Shown piece after piece: positions 1 through 64,000 of a stretch of DNA of 64,000 bases. Made by a program: the position numbers and the translations under genes. The notes beneath the pieces were generated by a model that was not told the origin of the DNA, searched no databases, and saw only the letters and a list, made by a program, of their open reading frames with translations. The number at the start of each line of letters is the position of its first letter. The first letter of the stretch is position 1. Source of the DNA: Terriglobia bacterium (GTDB lineage Bacteria > Acidobacteriota > Terriglobia > Terriglobales > Acidobacteriaceae); assembly GCA_020073465.1 (NCBI GenBank), contig JAIQFC010000005.1, positions 186,001-250,000 on the forward strand, in the 5' to 3' direction.

Positions 1-2
1 CA

Positions 3-296
3 ATCCCCGGAATCAAGCTAGTGGAAATGACGCACAACCGCGTTAACACCATCTGCTGCGGTGGTGGTGGGGGAGGCATGTGGCTCGACACCTACTACAA
101 GGCGAAAGGCTACGAGCGGCTTTCCGAAAGGCGAGTCAAGGAAGCTGTAGCGACAGGTGCCGACGTACTGGCGGTGGCCTGCCCATACGAGATTTCGCGA
201 TTTGAGGACGCAGTCAAAGTGCTCGGTTACGACAAGAGGATGATCGTGCGCGACATAACGGAGTTGCTGGTGGAGAGCATGGAGGGTGAGATATGA
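3..296 (+). CDS. CCG-domain Fe-S oxidoreductase, C-terminal fragment
   Basis: This is the last ~97 residues of a protein whose start lies before the window; the frame is already open at base 3. It carries the signature CCG motif of heterodisulfide-reductase (HdrB/HdrD/GlpC)-type Fe-S proteins, here ICCGGGGGGMW, preceded by the usual 'GIKLVEM' run and followed by R(V/I)xEAxxTGADxLAVACPYE, the standard end of a CCG domain. The family binds an unusual cubane cluster through such cysteines and passes electrons to or from disulfide, quinone or flavin partners. Its stop overlaps the etfB start by 4 bp (ATGA), so it belongs to the hydrogenase/ETF operon. Because the operon lacks a separate HdrB, this protein and the gene at 2070 are the candidates for that role. 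Without the N-terminus I cannot say whether it is HdrB, HdrD or GlpC-like. Confidence 0.85.
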   Translation: MPGIKLVEMTHNRVNTICCGGGGGGMWLDTYYKAKGYERLSERRVKEAVATGADVLAVACPYEISRFEDAVKVLGYDKRMIVRDITELLVESMEGEI

Positions 297-1069
297 AGAT
301 CGTTGTTCTGCTCAAGATGGTGCCTGATGTGGTGGAGGAGCTTGAGATCGCCCCCGATGGCAAGTCGCTGGACACCACGTATCTGCGGATGATTCTGAAC
401 GATAGCGACAACCATGCGCTGGAGGAGGCGCTGCTGTTGAAAGAGCGTCATGGCGGAAAGGTTTGCTTGCTGGCTCCGGATGCGCCTGAGGTTGACGACG
501 CACTCTTTGCCGCTCTCGCCAAGGGCGCCGACCGAGCCGTCAAGATCGCTGGCATTGACGCAGCCGAGGGCACACGCGCGGTGGTTGCTCGCATTGTTCA
601 GGCACTGTCCACGGCTGACTTGTTGCCTGCTGATCTCATCCTGACCGGCGCGCAGGCCATCGATGATCTCGACGGTCTGGTCGCGCCTCTGTTGGCACAG
701 ACGCTGCGATGGTCACACCTGTCGGTTGTGAACCAGGTAAGGTTCGATGCCTCGACCGGCGTCACAACCGTGACTAAGGAGTTCCCCGGCGGCCTGCGCG
801 CTGAGTTCGAGATAAAACTGCCCGCCGTCCTGGGCATTCAGTCGGCAGAAAAACCACCGCGCTATGTGCCGGTAGCAAAAGTGCGCGCCGCGATGAAATC
901 CCTGCAAATTGACTCGACAACGGTCCCCATTGCGGCCGGAATGCCGGCGCTGGAGATCCAGAGCATGGCCAAACCGAGTGCGGCGGGACACGCCGAAATG
1001 CTGGAAGGGCTACCGGAAGCGGTTGCAGGCAAGCTCTGCGATGTTCTTGCCGCCCACGGGTTGCTGTAA
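293..1069 (+). CDS. etfB: Electron transfer flavoprotein beta subunit
   Basis: This 258-residue protein has the length and layout of EtfB, the smaller half of the soluble FAD heterodimer that carries electrons from acyl-CoA and related dehydrogenases. The start MKIVVLLKMVPD, the NDSDNHALEEALLLKE segment of the nucleotide-binding fold, the alternating GADRAVKI/DLILTGAQAIDD strands and the late KEFPGGLRAEFEIKLPAVLGIQ stretch are typical. The start is fixed by a 4-bp ATGA overlap with the preceding CCG protein. etfA follows 12 bp downstream, and then a membrane Fe-S protein of the kind known to oxidise ETF. I cannot tell from sequence alone whether this ETF is of the electron-bifurcating type. 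Confidence 0.93.
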   Translation: MKIVVLLKMVPDVVEELEIAPDGKSLDTTYLRMILNDSDNHALEEALLLKERHGGKVCLLAPDAPEVDDALFAALAKGADRAVKIAGIDAAEGTRAVVARIVQALSTADLLPADLILTGAQAIDDLDGLVAPLLAQTLRWSHLSVVNQVRFDASTGVTTVTKEFPGGLRAEFEIKLPAVLGIQSAEKPPRYVPVAKVRAAMKSLQIDSTTVPIAAGMPALEIQSMAKPSAAGHAEMLEGLPEAVAGKLCDVLAAHGLL

Positions 1070-1081
1070 CGGAGGATGAAC

Positions 1082-2077
1082 ATGTCAGGAAATATCTGGG
1101 TTGTGGCTGCATTGTGTCGCGGTCGGCTGCTGGATGCAACGTACGAAGCCGTTGCTCTGGGTCGCGAACTGGCCGAGAACCTCGGAACAAAACTCGAAGT
1201 TTTGCTGCTAGGCCATGAACTGAAGGACGTGCTGGGCACGCTAGGCATCGCCGATGCCGTCCTCTGCGTCGAGCATGCTGCCCTGGCCGATCCTGTCCCC
1301 GAGGTCCATGCTCATGTTGTGGCTCGACTCGCGGGAACTCGTCACCCGCAGGCCATCCTGGTTCCGCAGACGAACGTGACCTGGGAACTGGGCAGCTTGG
1401 TGGCTGGTGAACTGGGAGTGCCTTACGTCAACTCCTGTACTGAACTACGGATGGTCGAGCAGACGCTCGAGGCGCACACCGTCCTCTATGGCGGCAAAGT
1501 CGAAGCTATCGTGCGTACCAAACATGCGCCCAGCATCTTCGGGCTCGTATCCGGCGTGCGTGCCGTGGAGAAAGGTTACGCGGATCACGCGCCTGCAACC
1601 GAGAGAATCACCGAGGTTGACGTCCAGCCCACATCCGTCCAGTTGAGACGCTACCTCGAGCCGGAGGCCGGGGATATCGACATCAGTAAAGAAGAGGTGT
1701 TGGTGGGTGTTGGGCGTGGCATCGAGACACGAGACAACTTGGAGGTGTCGAAGGAACTCGCTGATGTGCTTGGTGGGGCTATATGCGGATCTCGCCCGGT
1801 AATCGACCAGGGCTGGCTTCCGCTCTCGCGGCAAGTCGGCAAGTCAGGCGCAACCGTCAAGCCCAAGCTGTACATCGCGGCCGGGATCAGTGGTGCACCC
1901 GAGCACGTCGAGGGCATGAAAGGCAGCGGGCTGATTATCGCCATTAACAGCGACCCGCAGGCACCTATCTTCCAGGTGGCACATTACGGCATTGTCGCAA
2001 AGTTGCTGGACGTCCTGCCCGCCCTAACGGAGGCCATCCGGAGCCGTTCGCGCAGGGGAATGAAACAATATGCCTGA
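1082..2077 (+). CDS. etfA: Electron transfer flavoprotein alpha subunit
   Basis: EtfA of about 331 residues. The C-terminal FAD-binding domain is complete: SRPVIDQGWLP, then RQVGKSG (GQTG in classical ETF), then KPKLYIAAGISGAPEH, then a GLIIAINSDPQAPIFQVAHYG-type stretch near the end. It forms the FAD-bearing heterodimer with EtfB. No extra N-terminal ferredoxin domain is present, unlike some EtfA of anaerobes. I place the start at 1082 because GGAGG at 1071-1075 is correctly spaced for that ATG; an in-frame ATG at 1076 directly abuts the ribosome binding site and is less likely. The end overlaps the next gene by 8 bp, implying translational coupling to its presumed electron acceptor. Confidence 0.93.
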   Translation: MSGNIWVVAALCRGRLLDATYEAVALGRELAENLGTKLEVLLLGHELKDVLGTLGIADAVLCVEHAALADPVPEVHAHVVARLAGTRHPQAILVPQTNVTWELGSLVAGELGVPYVNSCTELRMVEQTLEAHTVLYGGKVEAIVRTKHAPSIFGLVSGVRAVEKGYADHAPATERITEVDVQPTSVQLRRYLEPEAGDIDISKEEVLVGVGRGIETRDNLEVSKELADVLGGAICGSRPVIDQGWLPLSRQVGKSGATVKPKLYIAAGISGAPEHVEGMKGSGLIIAINSDPQAPIFQVAHYGIVAKLLDVLPALTEAIRSRSRRGMKQYA

Positions 2078-4031
2078 CCCAACTACATTCGCCTATTTTG
2101 GGCTACCCGGCTATCAGGCTTTATGGCTTTTGACACTGCTCTCGTTCGCAGTGTTCGGCGGCCGGGTACTCCAGCATGTCCGCATTCTGGCACGGGCCCG
2201 TCCGGATCCTCGATGGGATCACCTGGGTCAGCGCTCCTTGAGAGTGGTCACGGAGGTGTTGTTTCAGCGCCGCCTGCTGGATGAGCCTTTAATCGGTATC
2301 GCTCACCTCCTCATCTTCTGGTCGTTTGTTCTCTTCGCCGCCACTTTCTTTTGGGGCTTGCTCCGCGGGCTGATCCCCACACTCCCCATTTCTTACCCGG
2401 ACGACGTTGGCTCGATCGCCCTTGCAATGGAGCTTTTTGCGGTGCTGGGATTGGCTGCGCTGGGTATCGCTGCCGTGCGGCGGTATGTGTTCACGCCGGT
2501 GGCACTCGAGCGATCGCGCGACGCAACCACGATCCTGATCCTGATTGCGGTGGTGTTGGTCTCGTTCCTGGCACTCTCAGGCTTTCGCGTGCTCACGCAC
2601 CCGTCCGAGCAAGCTTGGCGGCCTGTCGGAGGACTGCTGTCGAACGGCTTGCTAGCTGCCGGTGCAACGCGCGAGGTTGGGCCGAAATGGTATCTGGGCA
2701 TGTGGTGGCTTCATATGGCCACGGTACTCGGCTTTCTGGCGTACCTGCCGTTCTCCAAGCACCTGCACCTGCTCGCCTCGCCGTTTGCCGTCTTCTTTTC
2801 TTCGCTTGATGCCCGTCGGCTGCCACAACACTCCGAGGGTGCGGCGCGCCTGCCTGAATTCACTTGGCGCGAACTCTTCAGTGGGTTGGCGTGCGCCGAG
2901 TGCGGGCGATGCGATCGCGCATGCCCGTCCTTCCAGAGCGGTCTTGCCCTTGATCCCAAGGAACTGATCCGCAAGGTGAAGGAGGCGGTCATCGCCAGCG
3001 AGCGCTCGGCTGTTGCCGACGGCTATGCGCTCCTCGGCGAGGTGAGTTCCGATCAAGTCTGGGCTTGCACGACTTGCGCTGCCTGCATGGAGCGCTGTCC
3101 CGTCTTCAACGAGCACGTTCCGCTGCTCGTCGAGATGCGCCGGGCCCTGGTGCTGAACGGCGAGTGCCCTTCGCGATTGCAGCAAGTGCTGCTCAGCCTG
3201 GAACGTTACGGCAACTCTTTCGGGCAGGCGCCAAGAGCGCGTCCGAAGTGGTGCAGCAGCCTGAACGGTTGGCTCAAGGATGCTCGTAGAGAACCAGTCG
3301 ACTACCTGTGGTTCACCGGCGACTATGCCTCTTATGATCCACGAGTCCAGCCGGCTACGCGTGCCCTGGCGCGGATCTTCCAACGGGCCGGCCTCAACGT
3401 CGGACTGCTGCATGAGGCGGAACACAACGCCGGCAACGACGTCCGCCGTGTAGGCGAGGAGGGCTTGTTTGAATTGCTGGTTGAGAAGAACCTGGCGGCA
3501 TTCCACAGTGCGCGATTCAAGAGGGTTCTGACCGCCGACCCTCACAGCTACCATGCCCTCAAGCACGAATACCCGCCTCTGAACGGTAGCGCGACTGTCT
3601 TGCACCACACCGAGGTGATCGACGGATTGCTGCAGTCAGGACAGCTTGCGGTACACCACGAACTGCTGCGCCGTGTCACGTATCACGACCCCTGCTACCT
3701 CGGCCGATACAACGGAGTCTATGCGGCGCCGCGCGATGTGCTGCACAGAATCGGGGCGGAGCTGGTTGAAATGCCGCGGAACCGCCGCAACGCGTACTGC
3801 TGCGGGGCGGGAGGCGGCCGAATCTGGATGGAGGACACGCCAGTACATAAGGAGCGGCCAGCGGAGGCACGCGTCCGCGAAGCCGCGCAACTGCCCGGTG
3901 TGGAAATGATCGTGGTCAGTTGCCCCAAGGACTTGGTGATGTTCCAGGATGCGCTCAAGACGACAGGCCTGGAGCATCACCTCACTGTGTGTGAGATTGC
4001 GGAACTAGTGGAAGGTGCGGTTACGCCCTGA
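2070..4031 (+). CDS. Membrane Fe-S oxidoreductase, ETF:menaquinone oxidoreductase-like (DUF224/HdrD-like)
   Basis: This 653-residue fusion has an N-terminal NarI-like membrane part with five hydrophobic helices (about residues 8-35, 75-100, 112-135, 150-175, 212-240). Histidines in helices 2 (IAHLLIFW) and 5 (WWLHMAT...KHLHLL) are suited to haem b. Two [4Fe-4S] motifs follow (CAECGRCDRACP near 274, CTTCAACMERCP near 332), then two CCG-type halves. The second half is intact (HDPCYLGR, then YCCGAGGG near 576). The first is degenerate: around residues 447-470 the expected cysteines are replaced (EAEHNAGNDVRRVGEEGLF). Proteins of this build next to etfBA are known as ETF:(methyl)menaquinone oxidoreductases in syntrophic fatty-acid degraders, and that role is inferred here. 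The alternative is an HdrDE-like partner for the HdrA encoded next. Confidence 0.85.
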   Translation: MPDPTTFAYFGLPGYQALWLLTLLSFAVFGGRVLQHVRILARARPDPRWDHLGQRSLRVVTEVLFQRRLLDEPLIGIAHLLIFWSFVLFAATFFWGLLRGLIPTLPISYPDDVGSIALAMELFAVLGLAALGIAAVRRYVFTPVALERSRDATTILILIAVVLVSFLALSGFRVLTHPSEQAWRPVGGLLSNGLLAAGATREVGPKWYLGMWWLHMATVLGFLAYLPFSKHLHLLASPFAVFFSSLDARRLPQHSEGAARLPEFTWRELFSGLACAECGRCDRACPSFQSGLALDPKELIRKVKEAVIASERSAVADGYALLGEVSSDQVWACTTCAACMERCPVFNEHVPLLVEMRRALVLNGECPSRLQQVLLSLERYGNSFGQAPRARPKWCSSLNGWLKDARREPVDYLWFTGDYASYDPRVQPATRALARIFQRAGLNVGLLHEAEHNAGNDVRRVGEEGLFELLVEKNLAAFHSARFKRVLTADPHSYHALKHEYPPLNGSATVLHHTEVIDGLLQSGQLAVHHELLRRVTYHDPCYLGRYNGVYAAPRDVLHRIGAELVEMPRNRRNAYCCGAGGGRIWMEDTPVHKERPAEARVREAAQLPGVEMIVVSCPKDLVMFQDALKTTGLEHHLTVCEIAELVEGAVTP

Positions 4032-4048
4032 TCGGGAGTCGTACACGT

Positions 4049-6046
4049 ATGGACCCGGCAAACACCAATAAGGCAAGCACGGGCGGCACGGGTGTTTACG
4101 TCTGTCACTGCGGGACAAACATCGCGGGGATCGTGGATGTGCACGTTGTGGTCGAATACGCCGCGACGCTGCCAAGCGTAGCCATCGCCCGCGACTACAA
4201 ATATCTGTGCTCTACGCCGGGTCAGGAACTGATCAAACAGGACATCCATGAGCACGGCATAGACCGTGTTGTGGTTGCAGCTTGCTCACCATGCCTGCAC
4301 GAGAAAACTTTCCGCAAGGCGATCGCCGATGCCGGGCTCAACCCTTATTTCGTTCAGATCGTCAACCTGCGAGAGCACGATTCCTGGGTGCACACTGACC
4401 ACACAGCGGCGACGCAAAAGGCTATGGACCTGATCCGAGCCGCCGTACGTCGTGTGCGCATTCACAAGCCGCTCAATCCTAAACGGGTCTCCGTTCATCC
4501 CGATGTGCTGGTGGTGGGTGGAGGCATCGCCGGGATCCACGCAGCGCTGACACTGGCCGACGCTGGCAAGCACGTGTATCTGGTGGAGCGCGACGCCACG
4601 ATCGGTGGCCACATGGCTATGTTTGATAAGACCTTCCCCACGCTGGATTGTGCGGCCTGCATCCTGACACCCAAGATGACCGCGGTGCAGGCGCACCCAA
4701 AGATCACGCTCTGGACCTTATCCGAGGTCACGCAGGTGGACGGCTATGTCGGCAACTACAAGGTAACGGTCAAACGTAAGCCCCGCTTTGTGCTCGAAGA
4801 TGCATGTGTGGGCTGCATGGAATGCATCGAGGCCTGCGTCTACAAGCAGGCCAAGGTGCCCGACGAGTTCAACATGTACCTGGGCAAGCGCAAGCCGATT
4901 TACATTCCCTTTCCCCAGGCCGTGCCCCAGGTTGTGGTGATCGATCCCGAGACTTGTATTGAGTTCAAGTCAGGAAAGTGCAAGAAGACTTGCGTGGAAG
5001 TGTGCGCCGACCGCAAGGCCATCGACTTTCACCAGCCAGAGAAGATCGAGACGATCGACGTCGGGACTATCATTCTGGCCACTGGTTTCTACACCTTCAA
5101 CGCCAAGCGCATCCCTTACTACGGCTACGGGACGTACCCCAACGTCTATACCGCCTTGGAAGTGGAGCGATTGGTCAACTCTGCCGGACCTACAGGCGGC
5201 GAAATCGTGCTGCGCGACGGCCGCCGGCCCAAGGCCGTTGGCATCGTTCACTGTGTCGGCAGTCGCGATGAGAACACCAACCGCTATTGCTCTCGCGTGT
5301 GCTGCATGTACTCGCTCAAACTTGCCCACCTTATTAAGGAGAGAAGCGAGGCCGAAGTCTTCAACTTCTACATAGATATGCGCACACCGGGCAAAGGCTT
5401 CGAGGAGTTCTACAACCGCGTGGCGGAAGAGGGCACGCACTTCATTCGCGGTCGCGTGGCCGACATTTATCCCGATCCCCAGGACCAGGGTCGTTTGTTA
5501 ATGTGCGCCGAAGACACGCTCATGGGCGTGATCTGCAAAGTCCCGGTCGACATGGTCATTCTTGCCACCGGGCTTGAGCCGCAACCGGACGCGCAAGAAA
5601 TCCGCCGCCGTTTCCACATCACATGCTCGATGGAAGGGTTTTTCCTGGAACGTCATCCCAAACTGGCGCCCGTCAGCACGTTTACCGATGGCGTCTTCCT
5701 GGCGGGATGCTGTCAGGGCCCTAAAGATATTCCGGACACCGTGGCACAAGCGGGCGCCGCTGCCGCAGAAGCGTTGGCGCTCATTGATGCAGGCTACGTT
5801 GAGCAGGAACCCTATACAGCCTCCGTTTTGGAGGAAGAGTGCTCAGGCTGTAAGACCTGCATTCCCATTTGTCCTTACCAGGCCATCACGCTCCTTGAGG
5901 ATAAGAAGAAGGCGAACATCAACGAGGTTCTCTGCAAGGGCTGTGGAACCTGCGTAGCCGCCTGTCCATCCGGATCGATTCAGCAGAACTTCTTCGAAGA
6001 TCAAGAGATCTTTGCAGAGATCGAAGGGCTATTGTCCTATGCCTGA
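4049..6046 (+). CDS. hdrA: HdrA-like flavin/iron-sulfur subunit (heterodisulfide reductase subunit A family)
   Basis: A full-length HdrA of 665 residues. The N-terminal domain (YVCHCGTNIAGIVD, then AACSPCLHEKTFR) precedes a thioredoxin-reductase-type FAD domain with VLVVGGGIAGIHAA near residue 156 and the HdrA-specific cysteine insertion (GGHMAMFDKTFPTLDCAACI). Cluster motifs CVGCMECIEAC and C..KKTCVEVC follow, with a C-terminal 2x[4Fe-4S] ferredoxin (CSGCKTCIPICPY near 596 and CKGCGTCVAACPSG). In methanogens HdrA carries the FAD that bifurcates electrons from MvhADG hydrogenase to ferredoxin and to HdrBC. Here MvhD, MvhG and MvhA follow directly but HdrB and HdrC do not. The start at 4049 has GGGAG at 4034-4038. 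The last 8 bp overlap mvhD. Confidence 0.93.
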   Translation: MDPANTNKASTGGTGVYVCHCGTNIAGIVDVHVVVEYAATLPSVAIARDYKYLCSTPGQELIKQDIHEHGIDRVVVAACSPCLHEKTFRKAIADAGLNPYFVQIVNLREHDSWVHTDHTAATQKAMDLIRAAVRRVRIHKPLNPKRVSVHPDVLVVGGGIAGIHAALTLADAGKHVYLVERDATIGGHMAMFDKTFPTLDCAACILTPKMTAVQAHPKITLWTLSEVTQVDGYVGNYKVTVKRKPRFVLEDACVGCMECIEACVYKQAKVPDEFNMYLGKRKPIYIPFPQAVPQVVVIDPETCIEFKSGKCKKTCVEVCADRKAIDFHQPEKIETIDVGTIILATGFYTFNAKRIPYYGYGTYPNVYTALEVERLVNSAGPTGGEIVLRDGRRPKAVGIVHCVGSRDENTNRYCSRVCCMYSLKLAHLIKERSEAEVFNFYIDMRTPGKGFEEFYNRVAEEGTHFIRGRVADIYPDPQDQGRLLMCAEDTLMGVICKVPVDMVILATGLEPQPDAQEIRRRFHITCSMEGFFLERHPKLAPVSTFTDGVFLAGCCQGPKDIPDTVAQAGAAAAEALALIDAGYVEQEPYTASVLEEECSGCKTCIPICPYQAITLLEDKKKANINEVLCKGCGTCVAACPSGSIQQNFFEDQEIFAEIEGLLSYA

Positions 6047-6536
6047 AGCAAAACCCAATTCGTCGGGAGCAGCGGCATCGGCGACGGAAGCGCCACGGTT
6101 CGAGCCCAGGATCATCGCTTTCTTCTGCAACTGGTGCACTTACCTCGCTGCAGATCTGGCCGGCACCTCGCGGATGAAGTACGCACCGAATGTACGAGTG
6201 ATTCGCATAATGTGCTCGGGTCGTGTCGACCCGCAATTTGTGTTAGATGCCTTCGCTCAGGGCGCAGACGGAGTACTCATTGGCGGCTGCCACCCCGGCG
6301 ATTGCCACTACCAGGAAGGAAACTACAAGACACTCCGGCGCTACCTCCTGTTGAAACGCCTGCTCCAGCAGATGGGAATCGAAGAGGAGCGCCTGCGACT
6401 GGAATGGATTTCTGCGTCCGAAGCGGACCGGCTGCGCAACGCAATGAATGACATGGTGGAGAAGGTGCGCGCGCTCGGCCCACTTCATCTGAGGTCGGCC
6501 GAGGAAGAAGTCTTCGCCGAGGAAGTGGTGGTCTGA
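6039..6536 (+). CDS. mvhD: MvhD-like [2Fe-2S] subunit linking hydrogenase to HdrA
   Basis: This 165-residue protein belongs to the MvhD/FlpD family, the small ferredoxin-like subunit that passes electrons between the hydrogenase and HdrA. Family marks are the IIAFFCNWCTYLAADLAG opening, RIMCSGRVDP, GADGVLIGGCHPGDCHY and the KRLLQQMGIEEERLRLEWIS segment. The conserved cysteines of these motifs are all present. The ATG at 6039 lies inside the end of hdrA (8-bp overlap), and the reading frame also opens upstream at 6012, but the overlap start gives the usual length. Its stop overlaps the next start (TGATG at 6534-6538). Position and sequence both support a complex HdrA-MvhD-MvhG-MvhA. Confidence 0.93.
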   Translation: MPEAKPNSSGAAASATEAPRFEPRIIAFFCNWCTYLAADLAGTSRMKYAPNVRVIRIMCSGRVDPQFVLDAFAQGADGVLIGGCHPGDCHYQEGNYKTLRRYLLLKRLLQQMGIEEERLRLEWISASEADRLRNAMNDMVEKVRALGPLHLRSAEEEVFAEEVVV

Positions 6537-7534
6537 TGGCAGAGAAACCGAAAGTCGCTTTCTACTGGTGCGCGTCCTGCGGCGGCTGCGAAGAAGCGGT
6601 CGTGGACTTAGCCGAGGCGATTCTTGATGTGATTGCCGCCGTGGAGATCGTCTTTTGGCCGGTGGCAATGGACTTCAAGCGCAAAGACCTTGAAGCCATG
6701 CCGGACGGTTCGATTTCCGCTACGTTCCTCAACGGCGCCATCCGCACCACCGAACAGGCAGAAATGGCTCACTTACTGCGAGGCAAATCGAAGCTCCTCG
6801 TGGCATTGGGATCGTGCTCGCACTTGGGTGGAATTCCCGGGTTGGCCAACTTGTTCGATCGCGAAAGCCTTTTCAAGGCTGTCTACCTGGAGTCGCCAAG
6901 CACAGTGAACTTTGAAGCGACGCTCCCGACCGCAAGGCACAAGGACGATGGCCACGAGGTGGAATTGCCCGGCTTTTACAACACTGTGCGTCCGCTAGAT
7001 CAGGTGGTCGACGTGGACTATTACATTCCCGGTTGCCCACCCACACCGAGGATTTTCCGCACCGCGCTGCAAACTCTCCTGGGCGGTGAGTTGCCACCTA
7101 AGGGCTCCGTGCTTGCTCCGGATCGCGCGCTTTGCGATGAGTGTCCGCGCAGAGACACCAAGCCGGAACATCTGTCTATCACTGAGTTCAAGCGTCCACA
7201 GCAGGTTCTCATCGACGAAGAAAAATGCTTGCTCGCCCAAGGGTTGCTGTGCATGGGCCCAGCCACGCGCGGGGGCTGCGAGGCGCTCTGTATCAACGGC
7301 AACATGCCGTGCACGGGATGCTGCGGTCCTACAAGCAGAGTCAGAGACCAAGGCGGGAAGATTCTGTCTTCTCTGGCTTCCCTGGTGGACAGTAAGGAAG
7401 ACGCTGAGATTGACCGCATCTTGGCCACAATTCCCGACCCGGTCGGAAGCTTCTACCGGTACAGTCTGCCTGGCTCGTTGTTGCGAAGAAAGAAGCTGGA
7501 TGGTGCGTCGGTGCAGGCCCCGACGCCCACGTGA
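6536..7534 (+). CDS. mvhG: [NiFe] hydrogenase small subunit, MvhG-like
   Basis: A 332-residue small subunit of an F420-non-reducing (group 3c-like) [NiFe] hydrogenase. The proximal-cluster cysteines appear as CASCGGCEE near residue 12, ALGSCSHLGG, and DYYIPGCPPTP. The C-terminal third holds further cysteine groups typical of MvhG (LCDECPRRD, KCLLAQGLLCMGPATRGGCEALC, MPCTGCCGP) for medial and distal clusters. It has no twin-arginine signal, so the enzyme should be cytoplasmic, in line with an Hdr-linked type rather than a membrane uptake type. The start codon shares bases with the stop of mvhD, and mvhA follows after 9 bp with a GAGGTGG ribosome site. Confidence 0.93.
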   Translation: MAEKPKVAFYWCASCGGCEEAVVDLAEAILDVIAAVEIVFWPVAMDFKRKDLEAMPDGSISATFLNGAIRTTEQAEMAHLLRGKSKLLVALGSCSHLGGIPGLANLFDRESLFKAVYLESPSTVNFEATLPTARHKDDGHEVELPGFYNTVRPLDQVVDVDYYIPGCPPTPRIFRTALQTLLGGELPPKGSVLAPDRALCDECPRRDTKPEHLSITEFKRPQQVLIDEEKCLLAQGLLCMGPATRGGCEALCINGNMPCTGCCGPTSRVRDQGGKILSSLASLVDSKEDAEIDRILATIPDPVGSFYRYSLPGSLLRRKKLDGASVQAPTPT

Positions 7535-7543
7535 GGTGGCCTT

Positions 7544-9103
7544 ATGCCCGATGAGAGCGAACAAACCCTGCGCACCGCCTGGCAGAAAGGCAGTACACAG
7601 GCAAATGCCAACTACGTGCGGCGGCGCATCACGATTGATCCCATCACCCGCCTGGAGGGCCACGGCAAGATCGACATTTTCCTGGATGAAGGGGGACAGG
7701 TCGAGCGAGCTTATTTCCAGGTGCCTGAGCTGCGTGGTTTCGAGAAGTTTGTGCAAGGGCGCCCCGCGGAAGAGATGCCTCAGATCACCTCTCGGATCTG
7801 CGGAGTGTGTCCTACGGCGCACCACATGGCAGCGACCAAAGCGCTTGACCACCTCTACCAGGTAGATCCACCACCGGCCGCCAAGAAGATCCGCGAACTG
7901 ATCTACACCACATTCATCATCGAAGACCACTCGCTCCATTTTTATTTCCTGGGTGGGCCCGATTTCGTGGTCGGCCCCGAAGCGCCGGCCGCCGAGCGAA
8001 ATGTCCTGGGAGTCATCGGGAAAGTCGGAGTTGAGACGGGCAAAAAAGTTATTGCCATGCGACGTCGCCTGCGCGAGTTGATTGCCCTTGCCGGCGGCAA
8101 GGCTGCGCATCCCGTTTTCGGATTGCCAGGCGGTGTAGCCAAGCACTTTACCCCTGAGATGCAGAAGCAGTTTCAGGAGGTAGCCGCCGAAGCCGTGGAG
8201 TTTGCTCAATTCACTCTTCAGTTGTTTGAAGACGTGGTGCTCAAGAACACCGACTACGTCCAACTGATTCTCTCCGACATTTACACGCATCGCACCTACT
8301 ACATGGGCCTCGTGGACGACGACAATCGGGTGAACTTCTATGACGGCTGGATTCGGGTGGTCACGCCAGAGGGTAAGGAATGGAAGAAATTCCGCGCCGA
8401 ACAATACCTGGAGAACATAGCCGAGCATGTTGAGCCATGGAGCTACGTCAAGTTTTGCTACTTAAAGCCGGTGGGATGGAAGGGTTTCACAGAAGGGGTG
8501 GAAAGCGGTATTTACAGCGTGGCTCCTTTAGCGCGCTTGAATGTTAGCCAGGGTATGGCGACACCGCTGGCACAAGAGGCATACGAGAAGTTCTTCTCGA
8601 CCCTGGGTGGTAAGCCAGTCCACCACACCCTGGCCAACCACTGGGCGCGGGTGGTCGAGTTGCTTTACGCAGCCGAGCGGATGAAGGAACTCGCCGCAGA
8701 CCCACTGCTGACTGATCTGAACACGCGAGTTTTGCCAACGGAGAAGCCGCGGGAGGGCATCGGTGTTGTAGAAGCACCGCGGGGGACGCTCATCCACCAT
8801 TATCAAACCGATGAAAACGGATTGATCGAGAAGGCCAATCTCATCGTGGCGACGCAAAACAACGCAGCGCGCATTGCGATGAGTGTCGAGAAGGCTGCCA
8901 AGGGTTTGATTCGTGGCACTGACATCCCAGAGGGTGTGCTCAACAAGGTGGAGATGGCGTTCCGCGCCTACGATCCCTGCCACGGGTGTGCTACCCACTC
9001 TCTGCCAGGAAGCATGCCGTTATTGATTCGAGTCCGCGACCAAGGCGGAAACACGCTCGTCACGCTGCGCCGCGACTTCGACGGGAGCGTGCATCGTGAG
9101 TAA
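7544..9103 (+). CDS. mvhA: [NiFe] hydrogenase large subunit, MvhA-like
   Basis: The catalytic subunit, 519 residues. The two nickel-binding motifs are intact: L1 SRICGVCPTAHH (Cys86, Cys89) and L2 DPCHGCATH (Cys479, Cys482, His485). The N-terminal ITIDPITRLEGHGKIDIFLD stretch is also diagnostic. It should oxidise or evolve H2 at a Ni-Fe(CN)2CO site and hand electrons to MvhG. About 34 residues follow His485 (SLPGSMPLLIRVRDQGG...). The neighbouring protease gene implies that a C-terminal peptide is removed after nickel insertion, but the tail is longer than the roughly 15 residues usual for uptake enzymes. The best class is group 3c (Hdr-linked); formal typing needs a phylogeny. Confidence 0.95.
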   Translation: MPDESEQTLRTAWQKGSTQANANYVRRRITIDPITRLEGHGKIDIFLDEGGQVERAYFQVPELRGFEKFVQGRPAEEMPQITSRICGVCPTAHHMAATKALDHLYQVDPPPAAKKIRELIYTTFIIEDHSLHFYFLGGPDFVVGPEAPAAERNVLGVIGKVGVETGKKVIAMRRRLRELIALAGGKAAHPVFGLPGGVAKHFTPEMQKQFQEVAAEAVEFAQFTLQLFEDVVLKNTDYVQLILSDIYTHRTYYMGLVDDDNRVNFYDGWIRVVTPEGKEWKKFRAEQYLENIAEHVEPWSYVKFCYLKPVGWKGFTEGVESGIYSVAPLARLNVSQGMATPLAQEAYEKFFSTLGGKPVHHTLANHWARVVELLYAAERMKELAADPLLTDLNTRVLPTEKPREGIGVVEAPRGTLIHHYQTDENGLIEKANLIVATQNNAARIAMSVEKAAKGLIRGTDIPEGVLNKVEMAFRAYDPCHGCATHSLPGSMPLLIRVRDQGGNTLVTLRRDFDGSVHRE

Positions 9104-9623
9104 CCTTACGTATCATAGTTCGGAGCCGCCTGCGACGACCGAAACGCGAGAGTTCACCATGCGGATCTTGTGTCTCGGTAACGATCTGTTGGCGGACGAT
9201 TCGCTGGGCAGCGTAGTCGCAGAGCACGTTCGGCAATTCGCCCCGGCGGACGTGGAAGTCCTCAGTACGCCCGAGGCTGGCTTCCATTTGGTCGATTACG
9301 TCTTGAATGTCCACCGTCTTGTGGTGGTCGATACCGTGGTGACGGGCACGGCCCCAGCGGGAACCATCTACGCATTTCACGATCACCAACTGAAGGCAGT
9401 TCCGGGAGGATCCCCACATTATGTTGGGCTGTACGAGACGCTCAATTTAGCGCGAACACTGGGCCTGCCAGTCGCAGAAGAGGTATTCTTCCTGGCGGTC
9501 GAAGCGGCCGACTGCTCAACGCCTGGAGGAGAAATGCATCCGGCGGTGCTGGCAGCCATACCGGCTCTCATAAAGATGGTTCGGGACATGGTGCGAGCCG
9601 GAGCCGGTGCATTATCGCCGTGA
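9096..9623 (+). CDS. Hydrogenase maturation protease (HyaD/HycI/FrcD family)
   Basis: A 175-residue endopeptidase that trims the C-terminus of the hydrogenase large subunit after nickel loading. The core begins RILCLGNDLLADDSLGSVVAEHV, with the Asp that senses nickel, followed by DYVLNVHRLVVVDTVVTGTAPAG (second conserved Asp) and GSPHYVGLYETL. A GTG at 9096 overlaps mvhA by 8 bp and gives a 21-residue unconserved leader. An in-frame ATG at 9159 (MRILCLGN) would give the family-typical ~154 residues and is a strong alternative. It is the last gene of the operon. Accessory hypABCDEF genes are not in the window. Confidence 0.9.
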   Translation: MSNLTYHSSEPPATTETREFTMRILCLGNDLLADDSLGSVVAEHVRQFAPADVEVLSTPEAGFHLVDYVLNVHRLVVVDTVVTGTAPAGTIYAFHDHQLKAVPGGSPHYVGLYETLNLARTLGLPVAEEVFFLAVEAADCSTPGGEMHPAVLAAIPALIKMVRDMVRAGAGALSP

Positions 9624-10219
9624 GAGAGTGCGTAGCTGCGTGGGCTAGAATTGGCGCTCGGCGAATGTGAAGTGCGTTTCCGCGCCCAAGTGGCGTCTGC
9701 GGAAGTGTCTCCACCAGTTCCCTCTCCTTAACTATCGTCACAGTTCCGAACCTTGGCTGCTTGGCGGAGGCGACAAGCTGTTTCACAATCGCGATGAACG
9801 TTGTGGCACGACATGTGCGCGCACGATCGCGCCGGTAGGTAACGCCTGGTTCGCGTCCTCTCGCCTCAGGCTTAGTGTCCATTTAGTGTCCGGTCTGTGT
9901 GGGTCGAGCGAGACGGGAGGGAATCGGAGAGATTCTATAGACCCCCGCTATCCTCAAGCCAGCCAGCGGTTTGCGCGTTAAGTCTCGCTGCGACTATAAT
10001 TTACGAGAAGCGGCCGACAAGAATTCGGCTTACAGGTCCGGCTGCTACTTTGATTTGTCATTCCGAGCAAGCGCTCTTTGCGCCGCGAGGAATCTGGGCG
10101 AGCCGCGCGACGGGTCGCGTTCTTTGCGACCCATTAAAAGCGCGTTTGGCTCGCTTCCTTACAAGCCGCATCATTGCCGTTTCAGCAAGCAGCTTTCAAA
10201 TTCACGTCAGGAGCCCATC
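9624..10219. other. Gene-poor border region, possible island boundary
   Basis: No convincing gene was found in these 596 bases. Three things can be seen. A minus-strand stretch near 9690-9800 can be read as FIAIVKQLVASAKQPRFG followed by TVTIVKERELVET, faintly like a DUF2292/YezD-type small protein but without a clean start or end. A repeated phrase (agtgtcc, twice, 9871-9891) lies beside it. A member of the local repeat family (GTCATTCCGAGC ... GAGGAATCTGGGCGAGCCGCGC) sits at about 10058-10110. A TATAAT at 9995-10000 with a weak TTGCGC 18 bp upstream could serve the small gene at 10220. Repeat debris here suggests an old insertion or boundary, which is inference only. Confidence 0.5.
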
Positions 10220-10393
10220 ATGTCCGCACCCAGTCGCCGGCCGGAGATTCGCCGGCGCCGTACCCGTAAAGAGAAAATCGTGCAACTGCGGAAGCGCCTC
10301 GCCGCTGCCAAGGCCGACACCGATCGTGACCGCCTCACCGCGAAGTTGCACAAACTCGCGATTGCATCCCCCGGTCAACCTCTACTGAAGTAA
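10220..10393 (+). CDS. Small basic conserved protein (DUF6800-like)
   Basis: A 57-residue, strongly basic protein: MSAPSRRPEIRRRRTRKEK, then two short amphipathic helices (IVQLRKRLAAAK, DRDRLTAKLHKLA) and a PGQPLL tail. Short RRPEIRRRR...KLxKLRxR proteins of this type recur in Acidobacteriota and Planctomycetota. I recall them as DUF6800, but the assignment is from memory. CAGGAG at 10208-10213 is well placed for the ATG at 10220, so I prefer it to longer in-frame starts that run into repeat sequence. Function is unknown; the charge suggests nucleic-acid or ribosome binding. Confidence 0.7.
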   Translation: MSAPSRRPEIRRRRTRKEKIVQLRKRLAAAKADTDRDRLTAKLHKLAIASPGQPLLK

Positions 10394-10423
10394 GAACGAG
10401 AGCGCGCAGTGATCTTAGGGTGG

Positions 10424-10484
10424 CGCAGCGCTTTAAGCGCTGCGAAAGAGATCCCGCTTTTCTTGTAGCGGCTTCTTAGCCGCT
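10424..10484. terminator. Two perfect hairpins between convergent genes
   Basis: The first hairpin has 10-bp arms CGCAGCGCTT and AAGCGCTGCG around a single T (10424-10444). The second has arms AGCGGCT and AGCCGCT around TCTT (10467-10484). They lie between the convergent small gene and the glycosyltransferase and probably terminate both transcripts. The sequence style matches the repeat hairpins found elsewhere in the window rather than a classical U-tract terminator. Confidence 0.55.
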
Positions 10485-10520
10485 GAGGTACAGCGAGTTT
10501 TTCTACAAGACCGCGCCCAC

Positions 10521-11735
10521 CTAGGCGACACCGCTGCTTATCCTTGTATCTTTGTCTGTTGCTGGGTGCAGGCCGGAAGGCTCCGCGCTTCCGCCGCCAC
10601 CCCCGATCTGGCGATACACCTCGACAATTCTCCGCACCGACTTCTCCCACGAAAACTTGGCGGCCTGCTGGTAACTGCGCTCCTTCATTCGTTCGCGCAG
10701 GGCCTGGTCCAGAAGAACCCGGTGCAGCGCCCGCATGATCTCGAAAACATTCTCCGGGTTGACCAGAACGGCCGCATTCCCCACGACTTCCGGCAACGAC
10801 GACACGTTCGATGTCACGACCGGCGTTCCGTGCGCCATTGCTTCCAGCGGAGGCAGGCCGAATCCCTCATAGAGCGACGGGAAGACAAAAATCTTCGCTG
10901 AGTCATAGAAAATTCGCAGCACTTCGATCGGCACGAATCCCAGGAAGCGCACGTCATTCTGCACCCCGCTTCGCACCACGGTTCGCCGCAAATCCGGGTT
11001 CCCTGACAGGTCATCCCCGATAATAATCAGCTTCAGATCGGGGAATGCCTGATCCCGTTCCAGTTCCGTTTTCAGCGCCGAGAATGCCTCGATCATCCGC
11101 ACCACGTTCTTGTGGGGACTGACTCGTCCAGCGTAAAGCAGGAAGGGATAGGTCACCTGATAGCGCTGCGCGATCAGTTCACGCTCCGCCTCGGTCGCGT
11201 GTCCGTGAAGGAAACGCTCGTCGATGGCGTTGTAGACCACCTCGATGCGCTCCGGCGGAATCCCAAACAACTTCTCGATTTCGTTCTTCGTGAAATTCGA
11301 GACCGCGAAGATTCGCGCCGCCCCGCTCAGGGTTCGCTTCGTCAGCTGGAAGTGTACCGAGCGCCAGAATCCCGTCTGCCCGCGGGCCCGCGACATGTGC
11401 TCCAGCATGTCATGCACTGTCATCACGTATGGACAAGGCAGGGCGCGTGGCACGGAAAAGAGATTGGGGATATGCACCAGGTCAGCGTTCAGGTGCTTCA
11501 CGATCGTGCGGAATTCGCGGTATCCCTTGAGCGATCGCTCGGGTTCCTCAAGAGGAACGGTGTGAAAATTGGGCGGCAGCGATCCAATTTCTTTCACCTT
11601 GGCGGGAGGGCCGATCAGCAGGTACTTGTTCTCGCGGTCCAGCCGGCCGAGAGTGCGCACCACATTGCGGATGTACGTCCCCACACCAAATTCCGTCATC
11701 CGCCGGATGTCGATGGCAATCTTCACCGAAGGCAT
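10521..11735 (-). CDS. Glycosyltransferase family 4
   Basis: A 404-residue GT-B fold glycosyltransferase of the GT4 family (mannosyltransferase B-like). The N-terminal domain has IAIDIRRMTEFGVGTYIRNV, where the GVGTY loop marks the acceptor domain, and DLVHIPNLFSVP. The C-terminal nucleotide-sugar domain has LLYAGRVSPHKN, then FPSLYEGFGLPPLEAMAHG with the EX7E motif, and TPVVTSNVSSLPEVVGNAA. It should transfer a sugar from an activated donor during polysaccharide or glycolipid assembly on the cytoplasmic side. The donor and acceptor cannot be told. No other glycan genes surround it. The C-terminal tail after the catalytic domain is low complexity (GGGGGSAEPSG). Confidence 0.9.
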   Translation of the reverse strand: MPSVKIAIDIRRMTEFGVGTYIRNVVRTLGRLDRENKYLLIGPPAKVKEIGSLPPNFHTVPLEEPERSLKGYREFRTIVKHLNADLVHIPNLFSVPRALPCPYVMTVHDMLEHMSRARGQTGFWRSVHFQLTKRTLSGAARIFAVSNFTKNEIEKLFGIPPERIEVVYNAIDERFLHGHATEAERELIAQRYQVTYPFLLYAGRVSPHKNVVRMIEAFSALKTELERDQAFPDLKLIIIGDDLSGNPDLRRTVVRSGVQNDVRFLGFVPIEVLRIFYDSAKIFVFPSLYEGFGLPPLEAMAHGTPVVTSNVSSLPEVVGNAAVLVNPENVFEIMRALHRVLLDQALRERMKERSYQQAAKFSWEKSVRRIVEVYRQIGGGGGSAEPSGLHPATDKDTRISSGVA

Positions 11736-11793
11736 TTAACCACAGAGGGCATGGGGGAACACAGAGGAATTGCGTGCTCACTTCCATCAAGTC

Positions 11794-11862
11794 AGCCGCG
11801 AAGCGGCGAAAGAATGCAGCCCACGGCGCAAGCCGTGGGTGCAAGCGACAAGTGGAAAAGCC
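11794..11862. repeat. Composite of three hairpins
   Basis: Three inverted repeats stand in a row in the 203-bp gap upstream of the glycosyltransferase: GCCGC-GAA-GCGGC (11795-11807), CCCACGGC-GCAA-GCCGTGGG (11820-11839) and GCCCC-ACC-GGGGC near 11850-11862. A second composite with the same logic (GTAA or GCAA loops, gene-free spacer text) occurs at 39183-39262. This looks like a mobile composite REP/BIME-type element; no transposase is nearby. Confidence 0.65.
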
Positions 11863-11938
11863 CCACCGGGGCGAAAGAAGACTTCCTGGACCGACTCTAC
11901 CGAGCCCGTTCTTTCATCTATGCGCGCCACATAAACCC

Positions 11939-13234
11939 TCACGCCCGCACTTCTACCTGCGCCTTGGCCCGGCGTTCGGAGTAAAGCGGGAACGTCTCGC
12001 ATAGGTCGAGCACCTCTTTCCGGACCTTGGACAACACCGCCGCATCCGTCCGGTGGAGCAGTGCCTCCGCGATCCAGCGTCCAATCTGCCGCATCTCCTC
12101 TTCCTTCATGCCGCGCGTGGTCAGCGCCGGCGTGCCAATGCGGATACCGCTCGGCTTCATCGGAGGATTCGTATCGAACGGAATGGCGTTCTTGTTGACC
12201 GTGATCCCAGCCTCGCCCAGCGCCTTCTCCGCCTCGCTGCCCAGCATGCCCTTCGAGAACACATCGACCAGCATGAGATGCGTATCGGTTCCACCCGAAA
12301 TGATGCGGAAACCTTCGTCCGCCAGCGTTTGCGCCAGCACTTTCGCGTTGGCCACAATCAGCCGCGCGTAGTCGCGGAACTCCGGCCGCATCGCTTCCTG
12401 GAAACACACCGCCTTCGCCGCCAGGATGTGGACCAGCGGTCCGCCCTGCATTCCCGGGAAGACAACTTTATCGATCGCCTGCGCAAACTCCGCCTTGGAA
12501 AGAATCATCCCCGAGCGCGGCCCTCGCAATGTCTTGTGCGTAGTCGAAGTTACGATATGCGCGTGCGGCACCGGCGACGGATGCACCCCACCCGCCACCA
12601 GCCCGGCAAAATGAGCCATGTCGACCAGATAGAGCGCGCCAACCTTGTCCGCAATCTGCCGCATGCGGACGAAATCAATAATGCGTGGATACGCGCTTCC
12701 GCCCCCGATGATCAGCTTCGGGCGCTCCTTCTCAGCCAGCTTCTCCAGTTCGTCGTAGTCGATTGTTTCCGTCTCTTTGGTGACGCCGTAAGGAATGATC
12801 TTGTAAGTCTTGCCCGAAAAATTCAGGTGATGCCCGTGCGTCAAATGCCCGCCATGCGCCAGGTTCAGCCCAAGTATCGTGTCGCCCGGCTGCAGCACCG
12901 CCGCATAGGCCTCCATGTTCGCCTGCGACCCCGCATGCGGCTGCACATTGGCATGCTCGGCGCCAAACAACTGCTTGGCCCGGTCGCGGGCCAGGTTCTC
13001 GACGACGTCCGTGAACTCGCACCCGCCGTAATACCGTTTGCCTGGATATCCCTCGGCATACTTGTTCGTGAACACCGATCCCGCCGCCTCCAGCACAGCT
13101 TCGCTGACGAAGTTCTCCGAGGCGATCAGTTCCAGCCCTTCGTGCTGCCGCCGGGTTTCATTGTCGATGGCAGCGGCGATCTGCGGATCGGATTCGAACA
13201 GCGGACGGTACATCGCGGCAGTCTTTGTGGTCAT
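11939..13234 (-). CDS. glyA: Serine hydroxymethyltransferase
   Basis: A 431-residue PLP enzyme that interconverts serine and glycine with transfer of a one-carbon unit to tetrahydrofolate. The PLP lysine lies in [18 protein letters not shown]. Other family marks are [53 protein letters not shown] and the C-terminal [17 protein letters not shown]. Length is normal. An acetyltransferase gene ends 15 bp upstream of its start, so the two may be co-transcribed. No glycine riboswitch is visible. Confidence 0.97.
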
Positions 13235-13249
13235 AGTTCGTTCCGTTTC

Positions 13250-13726
13250 CTAATCTCTCTCGTAAAGATTCGGCCACAGGATTTCCATATACCTCTCCGG
13301 CCATTTGGGAGGCGTAAACCCGAACTGCGCATAGAGCCCGTGGGCGTCGAGCGTCGACAGGTTCCACCGCCGCAATCCTTGCAGGGTCGGGTGCTGCACA
13401 ATGCACTCCATCAACCCCTTGCCGAGCCCGCGTCCCCGATGCGATTCGAGCACAAACACGTCCGCGATGTATGCGTAAGTGGCAAAATCACTGATCACCC
13501 GCGCGAATCCCACTTGTGCGCCCGCACCATCATATATGCCGAAGCACAGCGAGTTCTCCATCGCTCGCGCCACCAGTTCGCGGGGAATCCCCTTGGCCCA
13601 GTAGCTATTCGTCAGAAAACCATGAATGACCTCGAGGTCGAGACGCGCGCGCTCGGTGCTGATCAGAAACTCCCCGCACCTCTGCTCCACAACGCTATCT
13701 GGACGAGAAACGCGCCCCGTTTCCAT
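13250..13726 (-). CDS. GNAT family N-acetyltransferase
   Basis: A 158-residue acetyl-CoA-dependent acetyltransferase. The core VGFARVISDFATYAYIADVFVLESHRGRGLGKGLM contains the acetyl-CoA-binding V-x-x-x-x-R-G-x-G-x-G loop. The C-terminal NLSTLDAHGLYAQFGFTPP segment supplies the usual Tyr near the active site. It resembles small acidobacterial and proteobacterial GNATs that end with a proline-rich 'P-W-MEI' tail. The substrate cannot be inferred. It lies directly upstream of glyA on the same strand. Confidence 0.9.
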   Translation of the reverse strand: METGRVSRPDSVVEQRCGEFLISTERARLDLEVIHGFLTNSYWAKGIPRELVARAMENSLCFGIYDGAGAQVGFARVISDFATYAYIADVFVLESHRGRGLGKGLMECIVQHPTLQGLRRWNLSTLDAHGLYAQFGFTPPKWPERYMEILWPNLYERD

Positions 13727-13751
13727 CGTTCCATTCTAAACCCGCCGCCCT

Positions 13752-13797
13752 GTCATCCTGACCCTGAGCGTTCGCGAAGGGGAAGGACCTATGCACT
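13752..13797. repeat. GTCATCCTGA-type intergenic repeat
   Basis: A copy of the dispersed element beginning GTCATCCTGA and continuing through GCGAAGGGGAAGGACCTATGCA. Copies with the same ends occur at 15135, 24382, 24497, 38858, 39812 and (twice, head to head) 52288-52394. It sits between the GNAT gene and the hydrolase. Confidence 0.75.
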
Positions 13798-13876
13798 TTG
13801 TTTGCAGTGCCAATCGGTAGTGTCCTATGCGCGGAGGTTTCGAAACTCCATGCCACTCAAGAACGACTGGATGCTC

Positions 13877-14995
13877 CTACCCTTCAAACGCCGTCCGCAA
13901 GAACGACGCCAGATGCCACCCATCCATATATTTGTAAGGCGTCTCACCAGTCGTGTAGTGCCCGCAGGGCAGTACTGCCACCTTGTGATCCAGCCCGTGC
14001 CGCTCAAATTGCTCCACCACCTGACGCGAAAACTCCGGCAGAAAGGTCAAATCATACTTCGCATAAACAATGAGCGACTTCTTGCGCCAGCGCGAAAACT
14101 GCTCAAAGTAAGACATCGGACTGATCGCCAGCCACACCTGTCGCAAGCGCTCCAAATCGATCTGCTGTTCGACGCCCTTCCGAATGTGGCGTGTCGACTG
14201 TCCATGCCATGCCACGTCCGCAAAGTAAGTCGAAGCATGGTTGAACGCCGCCACCCGAATCCGCGGATCGTGCGCCGCCGCAATGAACGCATAACACGAC
14301 CCCAGGCTCGTCCCTACGATACCCAGCCGGTTGTAGCCCTGTTCTTCGAGCCAGTCCAGGCAGCAGCGCACGTCCACCACCCCTTGCCGCGCCGCATCGA
14401 GCGTGCGCCCGATGTTCGCCGACACCGCATAGTCCGCCCGCCGGATCTCTGCCGGCATGCGGATATCGTGATACGGCATGCTCAGCCGCAGCACCGCAAT
14501 GCCCAGCATGTTGAACACGCGGCACAAACTGACATAGGCAATCGCATCCGAATTCCAGTGGGGCAGAAGCACGATCGCCCGCCGCCCCCGCGCCGGAAAC
14601 CACCGCGCGTTCACCACATTATTTTCGGTGTAGGGCGTCCGCACCGGAGAAGTGAACCGCAGAAACTCCGCCGACGTTCCCCTGACCTTCTCTTCCAGCT
14701 TCTGATCAGGAACTTCGCGGGTGGAAAAGACCTGCACTTCACGCTTCTCCAGCCGATAGTCGCGTGGCCGCGTGTAAGAGTAGAACTCATCGCTTGCCCC
14801 CACGATGCGCCGGTTGAAATCGCCGAAGAACTTCTCAGGATTATCCGCCGACTGCCCCGGATGCCACCCATTGCGGCAAGGCCATTCCCGGGCCCACTCC
14901 ACCCCCCAATCCAGCGGACGCACCACACGATTGTTGTCCACCGATGTAAGCCGGTGCTCCCAGTCATACATCCACTGTGCGTAGCGGGAAGGCAT
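13877..14995 (-). CDS. Alpha/beta hydrolase
   Basis: A 372-residue serine hydrolase. The nucleophile elbow is GTSLGSC (GxSxG) in the second half, followed by HDPRIRVAAFNHAST. The acid is probably the Asp of VYAKYDLTFLPEF and the base the His of LPCGHYTTGETPY. The oxyanion strand is RAIVLLPHWNSDA. The N-terminal 120 residues form a family-specific leader (YDWEHRLTSVDNNRVVRP). No signal peptide is evident, so it is probably cytoplasmic. The substrate is unknown; it resembles acidobacterial 'abhydrolase family' proteins encoded alone. Confidence 0.85.
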   Translation of the reverse strand: MPSRYAQWMYDWEHRLTSVDNNRVVRPLDWGVEWAREWPCRNGWHPGQSADNPEKFFGDFNRRIVGASDEFYSYTRPRDYRLEKREVQVFSTREVPDQKLEEKVRGTSAEFLRFTSPVRTPYTENNVVNARWFPARGRRAIVLLPHWNSDAIAYVSLCRVFNMLGIAVLRLSMPYHDIRMPAEIRRADYAVSANIGRTLDAARQGVVDVRCCLDWLEEQGYNRLGIVGTSLGSCYAFIAAAHDPRIRVAAFNHASTYFADVAWHGQSTRHIRKGVEQQIDLERLRQVWLAISPMSYFEQFSRWRKKSLIVYAKYDLTFLPEFSRQVVEQFERHGLDHKVAVLPCGHYTTGETPYKYMDGWHLASFLRTAFEG

Positions 14996-15134
14996 ATGGA
15001 ATCTTCTAGTGTACCAAGCAGGAGTGGGGGCTGGATTTCGGAATCATCCAATGGTAGCAATCAGCAGGTGGCACTTGGCATCTGGCCGTCGAACGGGAGT
15101 TCGCCCTCCCCTCACTGCCCTGAATCCCGACTCT

Positions 15135-15169
15135 GTCATCCTGAGCGCAGCGAAGGACCCATGCATCTT
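15135..15169. repeat. GTCATCCTGA-type intergenic repeat
   Basis: A short copy of the dispersed family: GTCATCCTGAGCGCAGCGAA, then GGACCCATGCA. It lies in the gap between the alanine racemase end and the hydrolase start. Confidence 0.8.
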
Positions 15170-15200
15170 GCCGCCGCCCGAGAGGCCTGCGGCGCAGGAA

Positions 15201-16412
15201 CTAACTGCTGTACCGTCTCGGCACCCGCTTCGAAATATTGCAGAGAATCTCGTACGGCGAACTGTTCGCCAGTCGCGCGTGCTCCAAAGCATCCACACTC
15301 AGCCCATCGCACGTCCCCAGCAGAATGACTTCATCCCCCACCGAAACTCCCGGGATTCCGGTCACATCCACCAGCGTCAAATCCATCGAGATGCTGCCCA
15401 CGATCGGCGCGTAATGATCGCGCACCATCACGCGCCCGCGATTGGAAAGCTGCCGGTTGTATCCGTCGGCGTAACCCACAGGAAGAACCGCAACCTGGGT
15501 CCGCGCCTTGGTGACAAAACTCCCGCCATATCCCAGCGGATGATTCGCCGCAAAGTGTCGCATGGAAAGAATTCTCGTCTTCCAGGTCAGGATCGGCTTC
15601 ACCGCCAGCCGCAAAGTCCCGCCACCCACCTCTCGCCCTGCCCGTTGAAACGGCAGGTAGTATCCATACAGCGCGACTCCCGGACGTACCATGCTGTTCC
15701 ACGTTTCCCGCCGCGAAATGACCGCGCTGGTGTTTGCGACATGCACAAAGCTCGGCTCGAAACCCACCCCGCGCACCATTTCGCGCGCTTTCTCGAACGC
15801 GCGTTCCTGATCCGCTACCGACGGCGTGTCCATGATCTCCGATGAAGCCAGATGGGTTGAAAGCCCTTCAAGCGCCAGATGCTTCGCCTGCTTCAACGCG
15901 TCGAGCACCGCCGGAAGTTCGGCAACTGCAACTCCCAGGCGCCCCATGCCCGTGTCCACCTTCAAGTGCACCGGATGCCGCACCACGCCGAGGGTGGCAG
16001 TCGCCTTCTCCAGCGCCTCGATGTCCCACGGTTCCCAGACCGTGGGAGTCAGGCGCAGCCGGACAATCTCGCTCTCTTCGCCGCGCCAGAAACCCGTCAT
16101 CAACAGGATGTTCGACTGGATGCCAGCCTCGCGCAGCGGGATCGCCTCATCCAGCGAGGTCACGCCCAGCCACCTCGCCCCTTCCGCCTCCAACGCACGA
16201 GAGCATTCCACCGCACCGTGACCGTACGCATCCGCCTTCACCACGGCGCACACGGTGACGTTCGCTCCCACATGTTTTTGAACGGTTCGGAAATTCTGCC
16301 GCAGCGCGGCCAGCGACACTTCTGCCCAGGTCGGGCGCGTCGCCACTCGGCTCAGAGTCTCTGCGGTAGTTGCCACTGTCGCGATTATAGCGGGATGAAC
16401 CGGCATCCCCAC
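15201..16412 (-). CDS. alr: Alanine racemase
   Basis: A PLP enzyme making D-alanine for peptidoglycan. The PLP lysine is in VVKADAYGHGAVE. The catalytic tyrosine region is HPLGYGGSFVTKARTQVAVL, and VGYADGYNRQLSN and GSISMDLTLVDVT complete the C-terminal domain. The start is uncertain. The longest frame begins at 16412, but a TATAAT (16389 down to 16384 on this strand) lies inside that stretch. The family usually begins close to 'RPTWAEVSL', so GTG codons at 16376 or 16346 are good alternatives; the -10-like box would then give a near-leaderless mRNA. Confidence 0.93.
   Translation of the reverse strand: MGMPVHPAIIATVATTAETLSRVATRPTWAEVSLAALRQNFRTVQKHVGANVTVCAVVKADAYGHGAVECSRALEAEGARWLGVTSLDEAIPLREAGIQSNILLMTGFWRGEESEIVRLRLTPTVWEPWDIEALEKATATLGVVRHPVHLKVDTGMGRLGVAVAELPAVLDALKQAKHLALEGLSTHLASSEIMDTPSVADQERAFEKAREMVRGVGFEPSFVHVANTSAVISRRETWNSMVRPGVALYGYYLPFQRAGREVGGGTLRLAVKPILTWKTRILSMRHFAANHPLGYGGSFVTKARTQVAVLPVGYADGYNRQLSNRGRVMVRDHYAPIVGSISMDLTLVDVTGIPGVSVGDEVILLGTCDGLSVDALEHARLANSSPYEILCNISKRVPRRYSS
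16384..16389 (-). promoter_or_regulatory. Possible -10 box for alr
   Basis: A perfect TATAAT on the minus strand, about 8 bases upstream of the GTG at 16376. If active, it favours a shorter alanine racemase with little or no leader. No convincing -35 box was identified. Confidence 0.4.
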
Positions 16413-16478
16413 GTTACCCTGGGACTACTCCCGCTCGCCTGCACCATCCAACTCACATTGCACGATGAGCGCCCGGGG

Positions 16479-17675
16479 CTACTTACCCACAGACGACCAG
16501 TCCGTCAGCAAGATGGGTTTCCCACCCCGCACCACCGTGGGATAAACATGGTCGAAGCCCTTATGCTCCGTCGGGCCATAGTTGAGCACCAGCTTCGGCC
16601 CCAGTCCGACGTTCATGTTGTGGATGGATTCGATGGCGCTGATAAACTTCTCGCGAGTCAGGTCCTTTCCCGCCCGCTTCAAGCCTTCCACCAGTACCAT
16701 CGCATCCACAAAGCCTTCGAAGCTCACAAAGCTCGGCGGCTGGGCGGGGTAATACTTCGTCAGGTATTTCTGGTAGAGAGCCACCGTCAGGTAGTCGGTC
16801 CGGTCATAAGGCGGCACCACCTGGGTGATGATCGTGCCCTCTGCATCCGGTCCCGCTTCTTTGATGAATTCCTCGGTACCCACGAATGAGACAGTCAGGA
16901 ACTGCGGCTTCCAGCCGGCAGCGTGCGCCTGCTTGACCACGGCCGCAACCGGCGAGTACGGTCCTACCACGATCACTGCCTGCGGACGGGTTGCCATCAC
17001 CTCCCGCAGGCCGCCCTCAATGTCAACCGTGTTCCGTGCAAACGTGCCCAGCGCCACCGGGGCCGAATTGTGCTTCTGCAAAGCCAGTTTCACCCCATCC
17101 AATACGGTCTTGCCGAAAGCATCGTCCTGGTAGATGACGCCGATCTTCCGAATGTTCTGCTCCCACAGCTTGTCGATCTGCTCGCGAGTTTCGTCGTAAT
17201 ACGAGGCCCGGATGTTGATGACGTAGTGCTTCAGCGGTTCGTAGAGAAGCTGTGCCCCGGTAAACAGCCCGACCACGGGGATTTTCTCTTCCTGTGCCAT
17301 CGGCACATAGACCTTGGCGGTCGGCGTCCCCACAAAGAAACCAAGCGAGAACACATTCTCCTTGGCCATCCGTCTGAAACACACTGGAGCCTTGTCGGGG
17401 TCGTAGCCGTCATCAAAGGCCAGCAACTGAATCTTGCGGCCAAAGACTCCCCCCTCGTCGTTTATGCCGTGGAGATAAGCCGTCGCACCCATGACGGTCT
17501 GGTTCCCCAGTACATGCGCGGGGCCGTCGAGAGCGGAGCACGACCCAATCAGTATGCTGTTGTCGGTAACGCCCGGGGTCTGGCCGGTCGAAGATGCGAC
17601 CGCAACTGCCAGGATCAGAAACAAGACGCGCAAACAGAAATGGACAGACTCCGCCCCATGACGGCTCATCTGCAA
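16479..17675 (-). CDS. LivK-type ABC transporter substrate-binding protein
   Basis: A 398-residue periplasmic binding protein of the branched-chain amino acid (peripla_BP_6) family. A signal peptide (VLFLILAVAVASSTGQ) precedes the mature start ITDNS-like VTDNSILIGSCSALDGP. Then come GAxAYLHGINDEGGVFGRKIQLLAFDDGYDP-like text, KIGVIYQDDAFGKTVLDGVK in the hinge region and WKPQFLTVSFVGTEEF. In other bacteria such proteins deliver amino acids, amides or aromatic acids to LivHMGF. No permease or ATPase gene is adjacent, so it is an orphan that either shares a distant transporter or serves sensing. An ATG at 17669 (MSRHG) is an equally good start. Confidence 0.9.
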   Translation of the reverse strand: MQMSRHGAESVHFCLRVLFLILAVAVASSTGQTPGVTDNSILIGSCSALDGPAHVLGNQTVMGATAYLHGINDEGGVFGRKIQLLAFDDGYDPDKAPVCFRRMAKENVFSLGFFVGTPTAKVYVPMAQEEKIPVVGLFTGAQLLYEPLKHYVINIRASYYDETREQIDKLWEQNIRKIGVIYQDDAFGKTVLDGVKLALQKHNSAPVALGTFARNTVDIEGGLREVMATRPQAVIVVGPYSPVAAVVKQAHAAGWKPQFLTVSFVGTEEFIKEAGPDAEGTIITQVVPPYDRTDYLTVALYQKYLTKYYPAQPPSFVSFEGFVDAMVLVEGLKRAGKDLTREKFISAIESIHNMNVGLGPKLVLNYGPTEHKGFDHVYPTVVRGGKPILLTDWSSVGK

Positions 17676-17826
17676 TCTCCCTCTTGCCAGTATTTCCCCC
17701 GCACTGGGTCACACTTGCTGAGGTGCCAATTTTTTCGTGCGTGAGTTGTCGCTTATTCTTGCATGGCGTGCCGGGGAGCGCTAGACCAGCGCCGCACGAT
17801 AGTAACCCCTGCAGGAAGCCTTGATC

Positions 17827-19179
17827 TCAGCTCTTGCGCCGGGCTTCTCGAGTCTTCGCCGGCCGCGGTTTCGATGGCTTGGCAGCCGTTCCGAACACGC
17901 GGGCGAAGATCTTGTCCACGTTCTTCAACTGGCGGGATAAATCAAACGCATGCTCGATCTGTTTGCGTGGCACCCGCCCCGTGATCTCCCTGTCGGCAAG
18001 CACAAGCTGCTGAAAGTCGAGACCCTCCTTCCACGCCCGCATGGCGTGTCCCTGCACCAGCCGGTACGCATCCTCGCGCGAAACCCCGTGCTCCACCAGG
18101 TCGAGCAAGAGCTGGCCGCTGAAGATGAGTCCCCGCGTGCTCTCCAGGTTCGCCCGCATGCGCTCGGGATAAACAAACATGGTTTCAATCAGGTTGGTCG
18201 TCTTGCTCAGCAGGTAGTCGACCAGCGTAGTCGAGTCGGGCAGGACGACCCGCTCCACCGAAGAATGTGAGATGTCGCGCTCATGCCACAACGCCACATT
18301 CTCAAACCCCGCCTGCGCGTTGCCGCGCACCACCCGCGCCAGCCCGCTGATCTGTTCACATGTCACCGGATTCCGCTTGTGCGGCATGGCCGACGAACCC
18401 TTCTGCTTCTCGCTGAAGAATTCCTCCGCCTCCCGCACTTCGGTCCGCTGCAAATGGCGGATTTCCGTCGCGATCTTGTCCAGCGATGAGGCAATCACCG
18501 CCAGCGTTGCCAGATAGTGCGCGTGCCGGTCGCGCTGGATCACCTGCGACGACACCGCCGCCGCCTTCAGCCCAAGCCGGGTACAGATCTTTTCCTCGAG
18601 CTCTGGGGTGAGGTGGGCAAAAATTCCGACCGCTCCGGAAAACTTGCCCACCCGCAAGTCTTCCGCTGCCGCCGCGAAACGCGCGATGTTTCGCTGCGTC
18701 TCCGAATACCAGTTGGCCAGCTTGAAGCCGAACGTGATCGGCTCCGCGTGGATGCCGTGCGTCCGGCCCACCATCGGCGTGTCTTTAAATTCCCACGCGC
18801 GACGCTCCAGCGCCTCGGCCAGCCTCTCCAGATCCTGCGCAATGAGCGTGGACGCTTGCATGATGAGCAGCGCCTGCGCCGTGTCCACCACATCGTTCGA
18901 GGTAAGTCCGTAGTGAAACCAGCGCGCGTGCGGACCCACAATCTCCGCCACCGCCGTGGTGAACGCGATTACGTCATGTCGGACCTCCGCCTCGATCTCA
19001 TGGATCCGCTCCACCCGGAAATCGGCGCGCTCGCGAATCGCCTTGGCGGCGTCCTTGGGCACCAGCCCGGCTTCGGCCAGAGTCTCAGTAGCGGCAACCT
19101 CCACCGCCAGCCAGGTGCGGAAGCGGTTTTCGTCGCTCCAAATGCGGCCCATGTCGGGCCGGGTGTAGCGCGGAATCAA
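17827..19179 (-). CDS. purB: Adenylosuccinate lyase
   Basis: A 450-residue fumarase/aspartase-superfamily lyase that releases fumarate from SAICAR and adenylosuccinate in purine synthesis. The superfamily signature SSAMPHKRNP is intact, with VGRTHGIHAEPITFG carrying the catalytic His and HYGLTSNDVVDTAQAL in the first conserved block. The N-terminus IPRYTRPDMGRIWSDENRF is of the bacterial type. The last ~17 residues are a basic, proline-rich tail (KPSKPRPAKTREARRKS) beyond the conserved domain. It is a lone gene with a repeat-rich upstream region. Confidence 0.97.
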   Translation of the reverse strand: MIPRYTRPDMGRIWSDENRFRTWLAVEVAATETLAEAGLVPKDAAKAIRERADFRVERIHEIEAEVRHDVIAFTTAVAEIVGPHARWFHYGLTSNDVVDTAQALLIMQASTLIAQDLERLAEALERRAWEFKDTPMVGRTHGIHAEPITFGFKLANWYSETQRNIARFAAAAEDLRVGKFSGAVGIFAHLTPELEEKICTRLGLKAAAVSSQVIQRDRHAHYLATLAVIASSLDKIATEIRHLQRTEVREAEEFFSEKQKGSSAMPHKRNPVTCEQISGLARVVRGNAQAGFENVALWHERDISHSSVERVVLPDSTTLVDYLLSKTTNLIETMFVYPERMRANLESTRGLIFSGQLLLDLVEHGVSREDAYRLVQGHAMRAWKEGLDFQQLVLADREITGRVPRKQIEHAFDLSRQLKNVDKIFARVFGTAAKPSKPRPAKTREARRKS

Positions 19180-19634
19180 GGCTGGGCGCTCCTGTCGTGT
19201 GCGGAAAATTTTGGACTAAAGATTCTAACAGGAGTCGTCGGGCTGCAATGCCGTGTCTGTGTGGCGCGGACCTGCCCTGAGTGGAGTCGAAGGGGCCCCG
19301 CCCGCGCTGCCAGCACCACTGCCCATGTAGGGACAGCCGCCCTCGGCTGTCCAGGCCGAGCAAAGCTCGGCTACTGTTTTGGGAAGAGCACGGCTTCCAG
19401 CCGTGCCGTCAGCGCACCAAAATCATTCGCGGCTTTAGCTGTGGTGTCACTAAACCTGCCCACAGGGATATTCATCTGCCTCGAATCGTTCGCGAAACAG
19501 GACGTGACCTCCCATTTGCAGCCTTCGGCATAGCCCGACTCAGGAAGCTCGTACACTGCAGAAGCCCTCGGGCGGGTCAATGAGTGAGATGGCGATATTT
19601 CAACACCTAAGAGTTAAGGGTGGACACAAGGGGC
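19180..19634. other. Intergenic region upstream of purB
   Basis: No gene that I can support lies in these 455 bases. A 69-codon minus-strand frame at 19371-19580 has no recognisable motif and overlaps a repeat hairpin, so I leave it out. The region holds the three-hairpin repeat at 19331-19406. A further phrase (CCTGCCCTGAG...GTCGAAGGGG, 19273-19296) is also found next to the repeat at 24430. Confidence 0.5.
19331..19406. repeat. Three perfect hairpins upstream of purB
   Basis: Three perfect inverted repeats stand in tandem: arms GGACAGCCG/CGGCTGTCC with CCCT loop (19331-19352), arms GCCGAGC/GCTCGGC with AAA loop (19355-19371), and arms GCACGGCT/AGCCGTGC with TCC loop (19388-19406). The first, 22 bases long, is repeated letter for letter at 39051-39072, which shows a dispersed family rather than chance hairpins. 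Confidence 0.8.
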
Positions 19635-21302
19635 CTACTTCTTCCGTAGCTTGCTCTCTGCTAGATCCTTTGCTGTCTCCAGCGCATCCGCGGCCTTCAC
19701 CTTTACATCCGGTTCCACGCCTGTCCCTTCCCAGTCGGCCTTTCCGAAGGGATTGATCGGCTTCACTTCGGGAATACCGATGCCAAAGTGATCGTCGATA
19801 CGATGGAATACACCCGCATGGGCGCCACCACGCGTCGTCTCACCCACCAACGTGGCGCGTCTCAGCATCTTCAGGTCGTAGCTGAACTGCTCTGCACCGG
19901 ACCAGGTCGAGGCTGAGGTCAGCACATATACCGGCTTGTCCGCCAGTCTGTTTCCGGGAATAGGCGACCGCGTCCAGGACTGCTCAGTTGGAGCCCCCCT
20001 GGGGCCGTACATGTACTCCGGATGGTCGAAGAGGTAGCTGGCAATCAGCGAGACCATATTCGGAAAGCCACCAGTGTTGTCCCGCAAATCAAAGATGATT
20101 GCATCTGCGTGGTTCAAAGAGGCCATCGCAGTAGTTGCGGTTGACTTGCATACAGAAGTATCAGAGAAAAAATTGAGCTTCAGATAGCCGATATTGTGCG
20201 GCAGGATTTCGACCTTTTTGAACATGCAGTTTTCCTGCTCCATTGCCTTCCGATAACGCGCAAGACTTTCAGGTGTTTGTTCCGGCGGGTGCTCCGGCAA
20301 TCTGTCCCGGCTGTATTCCATGATGAGGTGCATGTCATGGCTTGCATCCCTCATCTGCTTGGTCAGCAGATCGGCAAAGGCCCCGCCCTCCGTCACCGCG
20401 TTGTCGTCGCCGCTCTTCTGATGCGCCAGCAGCGCGTCCGACATCTTCTGCGCAACGTCCCGATCAAAGTAGTACTGCCTCAGATTCGCAATTGTCCGAT
20501 CAATCACGCGTTGCCGCTCCGCAGGATCCAGGTTCGCGTCGCCGGTCGTTGCTTGGGCCAGTGCGCCGGCAGCATACTGCGGCTTTGGTCGCTGAGCTTG
20601 CGGTTGGTCCACGCGGGTTCCCATGTGGGGCTGCAAACGACCTTGAGTCGCTATCGTCAGGCTCAACGTTTGCGCGGGCGACCCGGAGCTCACCTGAGAT
20701 TGTGGATCGCCCGCTGCTGAGGAGGCGACGGGATTCTTGGAGATGCGGCTCTGAGCAGCGCTTGGGGTACCCTGTGCGTGTTTGAGCACGTCGAGGCCCG
20801 GGGCGGGCGCGACGGGAAAAGAAATTGGTGCTTGGTCCCCGGCGTGAGGCGGAACCGTCGGTCTCTCTAAGATCACAGGCGGCGAGTTGCCGGGGTTCGT
20901 TTGGGTCGGTCGCGGGCTGTCGAACGGAACTTCCGGAATGCGCACGTGGAGAACGTGGATCCAACTGTCCTTGATGGCGAAGCAGGTCAGGCAAAAAACG
21001 GCCGTCGACAGCACCAGGGCATGGATCACGGCGGGAATGCGAGGGCGGAAGGGGTCGAGCGTGTAGAAGGATGGGATGCCATCGGGAGCGGGCTGCCGTG
21101 GGCGTGCGGGAGAGAGGTCGTGCCAGAATTCCGGACGCAATGCCCACTGTCGTGCCAGCGACAGCAGACCGTCGAGCAGCAGCCTGAATGCAGCTGCTTC
21201 TCCCCCGGCGTGGTCGAAAATCGAAAGCATCTCCTCCGCGAACCTCTGGCGGAAGCCCGGCGGATGCAGACGCAGCACGCAACAGTACAAAGGCCGAAGC
21301 AT
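19635..21302 (-). CDS. S41 family peptidase with PadR-associated N-terminal prefix and membrane anchor
   Basis: A 555-residue protein. Residues 1-60 (LYCCVLRLHPPGFRQRFAEE...) look like the 'permease prefix' seen at the N-terminus of acidobacterial ABC permeases. One membrane helix follows near 95-120 (VIHALVLSTAVFCLTCFA), then a ~130-residue Pro/Gln/Ser-rich linker. The last ~280 residues are a C-terminal-processing-type (S41, tricorn/CtpA-like) peptidase: IGYLKLNFFSD, DAIIFDLRDNTGGFPNMV, and YVLTSASTWSGAEQFSYDLK with the catalytic Ser in SxxTxSGAE, then ATLVGETTRGGAHAG. It should be anchored in the membrane with the peptidase outside. The start shares one base with the stop of the PadR gene (TAATG), so the two are translationally coupled. 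Confidence 0.85.
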   Translation of the reverse strand: MLRPLYCCVLRLHPPGFRQRFAEEMLSIFDHAGGEAAAFRLLLDGLLSLARQWALRPEFWHDLSPARPRQPAPDGIPSFYTLDPFRPRIPAVIHALVLSTAVFCLTCFAIKDSWIHVLHVRIPEVPFDSPRPTQTNPGNSPPVILERPTVPPHAGDQAPISFPVAPAPGLDVLKHAQGTPSAAQSRISKNPVASSAAGDPQSQVSSGSPAQTLSLTIATQGRLQPHMGTRVDQPQAQRPKPQYAAGALAQATTGDANLDPAERQRVIDRTIANLRQYYFDRDVAQKMSDALLAHQKSGDDNAVTEGGAFADLLTKQMRDASHDMHLIMEYSRDRLPEHPPEQTPESLARYRKAMEQENCMFKKVEILPHNIGYLKLNFFSDTSVCKSTATTAMASLNHADAIIFDLRDNTGGFPNMVSLIASYLFDHPEYMYGPRGAPTEQSWTRSPIPGNRLADKPVYVLTSASTWSGAEQFSYDLKMLRRATLVGETTRGGAHAGVFHRIDDHFGIGIPEVKPINPFGKADWEGTGVEPDVKVKAADALETAKDLAESKLRKK

Positions 21303-21655
21303 TATGCCCTCCGCGGCCTGGTGATTCGCAGTCGCAATCGCGCCTCGCGCACTACGCCGGCGAGGCGGGCGGTTTCTGCCGCGAGTACACCGCGGCCAAG
21401 GGAGGTCAGGCGATAGTAACGGCGCCGGGGATCATCGTCGCCTGGGCGCCGACCAAGTTCCTGCACGAACTCGCGCTGAATCAGCTTTTGAAGATTGTCG
21501 TAAAGAGTTCCCGGGCCAAGTTTGTATTTCCCCTCCGACTGACGGGCTACCTCCTGCATGATGCCGTAGCCATGGAGATCCTCGGCGGCTAGAGAGAGCA
21601 AGATATGCAGGGTCGCGGGAGACAAAGGGAGGAAGCTAGAGGTTCCGTCTTTCAT
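21302..21655 (-). CDS. PadR family transcriptional regulator
   Basis: A 117-residue winged-helix repressor. PLSPATLHILLSLAAEDLHGYGIMQEV is the PadR N-terminal helix pair, followed by GPGTLYDNLQKLIQREFV (recognition helix) and RRRYYRLTSLGRGVLAAE (wing). PadR proteins of this short class normally repress an adjacent membrane protein gene; here the target is probably its own operon with the S41 peptidase. A TATAAT and a short palindrome lie just upstream. Confidence 0.92.
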   Translation of the reverse strand: MKDGTSSFLPLSPATLHILLSLAAEDLHGYGIMQEVARQSEGKYKLGPGTLYDNLQKLIQREFVQELGRRPGDDDPRRRYYRLTSLGRGVLAAETARLAGVVREARLRLRITRPRRA

Positions 21656-22031
21656 AAGTCGATGTGCATTATATCGGATTCCGAGCTATGATGTCAAGGG
21701 GGTAGCTGATCGGGGAGGCGATCTCACGCGCTCCGCAAGATGCGGCGGCGGCCGGGCAGCCATTCTGCCTGGCAGGGATCTCCGGGTTGACGGCGTGGAG
21801 AACTAGTTCGACGCGGATAGGGGGTTCAGTCCCCACACTTTGGCACTTTAGAGTAATCGCCAGGTCAGTTGACGAAAACAGGCGATTGGACTCGCTGAAA
21901 TTGGCCAACTCGGGACATCCGACCTTGAATCCGCCAGATCGCAGCGTGCAGCGACAGTCACTGGCGGTTTCCGCGGCTAAAGGCGGTGCATCAAGGGAAT
22001 TCCTCACATCCCGTCCTACCAGCCACCCCCT
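21656..22031. other. Intergenic region between padR and the propeller protein
   Basis: 376 bases without a supportable gene. A minus-strand frame of 112 codons (21669-22007) shows no domain, no ribosome site and ordinary shadow composition. Apart from the padR promoter elements I see no repeat or structured RNA. Confidence 0.45.
21668..21684 (-). promoter_or_regulatory. padR promoter -10 with overlapping palindrome
   Basis: On the minus strand TATAAT (21673 down to 21668) lies 12 bases upstream of the padR start codon, implying a very short leader. It directly abuts the palindrome TCGGA-T-TCCGA (21674-21684), a plausible self-binding site for PadR. A -35 box was not identified with confidence. 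Confidence 0.45.
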
Positions 22032-24254
22032 CTACTGCGCCATCACCGTTTCCTTGAACTTAGCTCCCGTGGCCACTCCGCTCACCGTGGCGGTCACGTA
22101 GATAACCCCCGGAACCCCCGGCGTGGTGTAATTCACGTCAGCCCAGCCTGAGCTATTCGTCGTCGCGGTCGTTGACGAGAACGCCCCCCCTGCCCCACCG
22201 TCGCTGAAGGTCACAACGACCCCCGGTACCGCGTTGTTGAATGCATCCTTCACCGCCGCCGAAATCGACGCCGGAAGCGGAGTGTTGATCGGCGCAGTCT
22301 GGTTGAAACCGCCGTGAGTCTTGATGAGCGCCGGCGCACCTGCGTTGGCTACTTCCGAGAACGTAGCCTGGTTGAAACCCGGCAGCGACGCTGTGATCGT
22401 CACCGTACTCGCCGTCTTCGGCAACGTGTAGCTGGTCGACGCGAATCCTGAAACGTCCGTCTTTACCACGGACGAACTGAAGCTGCCTCCGGCCCCCGCA
22501 TCGCTGAAGGTAACCGACAGTCCGCTGACGTTCCCTCCGTAGGGATCGGTGGCTTGCACCTTGAGCATGGTTGGCAGTGTCGTGTTTACGGTTCCCGTCT
22601 GTCCCGACCCGGACGCAACTGGCAGCACGCGGAACAATCCGTAAACCGCCAGTTTGCTGGTGCCGCCGACGTAGACCCTCCCGTTGGCCACGATGGGCGT
22701 CACGAAATGTGGCGCACCTCCGACCGAGTCCCGTGTCGCATTGTCGATCGTGCTGTAGAGCTTGTTGAGATTCAGGGCATCGAAGGCAAACATCTTCGTG
22801 GCAGATCCCTGCCCGTCCATTGCCCAAAGTACGGCATTGCTATTCCCATTCGCCGAAAGGATCAAGCCGTTAGGGTTGGAATAACTGAGCGTGGACTCGT
22901 AGATCGGAGTGACCGACATCTGGCCGTTCGTGAGCGCATACGCCTGCACGGGGAACCCTTGTCCGCCCACAAACAGCAGGTTGTTCCAATAGAGCGGTAC
23001 GCCGGCCACTTCCCCGGTTACAAAGGCTAAGAACTGCGGGATTTGGGAGTTGCCGCCTGGATTGAAGCCGCCCAGATTGTCCCGGTCAATCACGTTGATC
23101 GACCCTTCCTTCCCGATGGCAATCATCTCGTGCGGATGCGACCCGGCCTGGTCGGGAAGCATCAGCACTCCTCCCGAGCCCAGATCGAGATCGTTCTTGG
23201 TGAGATAGCGCTCGTTATTCGGAGTGAAGTAACTCGCCACACCGAGCGTCGTCCCCAGATTCAGTTTCAATACAGAGTCGCCGTAGTGGGGGCCGCCGGT
23301 ATCTGCATCGTAGGGTCCGTCGCCCGTGGCGAAATACAGATTGCCGGCACTGTCGGCGGCAGGTCCCACGCCCCCTTGCCAAATGCCGACGCCGTAGCCA
23401 TCCCGCGGATTCGTTGTGAACACCCCGAGCTGCTGCAAATTGGAGGCGTTATATGCCATCACCCAGCCCACGGCGTTCGGGGAGAACTTGCAGCCCTCAC
23501 CGCCAAACGTGACGTACACCACCCCCTTGACGAGAACCAGCCCGGGCCGCGCCATCTGGTATCGATCTTTGAAGGCAAAGGTCACACCGCCGGAAACCAC
23601 AGAACCCTTGATCTGAACTGGGCCTCCAAACTTTTCCTGCCCAGTTGTAATGTCCAGCGCGTGCAGGCGATGCACAAAACTTCCGCTCTCTTCCGTCTTC
23701 GCCACCGCATACAGAGTTCCCGTGGCCGAATCGATCACCATCGCAGGCAGAACGCCAATCTCGGTGAAGGCGGTAACTTTGCCGCAGGCTTGATCGGCGA
23801 TCGGAACACTCGTCACCCCTGCCCCGGCATTGGTGAAGCTCACGTGCCACAGGGGTTGCGCATTACTCCCACTGTTGCTCGCAGCGTCGAAAGCGTAGAC
23901 GCTGTCGTGCATCGTCGCCGCATAGACCACGTTGTGCGTTCCCAGGCCCGGAATGGAGATTCCCGGCAGGAACAGTGGATGTCCTACGATGGCTCCATCC
24001 ACCGGCTGCGAAAACAATCTGCCGAAAGTCGTGCTGTTTACGTTCGTCGGGTTGAGAAGACTCTCGCTGAGGTCGAGCCCGCTGCGGGAGTTGTCGTACC
24101 GCTGCGTGGTGACGCTGACCTGGGCACTCGAGGACGAGACGAGGAAAATTCCGATGCTCAGCAATAAGGACACAACCAGGAAAACTGGCAAACGAGAAAG
24201 GATCCGTGCAAACACCGCGCCTGGCGGCGTTTTCCCGCTGGGAACTGCAAACAT
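22032..24254 (-). CDS. Secreted PQQ-like beta-propeller protein with two Ig-like repeats
   Basis: About 740 residues. A signal/anchor helix (FLVVSLLLSIGIFLVSSSSAQ) is followed by a quinoprotein-like propeller: VTTQRYDNSRSGLD, NVVYAATMHDSVYAFDAAS, GKEGSINVIDRDNLGGF and PIVANGRVYVGGTSKLAVYGLF are typical blade strands. The last ~170 residues are two related bacterial Ig-like (Big1) repeats, each with a VTFSDGGAGG-type core and a threonine-rich 'SGxAxxxYTxP' strand. No PQQ-ligand set can be confirmed, so a binding/adhesive role is as likely as an enzyme. The start at 24254 is chosen because GGAGGG precedes it by 6 bases. Export is expected. Confidence 0.85.
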   Translation of the reverse strand: MFAVPSGKTPPGAVFARILSRLPVFLVVSLLLSIGIFLVSSSSAQVSVTTQRYDNSRSGLDLSESLLNPTNVNSTTFGRLFSQPVDGAIVGHPLFLPGISIPGLGTHNVVYAATMHDSVYAFDAASNSGSNAQPLWHVSFTNAGAGVTSVPIADQACGKVTAFTEIGVLPAMVIDSATGTLYAVAKTEESGSFVHRLHALDITTGQEKFGGPVQIKGSVVSGGVTFAFKDRYQMARPGLVLVKGVVYVTFGGEGCKFSPNAVGWVMAYNASNLQQLGVFTTNPRDGYGVGIWQGGVGPAADSAGNLYFATGDGPYDADTGGPHYGDSVLKLNLGTTLGVASYFTPNNERYLTKNDLDLGSGGVLMLPDQAGSHPHEMIAIGKEGSINVIDRDNLGGFNPGGNSQIPQFLAFVTGEVAGVPLYWNNLLFVGGQGFPVQAYALTNGQMSVTPIYESTLSYSNPNGLILSANGNSNAVLWAMDGQGSATKMFAFDALNLNKLYSTIDNATRDSVGGAPHFVTPIVANGRVYVGGTSKLAVYGLFRVLPVASGSGQTGTVNTTLPTMLKVQATDPYGGNVSGLSVTFSDAGAGGSFSSSVVKTDVSGFASTSYTLPKTASTVTITASLPGFNQATFSEVANAGAPALIKTHGGFNQTAPINTPLPASISAAVKDAFNNAVPGVVVTFSDGGAGGAFSSTTATTNSSGWADVNYTTPGVPGVIYVTATVSGVATGAKFKETVMAQ

Positions 24255-24381
24255 TTGCAACCCTCCAACACTAGACAATGCGGGCCCGTTGGGGGGAGGC
24301 TGGCAGTGTACTGTAGTGATTTCTAGCGCGCAAGCGGAATCCTCCTGTAGTCGCGCAGTTGGACCTTCAGCCCTCATATGT

Positions 24382-24541
24382 GTCAGGCGTCATCCTGAGC
24401 GCAGCCGCTTTTCAGGCGGAGCGAAGAGCCTGCCCTGAGCGAAGTCGAAGGGTATCTGGGCGAGCCGCGCACACTGAGTCCGGCACTCCTATACTCGTCA
24501 GGCGTCATCCTGAGCGCAGCCGCTTTTCAGGCGGAGCGAAG
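24382..24541. repeat. 45-bp exact direct repeat (GTCATCCTGA family)
   Basis: The 45 bases at 24382-24426 and 24497-24541 are identical, beginning GTCAGGCGTCATCCTGAGCG and ending GGCGGAGCGAAG. The copies are 115 bp apart in the same orientation. Inside each, CCGCTTTTCAGGCGG forms a small stem. The same element with a few changes is at 38858 and 39812. Exact identity suggests recent duplication or conversion. Confidence 0.9.
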
Positions 24542-24635
24542 GATCTCGCGCGAATCGGCACCCCCTCCTGAGAAAACGACTCCCCCAACCGGCCGGCAAC
24601 CTACCCGCCCACCAGTATCGCCGCGAACTGCTTTC

Positions 24636-24656
24636 TATATCGTCTTACGATATACT
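24636..24656 (+). promoter_or_regulatory. Perfect palindromic operator and -10 box of marR-ClC
   Basis: An exact inverted repeat, TATATCGT-CTT-ACGATATA, spans 24636-24654. A -10-like TATACT (24651-24656) overlaps its right arm, so a dimer bound here would block RNA polymerase. The transcription start would fall near 24663, ~32 bases before the marR ATG. The simplest reading is autoregulation by the MarR protein; a PadR-type protein is an alternative. Confidence 0.7.
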
Positions 24657-24694
24657 TAATTTGTGACTAGGTCGGAGCACGATACACTTGCCGC

Positions 24695-25165
24695 ATGAAG
24701 AAGCTCACCCTATCGGACTACCAGGCCCTGGCGGAGTTTCGCTACCAGATCCGCAAGTTCCTGCACTTCAGCGAGCAGGCTGTACGCAAAGCCGGTCTGG
24801 AGCGTGGCCAGTACCAGCTCATGCTGGCGATCAAAGGCATTCCCCCCGGAGTTCGCCCGCGCATTCGCGAGCTGGCCAACCGCATGCAAATCCGCCACCA
24901 CAGCGCGGTTGAGCTGATTAACCGCCTGGAATCCGGTGGCTATGTGCGTCGCCAGCGCGCTGAAGACGACCGCCGCGAAGTGTTGCTGGCTCTGACCCCG
25001 TCGGGTGAGCGCACTCTGGCGGACCTGGCTCTGCATCACCACGAAGAACTGCGTACTGCCGGCCCCGCTCTCGTGGCCGCTCTGCAACGACTCATGCACG
25101 CGGGAGATGCGGTTCCACAGAAGCACTCCACCCCGGATGAGGAAATGGCTGCCAAAACGAAATGA
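24695..25165 (+). CDS. MarR family transcriptional regulator
   Basis: A 156-residue winged-helix dimer. The DNA-binding core is PRIRELANRMQIRHHSAVELINRLESGGYVRRQRAEDDRREVLLALTPSGE-like, with recognition helix HHSAVELINRLE and wing RAEDDRREVLL. The N-terminal helix (YQALAEFRYQIRKFLHFSEQAV) and C-terminal helices form the dimer interface. It overlaps the ClC gene by 4 bp (ATGA), so it very likely controls that transporter through the palindrome at 24636-24654. The ligand is unknown. No clear ribosome site is visible. Confidence 0.92.
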   Translation: MKKLTLSDYQALAEFRYQIRKFLHFSEQAVRKAGLERGQYQLMLAIKGIPPGVRPRIRELANRMQIRHHSAVELINRLESGGYVRRQRAEDDRREVLLALTPSGERTLADLALHHHEELRTAGPALVAALQRLMHAGDAVPQKHSTPDEEMAAKTK

Positions 25166-26988
25166 CAACTCCCGCCGCGCTCAATTCACATTCCCAGCCC
25201 GTGCAATTCCGCATGCTGCTGGTTTCCTTCCTTTCCGCAGCCATCGGCCTGGTCGCCGGCTTCGTCGCCTTCGCTCTCTACAAGCTCATCGGGCTGTTCA
25301 CGAATCTTTTCTTCTTCCACCGCTGGGCCACCGATTTCACCAGTGCGCGCCTCCACCATCTCGGAGCGTGGGTCATTCTGATCCCCGTCGTAGGCGGTCT
25401 GATCGTCGGCATCATGGCGAAGTACGGCACGTCCAAGATCAAAGGCCACGGCATCCCTGAGGCGATGGAAGCCGTGCTGATCAATCGCAGCCGCATCGCC
25501 CCTCGCGTTGCTATCCTCAAACCGATCTCTGCCGCCATCGCCATCGGCACGGGCGGTCCCTTCGGCGCGGAAGGCCCCATCATCCAGACCGGGGGAGCTC
25601 TGGGCTCGCTCGTCGGCCAGGCCTTTCACACCACCGCCGTCGAGCGCAAAGTGTTACTGGCTTGCGGAGCCGCCGCCGGCATGTCCGCGACCTTCAACAC
25701 GCCCATTGCCGGAGTGATTCTCGCCATCGAACTTCTTCTCTTCGAATTCAAGTCGCGCTCCTTTATTCCCCTGGTGGTCGCCAGCACGCTCGCCACTGCC
25801 GTGCACATGCAGCTGCTCGGCCCCGGACCGATGTTCCAGGTCGGAGCCATGGACTTCGGCATTCCCCGCGCTCTGCCCTTCTACCTCGCACTGGGATTGC
25901 TCTGCGGCCTCGTCGCCGTCGCCTTCAGCAAACTCCTCTACTGGGTCGAAGACCAGTTCGAGAAGCTGCCCGTCGACGATTTGTGGTGGCCCGCCATCGG
26001 CGCGCTTGGCCTCGGCATCATCGGCTTCTTCGTTCCCCGCGTTCTGGGTGTCGGCTACGACACCATCAGCGACATCCTGAACGGCCAACTGGCGTGGAAG
26101 CTGTTGCTGGTCGTGATGATTGCCAAGGCCGCCGCCCTCGTCATTTCACTCGGCTCCGGCACTTCCGGTGGATTGCTCGCTCCTACCTTCATGTGGAGTG
26201 CGGCCATGGGCGGCATGTTCGCCATGATTGCCAATTACTTCTTTCCCGCTGCGAACCTGTCCCCCGGCGCATTTGCCCTGGTCGCGATGGGCGCGGTCTT
26301 CGGAGCCGCCTCCCGGGCGACGTTTTCTTTCATCATCTTCGCTTTCGAAATCACTCGTGACTACAACTCCGTCCTTCCCTTGATGCTGGTCGCGGTCATT
26401 GCCGACGGCATCGCCATGCTCTTTATGCCCAACAGTTCCATCATGACCGAAAAGCTGGCGCGGCGCGGCTTGCGCGTCCATCAGGACTATGAGGCTGACG
26501 CTCTTACCCAAGCCACGGTCGCGGACACCATGGAACGCGACCTGCCCGTCATCCCTTCGACCATGACCGTTGGACTGCTGGCAGAACGCATCGCCCAACA
26601 TGACCGCCAGTTGGCCCGGCACGAAGCGCTCCTGATTCTCGATGACTCCGGCAAGCTTGCCGGACTGGTCACGCGCGGAGATATCCTGCGCGCGCTGGAC
26701 AAGGATCCCTCCGGATCGATGAGAGTGCAGGAAGCCGGCAGCACTCACCTCGTCGTCGCCTACCCGGACGAATTAGTCTCCGAGGCAGCCGCCAAAATGC
26801 TCCGCTTCGATATTGGCCGCCTGCCTGTGGTCGATCGCTCCGACGAGCGCAAGACCGTGGGTTACCTGGGCCGCGCCGGAATCCTCGGCGCCCGCCTGCG
26901 TCAGTTCCGGGATGAGCACGTCCGCGAGGCGGGCTGGTTCCAACGCGCCGGGGAAGTAGGTTCTGCCTCTGGCACCGACTGCAGCTAG
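25162..26988 (+). CDS. ClC family chloride channel/antiporter with two CBS domains
   Basis: A 608-residue membrane protein. Selectivity-filter segments are visible: KGHGIPEAMEA (first), GTGGPFGAEGPIIQ carrying the gating glutamate (GxEGP), and GSGTSGGLLAPTFMW with the anion-binding helix start. About 10-11 hydrophobic segments fill residues 10-430. Residues ~450-575 hold two CBS domains (TVADTMERDLPVIPS...LVTRGDILRALD and STHLVVAYPDELVSEAA...VVDRSDERKTVGYLGR), which usually bind adenine nucleotides and regulate gating. The gating glutamate is compatible with H+/Cl- exchange. It is co-translated with the MarR regulator upstream. Confidence 0.95.
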   Translation: MTTPAALNSHSQPVQFRMLLVSFLSAAIGLVAGFVAFALYKLIGLFTNLFFFHRWATDFTSARLHHLGAWVILIPVVGGLIVGIMAKYGTSKIKGHGIPEAMEAVLINRSRIAPRVAILKPISAAIAIGTGGPFGAEGPIIQTGGALGSLVGQAFHTTAVERKVLLACGAAAGMSATFNTPIAGVILAIELLLFEFKSRSFIPLVVASTLATAVHMQLLGPGPMFQVGAMDFGIPRALPFYLALGLLCGLVAVAFSKLLYWVEDQFEKLPVDDLWWPAIGALGLGIIGFFVPRVLGVGYDTISDILNGQLAWKLLLVVMIAKAAALVISLGSGTSGGLLAPTFMWSAAMGGMFAMIANYFFPAANLSPGAFALVAMGAVFGAASRATFSFIIFAFEITRDYNSVLPLMLVAVIADGIAMLFMPNSSIMTEKLARRGLRVHQDYEADALTQATVADTMERDLPVIPSTMTVGLLAERIAQHDRQLARHEALLILDDSGKLAGLVTRGDILRALDKDPSGSMRVQEAGSTHLVVAYPDELVSEAAAKMLRFDIGRLPVVDRSDERKTVGYLGRAGILGARLRQFRDEHVREAGWFQRAGEVGSASGTDCS

Positions 26989-27038
26989 GACCTCATCCGG
27001 CACGGGCACGGATCCTAAGAAAGATCCCGCCTTGAAAG

Positions 27039-27059
27039 GGCGCGGCTTCAAGCCGCGCC
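27039..27059. repeat. Perfect hairpin, probable ClC terminator
   Basis: Arms GGCGCGGCTT and AAGCCGCGCC around a single C. It lies 50 bp beyond the ClC stop and resembles the arm style of the hairpins at 19388 and 10424. It lacks a U-tract on the plus strand. Confidence 0.6.
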
Positions 27060-27156
27060 GTCGGCTGGGGATACGAAATTACACAAAGGTCCGAAATCTT
27101 GGGTTTCCTTCGTGTCCTTCTTGGTTTACTAGAACACCACCTCAATGCAGCCGAGG

Positions 27157-27186
27157 TTGCAAACCTTTTCTTCTTTTCGATAAAAT
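27157..27186 (+). promoter_or_regulatory. Candidate promoter of the TonB receptor gene
   Basis: TTGCAA (27157-27162) and TAAAAT (27181-27186) are separated by 18 bases, in an AT-rich island unlike the surrounding GC-rich sequence. Transcription would start near 27193, giving a leader of about 207 bases. Confidence 0.4.
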
Positions 27187-27400
27187 CCCTCCATCCTCAC
27201 ACCTAAATGCTCTGCGGGCGGTGTGCACTCAATGGCGATGGCTGAACGCAAGCGATCACATTTTGTCAGTCGCGATGCAGTCCTGTGTGCGGGCGCACAG
27301 GCATGGCGACGCTTTATCGCCTGTAGTCGAGCGGTTCAGCAATCTATTTCTCAGTAACGAGACAACTTCAATTTTCGAGTTTGCAAGTGGGGAGAACACT

Positions 27401-30400
27401 ATGCCGAGTCCATTACACAGATTGATTTCGATCGCTTTTGTTGCGTTTGCCCTCGTCACCCAGGCCTTAGCTCAGGGCGGAGCCACCGGAGCCATCACCG
27501 GCACCGTGCAGGACCAAAGCGGCGCCGTCGTCGCCGGCGCGGAGGTTCGCATCACCGATCAGGACACAAAACTTTTGGAGCGCACGGTCAAGACCGATGC
27601 CGAAGGTTCATTCACCGCTCCCCTGCTGCCGGTTGGAACCTACACCGTCAGTATTCAGAGCGCCGGCTTCGCGCAAGCCGACCTCCGCGACATCGTGGTC
27701 CGCGTCACCGAGACCACGCGCATGATCGCCAAGCTCAGCCCGAAAGCCGTGCAGCAGCACATCGAAGTCCAGGCCCAGGTTCAGGCTGTCGACACCACCG
27801 ACGCCACCACCGGCCAGGCCATTGAGGCCACCACCATCCGCGCCCTCCCGCTTGCCACCCAGAACTTCCAGCAATTGCTGACGCTCTCGACCGGCGCGCA
27901 AAGCGAACTGAATTCCGCCGCCCAATTGGGACGCGGCGACGTCCGCATTCAGGTCAACGGCCAGCGCGAGGACAACAACAACTATTCCATCGAAGGAATC
28001 AGTGCCACCGACTACAACGTCGCCGAGCTGTCCACGACGCCTTTGCCCAGCCCCGATGTTGTCCAGGAGTTTAAGGTCCAGACTTCTCTCTACGACGCCA
28101 GCCAGGGCCGCAACGGCGGCGGAAACATTAACGCCATTCTGAAATCCGGTACCAACGACTTTCACGGCGACGTTTATGAGTTCTTCCGTAACACCTCTCT
28201 CGATGCGAACGAATATTTCCTGAAAGGCAGCGGGTCGCCTCGCCCGGTGATCCAGCAGAACATTTTTGGCGCCAGTCTTGGCGGCCCGGTCAGTCCGGGC
28301 GGCAAGCTGGGATTCTTCTTCTTCAACTATCAAGGCGCGCGCCAGCGCAGCGGCGACTCCCCGGGAACGCTGATCAGTACGTTCGTCCCCTACGTGCCTG
28401 CCATTGACCGCGGCACTGATCCTGCTTCGGAAGCCAATCTCGCAAACGATACCCAATTAGCGAGCGCGGGCCTTTCGGTCGACCCGGTGGCTGCGTCGCT
28501 TCTGGCTTTCAAGAGCAACCAGTTTGGCGCGGCAGGTAACGGTTATCTTTTTCCGCTTCCGAACAACGTGCCCAATGGTACGGCAGTGGGTAGTCTGGTT
28601 CAGTTCACCGTCAGCAAGCCCGGCAAGTTCGTCGACGATCAATTTACCGCCAACTGGGATCACGATTTTCGCAACTCCAACGACCGGCTCTCAGCCCGCT
28701 TCTTCTTCTCCAACTCGGAAAGGGACGTGCCTTTCGGGGCGGGTGGATTGCAGGCATCACTCGGCGCTCCCGCCAGCCCCACCGATCTCAATTTCCCCTA
28801 CCAGATTCCGGTCCACGACCGGTTCTTCAGCGTCGCTGAAACCCATCTGTTTTCGCCAAGCCTAGTCAATGATTTTCGCTTTGGCTACGTTCGCATCAAC
28901 AACAGCGGCATCAACGTCGACCCCGTCACGGTGACCGATGCCGGCATTGACCGCCCCACCAGCAACCTCACCAACAGCATTTACAAATTCACCTTCCTGA
29001 CCTCAGGATTCCAGTTTGGCCCAACGCCGCCCGCCAACCAGTTCCAGATTCAGAACAACTACAATTTCGTCGAGAACCTGAGCTGGGTCCGCGGCAAGCA
29101 CACCTTCACCTTCGGGGGCCAGTTCACTCGCGTCAATCTCGACAAGAAGTTTCCCCAGGTCTTCAACGGCCAGCTATTTTTCACCAACACGAGCGCTCAG
29201 GATTTGCTTGGGAATCCCATAACCCTGAGCGATTTCGAGAACTTCGTAGGCGGCACTCCCGAGTTCAGCTTCGGAGGCGGCGGCGTCTATAACCACAACT
29301 ACCGCCAGAACAACTACGCCGTGTTCGCTCAGGATGACTGGAAAGCCACCTCAAGCCTGACCCTGAACCTAGGCCTGCGGACCGAGTTCCTCGGAGCCTG
29401 GACCGATGGCGCCTGCCACATTGGCAACATCGAATCCGATTTGACCAAGTCCGGAACCTACCCGTTCATCTATCCCGGCTGCGTGAATAAACTGGGCGTC
29501 AGCGGGCTGACGGGCAATGCTGCCGGATCCACCTTCCGCAACAACGTCTCCACCGGATGGGGCCCACGCGTCGGCTTTGCCTGGGACGTCTTCGGCCGCC
29601 ACACCACTACCGTTCGCGGTGGCTATGGCATCTATTACGTCCGCGAAGACGTCGGCGCCGTCGACCAGCTCAGCTTCCAGTCGCCGTTCATCCCTATCGT
29701 GTTCTTTGGTCAGACGCCGGGCTTCACCATGTCCAATTTCTTCACTGGCACTCCGGCCACCAACGCGAATGGTGTCCCGGCTGCCGGAACGTTATCAGGG
29801 GCCTGGTTGCCGTGCCTGGCCCAGTTCACCGGCTTTGTAGATGGAAATGGCGACCCGACGACCGACACGAATCAGTTTGGCACTTACAACAGTTGCACCG
29901 GTCCCGGAGTCAACAGCACACAAAATCTGTTCGTGCTCGAAGTGCCGCGTCATTTCGTAGTGCCCAACACACAACAATGGAACCTCACAATTCAACGTGA
30001 GCTTGGAAAGCGCTGGGTTTTAGAAGTAGGCTACGTCGGTACCCGCGGAATCCACCTGCGCGAAACTCGCGACGGCATCCAGTCCGTGGACGCCAGCGCT
30101 CACCCCTTCACCGTCACCGACACCAACGGCAACAGCTCCCAGATCACCGCCAACACCTTCGCCAACGCCATCGCCCGCACCCCGACGCCGGGATTGAACG
30201 GCTACAGCGGCTATCAGGTCTTCGCCAACGACGCCTATTCGATCTACCACGCTCTGCAGGCAACCGGATCGCGCCGATGGGGACGTAGCTACTTCCAGGC
30301 CGCCTACACTTACTCCAAGAACATTGACGCAACTTCCACCGGCAATACCGCTTTCAACACCGCCTATAACGATCAAAGCAACATCAACGCGTCACGCGGT

Positions 30401-31051
30401 CCTTCCGACTTTGACCGGCGTCACCGCCTGTCAGTCAGCTACGTCTATGAGCTTCCCTTCCTGGAGCACTCCAGTGGAGCGCTTCGCGCCGCGCTCGGCG
30501 GATGGTCGATCAGCGGTGTAACTATCTTCCAGTCTGGAACGCCGTTCTCCATCTTTGATTCCGGCGCTGGGACCGCCTTCCTCGGTCAGGGCAGCACGCC
30601 GCTGCTGGGCGCAAGCCTGGCTCCCGGCGCAACCGTTGCCAGTGGCCTGACCAGCGGCGACATTCACCAGCGCATCAACGGCTACCTGAATCCGGCGGCC
30701 TTCGTGCCTGCCCCGCAGCTCTATCCAACTCAGTGCGAAACGGATTCCAACTTCTGCACTACCGGATTTGGGGATCTCGGACGCAATCTCTACCACGGTC
30801 CGTTCCAGCAGAACTGGGACTTCTCGCTGATCAAGTCATTTAAGATTGGCGAGCGACAGGACGTGCGCTTCACTGCGGACTTCTTCAACCTCTGGAACCA
30901 CACCAACTTCGGCAACCCCTCAGTCACCGACATCGAGGCCTACCTCGCCTTCGTTGGTGGTGGCGGCACAGGCAACGGCCCGTTCGGGCAAATCGTGAAC
31001 ACCGTCGGCACCCCGCGCCTGATTCAGTTCTCCCTACGCTGGGCGTTCTAG
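27401..31051 (+). CDS. TonB-dependent receptor, Oar-like, with carboxypeptidase-regulatory-like domain
   Basis: A 1216-residue outer-membrane protein. A signal peptide (LISIAFVAFALVTQALAQ) is followed by an N-terminal carboxypeptidase-regulatory-like beta-sandwich (ATGAITGTVQDQSGAVVAGAEV ... FTAPLLPVGTYTVSIQSAGF). The plug domain follows (LPLATQNFQQLLTLSTGAQ, VQVNGQRED-like RIQVNGQREDNNNYSIEGI), then a large barrel ending in the aromatic terminus RLIQFSLRWAF. Such Oar-like receptors are multiplied in Acidobacteriota and are thought to import glycans, peptides or siderophores. No canonical TonB box can be assigned. The start at 27401 has GGGGAG upstream. No SusD-like partner gene is adjacent. 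Confidence 0.93.
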   Translation: MPSPLHRLISIAFVAFALVTQALAQGGATGAITGTVQDQSGAVVAGAEVRITDQDTKLLERTVKTDAEGSFTAPLLPVGTYTVSIQSAGFAQADLRDIVVRVTETTRMIAKLSPKAVQQHIEVQAQVQAVDTTDATTGQAIEATTIRALPLATQNFQQLLTLSTGAQSELNSAAQLGRGDVRIQVNGQREDNNNYSIEGISATDYNVAELSTTPLPSPDVVQEFKVQTSLYDASQGRNGGGNINAILKSGTNDFHGDVYEFFRNTSLDANEYFLKGSGSPRPVIQQNIFGASLGGPVSPGGKLGFFFFNYQGARQRSGDSPGTLISTFVPYVPAIDRGTDPASEANLANDTQLASAGLSVDPVAASLLAFKSNQFGAAGNGYLFPLPNNVPNGTAVGSLVQFTVSKPGKFVDDQFTANWDHDFRNSNDRLSARFFFSNSERDVPFGAGGLQASLGAPASPTDLNFPYQIPVHDRFFSVAETHLFSPSLVNDFRFGYVRINNSGINVDPVTVTDAGIDRPTSNLTNSIYKFTFLTSGFQFGPTPPANQFQIQNNYNFVENLSWVRGKHTFTFGGQFTRVNLDKKFPQVFNGQLFFTNTSAQDLLGNPITLSDFENFVGGTPEFSFGGGGVYNHNYRQNNYAVFAQDDWKATSSLTLNLGLRTEFLGAWTDGACHIGNIESDLTKSGTYPFIYPGCVNKLGVSGLTGNAAGSTFRNNVSTGWGPRVGFAWDVFGRHTTTVRGGYGIYYVREDVGAVDQLSFQSPFIPIVFFGQTPGFTMSNFFTGTPATNANGVPAAGTLSGAWLPCLAQFTGFVDGNGDPTTDTNQFGTYNSCTGPGVNSTQNLFVLEVPRHFVVPNTQQWNLTIQRELGKRWVLEVGYVGTRGIHLRETRDGIQSVDASAHPFTVTDTNGNSSQITANTFANAIARTPTPGLNGYSGYQVFANDAYSIYHALQATGSRRWGRSYFQAAYTYSKNIDATSTGNTAFNTAYNDQSNINASRGPSDFDRRHRLSVSYVYELPFLEHSSGALRAALGGWSISGVTIFQSGTPFSIFDSGAGTAFLGQGSTPLLGASLAPGATVASGLTSGDIHQRINGYLNPAAFVPAPQLYPTQCETDSNFCTTGFGDLGRNLYHGPFQQNWDFSLIKSFKIGERQDVRFTADFFNLWNHTNFGNPSVTDIEAYLAFVGGGGTGNGPFGQIVNTVGTPRLIQFSLRWAF

Positions 31052-31074
31052 CCGAAACCGAAAAATTCTCTCCC

Positions 31075-31100
31075 CATCGGCCGCCTCCGGGCGGCCGATG
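31075..31100. terminator. Strong hairpin between convergent genes
   Basis: Perfect 11-bp arms CATCGGCCGCC and GGCGGCCGATG with loop TCCG. On the minus strand a T-run follows ~10 bases beyond the stem. It sits between the TonB receptor and the convergent TPR protein gene, so it can end both transcripts. Confidence 0.75.
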
Positions 31101-31170
31101 TCGTTGAGGGGGCATGTCCTCGAGCCGGATCGCGCAAATGATTTCTCTCCGCGATACCGGCCTTTGCGCT

Positions 31171-34100
31171 TCACGCTGCTTTGGCGGCCGGCAGGGCCTG
31201 CAGCGCGTCCAACTGCCGCAGCAGAGCCGCAATGTCTTCCTTGTGTTCCTCGCGGAGGTCAGCCTGTCGCGCATCCAGGCAGCGCTCTCTGGCCTTGGTG
31301 AGCAGTTGGGCGCGGCCCGGCAAGTCGCTGTCTGCACGCGCCAGGTAGGCCTGGGCTAACCGGAAATAGCTGCAGCAGAAGCTGGGCTGCATCTTGACGG
31401 CTGTTTCCAGTTCCTGAACGGCTTCCAGTGTCGCACCTTCGCGCAGCCGAACCAGCCCAAGGCAGTGATGTTGCGTACCTGTAAAGATCGGCTGTCGTAA
31501 CACGTCGAGTTGGGAAATGGGCCACGTGGCTCTGCGTACGAGATCCTGCGCCTGCTGCAGATTCGCGCCCCGCTCGGCATACGACCAGGCCCGCCCCAGA
31601 TAAACCTGGGACAACAAGTCATTGGTCGGCATGTCATCGGCAATGATGCTGGTTGGCTTTTTGCCGGACTGGCCTGCCTTCAGCAGTTTCTTCACTTCTG
31701 CGCTAGCTTCCCCAAACGTCGCCTCGGCATCGGTGTAGGCTCTGGCGCCCAAATAGGTCCACCCCAGATAAATCCTGGTCTCGGCCGGCTTACATCCCAT
31801 CGACTTCGCCATGTTGAAATGCTGAATCGCCGGGTCGAATTCGAGCAGTTCATTGTGGAATCGTCCCAGCCAGAAGTGCAGCCACGCCAGGTCAAGTGTC
31901 CGGTCGGATATTTCCAGAGCTTGCCCCAGCAGCCTGATGACCCTGGAGAAGGCCTGGCGCCGGGCCTCAATGCGCAGAATATTTACTCCACGACTGATGT
32001 AGGAGTCTGCGATCTTGCGCAGCACGACCGGCTGGTTCGGGTCCAGATCGAGGCTGGTCTGCCATTCACTTTCAGCGTGTTCGTAATCGTGAAGCTCATA
32101 ATAGACGTCTCCCAACAACGAGCGCACCGTCACCGAGTCGGGCGCCAGCTTGACTGCTTCCTTGGCACTCTGCAAAGCCTCATCCATCCGCCCGTCGCGC
32201 TGGTAGGCGGTCGTCAGGCTGGAATAGAGTTCCGTCGCCTGGATCTCGTTGGGATAACGCTGCCGCAGATCTTGGATGGCATTCCGAAAACACTCCGCAG
32301 CTCGGGCTGGCTTGTTCCGCCGCAAGTATCGGTGCCCATGTTTCATCTCGACAAAAGCGCGAGCCCAGTCCCACCGGCGAAGATTGCGAGGGCATGCCCT
32401 CCCGCTCCTGATGGCAATCACGACATCGGGGCGCTCAGGAATCGGATGGAGCCCGATCTGCGTGTATACCTGCTCCACCAGGTCCAGGGTTTGCTCCGAC
32501 GCCCCGGAGGGACAATTCATCGCGCTCTTGCAGGCGTCCAGGGCTGCACTCCGATCCGCCGCCTTCCCGCTCTTCCTAAACAAGTCAGCCTGGACTTTAG
32601 CCAGGTAGGCCCAACCCTGAAAACGATCTTGCGTCCGCAGCGCCCGCCGGAAGCTCTGCACCGCGGGACCATATTTGCCCCGGTCCATCAGAAAACGCCC
32701 GAACCGGAAGTGGAGATAGGCGAAGGTCGGATCGAGATACAGGCCCTGACCAAAAACGGCAGCGGCCGAGGAATCATGGAGATCAGCCCGAACTTCTGCC
32801 AACTCGGTCAGACAGTCGCGAGCCACACCCATCACGTCGCCCTGCCAACCTGTCCAAGCCGAACGGCAGAGCGCCCGCCAGGCCAGAGCCGCCGCGATTT
32901 CATGGCTGCGCTGGAATTGCGTCGCCTCGCGCCCCGATTCCCTTTCGGCCAGCCCTTTAAGCCGCCAGGCTTGAGCGTCCTTCGGCTGCAAAAACAGTAC
33001 CTGCTCACAGAGGCGGGTTGCGTCCTCAAGTCGGTTTGACTTCTGCGCTTCGAAAGCCAGCGCGTAATATGCGGCGGAAAAACCGGGGTCCCGTTCGGTG
33101 GCGCTGCGGAATGCGGTCCGGGCAGACTCTGGGATCTGCAAGTCCCGGTACACGATTCCCAGGTTGTAGTAGTTGCGCGCGAATTCACTGTCCTCCGCCA
33201 ACGCCTGGATGAATGCCTTCTCGGCCTTGTACAGCCTCAGTTTCCGGTCCTTACTGGATCGCAACTGGTCCCGGTAAATGCGCAATCCTTCCGAGTAACA
33301 ACGCACCGCCCGCCAGCGCGGCGATCCGGTACGAACCACGTGCGTGAAAACCCGATACGCCAACTGCTCGACCATGCGGATCGCCGTGGCAGAGCCCGTT
33401 GCCTCGCCATCGTCCAGGTCTCCGTAGTTGATCCGCCAACTGCCGCTGCGTTCGCCGCCTACAATCCTCGCGATCAGCACCAGGCTGTTTCCTTCCTTAT
33501 GCAAACTGCCGGAAAGACGGGGGCCTTGCACGATTCGTCCCACGGTTGCCACCAGGGCGCCCACCGGTATCTCGACATTGGCCCCGAGCTTCATCTTGGA
33601 ATCGGCGCTCACCACTCCTTCGAGTGCCTCGCCGACATCCTGCACGTTAATCCCCGGCAGTCCCGCCTCTTTCGCCTGACGCGCCCCTGGCCTGGCTTCG
33701 TCCGTCACGGAATAGAGTTCCGTGAGCCGGCACAACTCGTTAAGCAGCCGCGGCGCAATTCCTTCGACCGTCGCTTTCAGTGTGTCGTCGCCCGTGCAAT
33801 TGGCAAAAGAGAGAATGACAATCCGCTTCCGCGCCTGATACGCCCACCACACCACCACCAGCAGGCCCGACCACGCAAGCGTTCGCACCACCGAGCCAGC
33901 GTCCAGCAACTCCAGAAAAGGATGAGGAGGTTTACTGGTTCGCCACCAGTGCACCCACCTCAGCACCATGACGCCGCTGCACAGAATCAGCGCCGCACGC
34001 CAGCCCGTCAGAGCCCATCGCCGGAGCGTTCCCAAGGTTCGCGCAATCCACCAGGCTACGTAACGAAAGTGCACGCTGTACCACCCCGAATAAGCCCACA

Positions 34101-34335
34101 GGACGAAAACCGCCATCAGCGATGCGACACCAAGCACACCGAGCATGGGAACCAGTCGGTGCGCCAGTACGGGGTGACGCCCCGTCATCGCGGGGCTGAG
34201 CCTCAGCACGAGCAACGCCGTCGCACAAGCCAGCGTCGACACAGCGACCAGCCAGCACGCCGCCCAGGTCAGCCGCCGGTGTGCATAAGAGAGGTTGTAG
34301 ATTTTGAGTTCCTGACTATTGCGAAGTAGGCCCAT
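31171..34335 (-). CDS. Large membrane-anchored TPR protein
   Basis: About 1055 residues. Four hydrophobic helices occupy residues ~20-165 (WAACWLVAVSTLACATALLVL, VLGVASLMAVFVLWA, and two more). A mixed alpha/beta domain follows (RIVILSFANCTGDDTLKATVEGIAPRLLNELCRLTEL...), reminiscent of the N-terminal TolB/FlgO-type domain found in cyclase and TPR sensors. The remaining ~700 residues are tetratricopeptide repeats, for example FARNYYNLGIVYRDLQIPESA, AYYALAFEAQKSNRLEDA and YIHFRFGRFLMDRGKYGPA-like units. It probably acts as a scaffold or sensor with its TPR arm in one compartment. The start at 34335 is supported by GGAGGAA 5 bases upstream; the frame opens 12 codons earlier without such a site. 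Confidence 0.85.
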   Translation of the reverse strand: MGLLRNSQELKIYNLSYAHRRLTWAACWLVAVSTLACATALLVLRLSPAMTGRHPVLAHRLVPMLGVLGVASLMAVFVLWAYSGWYSVHFRYVAWWIARTLGTLRRWALTGWRAALILCSGVMVLRWVHWWRTSKPPHPFLELLDAGSVVRTLAWSGLLVVVWWAYQARKRIVILSFANCTGDDTLKATVEGIAPRLLNELCRLTELYSVTDEARPGARQAKEAGLPGINVQDVGEALEGVVSADSKMKLGANVEIPVGALVATVGRIVQGPRLSGSLHKEGNSLVLIARIVGGERSGSWRINYGDLDDGEATGSATAIRMVEQLAYRVFTHVVRTGSPRWRAVRCYSEGLRIYRDQLRSSKDRKLRLYKAEKAFIQALAEDSEFARNYYNLGIVYRDLQIPESARTAFRSATERDPGFSAAYYALAFEAQKSNRLEDATRLCEQVLFLQPKDAQAWRLKGLAERESGREATQFQRSHEIAAALAWRALCRSAWTGWQGDVMGVARDCLTELAEVRADLHDSSAAAVFGQGLYLDPTFAYLHFRFGRFLMDRGKYGPAVQSFRRALRTQDRFQGWAYLAKVQADLFRKSGKAADRSAALDACKSAMNCPSGASEQTLDLVEQVYTQIGLHPIPERPDVVIAIRSGRACPRNLRRWDWARAFVEMKHGHRYLRRNKPARAAECFRNAIQDLRQRYPNEIQATELYSSLTTAYQRDGRMDEALQSAKEAVKLAPDSVTVRSLLGDVYYELHDYEHAESEWQTSLDLDPNQPVVLRKIADSYISRGVNILRIEARRQAFSRVIRLLGQALEISDRTLDLAWLHFWLGRFHNELLEFDPAIQHFNMAKSMGCKPAETRIYLGWTYLGARAYTDAEATFGEASAEVKKLLKAGQSGKKPTSIIADDMPTNDLLSQVYLGRAWSYAERGANLQQAQDLVRRATWPISQLDVLRQPIFTGTQHHCLGLVRLREGATLEAVQELETAVKMQPSFCCSYFRLAQAYLARADSDLPGRAQLLTKARERCLDARQADLREEHKEDIAALLRQLDALQALPAAKAA

Positions 34336-34664
34336 ACTTGTTCCTCCTTCAACACTGCTCCTACTCGCCACCGCGCAGGAGACTTGGAGCCCGCCTGGGA
34401 ACCTCTGATTCCGTCAGAAACAGAAGACTGGCACCCGGGCTCGCGACGGGGGGACGCACTCCCCGGGGAGATGCGCATTTTACTCCGCAAAACCTCAGTT
34501 CGGATATCACTAAAAACCGAGTCGGAGTACTCGCTCGAGAAGGAAGTTGCGATGTGCGTTTTGCTGGGAATGAGTGGGGTGTGGAAACAGCGCACGCAAC
34601 CGTAAACTCAACCCGGGGATGTCATGGATTTCACCGGTCCATGTCTGCCCGGCTTGGAAATCCA
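34336..34664. other. Gap between the TPR protein and the TolB-type regulator
   Basis: 329 bases. It carries the ribosome binding site of the TPR gene (34341-34347) and presumably its promoter. No further gene, repeat of the dispersed families or RNA motif was recognised. GC content dips near 34490-34570. Confidence 0.45.
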
Positions 34665-36911
34665 TCAAAAGTTTTCCAGCATCCAAACGTTCGAACTGCC
34701 GCTGGCTTCCCAGATCGCCAGGTGCCGGCCATCCGGAGACGGTATCGCCCAGCCCAGCATCATCTTGTCTTCTTCCAGCACCGGCTTCGCTTTGCCCTGC
34801 AGGTCCACGTTCAGCAGCGCCCGCTTCCCGGCATTGGTGTAGACCGACACCCACATGCTCTTGCCGTCCGGGGCCCAGTCAAAACAGCAGATGCCGCTCC
34901 AGCCAGGCACTCGTATGTTCCGCTCGCTGTAGTCCGCCAGCGAAAGCAGCCGGATCGTCGGGTCACCCGACGCTGCAGCCTTCTTCGACATGGCCAGCGT
35001 CCGTCCGTCCGGCGACAGCGTCCAGTTGAAGTCGTAATAGTTATCGCTCTGGGTTCGGGCCTTCAGCAGCTCTTGTGGCTGCCCCTTCACCGGATCGAAA
35101 CGGTAGAATCTCTCCTCTGCCTCTCCCACTTCGCTGAAGATGCACAGCGTCGATGGCAGCCGCGCACACTGAAGGTTGCTGATCCCCAGCGATTCCAGGA
35201 CAAATTCGGGCGGGCCTCCCGCCAGCGGCGCTCGCATCAGCCGCACTTTCCTCGCGGTCTCTCCCAACTTAGGCGTGATGAGATAGACGATCGACTTTCC
35301 ATCTGGCGTTAACCGCGGAATGCTCAGCGCTTCCTTTCCACCCAGCAACAGTTCCGGTGTGGCCTGATCGACGCCTTGTCGGAAGATGTGAGCTGTTCCG
35401 TCGCGGTCCGACATGAACAGGATCGACTTGCCGTCCGGAGTCCACGAGTAGGGGAAGTCTTCCCGCTCGTCGAGAGTCAGGCGTCGCGGCTCGCTCAAAC
35501 GCGTCCCTTGCGGATTCAATTCGGTGACGTACACGTCGGGTTGCCGGGTCTGTTTGAAGAAGGCCAGCCGCTTCCCATCCGCGGTGATGCTGACCCCTCC
35601 CGCAAATCCCGATTCACTCGTGAGACGTATCGCGGGCCCGGACAGATGCGCCCGCCCATCGAATGGTGCCGACCAGAGATTGGAATCATTCTGATTGGGC
35701 GGCGGTTCGGCTAGCGAGTAGATCAGGCGTCCCGGAGCCCACGCCAGCGCCGCTCCCAGTCTCGGATCGGAGAGCAGCACCTCCGATTTTCCGCTGCTCA
35801 AATTCCGCAACTCGATGAAGGAGTGCATTCGACTATAGGCAGGCTCAAACCGAGATCGCACATACGCCAGACTCGTCCCGTCCGGCGACCAGACGATGCC
35901 CCCGTACTCATACCCCGGCTCGCCCACTTCCTTCCGCGGATTTTGTCCGTCACTCTGCATTCGCCATAACTCCTGCTGGCCGGACACCCCGCGCACGAAG
36001 GCAATCTGCGACCCATCGGGCGAGACCGACGCCCGGAATCCCTCATCGATCAGCTTGCGTGGGGTTCCACCCAGGACAGAGATTTCCCACAGACTCTGCT
36101 CTTCGTGTGCACTCGCCACCCAGCCCACCACCAGGTGAACCCCGTCCGGGAACCAGCTCAGCGGTCTGGCGTCGAAGCCCCCATCCGGGGCCCAGCTCGG
36201 TGCGTTCGAGTCGAACCCGGCGGGCAGCGGTACGGGATGGGTCTCCCCTGTCTCGATTTGCCGCAGGTAGAACCCGGTCTTGTCGGCAAAGGCCAGATAC
36301 TTGCCGTCCGATGAAATGACACCGCCGATCACCGGAGCTTCCGAAGGGTTCGCCGTCAGTCGCTTCGGAGTCGCTGCCTGGTGGGACGGGTTGCCGCGTC
36401 CCAGCCACAACCCCACTGCAACCCCCGCCAGCACCATGACCACTGCCGCCCCGGCAATCTGCCACTTCCCGATTGACCTGTGGACCCCCGGGACGGGCGC
36501 CACGAGTTCCGGCACTAAATGGGAACCGTTGACCGGAGCCAGGAACCGGTAGCCGCGCCTCGCCACCGTTTCCACAAAGCGCGGATTCTCCGCCGCATCT
36601 CCCAGCGCATTTCGCAGCCGCTTGATGGCCGCATTCAGACTGTGGTCAAAGTCGACAAACGTGTCGGCCGGCCACAGTCGATTGCGCAGGTCTTCCCGGG
36701 TCACAACCTCCCCGGGTCTTTCCAAAAGGAGAGCCAGAATCTGGAAGGGTTGCTCCTGCAGCTTGACCTTCAGCCCACTCCGCCGCAGCTCTCCGGCATG
36801 CAGATCGATTTCGAACGCGCCAAAGCGTCGCGTGCGTGATTCTCCACTCTCCGGCACGTTTGGGCTCCCCACGGGCCCGGAGTTTAGCACCTTCACAATC
36901 CCGCTTCCCAT
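34665..36911 (-). CDS. Winged-helix DNA-binding protein with membrane helix and TolB/WD40-like propeller
   Basis: 748 residues in three parts. Residues ~28-118 are an OmpR/CadC-type winged helix (FGAFEIDLHAGELRRSGLKVKLQEQPFQIL, then VVTREDLRNRLWP, then FVDFDHSLNAAIKRLRNAL and FVETVARRGYRFLAPV). One membrane helix follows near 148-170 (IAGAAVVMVLAGVAVGLWLG). The remainder is a periplasmic-side propeller of PD40/TolB repeats with recurrent 'WxPDGxxL' strands (WSPDGTSLAYV, WTPDGKSILFM, LSPDGRTLAM). This CadC-like layout, common in Acidobacteriota, suggests a one-component regulator that senses outside the membrane. Targets are unknown; the divergent metzincin gene is a candidate. Confidence 0.92.
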   Translation of the reverse strand: MGSGIVKVLNSGPVGSPNVPESGESRTRRFGAFEIDLHAGELRRSGLKVKLQEQPFQILALLLERPGEVVTREDLRNRLWPADTFVDFDHSLNAAIKRLRNALGDAAENPRFVETVARRGYRFLAPVNGSHLVPELVAPVPGVHRSIGKWQIAGAAVVMVLAGVAVGLWLGRGNPSHQAATPKRLTANPSEAPVIGGVISSDGKYLAFADKTGFYLRQIETGETHPVPLPAGFDSNAPSWAPDGGFDARPLSWFPDGVHLVVGWVASAHEEQSLWEISVLGGTPRKLIDEGFRASVSPDGSQIAFVRGVSGQQELWRMQSDGQNPRKEVGEPGYEYGGIVWSPDGTSLAYVRSRFEPAYSRMHSFIELRNLSSGKSEVLLSDPRLGAALAWAPGRLIYSLAEPPPNQNDSNLWSAPFDGRAHLSGPAIRLTSESGFAGGVSITADGKRLAFFKQTRQPDVYVTELNPQGTRLSEPRRLTLDEREDFPYSWTPDGKSILFMSDRDGTAHIFRQGVDQATPELLLGGKEALSIPRLTPDGKSIVYLITPKLGETARKVRLMRAPLAGGPPEFVLESLGISNLQCARLPSTLCIFSEVGEAEERFYRFDPVKGQPQELLKARTQSDNYYDFNWTLSPDGRTLAMSKKAAASGDPTIRLLSLADYSERNIRVPGWSGICCFDWAPDGKSMWVSVYTNAGKRALLNVDLQGKAKPVLEEDKMMLGWAIPSPDGRHLAIWEASGSSNVWMLENF

Positions 36912-37044
36912 GTCACAGAACCCCGTAACTGTTTGACGTTAACCCGCTTATCTCGTCACCCACATTTCACCCCTGCGTTACCGGCAAAGCCTTGAGGCAC
37001 CCGCACCGCCGGGCCACCTTTCTCTCAGTACGGGGGAAGTGGCA

Positions 37045-37698
37045 ATGGGGTTCAAACTTAAGACGCTCTCGGCGCTGGTTCTGATCCTGATAACCGGGGC
37101 CGGACTAACTTTGGCTCAGGCAGATGGCCGCAACATTACGGCCATAACAATCTTCGTCTACAACGACGCTCACGTCTCTCACTCCGAGTTGGCCGCGGCC
37201 GAGCGGCAAGCCTCGCTCGTTTTCCGGGAAGCCCGCGTCCCCATCGCCTGGCTGAATTGTGTGGATAACCGCAAGATGAGTGAGGACTGCCACCGCCGGC
37301 TCCAGCCGAATGAATTCGTGGTGCGCATCGTGCCCAAAGGACAGACCTCCAGCGACCTGGTGTTCGGCGTGGCCTTCCTGGCCGAGGACGGCAGCGGCAA
37401 GTACAGCGACGTTTTCTTCGACCGCATCGAGAGCACACGGCACGAAGAGGGCTCCAGCATCGCCAGCCTGCTCAGCGCCGTGACCGCTCACGAGGTCGGC
37501 CACCTGCTCCTCGGCTCCCACGCTCACTCGCCTCTGGGGATCATGGCGCCGCTCTGGACAAAAGCAGACCTGCGCCGCATCGGTATGGGAGCGCTGCGCT
37601 TTACCCCGGACCAGTCCTCCCGCATGCGAGAGCGTATTCAAGAGTGGCAGACGCACGCCGACACTGTCCGGTTGGCCAACGTGCGCAGAATTGATTGA
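37045..37698 (+). CDS. Small secreted metzincin-like zinc metalloprotease
   Basis: About 217 residues with a signal peptide (LSALVLILITGAGLTLAQA). Near residue 155 it has HEVGHLLLGSHAHSPLGIM: HExxHxxxGxxH is the full three-histidine metzincin zinc site with its catalytic Glu, and the Met of GIM, six residues on, is the right kind of residue for the Met-turn, although closer than in most families. The predicted fold before it (ITIFVYNDAHVSHSELAAAERQASLVF) resembles strands of small metzincins. I did not assign a named subfamily. The ATG at 37045 is preferred over GTG at 37039 because of GGGGGAAG upstream. It is divergent from the TolB-type regulator. Confidence 0.75.
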   Translation: MGFKLKTLSALVLILITGAGLTLAQADGRNITAITIFVYNDAHVSHSELAAAERQASLVFREARVPIAWLNCVDNRKMSEDCHRRLQPNEFVVRIVPKGQTSSDLVFGVAFLAEDGSGKYSDVFFDRIESTRHEEGSSIASLLSAVTAHEVGHLLLGSHAHSPLGIMAPLWTKADLRRIGMGALRFTPDQSSRMRERIQEWQTHADTVRLANVRRID

Positions 37699-37828
37699 GT
37701 GCAGCCGTAGCGCCGCCGTAGTACGGAGGATACCGCCGCCGTCCCGGCGGTTGGGCGTTCTCGCCACCGTGCCGAGAGCAAGGCGCTGTTCGCGACGCAC
37801 CGCTTCGAATGTCAGTAAGGGTAGGAAC

Positions 37829-38791
37829 TTACTTCTGATGTTGGGCCGCATCCATCAGCGGCCGCAGCGCTTCGACCGAAACGCCAAGAGTGCCGCCGGA
37901 GAATCCATCCATGTACGCAGAGTTGATCCCAATTACCTCGCCTCTGGCGTTGAACACCGGGCCACCGCTCCCGCCATGGGCGGTCGGTGCATCGTAAATC
38001 AGCTTGTCGCCCACCACGTCACCCAGATGTCCGCAGGTGGCCGACGGACGAATCAGCGACAGCGCCGCCAGTTCGCTGGCCGCGGTAATGTCGCCGTGGC
38101 GGTAGGCCAGCCGTTCATATATCCCTGTCGGTGATTTCGCCACCATGCCCGCGATCCCCATCGGATAACCGATCACGGTCACCAACTCTCCCGGTGACGA
38201 GGCATTCTTGGCCAGCGGCAGTACTGCCAGGTTTCGCATCTCGGGAGCGTCCTCGGTGCGCAGCACCGCCAGATCGCTGGCAGAAGAGACCGCTGCCGGC
38301 GAAATGCTTACCGCCGTCGGTGATCCCGGAAAGAAGATGACCAGATTCTCCAGCATGGCGGTAGCGCCGCGGTGAATCAACGCTTCAGATTCCTGGTCAC
38401 CATACCACGGTTGGGCCACGTGCCGGTTGGTGGCGATCAGCCCGTCGGCCACGAGAAAGCCCGTGCCCGACACCCGCGCCCGGATCGCCGGCCGCTGGTT
38501 CGCGAAGCCCACTTGATACACGCCGTAGATGTATCCGATGGAGTTGCGGTACCGGTTGAGCACGACGGCGGGCATGGCCTGCTGCTGTTTCAGTTGCTCG
38601 ACCTGCGCGGTCAATTCGTGAACCTGCTGCTGCAGGTCGTTTGGCGGCACACCCAGCGCGGCCATGGGCGCGTAGTAGTGGAACATGGCGACGGCGCCCA
38701 GCAGCAGCACGAATGCAAGCACCGCCTGCACCATCTGCTGCCAGCTCTCGCAGACTTCGTTCGATTCCTGCGGAATCTCCGGTTCAGCCAT
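37829..38791 (-). CDS. Membrane-anchored trypsin-like (S1C) serine protease
   Basis: 320 residues. One N-terminal membrane helix (MVQAVLAFVLLLGAVAMFHYY) and a coiled coil (LQQQVHELTAQVEQLKQQQ) precede a chymotrypsin-fold domain. The triad is visible: His in IATNRHVAQ, Asp in SSASDLAVLRT and Ser in HGGSGGPVFNARG. GELVTVIGYPMG is the usual strand before the active-site loop. No PDZ domain follows, unlike DegP. It should work in the periplasm, tethered and oligomerised by the coiled coil. Two cysteines are present in the domain region. Its substrate is unknown. Confidence 0.9.
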   Translation of the reverse strand: MAEPEIPQESNEVCESWQQMVQAVLAFVLLLGAVAMFHYYAPMAALGVPPNDLQQQVHELTAQVEQLKQQQAMPAVVLNRYRNSIGYIYGVYQVGFANQRPAIRARVSGTGFLVADGLIATNRHVAQPWYGDQESEALIHRGATAMLENLVIFFPGSPTAVSISPAAVSSASDLAVLRTEDAPEMRNLAVLPLAKNASSPGELVTVIGYPMGIAGMVAKSPTGIYERLAYRHGDITAASELAALSLIRPSATCGHLGDVVGDKLIYDAPTAHGGSGGPVFNARGEVIGINSAYMDGFSGGTLGVSVEALRPLMDAAQHQK

Positions 38792-38857
38792 GTGCTTGTC
38801 GAACGTATCCTGTTGGTTCTGTGGGTGTTACGAACGCACTTTCAACCGCGTCCGGCC

Positions 38858-38905
38858 GTCATCCTGAGCGCAGCCGTTCTTCTGGCGGAGCGAAGGATCT
38901 GGCGT
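38858..38905. repeat. GTCATCCTGA-type intergenic repeat
   Basis: GTCATCCTGAGCGCAGCCGT, then TCTTCTGGCGGAGCGAAG and GATCTGGCGTG. It differs from the copies at 24382 and 39812 at a few central positions where the small stem lies. Confidence 0.85.
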
Positions 38906-39050
38906 GCATCGTCAACCTACTCGCACGCGCACGTATCAGTAGCCGGGATGGCTATCTTCGCCCGGCCGGCGCGGCTTTGCCACGGTACGGAAGATGATGT
39001 CCAAGCGATATCTAATGTAGTTTGACCAGGGTCTGTAGGGGTTTGTGCGG

Positions 39051-39090
39051 GGACAGCCGCCCTCGGCTGTCCATCCGGGCGGAGCCCGGC
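39051..39090. repeat. Hairpin identical to the purB-upstream hairpin
   Basis: Bases 39051-39072 repeat exactly the 22 bases at 19331-19352 (arms GGACAGCCG/CGGCTGTCC, loop CCCT). A second stem CCGGGC-GGA-GCCCGG (39075-39089) follows, taking the place of the GCCGAGC stem at 19355. Confidence 0.85.
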
Positions 39091-39182
39091 AGGAGGCATG
39101 ATCAGTTTGATGAACTTGTCCGACCCGCTACCACTCGGCTCCAATGCAGGCAACAAGCAAAAGCGGGATCGGCAAGGCCCCA

Positions 39183-39262
39183 GCCCCGAAGGGGGCGGGA
39201 TTCATTAGCCCGGGGCGTAAGCCCCGGGTAGGACCCAAGAAGGAATGAGTCCCGCAAGGGAC
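39183..39262. repeat. Composite hairpin element
   Basis: GCCCC-GAA-GGGGGC (39183-39196), CCCGGGGC-GTAA-GCCCCGGG (39209-39228) and GTCCC-GCAA-GGGAC (39249-39262) stand in a row. The layout parallels the composite at 11795-11862. Confidence 0.7.
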
Positions 39263-39330
39263 GGCACAACCGCTGCACGCGATGTCCGCAAACCCCCACT
39301 CACCCGCCGCGATGACGCCGACCGGCGTCT

Positions 39331-39690
39331 CTACACGCGCTCCAATTCCCGGTGCGTGCGCTCGTTCACGATGTTCCCCGTGTTCAGCGTCGATGCCGGC
39401 TCGAACAGCAGGAACCAGCACTCCTCCTCCGCCACCGGTCGGTGCTCCACCCCGCGCGGCACCACGATAAACTCGCCTTCCTCAATCCACTCATGCCGGT
39501 CGCGAAACTCCATCCGGAACCGACCTTTCACCACCAGAAACATCTCATCTTCATTCTCATGATGATGAAACACGAACTCCCCGATGATCTTGTCCAGCTT
39601 CACATGCTGCCCGTTGAGCTCAGCCGCAATGTAAGGCTTCCAGTATTCCGAAATCTTCGAAAACTTCTCAGCGATGTTGACTTTGGACAT
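39331..39690 (-). CDS. Cupin domain protein
   Basis: A 119-residue single-domain cupin. Motif 1 reads FVFHHHENEDEMFLVVKGRFRME (two metal-binding His and the Glu), and motif 2 reads GEFIVVPRGVEHRPVAEE with the final His. SKVNIAEKFSKISEYWKPYIAAELNGQHVKL before it is typical of the small 'YhhW/ManC-like cupin_2' proteins found beside stress genes. It probably binds a divalent metal; the reaction is unknown. The start at 39690 has GAGGG 5 bases upstream; the frame is open further but lacks a site. Confidence 0.9.
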   Translation of the reverse strand: MSKVNIAEKFSKISEYWKPYIAAELNGQHVKLDKIIGEFVFHHHENEDEMFLVVKGRFRMEFRDRHEWIEEGEFIVVPRGVEHRPVAEEECWFLLFEPASTLNTGNIVNERTHRELERV

Positions 39691-39811
39691 GGTGCCCTCG
39701 ACGTGGGATTCTTTGCAGGGGTGCGAAGTCTGTTTGATTTTGGTGCCCGCGCAAAAGTCGCACAAAATCATCTCGCGGCTCTTGAACGCGGCGCGAATGA
39801 AAATCGACGGC

Positions 39812-39885
39812 GTCATCCTGAGCGCAGCCGCTCTTCAGGCGGAGCGAAGAGCCCGCCCTGAGCGAAGCCGAAGGGATCTGGCGTG
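39812..39885. repeat. GTCATCCTGA-type repeat, long form
   Basis: GTCATCCTGAGCGCAGCCGC, TCTTCAGGCGGAGCGAAG, then AGCCCGCCCTGAGCGAAG and GGGATCTGGCGTG. The same long form, with the extra 'GCCCTGAGCGAAG' module, occurs at 24382-24455. Confidence 0.85.
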
Positions 39886-39930
39886 AAGCGTTCCAGCTTC
39901 CGGAGTCCTTTCGATGCGGGACAGCCCCAG

Positions 39931-39967
39931 TTGACAATCTCGTTGGTATATATCACAATATATACCA
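39931..39967 (+). promoter_or_regulatory. vapBC promoter with perfect palindromic operator reaching the start codon
   Basis: A consensus -35 TTGACA (39931-39936) is followed after 17 bases by CACAAT (39954-39959) as -10. The -10 lies at the centre of a perfect inverted repeat with 10-bp arms TGGTATATAT (39944-39953) and ATATATACCA (39958-39967) around CACA. The final A is the first base of the vapB ATG. Binding of a VapBC complex here would cover both promoter and start codon, and the mRNA would be almost leaderless. Confidence 0.8.
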
Positions 39968-40209
39968 TGCCAAAGACCGCCAAACTCTTCCGCAATGGCC
40001 GCAGCCAGGCGGTCCGCCTGCCCTCCGAATACCGTTTCGAGGGCTCGGAGGTCTACGTTCGCCGCGACCCCGCAACCGGCGACGTCATCCTCTCCCGCCG
40101 CCCTGAATCCTGGAAAGATTTCTTCGAGTTGATGAAGACGATTGAAGTGCCCAAGGACTTCCTGGCCGACCGCAAAGACGCTCCGCCTCAGAAGCGCCGA
40201 TTGTTCTAA
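39967..40209 (+). CDS. vapB: VapB-type antitoxin (AbrB/SpoVT fold)
   Basis: An 80-residue antitoxin. The N-terminal swapped-hairpin domain is [20 protein letters not shown], then [22 protein letters not shown], as in VapB/MazE. The C-terminal part ([22 protein letters not shown]...) wraps the toxin. It binds its own operator through the N-terminal domain and neutralises the PIN toxin encoded next. The stop and the toxin start are directly adjacent. A longer frame upstream is open, but the ATG at 39967 fits the family. Confidence 0.92.
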
Positions 40210-40617
40210 ATGCCTCCCAGCTACCTGCTCGACACCAACACCGCCAGCTACGTCATCAAAGGAAACTACCCCCATGTCCGGGAGCGACTTATGAAAATCC
40301 CGATGGCCGAGGTCGGGGTCTCTGTAATCACCGAAGCCGAACTTCGCTTTGGCGTCGCACGACTACCGCAAGCGGCAAAGCTGGGCATCGCGGTCGAGGA
40401 ATTCCTGCTGCGCGTCGAGGTGCTCCCCTGGGATTCCGATGCAGCCCAGCATTACGCCCGCCTCAGGGCGGCGCTCGAAGCACACGGCGAGCCCATAGGC
40501 AACCTCGACCTCATGATCGCCGCTCACGCCTTGGCCGCCGACGCCGTGCTGGTCACCAGTGACCGGATCTTCAGCCGTGTAAAGGGCTTGACGGTCGAAG
40601 ACTGGAGGAGACCGTAG
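40210..40617 (+). CDS. vapC: VapC-type PIN-domain toxin
   Basis: A 135-residue PIN ribonuclease. The acidic metal-binding residues are visible: Asp in YLLDTNTASYVIKG, Glu in SVITEAELRFGVA, Asp in PIGNLDLMIAAHALA and the late TSDRIF. VapC toxins cleave tRNA or rRNA when released from VapB. It follows vapB without a gap and should be inactive while bound. The length is typical. Confidence 0.93.
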   Translation: MPPSYLLDTNTASYVIKGNYPHVRERLMKIPMAEVGVSVITEAELRFGVARLPQAAKLGIAVEEFLLRVEVLPWDSDAAQHYARLRAALEAHGEPIGNLDLMIAAHALAADAVLVTSDRIFSRVKGLTVEDWRRP

Positions 40618-40731
40618 AACTGTGCTCTCAGCTGCGGTTGATCTGCTGCCGTAAGCGCTTGATGATTCATAGGGTTGGCTGTTGATCGAGAGATGAGCAG
40701 CTGGCTATTGCACTAAAGTCTGCATCGCGGC

Positions 40732-41217
40732 ATGTTGTCAGGTGTGAAAAGAGCAGCTTTTCTATTCGTCGCACTTGGCCTGCTTGATGCAGTATCAGCA
40801 GCCCAAGAGGTGAGGATTCGCGTTTTGGATGGCAGGAACGGTCGGCCCGTGCGCGACGAGATCAACGTCGATTTCTTCGAGAATGATGAGCGAGGGATCG
40901 ACATTGGTCACAGACATAACTGGAGATGGCTAACCCCGCGGACCGACAAAGACGGCGTCATCCAAGTCCGTCTTGAGCCGACCGACAAGTACATCACCGT
41001 GGAACCAGCTGAAACAATCGATTGTCGACTGAAGAGGAAGGAACGGCCGGATCTCCTTCATCCTCCATTGAGTTCTGTCGCAGAGATCATCCATTCGGGG
41101 ATTGTCTTAGAAAATCATTGCGGTGAGGTCCAGGCGGTTCCTGGTCCGGGGGAGTTAGTCTTTTTTGTGAAACCCCTCCATTGGTGGCAAAAATTCCTGG
41201 GTGGTCTCTTTTCCTAA
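40732..41217 (+). CDS. Secreted protein with transthyretin-like/carboxypeptidase-regulatory-like fold
   Basis: 161 residues, unrecognised as a named family. A signal peptide (AAFLFVALGLLDAVSAAQ) is followed by VRIRVLDGRNGRPVRDEINVDFFE and TDKDGVIQVRLEPTDKYITVEP, the strand pattern of a small beta-sandwich like the regulatory domain of acidobacterial receptors. Two cysteines (IDCRLK, ENHCGEV) could pair. It is probably periplasmic. A hairpin terminator follows at 41260. Confidence 0.65.
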   Translation: MLSGVKRAAFLFVALGLLDAVSAAQEVRIRVLDGRNGRPVRDEINVDFFENDERGIDIGHRHNWRWLTPRTDKDGVIQVRLEPTDKYITVEPAETIDCRLKRKERPDLLHPPLSSVAEIIHSGIVLENHCGEVQAVPGPGELVFFVKPLHWWQKFLGGLFS

Positions 41218-41259
41218 CCGAGGAATCCATGACCTTCCGAATCGATACATAAAGCAAAA

Positions 41260-41286
41260 GCCGCCAGCTTGCGCTGACGGCCTTTT
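41260..41286. terminator. Bidirectional intrinsic terminator
   Basis: Stem GCCGCCAGC / GCTGACGGC (one mismatch) with loop TTGC, flanked by AAAAG on the left and CTTTT on the right. It lies between the convergent secreted-protein gene and clpC and can serve both strands. Confidence 0.8.
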
Positions 41287-41301
41287 CTGAGAACTGAGAG
41301 C

Positions 41302-43746
41302 TCACTTCTCGTACAACAGCACGCCCTCCGCCTTCTCCGCATCGACAGGCCGGTAGAACAGCTTGTTGTCCTCGAGGAAGACCTCAATAAACGCCGGACG
41401 CGTAGTGATCGTGCCCTGAATCAGCGCCTCCGACAGCGGGTCTTCAATATATTTCTGCAACGCCCGCCGCAGCGGACGCGCGCCGTAATTGCGGTCGGTC
41501 AGCGTCTGGTTCAGGATCCACTTCTTGGCATCGTCGGCCACCGTGACCGTGATCGCCTTCTGCGCCAGGTTCGTGTTGAGCTGGTTAACCATCAACTCCA
41601 GAATCTGGATCAGGTCGCCCTCGCCCAGGGCGCTGAACAGAATGATTTCGTCCAGCCGGTTCAGGAACTCGGGATTGAAGGTGCGCTTGACCTCGTTCTT
41701 GACGAGCTCTTCCACCTTCTCCGCGATGGCGTCTTCCTTGGTCGACTGGAAGCCCAGCCCTTCGCGCTTTTGCAGGTGCCGCGCCCCGATGTTCGACGTC
41801 ATGATGATGATGGTGTTCTTGAAGTCGACCGTGTTGCCCAACCCGTCGGTCAGCTGGCCGTCTTCAAACACCTGCAGCAGGATGTTGAACACATCCGGAT
41901 GCGCCTTCTCGATTTCGTCGAGCAGCACCACGGAGTAGGGCGCCCGCTTCACGCGCTCGGTAAGCTGGCCACCCTCTTCGTAGCCCACGTATCCCGGAGG
42001 CGAGCCGATCAGCTTCGACACCGAATGCTTCTCCATGAATTCCGACATGTCGAAGCGAACTAAAGCCTTCTCCGTGCCGAACATGAACTGAGCCAGCGTG
42101 CGCGCAACTTCCGTCTTGCCGACGCCGGTGGGCCCCAGGAACAGGAACGACCCAATCGGCCGGTTCGGATTCTTCAACCCCGCGCGCGACCGCCGGATCG
42201 CGCGAGCCAGCGCGCTGATCGATTTATCCTGCGAGATGATGCGCTTGTGCAGTTCTTCCTCGATGCGCAGCAGCTTCTGCGTTTCTTCTTCTTTAATCGA
42301 GGTGATGGGAACGCCAGTCCAGCGCGATACCACGTCCTCGATGTCCTCCCGACCGACTACGCCGGTGGAGGATTCATCGAGGTGGTATTTCTCGCGAAGG
42401 GCGCGCAGGTTCTCGCGCTCTTTGCGTTCTTCGTCCGAGTAGAAGCGCGCCTTCTCGAACTCGTGGTTCGCGATGGCGTTCTCCATACGGTGGACGATGA
42501 ACTTGATCCGCTTCTGGACTTCCGTGATCTCTTCCGGCAGCGAAGTCTGGCGCAGCTTCACGCGCGCCCCGGCTTCGTCCACCAGGTCGATGGCCTTGTC
42601 CGGCAGGAACCGATCCGGAATGTAGCGGTTCGAATGCGAGACCGCGAAGTTGAGGGCGTCGTCGGTATAAGTGACGGCATGGAACTTTTCGTAGCGGTCC
42701 TTGATGCCGAACAGAATCTTGATCGCGTCCACCTCGTTCGGCGGTGGAACCTTGACCGCCTGGAAGCGCCGCTCCAGCGACCGGTCTTTCTCGATCGACT
42801 TGCGATACTCGCCCGGAGTGGTTGCCCCGATGCACTGAATCTCGCCCCGCGACAAAGCCGGTTTCAAAATGTTGGCCGCGTCCAGCGAACCCTCAGCCGA
42901 GCCTGCGCCCACCAAGGTATGCAACTCGTCGATGAAGATGATGGAATTCTGCGACTCCATCAGTTCCTTCATGATCGTTTTGAGACGCTCTTCAAACTGC
43001 CCGCGATATTTCGTCCCGGCGACGATCAGCGAAAGGTCCAGCGCCAGAATCCGCTTGTCGGCCAGGAATGAAGGAACCTCGCCGTCGGCAATCCGCTGCG
43101 CCAGCCCTTCGACGATCGCAGTTTTCCCTACTCCCGGCTCGCCGATGAGCACCGGATTATTCTTCGTACGCCGGCACAGAATCTGGATGACGCGGTCTAC
43201 TTCTCCCTCGCGCCCGACTAAAGGATCAAGCTGGCTGTCCATCGCCGCCTGGGTCAGGTCGCGCGAAAACTCGCTGAGCAGCGAAGACTCCCGCTGCCGT
43301 TGCGGCTGCGCCTTCTCCTGGCTGCTGCGCGCCAATTCCTCGCGAATCGTCGACAAACGCAACCCGCGCTCATGCAGGATCTCGGCCGCGAAGCACTTTT
43401 CTTCTCTCAATAACCCCAACAACAAATGTTCTGTCCCAATGTGCCGGTGCGAAAGCCGCTCCGCCTCCTCGGCCGCATAGGCCAGGACCCGCTTGCATTC
43501 ATTGCTCAAAGGTAGATCAACTGAGGTCGAGACTTTCTCCCGGATGGTGGTGTGCCCCTCGATCTGTTTGCGGATGGATTCGACCGAAGCGTGGGAGCGC
43601 AGGAACCGGTTGGTCAGGGCCTTGTCTTCGCGCAGAAGTCCCAGAAGCAGGTGCTCAGTCTCAATATAAGGAGACCCGAACTGGCTGGCTTCGTAGCGCG
43701 CAAAAAAGATGACGCGCCTGGCTTTCTCCGTATAGCGTTCGAACAT
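41302..43746 (-). CDS. clpC: ATP-dependent Clp protease ATPase subunit ClpC
   Basis: An 814-residue class I Clp/HSP100 unfoldase. Two N-terminal Clp_N repeats ([25 protein letters not shown] and [26 protein letters not shown]) precede AAA domain 1 ([30 protein letters not shown]), a middle coiled-coil/UVR region, and AAA domain 2 ([31 protein letters not shown]). The GLGF loop near the end of domain 2 ([10 protein letters not shown]) is the ClpP-docking motif. It unfolds substrates, with adaptor help in some bacteria, for ClpP degradation. No mcsAB or ctsR genes are adjacent. Confidence 0.96.
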
Positions 43747-44013
43747 AATGCCCTTTCCCTTGACCTTCCCGGTCGAGAAAGACTACTCAGTCCCGTTCGA
43801 CCCCACCGAAAACCCTGAATCCCGGACGACCGTTAACCTTACCTATTATCCTCATTATGCAAGCAAAGGGCCACCCCACCCAAGTGCCGCATCGTGGCTG
43901 AAACCCCGTTCGTCACGTTACCGAGGGAACTATTGCTTCCTCCTCGGTCCGCCGGTTCGGCCACTTTTCTGCATTTTCTCTCACTAATCGTGCCCTTTGC
44001 TGCGCCAAATCCC

Positions 44014-44727
44014 TCAGGCCGGCAGCGACTCCGGGGCAATCTCCTCCATGCGACCTCGCTGCAGCCGCAGCACACGATGGCAGCGGCGCGCGAATGACAA
44101 ATTGTGCGTAGCAATGAGGGAGGTGAGCTGGTGCTCGCGATGTAGTCGCGCTATCAATGCGAAAACCGATTCCGCTGTCTGTCCGTCGAGGTCCCCAGTG
44201 GGCTCATCTGCCAGCAACAGCTTCGGCTTGGTGATGAGCGCCCGGGCCAGAGCCACCCGCTGCTGCTCCCCGCCCGAAAGCTCTCCCGAGCGGTGATGCG
44301 CGCGCTGCTCCAGTCCGACCTCGCGCAGCCAGCGTGAAGCTTCTGGCTCCGCCTGCTGCCACGTCTGCTCCCGCAGAAGCAACGGCATGGCAACGTTTTC
44401 TGCCGCCGTAAATTCTGGCAGCAGGTAGTGAAACTGCCAAACGAAGCCCGTTTCCCGGTTGCGAAACGCAGCGGCCTCGTCCTGCGACAACGAACTCAAC
44501 TGCAAGTTGGCGCAGTATACGTCACCCGCGGAAGCGCGATCAAGAGTGCTCAGGATGTGTAACAAGGTACTCTTGCCCGCTCCCGACTCACCCACGATGG
44601 CGAGCATCTCTCCTCGCCTCACTTCAAACGATAAATTCTCAAAGAGCACCAGGTCCGATTCGCCGGACCGGAACACCTTCTTCAATCCAACCACCCGAAG
44701 TAGCGATTCTTGTTCCATTAGATGCAA
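44014..44727 (-). CDS. lolD: Lipoprotein-releasing ABC transporter ATP-binding protein
   Basis: A 237-residue ABC ATPase of the MacB/LolD class. Walker A is GESGAGKST, the signature is LSGGEQQRVALARAL and Walker B is LLLADEPTGDLDG, all intact; the D-loop and switch His (LIATHN) follow. With a LolC/E permease upstream (45052-46461, same strand) it should power release of lipoproteins from the inner membrane. The start may be ATG 44727 or the in-frame ATG at 44718. It is separated from lolC by an unusually long gap of ~325 bases. Confidence 0.92.
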   Translation of the reverse strand: MHLMEQESLLRVVGLKKVFRSGESDLVLFENLSFEVRRGEMLAIVGESGAGKSTLLHILSTLDRASAGDVYCANLQLSSLSQDEAAAFRNRETGFVWQFHYLLPEFTAAENVAMPLLLREQTWQQAEPEASRWLREVGLEQRAHHRSGELSGGEQQRVALARALITKPKLLLADEPTGDLDGQTAESVFALIARLHREHQLTSLIATHNLSFARRCHRVLRLQRGRMEEIAPESLPA

Positions 44728-45051
44728 TGCGCTTCCGTTTCGTTCCAGCGGCTGCAGCGCGGTCCCCGCAGAACTACAGTCCGGCCAGTACCTGCATGCA
44801 CTTGCGAACTAAAATCGCATCGCGGACCCGACTCTTGGTCTGGCTCCGGGATGCCGAAAACTGTACACCCGTCCTCCAGAGCGGAGATGTGACGCAGGTC
44901 ACCACCGCTCCTTGTCCACAATCCTGCAACCAACCCCCGCCCCCCGCAAGTCGCCAAAATCAGGGAGCATCCGTGGTGCCGAGGAAATAGCACCCCTGCC
45001 GATCTCGACGTGGTTACTGGCAACTGGCGACTGGGTACTGGCAACTGTTTC
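44728..45051. other. Gap between lolC and lolD
   Basis: 324 bases. It contains a tandem phrase (ACTGGCAACTG, twice, near 45016-45048) known as a common acidobacterial repeat style. I see no gene and no repeat hairpins of the other families. The gap splits what is normally a tight lolCD operon, hinting at a past insertion. Confidence 0.45.
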
Positions 45052-46461
45052 CTATTCATATCGCAGCGCCTCCGCCGGCAGAATCCGCGACGCCGACCAC
45101 GACGGATACAGCGTCGCCACAAACGACACTCCCACCGCCACCAGCGCCACCAGCGCCCCGTCGATCGCGCGCGGAGCAAACGGAACGTAATCAATGGAAT
45201 AGACCTCGGGCGAGAGCGAAATCATGTGATAGTGCCCGCCCGCATAGGACAGCGCATAGCCCAGCACCAGCCCGATCCCCGTCCCGACAAGTCCGATCAG
45301 CACCCCCTGCGCGATGAACACGTTCCGTACCTGGCTCTGGCGCGTACCCATCGACATCAGTACCGCGATGTCCTTGGTCTTCTCCATCACCAGCATGATC
45401 AGCGAGATCAGAATGTTGAGCGCCGCCACGAACACGATCAGCCCAATCGTGATGAACGTCACCACACGCTCCAGCCGCAAAGCTCGGAACAGAGCCTTGT
45501 TCTGCTCCATCCAGTTGGTCGCCATGAACCCCTTGCCCGCCGCGCCTTCCAGATCGTGCGAGATGACATCTGCACGGTAGATGTCGTCCACCTTGAACTC
45601 CATCACCGAGATCAGATCGCCCAGCCCAAACAGCCGCTGCGCATCCGACAACCGCGTGAATGCCCACCCGGAGTCGTAATCGAAGAATCCAGAGTTGAAG
45701 ATCCCCACCACACGAAACCGGTTGTACTTCGGCACCATCCCAAACGGCGTCAACTCCCCCTGCGGAGAAGTGACCAGTACGACATCCCCAACGCTGGCCC
45801 CAAGGTTCTCCGCCATGTCCTTCCCCAAGACGATCGGCGACATAGCCGCCACCCGCGCGTGCACTCCCGCGAGCGAGTCAGGAGATTGATCGGCTTCTGT
45901 AGCTGTTGCTTGTGTGGGGCGGACACTCTTGTCCGCCGCCTTTGACTCTGGTCTTGACTCTGCCTGGGTTGTCTTGTGGGGGCGGGTCTCAGACCCGCCC
46001 ATGCCGGGTTGAAAACCCGGCTCGCTGTTGGTCGAATCCTCAAGCCCCTCCGCCGACCCCTGCTTCACCGAATTCAGCAAATCCCCCACCCGCCGCTCAT
46101 ACTTCGGAATCATCCCCTTGAGCACGGCCCCCCGCGCCCGCGGCCCCCGCGAGATCAGCACCTGCTCAAAGATCGCCGGAGCCGCCGCCACTACATGCGG
46201 CTGCTTCGACAAGCGGTCCATCAGGGCAGGCCAGTCCTTGATCCCATCATCCGCAATGCGCTGCAAGCTGATATGCGAGGTCGACCCCAGCAGCCGCTGC
46301 TGCAAGTCCTGCCGAAACCCGTTGTTGATGGCCAGCGCGACGACGAGCGAAGCCACCCCCGCCGCCACCCCGGCGATGGAAATCCCCGTGATGATCCCAA
46401 TAAACGCCTGCCTGCGTTTGGCGCGCAGGTAACGAGTCGCGATGAAGAGTTCGAAGCGCAT
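45052..46461 (-). CDS. lolC: Lipoprotein-releasing ABC transporter permease LolC/E, with repeat-derived insertion
   Basis: 469 residues, some 55-65 longer than usual LolC/LolE. An N-terminal helix (AFIGIITGISIAGVAAGVASLVVALA) and three C-terminal helices (VTFITIGLIVFVAALNILISLIMLV, GVLIGLVGTGIGLVLGYAL, GALVALVAVGVSFVATLYPSWSA) frame the periplasmic MacB-PCD/FtsX domain. The excess lies around residues 130-205, in the periplasmic domain (SVKQGSAEGLEDSTNSEPGF...). This stretch is encoded by bases 45918-46021, where three repeat hairpins were recognised. The reading frame stays open. It should form a complex with LolD (44014-44727). Confidence 0.9.
   Translation of the reverse strand: MRFELFIATRYLRAKRRQAFIGIITGISIAGVAAGVASLVVALAINNGFRQDLQQRLLGSTSHISLQRIADDGIKDWPALMDRLSKQPHVVAAAPAIFEQVLISRGPRARGAVLKGMIPKYERRVGDLLNSVKQGSAEGLEDSTNSEPGFQPGMGGSETRPHKTTQAESRPESKAADKSVRPTQATATEADQSPDSLAGVHARVAAMSPIVLGKDMAENLGASVGDVVLVTSPQGELTPFGMVPKYNRFRVVGIFNSGFFDYDSGWAFTRLSDAQRLFGLGDLISVMEFKVDDIYRADVISHDLEGAAGKGFMATNWMEQNKALFRALRLERVVTFITIGLIVFVAALNILISLIMLVMEKTKDIAVLMSMGTRQSQVRNVFIAQGVLIGLVGTGIGLVLGYALSYAGGHYHMISLSPEVYSIDYVPFAPRAIDGALVALVAVGVSFVATLYPSWSASRILPAEALRYE
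45918..46021. repeat. Three repeat hairpins inside the lolC reading frame
   Basis: GGCGGACA-CTCT-TGTCCGCC (45918-45937), GGGCGGGTCT-C-AGACCCGCCC (45980-46000) and GCCGGGTT-GAA-AACCCGGC (46003-46021). The first hairpin and ~20 flanking bases (TGTGTGGGGC before, TTTGACTCTG after) match the intergenic element at 49841-49870 almost base for base. The element is therefore a dispersed repeat sitting in coding sequence. Confidence 0.85.
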
Positions 46462-46617
46462 GAAGAAGCTTTCAGTCTGTCAGCTATCAGCCTTCAGCCA
46501 CGACTACGGATTATACGGTGCATGCCGCGATGGACAGTACAGCGACAGGAAGAGTTACTCGCGAACGCTCCAGCACGGCGTAGAGGAGAGAGCTTGATCG
46601 GATTGTCCGATGCCGGG

Positions 46618-47412
46618 CTAAGAGCGTGTCAGTTCTTGCAGAACGCCATGCGCTGCCGGATGGTCATCGTCGACATTCGCTCGTTGCAACAACTTTCGAG
46701 CGGTCGGGATTGACGCTCTCACGCCCTTACCTTCAAGATACGCAATCCCGAGATAGAAGAAAGCCTCGTCCCTACCAGCTTCGCAGATGTTCTTTCCCTT
46801 GGTTGCTTTGCGAAAACAGCGAACTGCGGCGATGGGGTTCTTCCGGACGCCCTTCCCCCAATAGTAGTGAATCCCGAGCTGAATGAGGGCATCGTCGTCA
46901 CCTAAGGCGACGCTCATTCGAAACTATTGAACGGCCTTTCTGAAATTGCCGTTTTGCCTGTGCGCTATCGCGATATTGCTGGCAGCGCATCTCTCTCCTG
47001 CACGGAAAGCCCTTCCTAGCCAAACCAGAGCTTCACGGCGATTTTTGTCGGTGCGTTCCCTGTTCCCTAGTAGAACACCCAAGTTGTTTTGAGCGGATGC
47101 GCAACCGTGCTCTGCGGCTCGTCGGAGCCATTCCGCAGCTTTCCGCGCCGAGCGCCTAACGAGAATTTTCCCCTTCTTGTCTTTGCATCCGTCCTCAAAG
47201 CGCCCTGCAACCCCCCATTCAGCTTCGGGGTTTCCTTGCTTGGCCCTAGCCAGCAAGTCTTCCCATTCGGCGACAGACATTCTGAATGGATATGCAGGAG
47301 ATTCGCAGTCTGCTCTGGGCAACTTCCAAGGGAATCTGGAATCAATGACCATATGAGTTCGGTTAAAGTCACCGTCTCGCGCACTTTCAGTTCGGAGGTT
47401 TTGCCGTTCCAA
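46618..47412 (-). pseudogene. Sel1-repeat protein interrupted by an in-frame amber codon
   Basis: Two frames, 46924-47412 (162 codons) and 46618-46917 (99 codons), lie in the same phase, separated only by TAG at 46924-46926 and the codons TTT CGA. Joined, they read ...NFRKAVQ-stop-FRMSVALGDDDALIQLGIHYYWGKGV, which is an uninterrupted Sel1-like repeat. Sel1 repeats usually have W at the stop position (A-x-x-WFRxxA), so TGG to TAG is the likely change. Other repeats are AEWLRRAAEHGCASAQNNLGVLLG and FFYLGIAYLEGKGV. Such solenoids bind partner proteins. Either the gene is dead, or the amber codon is read through, or the reading has an error. Confidence 0.8.
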
Positions 47413-47567
47413 ATTGTCTCACGTACACTCCGCCGCGCGCATCATCGGGCTTGTCCACGTAGTTGGCGTTATCTCGCCATTCCACTCACTGAGCGGGCTG
47501 TAGCTGCAATCGCCCAGCTGCCGTCAATCGTCAACGCCTTCCCCGCCAGACGCGCTACACTCACCTC

Positions 47568-47969
47568 ATGCCTTCTTCCTTCCGGATCGCCTGCATCAGT
47601 TTGTTGCTGGTCGCGCTCCTGCTGCTGCCCGGGTGCAACTCGCTGAATCCCCTCTGCGGAAGCGCCCGCCCCGCGCCGGTCCTCAGTTCGATCTCCCCGG
47701 CAACCATGGCCTTTTCACAGCTGCCCCCCAGCTTCGTCCTCACGGCAACCGGCAGCCATTTCGTTTCCTCCTCCGTTGTGGTCTTCAATGGCGCCACCCT
47801 CGCCACCACCGTGAACAGCAGTTCCCAGCTCACGGTCACCATTACATCCGACATGATCCCCGCTCTTGGAAGCTTCAATGTCGAAGTCCAGACGCCCGCT
47901 GGCAATTCCGGCTATCTCGGATGCTCGAGCGGCGGCACCAGTAGCCAGCAAGTCCTGACCGTCAACTGA
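47568..47969 (+). CDS. Lipoprotein with IPT/TIG-like domain
   Basis: 133 residues. A lipoprotein signal with lipobox LLLPGC (Cys22-23 region) is followed by one Ig-like IPT/TIG domain: PVLSSISPATMAFSQLPPSFVLTATGSHFVSSSVVVFNGATLATTVNSSSQLTVTI-type strands ending FNVEVQTPAGNSG. Two C-terminal cysteines could pair. It should be attached to a membrane and face the periplasm or surface. The role is unknown; in Acidobacteriota such single-domain proteins are frequent. Confidence 0.8.
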   Translation: MPSSFRIACISLLLVALLLLPGCNSLNPLCGSARPAPVLSSISPATMAFSQLPPSFVLTATGSHFVSSSVVVFNGATLATTVNSSSQLTVTITSDMIPALGSFNVEVQTPAGNSGYLGCSSGGTSSQQVLTVN

Positions 47970-48112
47970 CTCCCTGCGGTGTGACGTAGATCACTTTCCA
48001 GGTGCAAGTTGTCGCCTTAAACTCGTTCATCCGAAGTGCGGCTGCGGGCGCAGCTGTTCGCGGTCGCCACATAGATTAGCCGCTCAAGGTTACACGCGGC
48101 GGGAGAGAAGAA

Positions 48113-48457
48113 ATGATTCGGAAAATCAGCATCGGCATCGCACTGATCGTCGTCCTCACCGCCTCCGCTCTGTCCAAGAACAATTCCAGCAGGATTGGGG
48201 ACGACTACGCCAGGGCAGCGCTGCGCGCCATCATCTATACCAATCAGAGTGGGATCACGGCGCAGCGCATCTCCATCCTGGTGGATGAGGCCGACGTGGA
48301 AGCCAGCACTCCTGCGGAAAAGGCCTCGCTGAAGGAAATCAACCGCATCCTGGGCGTCTGGATCAGTAGACCTAGTAACGATCACCAGCCCTGCTACCAG
48401 GCTCTCAAAGCCAACCTCAAGGCTCGTAACGGCGTCACACCCGAGGCATGCAGGTAA
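48113..48457 (+). CDS. Small secreted protein of unknown function
   Basis: 114 residues. A signal peptide (ISIGIALIVVLTASALSK) precedes a mostly helical region with DDYARAALRAIIYTN, VDEADVEASTPAEKASLKEINRIL and two cysteines near the C-terminus (HQPCYQ, PEACR). No domain recognised. The start at 48113 has a GGGAGAG site upstream. It is a lone gene. Confidence 0.65.
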   Translation: MIRKISIGIALIVVLTASALSKNNSSRIGDDYARAALRAIIYTNQSGITAQRISILVDEADVEASTPAEKASLKEINRILGVWISRPSNDHQPCYQALKANLKARNGVTPEACR

Positions 48458-48642
48458 AATCGCCCGGGGGTTTGCCTTCGATTGATCCCGTTGTCGGCTC
48501 GAGAGGGCGAAAATGATCGGCCAACTGGACACCCTCCGCGCATCGCTGGAGTGTTGGTTCTGAGTGCTATCGTTTGTTAACAACAGTATGATTGTTTCTG
48601 AGATTTCTCCGACGCCTGAGACTTTGAGAAAGGACTAAACAG

Positions 48643-49107
48643 GTGAGGTCGTTAAGGCGGTTTCAACCGGGACTATCTAGCTTGCTCGTTGCTGGCTTCC
48701 TCGTCCTAGGGCAGGCCGTATGGGCTCAGGAAAAATCCGCGTCTGGATTGATCGCACTGTTAGCGAACCGAGAGAGGTTTGATGGCAAGCAGGTGACCCT
48801 CATCGGGTATCTAGTGCTCGATCATCAGAAGAAACATGCCGCTACGGCTTTCCTGTTTCTTCATGAGGAAGATGCGAAAAATCTGTTGCCGAATGCGGTG
48901 GAAGTGGTCCCAAGTGAGCAGATGCTGCGAGATGAGGAGAAGATCAATGGAATGTACGTCATGATGACGGGAATCGTACGCCTTGTCCCAACTCCAAAGG
49001 GGTCTTACGGAATAGTCATCAAAGATGTTCGAGGTTGCCAGGTCTGGTCTGATCCGCGACGACCCCTCATGTCGTCAGGCGAAGTTCGAGTCCCGGACAA
49101 GAAGTAA
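48643..49107 (+). CDS. Secreted protein, possible OB-fold/NLPC-like domain
   Basis: 154 residues. A signal peptide (LLVAGFLVLGQAVWAQ) is followed by FDGKQVTLIGYLVLDHQ, AATAFLFLHEEDAKN, NGMYVMMTGIVRLVPTPKGSYGIVIKDVRG, a strand pattern like a small OB-fold. The family is not recognised. It probably acts in the periplasm. The start is GTG at 48643, the first in-frame start with a nearby GAAAGGA site. Confidence 0.6.
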   Translation: MRSLRRFQPGLSSLLVAGFLVLGQAVWAQEKSASGLIALLANRERFDGKQVTLIGYLVLDHQKKHAATAFLFLHEEDAKNLLPNAVEVVPSEQMLRDEEKINGMYVMMTGIVRLVPTPKGSYGIVIKDVRGCQVWSDPRRPLMSSGEVRVPDKK

Positions 49108-49205
49108 GGCCAGAGATCAGTTGGCGTAACATCGCGACAACACAACCAATTTCTCGGGCCAGCACCCGTCAGATAGTCCAACACCCGGAATGACGCTGAC
49201 CTCTT

Positions 49206-49790
49206 CTAGCCACCCAGCCTCGGCAGCACTGTCGGCACTCGCTTGCGATACGCGGCGTACTCCTCCCCAAACCTCTTCTCCAACTCCGCATCCTCCATCC
49301 GAATCATCACCGCGCCGGTCGCGACCGCCAGCGCCGTCAGCAGCCAGCACACCACCAGCCCTGTCCCAATGCTCCAGGCCAGCATCTCGCAGAGATGCCC
49401 CAGGTACACCGGATGCCGCACGTGCGCCCGAATGCCCGTTGTCACCAGCCGCTGCTCGCGATGGTCCGGAAAAACTTCCGGCAATCCGCCCAGTTGCGCC
49501 CAACTGAAATGCGCCCCAGATCGCAAATAGAGAGAGATGCCCGCGGCAAAAAGCAGCCCCGCAGGAATCCAACTCCACACTGTCGAATAGAGCGCCACGG
49601 ATCGCCAGTGTCCCGTAATAGCGCCGATCCCCACCCACATCACGATCCACGCCGGCACGAGCACGCGGAACGGCGAGCGGGAACGTTCCCGCCAACGATG
49701 GGCCTGCGGATGGATCATCAGCCAGAACAGCGGGATGGTCGAATACACCACGCACGCAATCCACGCCAAGTTTCGCACCACCAGCAGCAT
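49206..49790 (-). CDS. Isoprenylcysteine carboxyl methyltransferase-like membrane protein
   Basis: 194 residues with about five membrane helices. The C-terminal ICMT/PEMT signature is present: ARVRHPVYLGHLCEMLAW-like HVRHPVYLGHLCEML, then MIRMEDAELEKRFGEEYAAYRKRVPTVLP-type residues (Arg-His-Pro, Glu-Glu-Tyr, Arg-Val-Pro). Bacterial members methylate lipids or small membrane-bound acceptors with S-adenosylmethionine. The acceptor is unknown. It is a lone gene. Confidence 0.88.
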   Translation of the reverse strand: MLLVVRNLAWIACVVYSTIPLFWLMIHPQAHRWRERSRSPFRVLVPAWIVMWVGIGAITGHWRSVALYSTVWSWIPAGLLFAAGISLYLRSGAHFSWAQLGGLPEVFPDHREQRLVTTGIRAHVRHPVYLGHLCEMLAWSIGTGLVVCWLLTALAVATGAVMIRMEDAELEKRFGEEYAAYRKRVPTVLPRLGG

Positions 49791-50562
49791 GCACCGATTC
49801 TAGCCTGCTGCCTTCGCGCACGTCGTTTGAGATGCGGCACGTGTGGGGCGGACACTCCTGTCCGCCGCTTTTGACTCTGACCTTGAACCCGGCGGTTGGG
49901 CAACACTTTCTCCTTATCTGCAAAGAAGAAATCAAGTGCGAAAGCGTCGGACAAGAGTGTCCGACCCACACGAGCACCCCCTTTTCGCTTCGCTCCTCGG
50001 AATGACAAGAGAAGGACAAGACAAGGAGGCATGGCCAGAAGCGGGCATGGCCTCTCCCCGGCATTTTCCACAGAAAATTCGCGCCGTTGTGACATCTGAC
50101 CTTGTCGTCCACAGCCGTGCTCCCTTTAATCTGGGAATGTAGGTGCCGGATGCACAGCCGCGCGGTCCTAGGAAACCCCCGGCCCCCGCAACCTCCCCAC
50201 GTGAGTGAGGGACAGTGGGGCATCTGACTCAAGGCGCTTCAGATCGGCTACCCTGGTTAGCCCGGGGCTGGCGCCTGTTGTTGGAGGTGATCACTTCCAA
50301 GCTAACGATTAAACAAGGGAGAGCAGCCAGAAAAGCTGCAAAGAGCATGTCAGGAATCTGCTGACGAAATCAAAGAGGAAACAGAAGCAATAGGAATGAT
50401 GAAAACGCATCGCCGCCAGCCACTCGAATTCGCACAGCAGTCCTCGACAGCCCTCCACCCCACACCCTTCCCGATACTTTTCCGCCCGTCCATGTTCCTT
50501 CGAATGTCCTCCCCCACGTACGCCCTATACCCGAATCCACTCAGGGCTGCGATAATGTAAAA
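49791..50562. other. Long intergenic region upstream of the SulP gene
   Basis: 772 bases, no gene recognised. The left third is the inverted-repeat element at 49841-49975. The middle has GC-rich text without motif. Near 50310-50360 a small stem (GCAGC...GCTGC) and a TCAG...CTGA stem stand before the SulP start. These could form an RNA leader, but match no riboswitch consensus I know. Confidence 0.5.
49841..49975. repeat. BIME-like pair of inverted repeat modules
   Basis: The module GTGTGGGGCGGACACTCCTG...CCGCC (hairpin 49847-49866) is followed ~80 bases later by the same module in reverse orientation (GTCGGACAAGAGTGTCCGAC, then CCACACGAG, 49949-49978). The first module with its TTTGACTCTG flank also sits inside lolC. 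Pairs of inverted REP modules are the form known as BIMEs in other bacteria. Confidence 0.8.
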
Positions 50563-52269
50563 ATGGTTCGTGTTTTCCTCAATGATAATTGGCTTCCGAA
50601 GTCCGTCCTCTGTCTTCGCGGCTACAATCGTCACAAATTCCTGCTTGACCTGATCGCCGGAATCACCGTCGGCCTGGTCGCCCTGCCCCTCGCGATGGCG
50701 TTTTCCATCGCCTCGGGACTGACCCCACAGGCCGGCATCTATTGCGCGATTGTCACCGGCTTCCTGATCTCCGCCCTCGGCGGATCCAAAACTCAGATCG
50801 GTGGACCCACCGGCGCCTTCGTCGTCGTGGTCGCCGGCATCGTCGCCGTCCATGGCGTGGATGGTCTCTTCATGTGCACCGTCATGGCCGGCGTGCTGCT
50901 GGTCATCATGGGTGCAACCGGCCTCGGCACCGGCGTGAAGTTCATTCCCCGCCCCGTCGTGATCGGATTCACCAACGGCATCGCCGTCCTGATCGCCAGC
51001 ACGCAAGTCAAGGATTTCTTCGGACTCCATCTCGACAAAGTCCCCGGCGTCTTCTGGCAGCGCATGGAAGCTCTTGCCCGCAATTTCCATACGCTTTCGT
51101 TCGAAGCGACCGCCCTCGCCGTGTTCACGCTGCTGACGCTGATTATCTGCCGCAGCCTCTCTGCCCGTATCCCCGGACCCATCGTCGCCCTGCTGTTGGG
51201 AACGCTGGCCGTGTACTTCTTCAAGCTGCCGGTAGAAACCATCGGCACGCGCTTCGGCGGAATTCCCAGCGGCCTGCCGCACCTGCAGATTCCGCACTTC
51301 CGCACCGACCTGATTCACGGCCTGCTCGGACCGGCATTCACCGTCGCCATGCTCGGCGCGATCGAATCTCTGATGTCCGCCGTGGTCTCCGACCGGATGA
51401 GCAATGACCGCCATAACCCCAACGTCGAACTCATCGGACAGGGCGTAGCCAACATCTTCTCTCCCATGTTCGGAGGCCTGCCCGCCACCGGCGCGATCGC
51501 CCGCACCGCTACCAACATCCGTTCGGGTGCGCAGTCCCCCGTGGCCGGCATCATCCACGCCGCCACGCTGCTCTGCATTCTTCTGTTCGCCGCGCCCCTG
51601 GTCAGCTACGTGCCCATGGCCGCACTCGCCGGAATCCTGATGATCGTCGCCTACAACATGGGCGAGTGGCGCGAGATCCCGCAACTGCTGAAACTCACCA
51701 AAACCGACATCAGCATCTGGCTCGTGACCTTCGCCCTCACCGTCTTCGCCGATCTCACCGTCGCCGTTGAAGCCGGAATGATCCTGGCCGCGCTGCTCTT
51801 CATCAGCCGAGTGGCCGCGACCACCACCGTCTCGCAGGTCACCGACGACTACATCGAAGACGGGCGCATCCACATCCTGCAGGACAAGGACATTCCCTAC
51901 TACGCCACCATCTTCCGCATCCACGGCCCGTTCCTGTTCGGCGCGACCGACAAAATCTCGGTCGTCACCGAGAACCTGCACAAGCTGCCCCCGGTCGTAA
52001 TCCTGCGCCTGCGCAACATGACCGCGCTCGACGCCACCGGTCTCTTTGCCCTGGAAGAAATCGCCAGGGAACTGCACGCCACCAAACGCACTCTGATCCT
52101 CTGCGGCGCCCGCGAGCAGCCCGCCAAGCTGATTCACCAAGCCGAGTTTGAGGAAGTAGTTGGCGCAGAGAACATCTGCGACAACGTGCAGGAAGCCCTC
52201 AGCCGTGCGGAAGAAGTGTACGAGCGACTCGAAGCAAAGTTTGTGACAGCTAAGAACGAGCGAGGGTAG
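50563..52269 (+). CDS. SulP family inorganic anion transporter with STAS domain
   Basis: 568 residues. The transport domain has ~11-12 hydrophobic segments: DLIAGITVGLVALPLAMAFSIASGLTPQAGIYCAIV (family signature region), GSKTQIGGPTGAFVVVVAGIV, then FTVAMLGAIESLMSAVVSDRM and FGGLPATGAIARTATNIRSGA. The last ~130 residues are a STAS domain (YYATIFRIHGPFLFGATDKI, VVILRLRNMTALDATGLFALEEIA). Members carry sulfate, bicarbonate or other anions with Na+ or H+. No carbonic anhydrase or sulfate-assimilation gene is next to it, so the substrate is open. Confidence 0.95.
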   Translation: MVRVFLNDNWLPKSVLCLRGYNRHKFLLDLIAGITVGLVALPLAMAFSIASGLTPQAGIYCAIVTGFLISALGGSKTQIGGPTGAFVVVVAGIVAVHGVDGLFMCTVMAGVLLVIMGATGLGTGVKFIPRPVVIGFTNGIAVLIASTQVKDFFGLHLDKVPGVFWQRMEALARNFHTLSFEATALAVFTLLTLIICRSLSARIPGPIVALLLGTLAVYFFKLPVETIGTRFGGIPSGLPHLQIPHFRTDLIHGLLGPAFTVAMLGAIESLMSAVVSDRMSNDRHNPNVELIGQGVANIFSPMFGGLPATGAIARTATNIRSGAQSPVAGIIHAATLLCILLFAAPLVSYVPMAALAGILMIVAYNMGEWREIPQLLKLTKTDISIWLVTFALTVFADLTVAVEAGMILAALLFISRVAATTTVSQVTDDYIEDGRIHILQDKDIPYYATIFRIHGPFLFGATDKISVVTENLHKLPPVVILRLRNMTALDATGLFALEEIARELHATKRTLILCGAREQPAKLIHQAEFEEVVGAENICDNVQEALSRAEEVYERLEAKFVTAKNERG

Positions 52270-52287
52270 TTCACTGTTTTACTGCTT

Positions 52288-52394
52288 GTCATCTTGAACG
52301 AGGCGAAAGACCTATGCACTCCGTCGGCAGCACATCCGATTTCGCCGAATGCATAGATCCTTCGGTCCGCAACAAACGCGGACCTCAGGTTGAC
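52288..52394. repeat. Two GTCATCCTGA-type copies, head to head
   Basis: A plus-oriented copy (GTCATCTTGAACGAGGCGAA, then AGACCTATGCA, 52288-52318) is followed by an inverted copy (TGCATAGATCCTTCGG ... CCTCAGGTTGAC, ~52351-52394). Together they can form a long interrupted stem between the convergent SulP and lipase genes. Confidence 0.75.
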
Positions 52395-52442
52395 AAAGAA
52401 CTGGGTGCTCGCGCGCTTAATCCTGCACGAGACCCGAGGCGT

Positions 52443-53294
52443 TCAGCTTGTGGCGCATTTGCTGCCTGACCGCGTACGGCTGCGCTTCAGTTCCCCCTCG
52501 TTCTGCGCGCATTGGGTCTGTGCCAGGCGGTTGGCGATGATGGAGTACACCGAAGGATTGAAGACCAGTCCGATGTGGGTGCCGGAAACTGAAAAGTCGG
52601 TTTCCGGGTTGTCGGTTTTGCAGTACCGCGGGTCCACCACTCCGTCATCGGGAGTGTAGACCGCGGTTTCCAGGATGGATGCGGGCATCCTGCGCTGCAG
52701 GGAATCCACAAAATCGCAGGTGCAGTGCCCGGTGTAACAACCGGGCAGGACCTCCGTGCCGTGCTTTTTCAGGATGCGGCGGCGCACTGCTTCGGCGGCG
52801 TGCACGATACTGGAATGAGCCACGGTACCGCGAAAGGGAGCGGCCAGCGTGGTGACGGAGGCAATGTCCTGGGGCCGCTGTCCCGCGATGGAGCGGGCGA
52901 TGATGCCTCCCAGGCTGTGGCCGATCAGATGAATCTTGCGGCCAGTCTTGCTGAGCGCCTTTTCCATGGTTTCATCCACGCGGCGCTTGATCAGCAGGTT
53001 TGGACACTCCGCGTTCAGACTGATGCCGGAAAAATAGGCTTGGTATCCGATCCGCCCCAGCCACTTGTGCAATGGGAGCAAGTAGTAGTCCGGACACAGG
53101 AAGCCGGGAATCAGGACCACCGCTGAACCGTCGCCGTGCGGCGTACCCATGCCGTAGTACACAGGTGCGGCATGCAGCAGGACCAACTCGGCGGCAAACA
53201 GCACTTCACTCAAAATGGGAAGGTGGGCTTGCTGATAATCGCGAGTGAGAATATTGGGGCCCCGAGCCATCGGTGCAACGTGCGTTCTTCGCAT
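52443..53294 (-). CDS. Lipase/esterase-type alpha/beta hydrolase
   Basis: 283 residues. The nucleophile motif is GHSLGGI (GxSxG with lipase-type GHSLGG), preceded by KIHLIGHS, and the oxyanion strand is AVVLIPGFLCPDY. VTTLAAPFRGTVAH follows, as in the PGAP1/EstA-like lipase class. The acid and base are probably the Asp of VYTPDDGVVDPRY and the His of SGTHIGLVFNP. A cysteine-rich stretch (PGCYTGHCTCDF) could form disulfides, suggesting possible export, though no clear signal peptide exists. An in-frame ATG at 53270 is an alternative start. Confidence 0.88.
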   Translation of the reverse strand: MRRTHVAPMARGPNILTRDYQQAHLPILSEVLFAAELVLLHAAPVYYGMGTPHGDGSAVVLIPGFLCPDYYLLPLHKWLGRIGYQAYFSGISLNAECPNLLIKRRVDETMEKALSKTGRKIHLIGHSLGGIIARSIAGQRPQDIASVTTLAAPFRGTVAHSSIVHAAEAVRRRILKKHGTEVLPGCYTGHCTCDFVDSLQRRMPASILETAVYTPDDGVVDPRYCKTDNPETDFSVSGTHIGLVFNPSVYSIIANRLAQTQCAQNEGELKRSRTRSGSKCATS

Positions 53295-53422
53295 TCAGTC
53301 AGCGTCTTACTGTACGCGCGGAGTCGCGGTTGCACAATGAAGAACTTGGATAATCTCGCGCAAGATGTTCCCGTTGCGGGCCAAAGCATCGAGACGCCAT
53401 GACCACACGCCCGGCTTCACAA

Positions 53423-53818
53423 CTACGACAGCCGCGTAATCCCCGAGAAGCCGTCGTAACCCGAATCGAACGTCAGGATTCGCTCGATGCCGTGTTGCTC
53501 CATCACGGCCAGGTGCACCGCGTCGCGTGCGGAGAGCCGCTGGTAGCCAAAGACGATCTGTTTGGCGCGCTCGACAACGGCCCGGTCGACCGGAAGGACT
53601 TCATCCACCACGTTCAACAGTGCGTCAAAGGCAGGCTGTATAGCATCCGGACGATGTATGGCTACATGACGGTGCAGGATTTCTTGCAGGACTTCCGCGT
53701 CAGTCACCAGGCGTTCACGCTCGCTGAGTAATCTCTCTAGGCGCCGTGGGGCGTCGATTTTATGAGCATGCGGCTGGCCCACCAGATACATCGGGACATT
53801 GGAGTCAATCAGAATCAC
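53423..53818 (-). CDS. vapC: PIN-domain toxin (VapC family)
   Basis: A 131-residue PIN ribonuclease toxin. Conserved acidic residues: Asp in [13 protein letters not shown], Glu in [13 protein letters not shown], Asp in [14 protein letters not shown], and the late [10 protein letters not shown]. It is the second gene of a toxin-antitoxin pair: its ATG overlaps the antitoxin stop by 4 bp. It belongs to a different VapC branch from the toxin at 40210 and is paired with a different antitoxin fold. Confidence 0.92.
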
Positions 53819-54072
53819 GGCTGCGGACCGGAGGAGTATCCGCGCTCGATTTCGGCCAGCATGCTGTCGATGTCGCCGGCCGGAAACTCATGCCGTGCAG
53901 CGGTGCGAATGGCTTCAAGCTTTTTCTCTATGTCACCCAGCGGTTCACGGCGGCGGGCAAGCGCGAGCGCCTGGCGGACCCACTCGGCGATCGACATACG
54001 GCGAGAACGCGCCACGCGCTGGATCTCGCGGTATTCCGGGTCTTGCAGAATCACCTGCAGTCGCTTCGCCAT
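53815..54072 (-). CDS. vapB: Ribbon-helix-helix antitoxin
   Basis: 85 residues. The N-terminal RHH DNA-binding domain reads [37 protein letters not shown], followed by a C-terminal neutralising arm ([19 protein letters not shown]). It represses its own operon and blocks the PIN toxin encoded with 4-bp overlap. No clear palindrome is evident in the short upstream region. Confidence 0.9.
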
Positions 54073-54241
54073 ATGATGAGTTTATCTGACTCATGGTGAT
54101 GAGTCGATACGACTGGTCCGTGGCTGGTGATCGGTGGCCAGGCGGTTTTCTAGTAGGGACTAGCTCTTGCTGGCCACTCCCCACTGATCCCTGACTACTC
54201 GCTGGTTTGCGGGTGACGCCCGATCGTAATAGGCTGGACCC

Positions 54242-55006
54242 ATGGCGCAAACGGCAACCGCGGGACCGTTGAAGCAGCCCACACTGGATGCCTTTGACAC
54301 CTACATTCGGCAAACAGAAGCGGCCATGGAGAGGGACCTGAGTGATGGTCCGTTCTTGTGGTCCGATGCCAGTCCGGAGAGAGCGCAACAGGTTCGCCGC
54401 GGACAGGTGGTGGCGCAATTCTGGTCGGGCCGGGGACCCGCCAAAGTGCCGAACGGTTTGATCCACGACTGGATCGGCGCCGCCTTGATTCCGGATGCGA
54501 CCGTTGCCGAGGTGTTGAAGCGCGTGCAGGATTACGACAACCACAAGAACATCTACCGGCCCGAAGTGATTGCTTCAAAACTAGTCAGCCGTCGTGGCAA
54601 CGAATTCCAGATCTACTTGCGCCTTCTCAAGAAGAAAATCATGACGGTGGTTCTCGATACCGATCATGACGTGCACTATCGCTCCCTGGATCGAACTCGC
54701 TGGACTTGCCGCTCCTACACCACGCGGATCGCGGAAGTGGAGGGTGCCGGCAGCCCGAAAGAGAGAGTGCTGCCGCCCGACACAGGCTACGGATTCCTGT
54801 GGCGTCTGTATTCCTACTGGCGATTCCAGGAGCGGGAAGGCGGCGTCTACATTGAATGTCGCGCCATTTCCCTGACGCGCGACGTGCCGCTGGGGCTGGG
54901 ATGGGTCATCGAACCGATCATCCAGAAACTGCCGAAAGAGTCGCTGATCAACACCCTCGAAGCTACCCGCCAGGCACTGCATCGCGGAGAGATCGTTCCT
55001 CGGTGA
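54242..55006 (+). CDS. Conserved protein with SRPBCC-like fold
   Basis: 254 residues, not recognised as a named enzyme. The pattern WIGAALIPDATVAEVLKRVQDYDNHKNIYRPEVIASKLVSR, IYLRLLKKKIMTVVLDTDHDVHYRSLD and GVYIECRAISLTRDVPLGLGWVIEP fits a START/Bet v1-like (SRPBCC) domain, which binds hydrophobic ligands in a long pocket. The first 50 residues are an extra N-terminal segment. No signal peptide. It is a lone gene. Confidence 0.65.
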   Translation: MAQTATAGPLKQPTLDAFDTYIRQTEAAMERDLSDGPFLWSDASPERAQQVRRGQVVAQFWSGRGPAKVPNGLIHDWIGAALIPDATVAEVLKRVQDYDNHKNIYRPEVIASKLVSRRGNEFQIYLRLLKKKIMTVVLDTDHDVHYRSLDRTRWTCRSYTTRIAEVEGAGSPKERVLPPDTGYGFLWRLYSYWRFQEREGGVYIECRAISLTRDVPLGLGWVIEPIIQKLPKESLINTLEATRQALHRGEIVPR

Positions 55007-55027
55007 GAATCTCGCCCACGCTGTTCA

Positions 55028-55777
55028 CTAGCGTTTCAAGAGATAACCCAAGCTCTCAAATATCTTCGCCACGCACGGGATCAACACCAGGAGATACCAC
55101 CAGGACGCACGCCGCGTCTGGCGGGATGCATTGGGACTCCGCTGGACACTCCACACGGCCCACAGGATCGTGGCCGAGAGCCCAATCGCCAGCAGGGTTG
55201 CCAGGAAAATTGACTTCGACCACAGCATGGTTAGAAAGGCGGCGGCCCCACCTGCCATGTAAAGGATGCGGCTGCGACCGAACTCGCCGGACCGCAGAGT
55301 AACCGGGTGAGCCGCAGAAACAGCCCGCAACACTTCTTCAAGGTTCTCGATACCCTCAGGAATTCCGATGACGTGTTGCTTGCGGTTGCCGATGACTCTC
55401 AGGTATCGTCCGGGAAACCTCTCCACCTTGGTGATCTCGTCAAACTTCAGGTGCAGATCCGGGGTGTCGGCTTGGCGTCGAAGGAAGTAGTCAGGCCCAA
55501 TCTCCAGGTCGTAGGTGTCCCAGCATTTTGCAAGTCGCTTCCTGAGCTTTCGGGGCATGGCGAAAGCGATATAAGCGATGTAGACCGCCGTGACCACTGC
55601 CATGATGATCGTGGTCTGCCTGTCGTAGCCGTGTCGTATCCCAAGCAGTAGGGAAATTATCATCCCTGCCGCCAGGATAAAGAAGAAAGCGGGGACGTAG
55701 GCTGCCAGGGCCCTTCGAAACTCGGCCAGGAGAGCGCTCTTGAGCAGCCGGTAGTGATGCACTGCGTCTGCGTTCAT
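55028..55777 (-). CDS. Membrane protein, co-transcribed with LytTR regulator
   Basis: 249 residues. Helices 1-2 (AAYVPAFFFILAAGMIISLLLG, TTIIMAVVTAVYIAYIAFAMP) and the C-terminal helices (ILYMAGGAAAFLTMLW, ATLLAIGLSATILWAVW, WWYLLVLIPCVAKIFESLGY) frame a ~90-residue soluble middle that resembles a PH/YcxB-like domain (YFLRRQADTPDLHLKFDEITKVERFPGRYL). The start overlaps the LytTR gene stop by 4 bp, so it belongs to that operon. It may be regulated by, or modulate, the two-component system. Confidence 0.7.
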   Translation of the reverse strand: MNADAVHHYRLLKSALLAEFRRALAAYVPAFFFILAAGMIISLLLGIRHGYDRQTTIIMAVVTAVYIAYIAFAMPRKLRKRLAKCWDTYDLEIGPDYFLRRQADTPDLHLKFDEITKVERFPGRYLRVIGNRKQHVIGIPEGIENLEEVLRAVSAAHPVTLRSGEFGRSRILYMAGGAAAFLTMLWSKSIFLATLLAIGLSATILWAVWSVQRSPNASRQTRRASWWYLLVLIPCVAKIFESLGYLLKR

Positions 55778-56538
55778 GGTGTGCCATTGTACATTCCAGC
55801 ATCGCGAACGCCCATGCGGGATTGCAACTGCTTGCGGTAACGGCGGCTCAACCGGAGCCTGGCGCCATTGTCGAGCAGGACTTCGTATTCCCCGTCTTCG
55901 CTGAGCTTCAGACCCCGGACCCGATCAAGGTTCACGATGCTCGAGCGGTGGATGCGGCAGAAGACATCCGGATCCAGTTCCTGCTCGAGTTCGGACATGC
56001 TGCGGCGTAACAGGTGCGACTTCGGTCCGACGTGCAGGCAGGCGTAGTAGTCAGCGGCCTCGATCCAATCAATCTCGGAGACCTTCACGAACGAGACCTG
56101 CCCGGTGCCCTTGATGGCGAGACGTTCCAGTTTTCGCGGCAACTCTCGGCTGCGCGTGATTCTCTGCTTGGCGCGGTCGAGGGCCAGATCGAACCGGGCA
56201 TTGTCGAACGGCTTCAACAGGTAGTCGAGCGCTCCGGTCTCGAAAGCCCGCAGCGCGTACTGGTCGTAAGCGGTCACAAAGACGACGGCGGGAGGCAGGT
56301 CCGGGCCGAGCAATTCGAGCACGTCGAAGCCATCGCATTCCGGCATCTGCACGTCGAGGAAGACCAGGTCCGGCTTCGCGCTGCGGATCTCCGCCAGCGC
56401 CTCCGCGCCCGAGCCGCACTCGCGAACGATTTCAATGTCGGGATCATGCCGCAACAGCACGGCAAGGTTGCTGCGCGCGAGCGGCTCGTCGTCCACAATG
56501 ACCGTGCGAATTTTTGAGGGACGTGGCTCCGGCGGCAC
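55774..56538 (-). CDS. LytTR-type response regulator
   Basis: 254 residues. Receiver: TVIVDDEPLARSNLAVLLR (acidic pair), LVFLDVQMPECDGFDVL (phosphoacceptor Asp near 58), TAYDQYALRAFE and YLLKPFDNARF (conserved Lys). A ~110-residue LytTR DNA-binding domain follows (LAIKGTGQVSFVKVSEIDWIEAADYYACLHVGPKSHLLRRSM ... RIHRSSIVNLDRVRGLKL). It pairs with the LytS-type kinase encoded directly upstream on the same strand. It probably controls membrane or cell-surface genes. Confidence 0.93.
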   Translation of the reverse strand: MPPEPRPSKIRTVIVDDEPLARSNLAVLLRHDPDIEIVRECGSGAEALAEIRSAKPDLVFLDVQMPECDGFDVLELLGPDLPPAVVFVTAYDQYALRAFETGALDYLLKPFDNARFDLALDRAKQRITRSRELPRKLERLAIKGTGQVSFVKVSEIDWIEAADYYACLHVGPKSHLLRRSMSELEQELDPDVFCRIHRSSIVNLDRVRGLKLSEDGEYEVLLDNGARLRLSRRYRKQLQSRMGVRDAGMYNGTP

Positions 56539-56541
56539 GCG

Positions 56542-57639
56542 TCACTCCTTGAAGGGAACAGAGACCGATACTTCCACGCCGCCCGGTTCCTGATTCCGCA
56601 TGGTCAGGTCGAACGCTTCGCCGTACAGGCTTTGCAGGCGAGTCCGCACGTTCGCGATCCCGATCCCGGAGTGAGTCTGCTCCCATCCCACCGGCAGGCC
56701 GGGGCCGTCGTTATAGACGCTGAGCGTGAGGCTGCCGTTGGAGCGAAATGCGGCAATCCGGATCGCGCCGCCCTGGACTCGTTTCGCGATGCCATGTTTG
56801 ACGGCGTTTTCCACCATGGGCTGCAGAATCAGGCTGGGAACCTGGGCGGGACAGAGTTCACGCGGAACGCTCACGCTCACCTGAAGCCGCTCCGCAAATC
56901 GCACCTTCTGGATGTCGAGATACTTGAGGGCAAAGTCCAGTTCCTCGCCCAGCGGCACCTGCTGCCGGCTGGAATCCTCCACCACGCGGCGCAGAAAGTC
57001 GCTCAGCCCAGCGATCATGCTCACGGCTGCATCGTTTCTTTTCTCGCGCACCAGGCCGGCGATGGCGTTGAGCGTATTGAACAGAAAGTGCGGCTCGATC
57101 TGCCGGCGCAATGCGTTGAGCTGGGCCTTCGAGAGCTGCTCGTTGAGCCGCGCGGTCTCGGTCTCCTGATGGGCCAAGCGCGCGCGGGAGTCCAGCATGT
57201 GGCTAACTAAGAGAATCGCGCCATAAAGGAACAAGTACGAGAGCAGCCCGTTCGAGAACTTGTGCAACCAGAGCTGCGGGAACGGGTCCGGTCCCGGGGA
57301 AAGAGCCCAGGGGTTCATCAATCCTTCCATCGACGCGACCCAGGCCGCGTACACCACTCCAATGGCTGCACACGCGGCAAGGTGAGTGCCCCAGGTGGAG
57401 AGGCGCTTCCAGTACATCGGAGGGTACCGGCGGCCCAGGCGCAGTACGAGCGGTGTCGCCAATGCCCACGGCAGCCACGAAAGCAGGATGGTCACGAACA
57501 GATCGACCCAAACGTGATGCATGCCTTCCGCCCGCATCACGAACACGTTCTGAATCGCATCGAACAGCCCTATAAAGGACCAGATCGCAGCAGTCCAGAT
57601 CCACCGTGGCGTCTCCGAGCGTGTGCGGGGCGCATCCAT
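56542..57639 (-). CDS. LytS/YehU-family sensor histidine kinase
   Basis: 365 residues. About four membrane helices in residues 15-165 (IWTAAIWSFIGLFDAIQNVF, LFVTILLSWLPWALATPLVL, HLAACAAIGVVYAAWVA, LSYLFLYGAILLVSHML) precede the kinase core. The phosphoacceptor box is QIEPHFLFNTLNAIAGLV, the N-box VENAVKHGIAKRV and the G-box DGPGLPVGWEQTHSGIGIANVRTRL, as in the His_kinase (PF06580) class. The signal is unknown. Three genes (kinase, LytTR regulator, membrane protein) lie in one operon with spacings of +3 and -4 bp. Confidence 0.94.
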   Translation of the reverse strand: MDAPRTRSETPRWIWTAAIWSFIGLFDAIQNVFVMRAEGMHHVWVDLFVTILLSWLPWALATPLVLRLGRRYPPMYWKRLSTWGTHLAACAAIGVVYAAWVASMEGLMNPWALSPGPDPFPQLWLHKFSNGLLSYLFLYGAILLVSHMLDSRARLAHQETETARLNEQLSKAQLNALRRQIEPHFLFNTLNAIAGLVREKRNDAAVSMIAGLSDFLRRVVEDSSRQQVPLGEELDFALKYLDIQKVRFAERLQVSVSVPRELCPAQVPSLILQPMVENAVKHGIAKRVQGGAIRIAAFRSNGSLTLSVYNDGPGLPVGWEQTHSGIGIANVRTRLQSLYGEAFDLTMRNQEPGGVEVSVSVPFKE

Positions 57640-57847
57640 ATCGAGGATCGTATTCTACGACTCTGCCGGAGAGGCCCACAATGCAGCCAATCGCCAGCCC
57701 GGTGCAGCGGACGGTCTAGCCCCGGCCGAGAGTCCAGTTGATACTACCCGACTGCTCACCAAGATCCGGCTTGGATAGTCGAAAAAGCGTGGGCACGGTT
57801 CAGCCCGAAGCGTGGTATGTGCCCGCAATGGGCTCAAAGGAGATCGC

Positions 57848-58363
57848 ATGACTCGTCCCCGTGTGGTTATGACCCTTCTGGTTGCGTTTGCACTCTCCGG
57901 TGTGTACGCCGTGGCCGCCTCGGCGGGCTCAGCCTCGGACTATGCGCAGCACTTCAGCGCCCTGAGCAAACTGTCGGTCGCCGTGGCCGAGGCCATGCCG
58001 CCCGGGCAATATGCTTTCCGCCCCGACCCCGGATCGATGAGCTTCGGGGAAGTGATGTCGCACATCGCGGCGACCAACTTCCAGTTTTGTGCGGGCCTGA
58101 AGGATGTCCAGCCTCCGAATATGCCTTCCCCTACCGACAAAGACGGGATCGTCAAGTTCCTGAGCAGCTCGTTTGAATACTGCTCCGGGATCATCCCCAA
58201 CCTGACCGACGCGCAGATTGCCCAGGCGCACGACTCTCCCGACGGCCGGATGCCGGGACGGGAAGTGCTGCTTGCCATGTATGTGCACGTGGCCCATCAT
58301 CGCGGACAGGCGGAAGTCTATCTTCGCGATAAGGGCATCACCCCGCCGTCTTACCGCTTTTAA
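57848..58363 (+). CDS. DinB family protein, exported
   Basis: About 171 residues with a signal peptide (MTLLVAFALSGVYAVAASAGSA). The DinB four-helix bundle shows FSALSKLSVAVAEAMPPGQYAF, MSFGEVMSHIAATNFQFCAGL and the C-terminal MYVHVAHHRGQAEVYLRDKGITPPSY; three histidines (SHIA, HVAHHRGQ) are the usual metal ligands. Most DinB proteins are cytoplasmic; exported ones are frequent in Acidobacteriota. Activity is unknown. AAAGGAG at 57837-57843 supports the ATG at 57848. Confidence 0.88.
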   Translation: MTRPRVVMTLLVAFALSGVYAVAASAGSASDYAQHFSALSKLSVAVAEAMPPGQYAFRPDPGSMSFGEVMSHIAATNFQFCAGLKDVQPPNMPSPTDKDGIVKFLSSSFEYCSGIIPNLTDAQIAQAHDSPDGRMPGREVLLAMYVHVAHHRGQAEVYLRDKGITPPSYRF

Positions 58364-58485
58364 CATAACGTTTTGCTGATGTCTTGATTGTGAGGACCCC
58401 TGGGTCAACAAATTGCAGCGAATTGGGCGCTCCCTGCAGTGGGCGGTCTGGCCCTTGGGAAGTGCACCGCGCGATACTGCCACGC

Positions 58486-59094
58486 ATGATGACCAAAACG
58501 ACAACCCTGCTGCTCAGCCTGATCGTTCTGCTCCCCTCGGCTTTCTTCCGCCAGTATGGAACGCCGTCGACTTCGTCCCCGGAATATACCAGCGACGGCC
58601 AGCTCAAGCTCCCTGAACACTATCGCCAATGGGTGTATCTAACCACCGGGTTCGACATGAGTTACAACCCTGCGCTGACGAACACGGACCACCACATGTT
58701 CGACAACGTCTTCGTGAATCCGGAGGCGTACAAAGCGTTCGTCGAGACGGGCACCTGGCCCGACAAAACCATCATGGTGCTGGAAGCCCGCCTTGCCGAG
58801 GGCAAGGGTTCGATCAACCAGAAGGGCAACTACCAGGGAACTAAAGTCATGGGGCTTGAGGTGCACATCAAAGACGCAGCGCGCTTCCCCGGCAAGTGGG
58901 CCTTCTTTGGCTTTGACGAGGGCAAGACCACCAAGATGATCCCAACCGACATGGCCTGCTATAGCTGCCACTCCGAACATGCAGCGGTGGACACCACGTT
59001 TGTTCAGTTCTATCCCACGCTGCTGCCCATCGCCAGAAGCAAGGGCACGCTCAGCGCCTCGTACCTGAAGGAGACAGGAACAGCACAGAAGTAG
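58486..59094 (+). CDS. Cytochrome P460-like c-type haem protein
   Basis: About 202 residues. A signal helix (TTLLLSLIVLLPSAFF) is followed by the P460/cytochrome c'-beta fold: KLPEHYRQWVYLTTGFDM, DNVFVNPEAYKAFVETGTWPDKTIMVLEAR and LEVHIKDAARFPGKWAFFGFD. A single haem-attachment motif CYSCHSEHAAVDTTFVQFYPTL lies near the C-terminus. P460 proteins oxidise hydroxylamine or bind NO; a lysine-haem cross-link in the true P460 cannot be checked by eye here. No hydroxylamine or NO genes are nearby. Start options are ATG 58486 or 58489. Confidence 0.88.
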   Translation: MMTKTTTLLLSLIVLLPSAFFRQYGTPSTSSPEYTSDGQLKLPEHYRQWVYLTTGFDMSYNPALTNTDHHMFDNVFVNPEAYKAFVETGTWPDKTIMVLEARLAEGKGSINQKGNYQGTKVMGLEVHIKDAARFPGKWAFFGFDEGKTTKMIPTDMACYSCHSEHAAVDTTFVQFYPTLLPIARSKGTLSASYLKETGTAQK

Positions 59095-59237
59095 CTCCGT
59101 GATTCTCGGGAGAAAGCGTGCTGGATAAAAATGGGCCGGGCCCACGGGACCACCCGGAAGGGCTCGGCCTTTCGTTTCTCGCTCGTGATCTTGTGAAGAC
59201 CCCCTCCGCCTGCCAACATCCCCACAGGGCGGATGTT

Positions 59238-60161
59238 ATGAAGATTCTGCTGGTCGAGGATTCCTACCTCGAAAGGCACAAGGTCGGCGCTTACCTAACG
59301 GAGTGGGGACTGGACCACGTCGCCGTCGGCAGCGGGACAGAGGCGGTCAAACTGCTGGAAGCTCCCGAGCCTCCGAACCTGGTTCTCCTCGATTGGATGC
59401 TGCCTGGACTTGACGGCATCGACGTGTGCCGGCGCATCCGAAAGTTTCCTTCCGGCGGAGCTTACATCTACATCGTGATGCTCACGGCCAAGAACCGCAA
59501 GCAGGACCTGCTCAAAGCGATGGAGGCGGGCGCTGATGATTATCTGGCGAAGCCCGTGGATCCCTCGGAGTTACGCGCCCGAATCCTGGTCGGCAAGAGA
59601 ATTCTGGAACTGCAGCAGTCGCTGTGTTTCGCGGCCACGCACGATTTTCTGACTAACCTTCTGAACCGTGCTGAAATCCTAGCTGCCCTGCAGCGGGAAT
59701 TCTCCCGCAGCGGGCGCGAGGACAAGCCGGCCACCGTCATCCTGGCCGACATCGATCACTTCAAGCGGGTCAACGATACTCTGGGCCATGCGGCTGGCGA
59801 TGAAGTTCTGAAGGAAGTGGCCAAGCGGCTGAAATCCGACCTGCGGCTCTATGACGTGGTGGGGCGCTACGGCGGCGAGGAATTCCTGATCATCCTGCCG
59901 GGCTGCGATGTCACCGTCGGCGCGCGCCGCGCCAATGAGATTCGGAACCTGGTGGGCAAGGACCCGATCCAGACTCCCTTCGGGACAACTTCCGTCACCG
60001 TCAGCATGGGCGTCACCGTGACGTCTTCTACCCGCGATCACTCCATTTCCGACTTCCTTCACGAGGCCGACGTCAGCATGTACGCCGCCAAGAAGAATGG
60101 AAGAAACCGCGTGGAAGTCTTCTCCGCCGCAAGCCAGCACGCCGGGTTTGGGCAAGGTTAA
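59238..60161 (+). CDS. Response regulator with diguanylate cyclase (GGDEF) domain
   Basis: 307 residues. Receiver (1-120): MKILLVEDSYLERHKVGAYL, LVLLDWMLPGLDGIDV with phosphoacceptor Asp, TAKNRKQDLLKAMEAGADDYLAKPVD. GGDEF domain (~145-300): HDFLTNLLNRAEILAAL, ILADIDHFKRVNDTLGH, and RYGGEEFLIIL, an active-type GGEEF. Five residues before it, RLYD fits the inhibitory RxxD site, so c-di-GMP should feed back. It is a PleD-like cyclase without a partner kinase next to it. The ATG at 59238 matches the receiver start; the longer frame from 59118 lacks support. Confidence 0.94.
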   Translation: MKILLVEDSYLERHKVGAYLTEWGLDHVAVGSGTEAVKLLEAPEPPNLVLLDWMLPGLDGIDVCRRIRKFPSGGAYIYIVMLTAKNRKQDLLKAMEAGADDYLAKPVDPSELRARILVGKRILELQQSLCFAATHDFLTNLLNRAEILAALQREFSRSGREDKPATVILADIDHFKRVNDTLGHAAGDEVLKEVAKRLKSDLRLYDVVGRYGGEEFLIILPGCDVTVGARRANEIRNLVGKDPIQTPFGTTSVTVSMGVTVTSSTRDHSISDFLHEADVSMYAAKKNGRNRVEVFSAASQHAGFGQG

Positions 60162-60234
60162 GCCTCCCCATCGGACACTCTCCGCGCTGATTTCGCATGA
60201 ATCTCCGTGGGCAATTGAGTCATAATCTGGAGCT

Positions 60235-60420
60235 GTGTTCAAGGACTTGTGGAGTTCGTTCTGGTCTCTGCCCGAGGTTTGGCGTCGCGTAGCCATGGGC
60301 TGTGCGGTCTTCGTTGTGGTGCTGACCATTGGGTTCTGGCAATTCATGATTCCGATGTTCGGCTTTGCGGCACTCGTTGTCCTTTACCTGCGTTACACTC
60401 GCGGCAGTGACTCCTTATAA
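60235..60420 (+). CDS. Small membrane protein
   Basis: 61 residues with two hydrophobic stretches (VAMGCAVFVVVLTIGFWQFM, IPMFGFAALVVLYLR) and a charged C-terminus (YTRGSDSL). No known family. The start is GTG at 60235; CATAAT at 60221-60226 could be its -10, leaving almost no leader. Real coding is plausible because of the clean two-helix pattern, but unproven. Confidence 0.5.
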   Translation: MFKDLWSSFWSLPEVWRRVAMGCAVFVVVLTIGFWQFMIPMFGFAALVVLYLRYTRGSDSL

Positions 60421-60508
60421 GGGCGAAGTGAAGGGATCTGCCTCCCTTGCCTCCGCTCTTCGCTTCCTCCCTGCGCGTCCCGCCCCTTCTGTGGCACATT
60501 AGAAGTTC

Positions 60509-61807
60509 ATGCCCGCCCCCGCCGACGCCACAGCCGGACGCGCCGCCTTCACTCATCCTGCGTTCGTGCTTTTTCAGATTGCGCGTTTTCTGATCGTCTC
60601 TGCGGTCGAGATGCAGGCGGTCGCCGTCGGCTGGCAGGTTTACGAAATCACGAAGCGGCCGCTCGACCTCGGACTGGTCGGCCTGGCGCAGTTTCTGCCG
60701 GGAATTCTATTGTTCCCCATCTCCGGACACGCCTCCGACCGCTTCGAGCGGCGCGACGTACTGTCTGCCTGCTACGCGGGATATGCGGTTTGCTTCGCGC
60801 TGCTGCTCGCGCTGGTACAGCGTCGCGTGCAGTCGATCACCGCCATTTACGTTGTGCTGGTCCTGATCGGTGTGGTGCGGTCGTTCAACAGCACGGCCAG
60901 CCGCTCCATCCTGCCGCAACTGGTGTCGGAGGAACACTTCCCCAACGCGGTCGCGTGGAACGCCAGCATTTTTCAGGCTGCGACCATTCTCGGACCGTCC
61001 TTCGGCGGCATCCTGTACGCCTTGTCCCGCGGCCCGTCTGCCGTCTACGCCATTGCCATGATCACGGCGGTGGGAGCAACCGTCTCCACCTTCCGCATCA
61101 AGCCCGAGGTCAAAGCTCGCCCGCGCGAGCCCATGACACTGAAAACCGTGTTCGCCGGGCTGCATTTCATCTGGCAGCAGAAGCTTATCCTGGGCGCGAT
61201 CTCTCTGGACTTGTTTGCTGTGCTGCTGGGCGGAGCCGTCGCCCTGCTCCCGGTCTATGCCCGTGAGATTCTGCACACCGGGCCCTGGGGACTTGGCTTG
61301 CTGCGCGCCGCGCCCGGAGTCGGCGCCGCCCTGATGGCCGTGCTGGTCGCGCATCGTCCGTTGCGCGGGCGCTCGGGCCCGATGCTGCTGTGGTCGGTCG
61401 CCGGATTCGGCGTCTTCACCATCGTGTTCGGCTTCTCGCGGAGTTTGACGATCTCGCTGCTCGCGTTGCTGCTGCTCGGCGCCAGCGACATGATCAGCGT
61501 CATCATCCGCGCCACCCTGACCCAACTCGCCACGCCGGACGAAATGCGCGGACGCGTGACCGCGGTCGACATGATTTTCATCGGAACGTCCAACGAGTTC
61601 GGACAGTTTGAATCGGGCGTGACCGCGCAGTGGTTCGGCACGGTGTGGGCGGTCATATTCGGGGGCGTGGGTACGTTGGTGGTGATTGCGGTCTGGGCAT
61701 GGCTTTTCCCGGAACTGCGGCATGCGGGGGAGTTGAGTAGGATCAAGACCCTGCGCCTGGAAGATGCGTCGGACTCTGCAGGCGGCAGCGAAAGCCTTCC
61801 TTCGTAA
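60509..61807 (+). CDS. MFS transporter (EntS/MFS_3-like exporter)
   Basis: 432 residues, 12 predicted helices. FQIARFLIVSAVEMQAVAVGWQVYEITKRPLDLGLVGLAQFLPGILLFPISGHASDRFERRDVL contains the loop 2-3 motif D-R-x-x-R-R of the superfamily; GVVRSFNSTASRSILPQLV and FQAATILGPSFGGILYALS are typical of the enterobactin-exporter/MFS_3 branch. The substrate (siderophore, drug or toxin) is unknown; no siderophore genes are nearby. Confidence 0.9.
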   Translation: MPAPADATAGRAAFTHPAFVLFQIARFLIVSAVEMQAVAVGWQVYEITKRPLDLGLVGLAQFLPGILLFPISGHASDRFERRDVLSACYAGYAVCFALLLALVQRRVQSITAIYVVLVLIGVVRSFNSTASRSILPQLVSEEHFPNAVAWNASIFQAATILGPSFGGILYALSRGPSAVYAIAMITAVGATVSTFRIKPEVKARPREPMTLKTVFAGLHFIWQQKLILGAISLDLFAVLLGGAVALLPVYAREILHTGPWGLGLLRAAPGVGAALMAVLVAHRPLRGRSGPMLLWSVAGFGVFTIVFGFSRSLTISLLALLLLGASDMISVIIRATLTQLATPDEMRGRVTAVDMIFIGTSNEFGQFESGVTAQWFGTVWAVIFGGVGTLVVIAVWAWLFPELRHAGELSRIKTLRLEDASDSAGGSESLPS

Positions 61808-61890
61808 TCCTTCGTGTACTTGGTGGTCGTTGCTTTTCGCGGCCGGCATGACGAATGCCGTAGAATGTCGCTTCCGGTCTAGCCGTCGCA

Positions 61891-63186
61891 ATGATCGAGC
61901 GTTACTTCCATCTCGCTGAGAATCAGACCACGGTGCGCCGCGAATTGCTCGGCGGGCTCACCACCTTCCTCACGATGGCCTACATCGTGGTCGTGAACCC
62001 GCAGATTCTCTCGCAGGCCGGAATGCCGGCAGAAGGTGTGGTCTTCGCCACCTGCATCGCCTCGGCGGCCGCGACGCTGGTCATGGGCTTTTACGCCAAC
62101 TATCCCATCGCGCTGGCGCCGGGCATGTCGCTGAATGCCTACTTCACCTATTCGGTCTGCCTTGGCATGCACATCCCATGGCGCACGGCGCTGGGCGTGA
62201 TCTTCTTCTCTGGTGTCTTCTTCCTGATCCTGACGGTCACGCGGATTCGCGAGCAGATCGTCAACGGCATACCGGATTGTCTGAAATACTCGACGGCTGC
62301 CGGGATCGGCATGTTCATCGCCTTCGTCGGGCTGCGCAATGCCAAGCTGGTAGTGGCCAACTCCGCGACGTTTGTCGGGCTCGGAAGTTTTGCCGACCAC
62401 GAGGTACAGGTGGCCTGCGTCGGCCTGGTGCTGATGCTGATCCTGATGGCGCGCAAGATCAACGGCGCGATCCTGATCGGGATTTTTGCCACCACCCTGG
62501 TCGGGATCTTTCGCGGGATGGCGAAGTGGCCGGCGGCTGTGTTTTCCATGCCGCATCCTTCATCGACCTGGCTGCAGCTTGATCTTCGCGGCGCCATGCA
62601 CCTGGGCCTGCTGGAAATCATCTTCGCCTTCCTGTTCGTCGATCTTTTCGACAATGTTGGGACCCTGGTCGGCGTGTGCGAGCAAGGCGGGTTCGTGCGC
62701 AACGGGAAGATTCCTCGCGTAGGGCGTGCCCTGGTTTCAGACGCGGTGGGAACAATCTTCGGCGCGCTGACGGGAACCTCCACCGTGACCAGCTACATCG
62801 AGAGCGCCGCCGGAGTCGCTGCCGGAGCCCGCACCGGACTGAGCAACATCGTGGTGGCAGCGCTCTTCCTTCTAGCGGCGTTCTGCGCGCCGCTGGCCAC
62901 GGCCATTCCAGGTTACGCGACGGCTCCGGCTTTGATCCTGGTGGGTGCGCTGATGACGGAATCGATTGCGCGCGTGGAGTGGAAGGAATTTTCGGAGGCG
63001 CTGCCCGCCTTCGTGACCATCCTCGCGATGCCTCTCACCTTCAGCATCGCGACGGGCCTGAGCCTGGGACTGATTTCTTACACACTGGTGAAGGTTGCTG
63101 CGGGAAAGTTCCGTCAGGTGAGCCCGCTGCTGTGGATCCTGACCGTGCTGTTCATCCTGCGCTACATTTATCTGGCGGCGGGCTAG
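61891..63186 (+). CDS. NCS2 family (AzgA-like) purine permease
   Basis: 431 residues, ~13 helices. RRELLGGLTTFLTMAYIVVVNPQIL, then MGFYANYPIALAPGMSLNAYF (family signature), then CLKYSTAAGIGMFIAFVGLRNAKLVV, and EIIFAFLFVDLFDNVGTLVGV are characteristic of the AzgA/hypoxanthine-guanine branch of nucleobase:cation symporters. It imports purine bases with protons. The 83-base leader shows no purine riboswitch consensus. The downstream inverted repeat (63218-63298) probably ends the transcript. Confidence 0.93.
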   Translation: MIERYFHLAENQTTVRRELLGGLTTFLTMAYIVVVNPQILSQAGMPAEGVVFATCIASAAATLVMGFYANYPIALAPGMSLNAYFTYSVCLGMHIPWRTALGVIFFSGVFFLILTVTRIREQIVNGIPDCLKYSTAAGIGMFIAFVGLRNAKLVVANSATFVGLGSFADHEVQVACVGLVLMLILMARKINGAILIGIFATTLVGIFRGMAKWPAAVFSMPHPSSTWLQLDLRGAMHLGLLEIIFAFLFVDLFDNVGTLVGVCEQGGFVRNGKIPRVGRALVSDAVGTIFGALTGTSTVTSYIESAAGVAAGARTGLSNIVVAALFLLAAFCAPLATAIPGYATAPALILVGALMTESIARVEWKEFSEALPAFVTILAMPLTFSIATGLSLGLISYTLVKVAAGKFRQVSPLLWILTVLFILRYIYLAAG

Positions 63187-63217
63187 GGCTGATTCATGCT
63201 CTCCGCAAATCCCACTG

Positions 63218-63298
63218 CCGCAGATCACACTGATGAACGCAGATAGTTCTCGTATCTGTGAAAGAGATTGATCTGCGTTGATCAGCGGGAACCTGCGG
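63218..63298. repeat. Long imperfect inverted repeat between convergent genes
   Basis: CCGCAGATCACACTGATGAA and CGCAGAT on the left pair with ATCTGCGTTGATCAGCGGGA and ACCTGCGG on the right, giving a stem of ~27 bp with mismatches and a ~27-base loop. It can terminate both the permease transcript and the convergent gene. This 'CGCAGAT...ATCTGCG' pattern recurs between acidobacterial genes. Confidence 0.65.
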
Positions 63299-63308
63299 CT
63301 ACGTCCTG

Positions 63309-64000
63309 TTACGGGACCGTTACCGTCACGGTGTCGGTGGTGCGTCCGTACTGGCTCGTCGCGTACAGCGTGTACGTTGTCGTCGCGGTGGGATTCACGG
63401 TCACGCTCGTTCCTCGCACTGCGCCTGGAAACGGAGATACAATCATGTACGACGCGTTGCTCACACTCCACGACAGGGTCACGCTGCCTCCGGAAGAAAC
63501 ATGCGAGGCGGAGGACGTGAAGCTGCCGATCACCGGTGCCGCTCCCGTGGGATAGTTCGAGTTCGTGTACACCGGGCTGCTCTGCACCACTTCGAAGGCC
63601 GACGCGGGCACGGTTTTCAGCGAATCCAGATCCGATCCCCAACGGCTGTCCGACACGCCCGTCACGTACAGCGAGCTTCCGTTGTCGGCGAGAATCAAGC
63701 CGTACTTCTTCATTGCGGTCAGAATGACCTGCATCTGCGTGGAGAATCCGGAGATGTCATAGATCGACTTCAGCCGCAGCCGCATGCCCATGGGCGGGGC
63801 TGTCGGATCGCTCGAGGTTGCCGCCAGGTGCGATGCCGGAGGCGTGAATGCCGCACTCGTTTTCGGCAGCGTGAAGCGGAACGCGTGTTGAATCTTTCCC
63901 GCGGCTACCTCGTCGTAGCGAACCAGTCCGGGAAAGATCGGCAATCCCGCGGCATCGGCCGAGGTCCACGTCCAGGGACGCTGCTCGTCGCCCAGCAAAT
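63309..64000 (-). CDS. Secreted Ig-like protein, C-terminal part
   Basis: The last ~230 residues of a protein that continues past the window edge; the frame is open to base 64000. The central part reads GLPIFPGLVRYDEVAAGKIQHAFRFTLPKT and RLRLKSIYDISGFSTQMQVILTAMKKYGLILADNG, a pattern known from large secreted acidobacterial proteins of unknown function. The last ~80 residues are one Ig/PKD-like repeat (VSSGGSVTLSWSVSNASYMIVSPFPGAV...TTTYTLYATSQYG). It is likely exported. The true function cannot be judged from this part. Confidence 0.85.
   Translation of the reverse strand, partial: LLGDEQRPWTWTSADAAGLPIFPGLVRYDEVAAGKIQHAFRFTLPKTSAAFTPPASHLAATSSDPTAPPMGMRLRLKSIYDISGFSTQMQVILTAMKKYGLILADNGSSLYVTGVSDSRWGSDLDSLKTVPASAFEVVQSSPVYTNSNYPTGAAPVIGSFTSSASHVSSGGSVTLSWSVSNASYMIVSPFPGAVRGTSVTVNPTATTTYTLYATSQYGRTTDTVTVTVP

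Follow-up and report, generated by a model that had tools for sequence, protein, structure and literature searches.

RAYT-type REP hairpins and a nested 24-bp element were probably gained and lost repeatedly in a tolerant linker of an acidobacterial LolC/F-type permease

A lolC-type gene that carries three hairpins within an unbroken reading frame raises the question of how such sequence came to lie inside the gene of an important lipoprotein-export protein, and whether it arrived there once or many times. The gene lies in a 64,000-nucleotide stretch of DNA, here called the window, from a 5.9 Mb draft genome in 67 contigs (G000); among named relatives, the nearest are MAGs with the titles Candidatus Sulfotelmatobacter, Acidobacteriaceae, Acidobacteria or Terriglobia. 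The host gene and its neighbour are as follows:

45052..46461, minus strand: lolC/E-type (LolF-like) permease gene, host of the insertions, 469 aa, frame open
44014..44727, minus strand: lolD-type ATPase gene, next downstream, on the same strand as lolC; 270.2 bits against TIGR02211 (cut-off 307.75)

The permease has the fold, the FtsX and MacB_PCD Pfam domains (both over their cut-offs) and the LolD gene alongside that mark LolC/E/F permeases, and its fold and domain order are those of LolC, LolE and LolF (PDB 7arh, 9w37; PMC10865981). A profile search of solved structures places LolF at the top with LolE and LolC next, and a Foldseek search with the protein model gives LolE and LolC as top matches. 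Against TIGR02212 the protein matches in two stretches, the better beginning at residue 209, and its 347.3 bits lie below the curated cut-off of 362.45 that defines membership; the lolD-type neighbour also scores under its own cut-off (TIGR02211). Because a search of the genome with this gene gives no other full-length match (E <= 0.001; the 28 other matches are partial), its product is, judged from sequence, probably a LolF-like homodimer subunit.

The initial annotation had described a three-hairpin repeat within this gene, its frame kept open, with a first unit and flanks that match an intergenic element at 49841. The hairpins and the two arms of that intergenic element are:

45912..45937, plus strand: REP unit 1, with a GTGTGG head (45912-45917) and a stem-loop (45918-45937) of 8-bp stem
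45938..45957, plus strand: 3' tail of unit 1, GCCTTTGACTCTGGTCTTGA, a TTTGAC/A tail common to the 49841 copy
45980..46000, plus strand: hairpin unit 2, 9-bp stem, with GTGG at 45976-45979 and the predicted peptide GGSETRPH
46003..46021, plus strand: hairpin unit 3, GCCGGGTTGAAAACCCGGC, 8-bp stem
49841..49866, plus strand: intergenic REP copy from the repeat search of the genome, left arm of an inverted pair
49946..49971, minus strand: right arm of that inverted pair, an intergenic REP copy whose stem differs by a compensated change

All three hairpins are present and the 469-aa frame runs open through the array, which spans 110 bp (45912-46021), or about 37 codons. Unit 1 reads GTGTGG and then GGCGGACA-CTCT-TGTCCGCC, the letters of head and stem overlapping; read antisense in the lolC frame it has the predicted translation ADKSVRPT. 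Its 26 nt hold no stop codon in any of the six frames, and three of the six frames are open across the array. The likeness to 49841 holds as described (84% over 57 nt, 45901-45957 against 49830-49886) and extends beyond the hairpin, mainly 3' into the tail. Against 100 dinucleotide shuffles of the window, scored as mean matches per unit, unit 1 has three matches in the window (shuffle mean 0.00), unit 2 one (0.00) and unit 3 two, these being the two strands of one place (0.06, with one of the 100 shuffles reaching two). The idea of the whole array as a repeat stands for unit 1 and falls for unit 2, which is nearly single-copy in the genome: it has one exact place and three at 2-3 mismatches, the reversed control giving three per strand, so that beyond its own locus its matches stay at about the control level and it was rejected as an abundant repeat. 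Unit 2 does resemble a GTGTGG-headed sequence, GACCGGGTCTCAGACCCGGTC, at RAYT locus L274. Among the three hairpins, membership of the 49841 family is limited to unit 1.

That family has 53 copies in the genome at up to three mismatches, against none for the reversed control, a high copy number of the kind that marks REPs yet a modest one, since REPs usually exceed 100 copies per genome (PMC2817692). Eight pairs of copies lie within 250 bp of each other and seven of these are inverted, as in REPs; the TTTGAC/A tail follows 11 of the 53 copies on the 3' side and none on the 5' side. Similar hairpins with the unit-1 core occur in 40 of 45 genomes of the genus (G000 among them), GCGGGC variants of the REP pattern in 42 and a separate pattern, family C, in 44. 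Across the genus, changes in the first stem pairs of unit 1 are compensated (G-C, T-A, A-T, C-G), so pairing has been kept across subfamilies. REPs are defined by a GT(A/G)G head beside a short palindrome (PMC2817692); with GTGTGG next to an 8-bp stem, unit 1 is on its sequence a REP with a GTGG-type head.

REPs of this kind are associated with tyrosine transposases known as RAYTs (Nunvar et al. 2010, PMC2817692; Di Nocera et al. 2013, PMC3733652), and the same association is seen in this genus. A search of the 45 genomes with one RAYT-like protein of G000 gave matches in 21, from which 30 loci were fetched. At 19 of these a GTGT[AG]G-headed hairpin lies within 600 bp of the match, on both sides at 11, and the other 11 loci have no tagged hairpin within that distance; within the same loci there are 35 such hairpins in 45.6 kb near the matches vs 4 in 49.0 kb far from them, and the same detector finds 5 in 248 kb of DNA neighbouring lolC. 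A stricter detector gives 16 of 30 on either side, 8 on both, and 29 near vs 3 far, and it misses hairpins that pair down to a 1-nt loop (L248-L250), for which reason the RAYT counts are taken from the other. At L251 the RAYT-flanking element atgctcGTGTGGGTCGGACACTCTTGTCCGACgcttttgact has the same head and core as ttgcttGTGTGGGGCGGACACTCTTGTCCGCCgcctttgact of lolC, a nearly identical tail and a compensated first stem pair, and at L257 and L262 the unit-1 core is present with somewhat variable outer letters; in these sister genomes the REP thus flanks a RAYT, with the first stem pair compensated. All three of the RAYTs that were scanned (L244, L251, L262) pass the model NF047646 REP_Tyr_transpos, at 80.8, 82.7 and 82.1 bits against a cut-off of 80. 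The exact unit-1 stem was not found beside a RAYT of G000 itself among 18 Y1_Tnp matches and L273 (C19:153251 lay outside the check), and the GTGTRG-headed RAYT flanks in that genome have other stems.

Two further families are tied to transposase genes in G000. Family C (GTCTCG...CGAGAC, with a TTCTCG variant) stands on both sides of the Y1 transposase genes L238 and L154 and also beside L149, and family D (GACAGCCGCCTCGGCTGTC) surrounds L237; both families occur in lolC linkers of relatives. The form of family C at L238, L149 and L154 is CCCA-GTCTCG...CGAGAC-TGGGgcacc, the TTCTCG variant being at L154, and the lolC linkers that hold it are those of L038, L040, L041 and L081.

It had also been supposed that repeat elements rarely survive inside essential genes. 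By a codon-score method trained on the long ORFs of the window, 11 of the 53 unit-1 copies lie in ORFs that score as coding on either side of the copy (10 coding genes), 13 in an open ORF with one side scored and 29 in neither; by this method the 53 copies are mostly extragenic, as REPs are, and survival within coding genes is not a rarity in this genome. An earlier test on 150-nt flanks (2 in genes, 20 with coding on one side, 31 neither) was replaced, because neighbouring hairpins fill the flanks and it misjudged even lolC. By Pfam the host genes are MnmE-, xanthine dehydrogenase-, MoeA-, MutM-, YndJ-, UvrC-, nickel insertion protein- and hydantoinase B-like and LolC, together with L106, which has no Pfam match, and the ADKSVRPT/ADRSVRPT frame is used in six of the 11 in-gene copies. 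The MutM-like DNA glycosylase gene (L096, 1290-2240) holds an in-frame inverted pair of REP units that stretches its Pfam domain by about 50 residues. The UvrC-like gene (L116, 713-2725) has its unit-1 copy at residue 401 and, at residues 303-350, another repeat-like insert read CHPEAPFSG...PSARKERGPQDDNE. What catches the eye in lolC is repetition at one site across species, not survival within a gene.

That site is a linker in the periplasmic domain of the permease:

45880..46056, minus strand: hypervariable linker, the landing site, residues 136-194, from the alignment of 56 lolC rows and AlphaFold

In the AlphaFold model, which is mediocre overall (mean pLDDT 62.1, pTM 0.40) and was used for linker disorder alone, residues 129-193 fall under pLDDT 50, mostly at 37-39, without secondary structure, between a predicted helix at 119-129 and a helix and strand at 197-213; the linker is thus predicted to be disordered. 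Pro, Ser, Ala and Glu abound in the linkers, which range from 15 to 69 residues in 54 relatives (median 35; 59 in the window); hairpin-free relatives also possess one, and in LolF about 4 residues separate the two matched stretches where the linker stands in the profile comparison. The initial annotation's 55-65 added residues fit that LolF comparison only, the array being about 37 codons and the linker 59 residues against the relatives' median of 35. Its view of the insertion point as a place where LolC tolerates extra sequence is borne out by a linker that is hypervariable and predicted to be disordered, and by tagged hairpins that, with the detectors used, are confined to it within lolC. 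In the alignment relatives share the site without sharing its sequence, and a conserved functional part of LolC was accordingly rejected as an explanation of the segment. The Hook of E. coli LolC comprises residues 167-179 (PMC10865981), and the matched stretch of that protein starts upstream of it, at residue 144 (profile position 185); counting on without gaps puts the Hook-equivalent region at about residues 233-245 of the permease, with the linker upstream and near in sequence. Eleven of the 15 residues at 232-246 are invariant in 46 aligned sequences. No close empty site was found among the relatives' hypervariable linkers, so a target-site duplication is not definable; IS200-type transposition is not known to leave one.

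The distribution of the hairpins bears on whether the linker received them once or repeatedly. The 56 lolC rows are distinct sequences, that of the window included, aligned from query residue 1 or 2 onwards, with duplicates collapsed and the C-terminal pieces L033 and L086 and the second halves of L034/L083 left out. By the strict detector, the linkers (7.1 kb in all) contain eight GTGT[AG]G hairpins, in 8 of 56 genes with that of the window included; the other 65.5 kb of lolC contains none and the neighbouring DNA (272.6 kb) six. Fisher p is 8.7e-9 against the rest of lolC and 4.7e-10 against the neighbours, computed per base with relatedness ignored. In 48 of the 56 linkers this detector sees no perfect tagged hairpin. 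A looser one finds 10 in nine of 56 linkers and again none outside. Together with the 53 copies against none in the control and the predicted disorder of the linker, this upholds the reading of a mobile repeat family in frame inside lolC. With the linker excluded, a tree of 51 rows (the partial rows L075, L077, L083, L084 and L085 left out) requires 20 changes of the element labels, which were assigned by eye (A1-A6, C, D and six nested-B carriers), and 13 of presence or absence. The window and L054 carry an identical 26-nt unit, and their placement as sisters is rejected (p-AU 1.05e-5). In L083, whose lolC piece is identical to that of L034, the gene is split inside the linker, which may reflect decay or an assembly error; unless it is the latter, an insertion or its later decay can at times break the frame. 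The break, at about 1648-1875, falls at an apparent decayed GTGTAGGGGC-type hairpin.

We consider it likely that RAYT-type REPs, and a 24-bp element nested in them, were repeatedly gained and lost in a tolerant LolC/F linker. The main rival is a single ancestral REP insertion into lolC, diversified by stem-compensating mutation or renewed by gene conversion from other REP copies. It would account for a hairpin that usually sits at one end of the linker, adjoining a conserved SPDSL segment, for the common orientation of seven of the eight tagged linker hairpins (strict detector) and for compensated stem variants that are common across the genus. It sits poorly with the window and L054, whose units are identical while the rest of their linkers differ and which are rejected as sisters, with the opposite orientation of the L059 hairpin, with the occurrence in other relatives of two unrelated families, C and D, and with rows lacking a labelled element that are scattered over the tree. 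On balance we regard the single ancestral insertion as rather unlikely.

A second element is nested in some of the linker hairpins. In the linkers of L038, L047, L053, L066 and L069 (five of five measured) the hairpin carries exactly 24 bp more than that of a relative or reference, the comparison for L047 and L069 being a reference hairpin (window, L016) rather than a sister. The extra sequence is a CCTTCG..GCTCAGGGC-like palindrome that sits inside a hairpin, and its six carriers, these five and L040, whose B-like piece was assigned by eye, need six changes on the tree. The consensus of the palindrome is CCTTCGACTTCGCTCAGGGCAGGC, and three places in the window match the motif:

19274-19293, minus strand: 24-bp-type palindrome, motif match
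24432-24451, minus strand: 24-bp-type palindrome, motif match
39855-39874, minus strand: 24-bp-type palindrome, motif match

Allowing two mismatches, the motif has 91 matches in G000 vs one in the control, and it occurs in all 45 genomes of the genus. Six of 34 copies in G000 lie between complementary flanks; re-paired controls average 1.5 and never exceed 4. Two of these six are at the RAYT gene L237, where the adjoining family D hairpins hold the element in their loops. Gene context, taken for 36 of the 91 matches, gives eight in an open ORF with one side scored and none with both. We take the peptides of the motif to be common in environmental proteins; a description of a 24-bp frame-preserving element was not found in the literature searched. 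We would tentatively entertain the possibility that the linker is a long-lived hot spot with a layered history, in which RAYT-linked REPs land and a frame-neutral, eight-codon element then lands in their hairpins, its 24-bp length having been selected in a partly genic mini-element.

How repeated gain in the linker could leave a working permease may be put as follows. Unit 1 would be a short, non-autonomous palindrome, presumably moved by RAYTs, that was inserted together with further hairpins into the disordered linker of the periplasmic domain; since it is free of stops in six frames (the whole array in three), an insert whose length is a multiple of three would, if translated in the cell, add a hydrophilic, disordered peptide and leave both folded halves and the Hook region undisturbed, presumably without cost. 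Since the linker would accept such events, several REP subfamilies and the nested element could have been gained and lost there over the radiation of the genus.

The hairpins might instead be useful, as mRNA structure that slows ribosomes or stabilises the lolCD transcript, or by a linker length that tunes LolA recruitment. The array as mRNA has a strong predicted fold (-56.3 kcal/mol, z -6.6), from which an effect on lolC mRNA, raised earlier, is possible, and in sequence the linker precedes the Hook-equivalent region at no great distance. Against such use, sequence, family and presence are unconserved in relatives, with perfect stems of at least 7 bp, of any kind, in only 16 of 55 linkers (L083 left out of the stem test), and unit 1 also occurs in unrelated genes, so we judge a function of this sort improbable. 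Chance palindromes in a GC-rich, low-complexity linker, or an assembly artefact, are hardly credible: the genome is a draft in 67 contigs, its named relatives are mostly metagenome assemblies and the linkers are Pro-, Ser-, Ala- and Glu-rich, but shuffled and reversed controls hold no copies, which rules out a chance palindrome, the longest stem in the window's linker is 9 against a mean of 4.9 in 100 shuffles (none as long), and like structures recur in many separate assemblies.

Recurrent gain of REPs and of the nested element, as preferred here, can be set beside several known systems. With REP, BIME and REPIN elements and their RAYTs, those of the linker share the GT(A/G)G head, the short stem-loop, the many copies, the inverted pairs and the RAYT-flanking hairpins. 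GTAG repeats are listed in Proteobacteria, Cyanobacteria, Chloroflexi and the PVC superphylum, and TIR-flanked transposases are described for Acidobacteria (PMC3733652); in contrast to the REPs listed there, the host here belongs to the Acidobacteriota. Intragenic REPs are known, often in DNA-repair genes, and recB of two Xanthomonas species has different REPs at about one site (PMC3733652). The present REPs likewise lie inside reading frames, DNA-repair genes (MutM- and UvrC-like) included; they differ in occupying the linker of a periplasmic transporter, where several families and the nested 24-bp element share one site, followed across many species with a tree test. The RPE of Rickettsia are palindromic repeats of 100-150 bp inside ORFs, in solvent-exposed regions of proteins, for which hot spot and common origin have been debated and a hot spot left possible (PMC3767692). 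Unit 1 is likewise a palindromic element inserted in frame in coding genes, and it works like an RPE without being one: membership is rejected on its GTGTGG head, where RPE end in a CGTC-type tag (PMC3733652), and it has a GTGG-type head and linked transposases. The class 3 repeats of HuH transposases, hairpins of high copy number that adjoin Y1 transposases in Acidobacteria (Solibacter), have the foot CnGA (PMC6006769), whereas the head here is GTGTGG and the RAYTs are of the NF047646 type. In the permease family itself, this group differs from LolF, with its roughly 4 residues, by the extra linker of 15-69. REPs with RAYTs, and their occurrence inside genes, are thus already on record; in the titles and abstract openings searched, no account of such insertions in LolC or in this genus was found, nor one of a recurrent, nested landing site in LolC.

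The lolC genes of this genus may be read as a natural record of where an important lipoprotein-export protein of soil acidobacteria accepts extra sequence. The linker is a site in LolC/F-type proteins that takes foreign sequence near a largely invariant region, which would be useful for tagging, and it draws attention to a 24-bp frame-preserving element; if the layered history is true, the transporter carries a stratified record of mobile-element bursts. The choice between a hot spot and one old insertion, left undecided for Rickettsia in the account cited above (PMC3767692), becomes testable in lolC because dozens of relatives, a trait-free tree, several element families and identifiable transposases are at hand.
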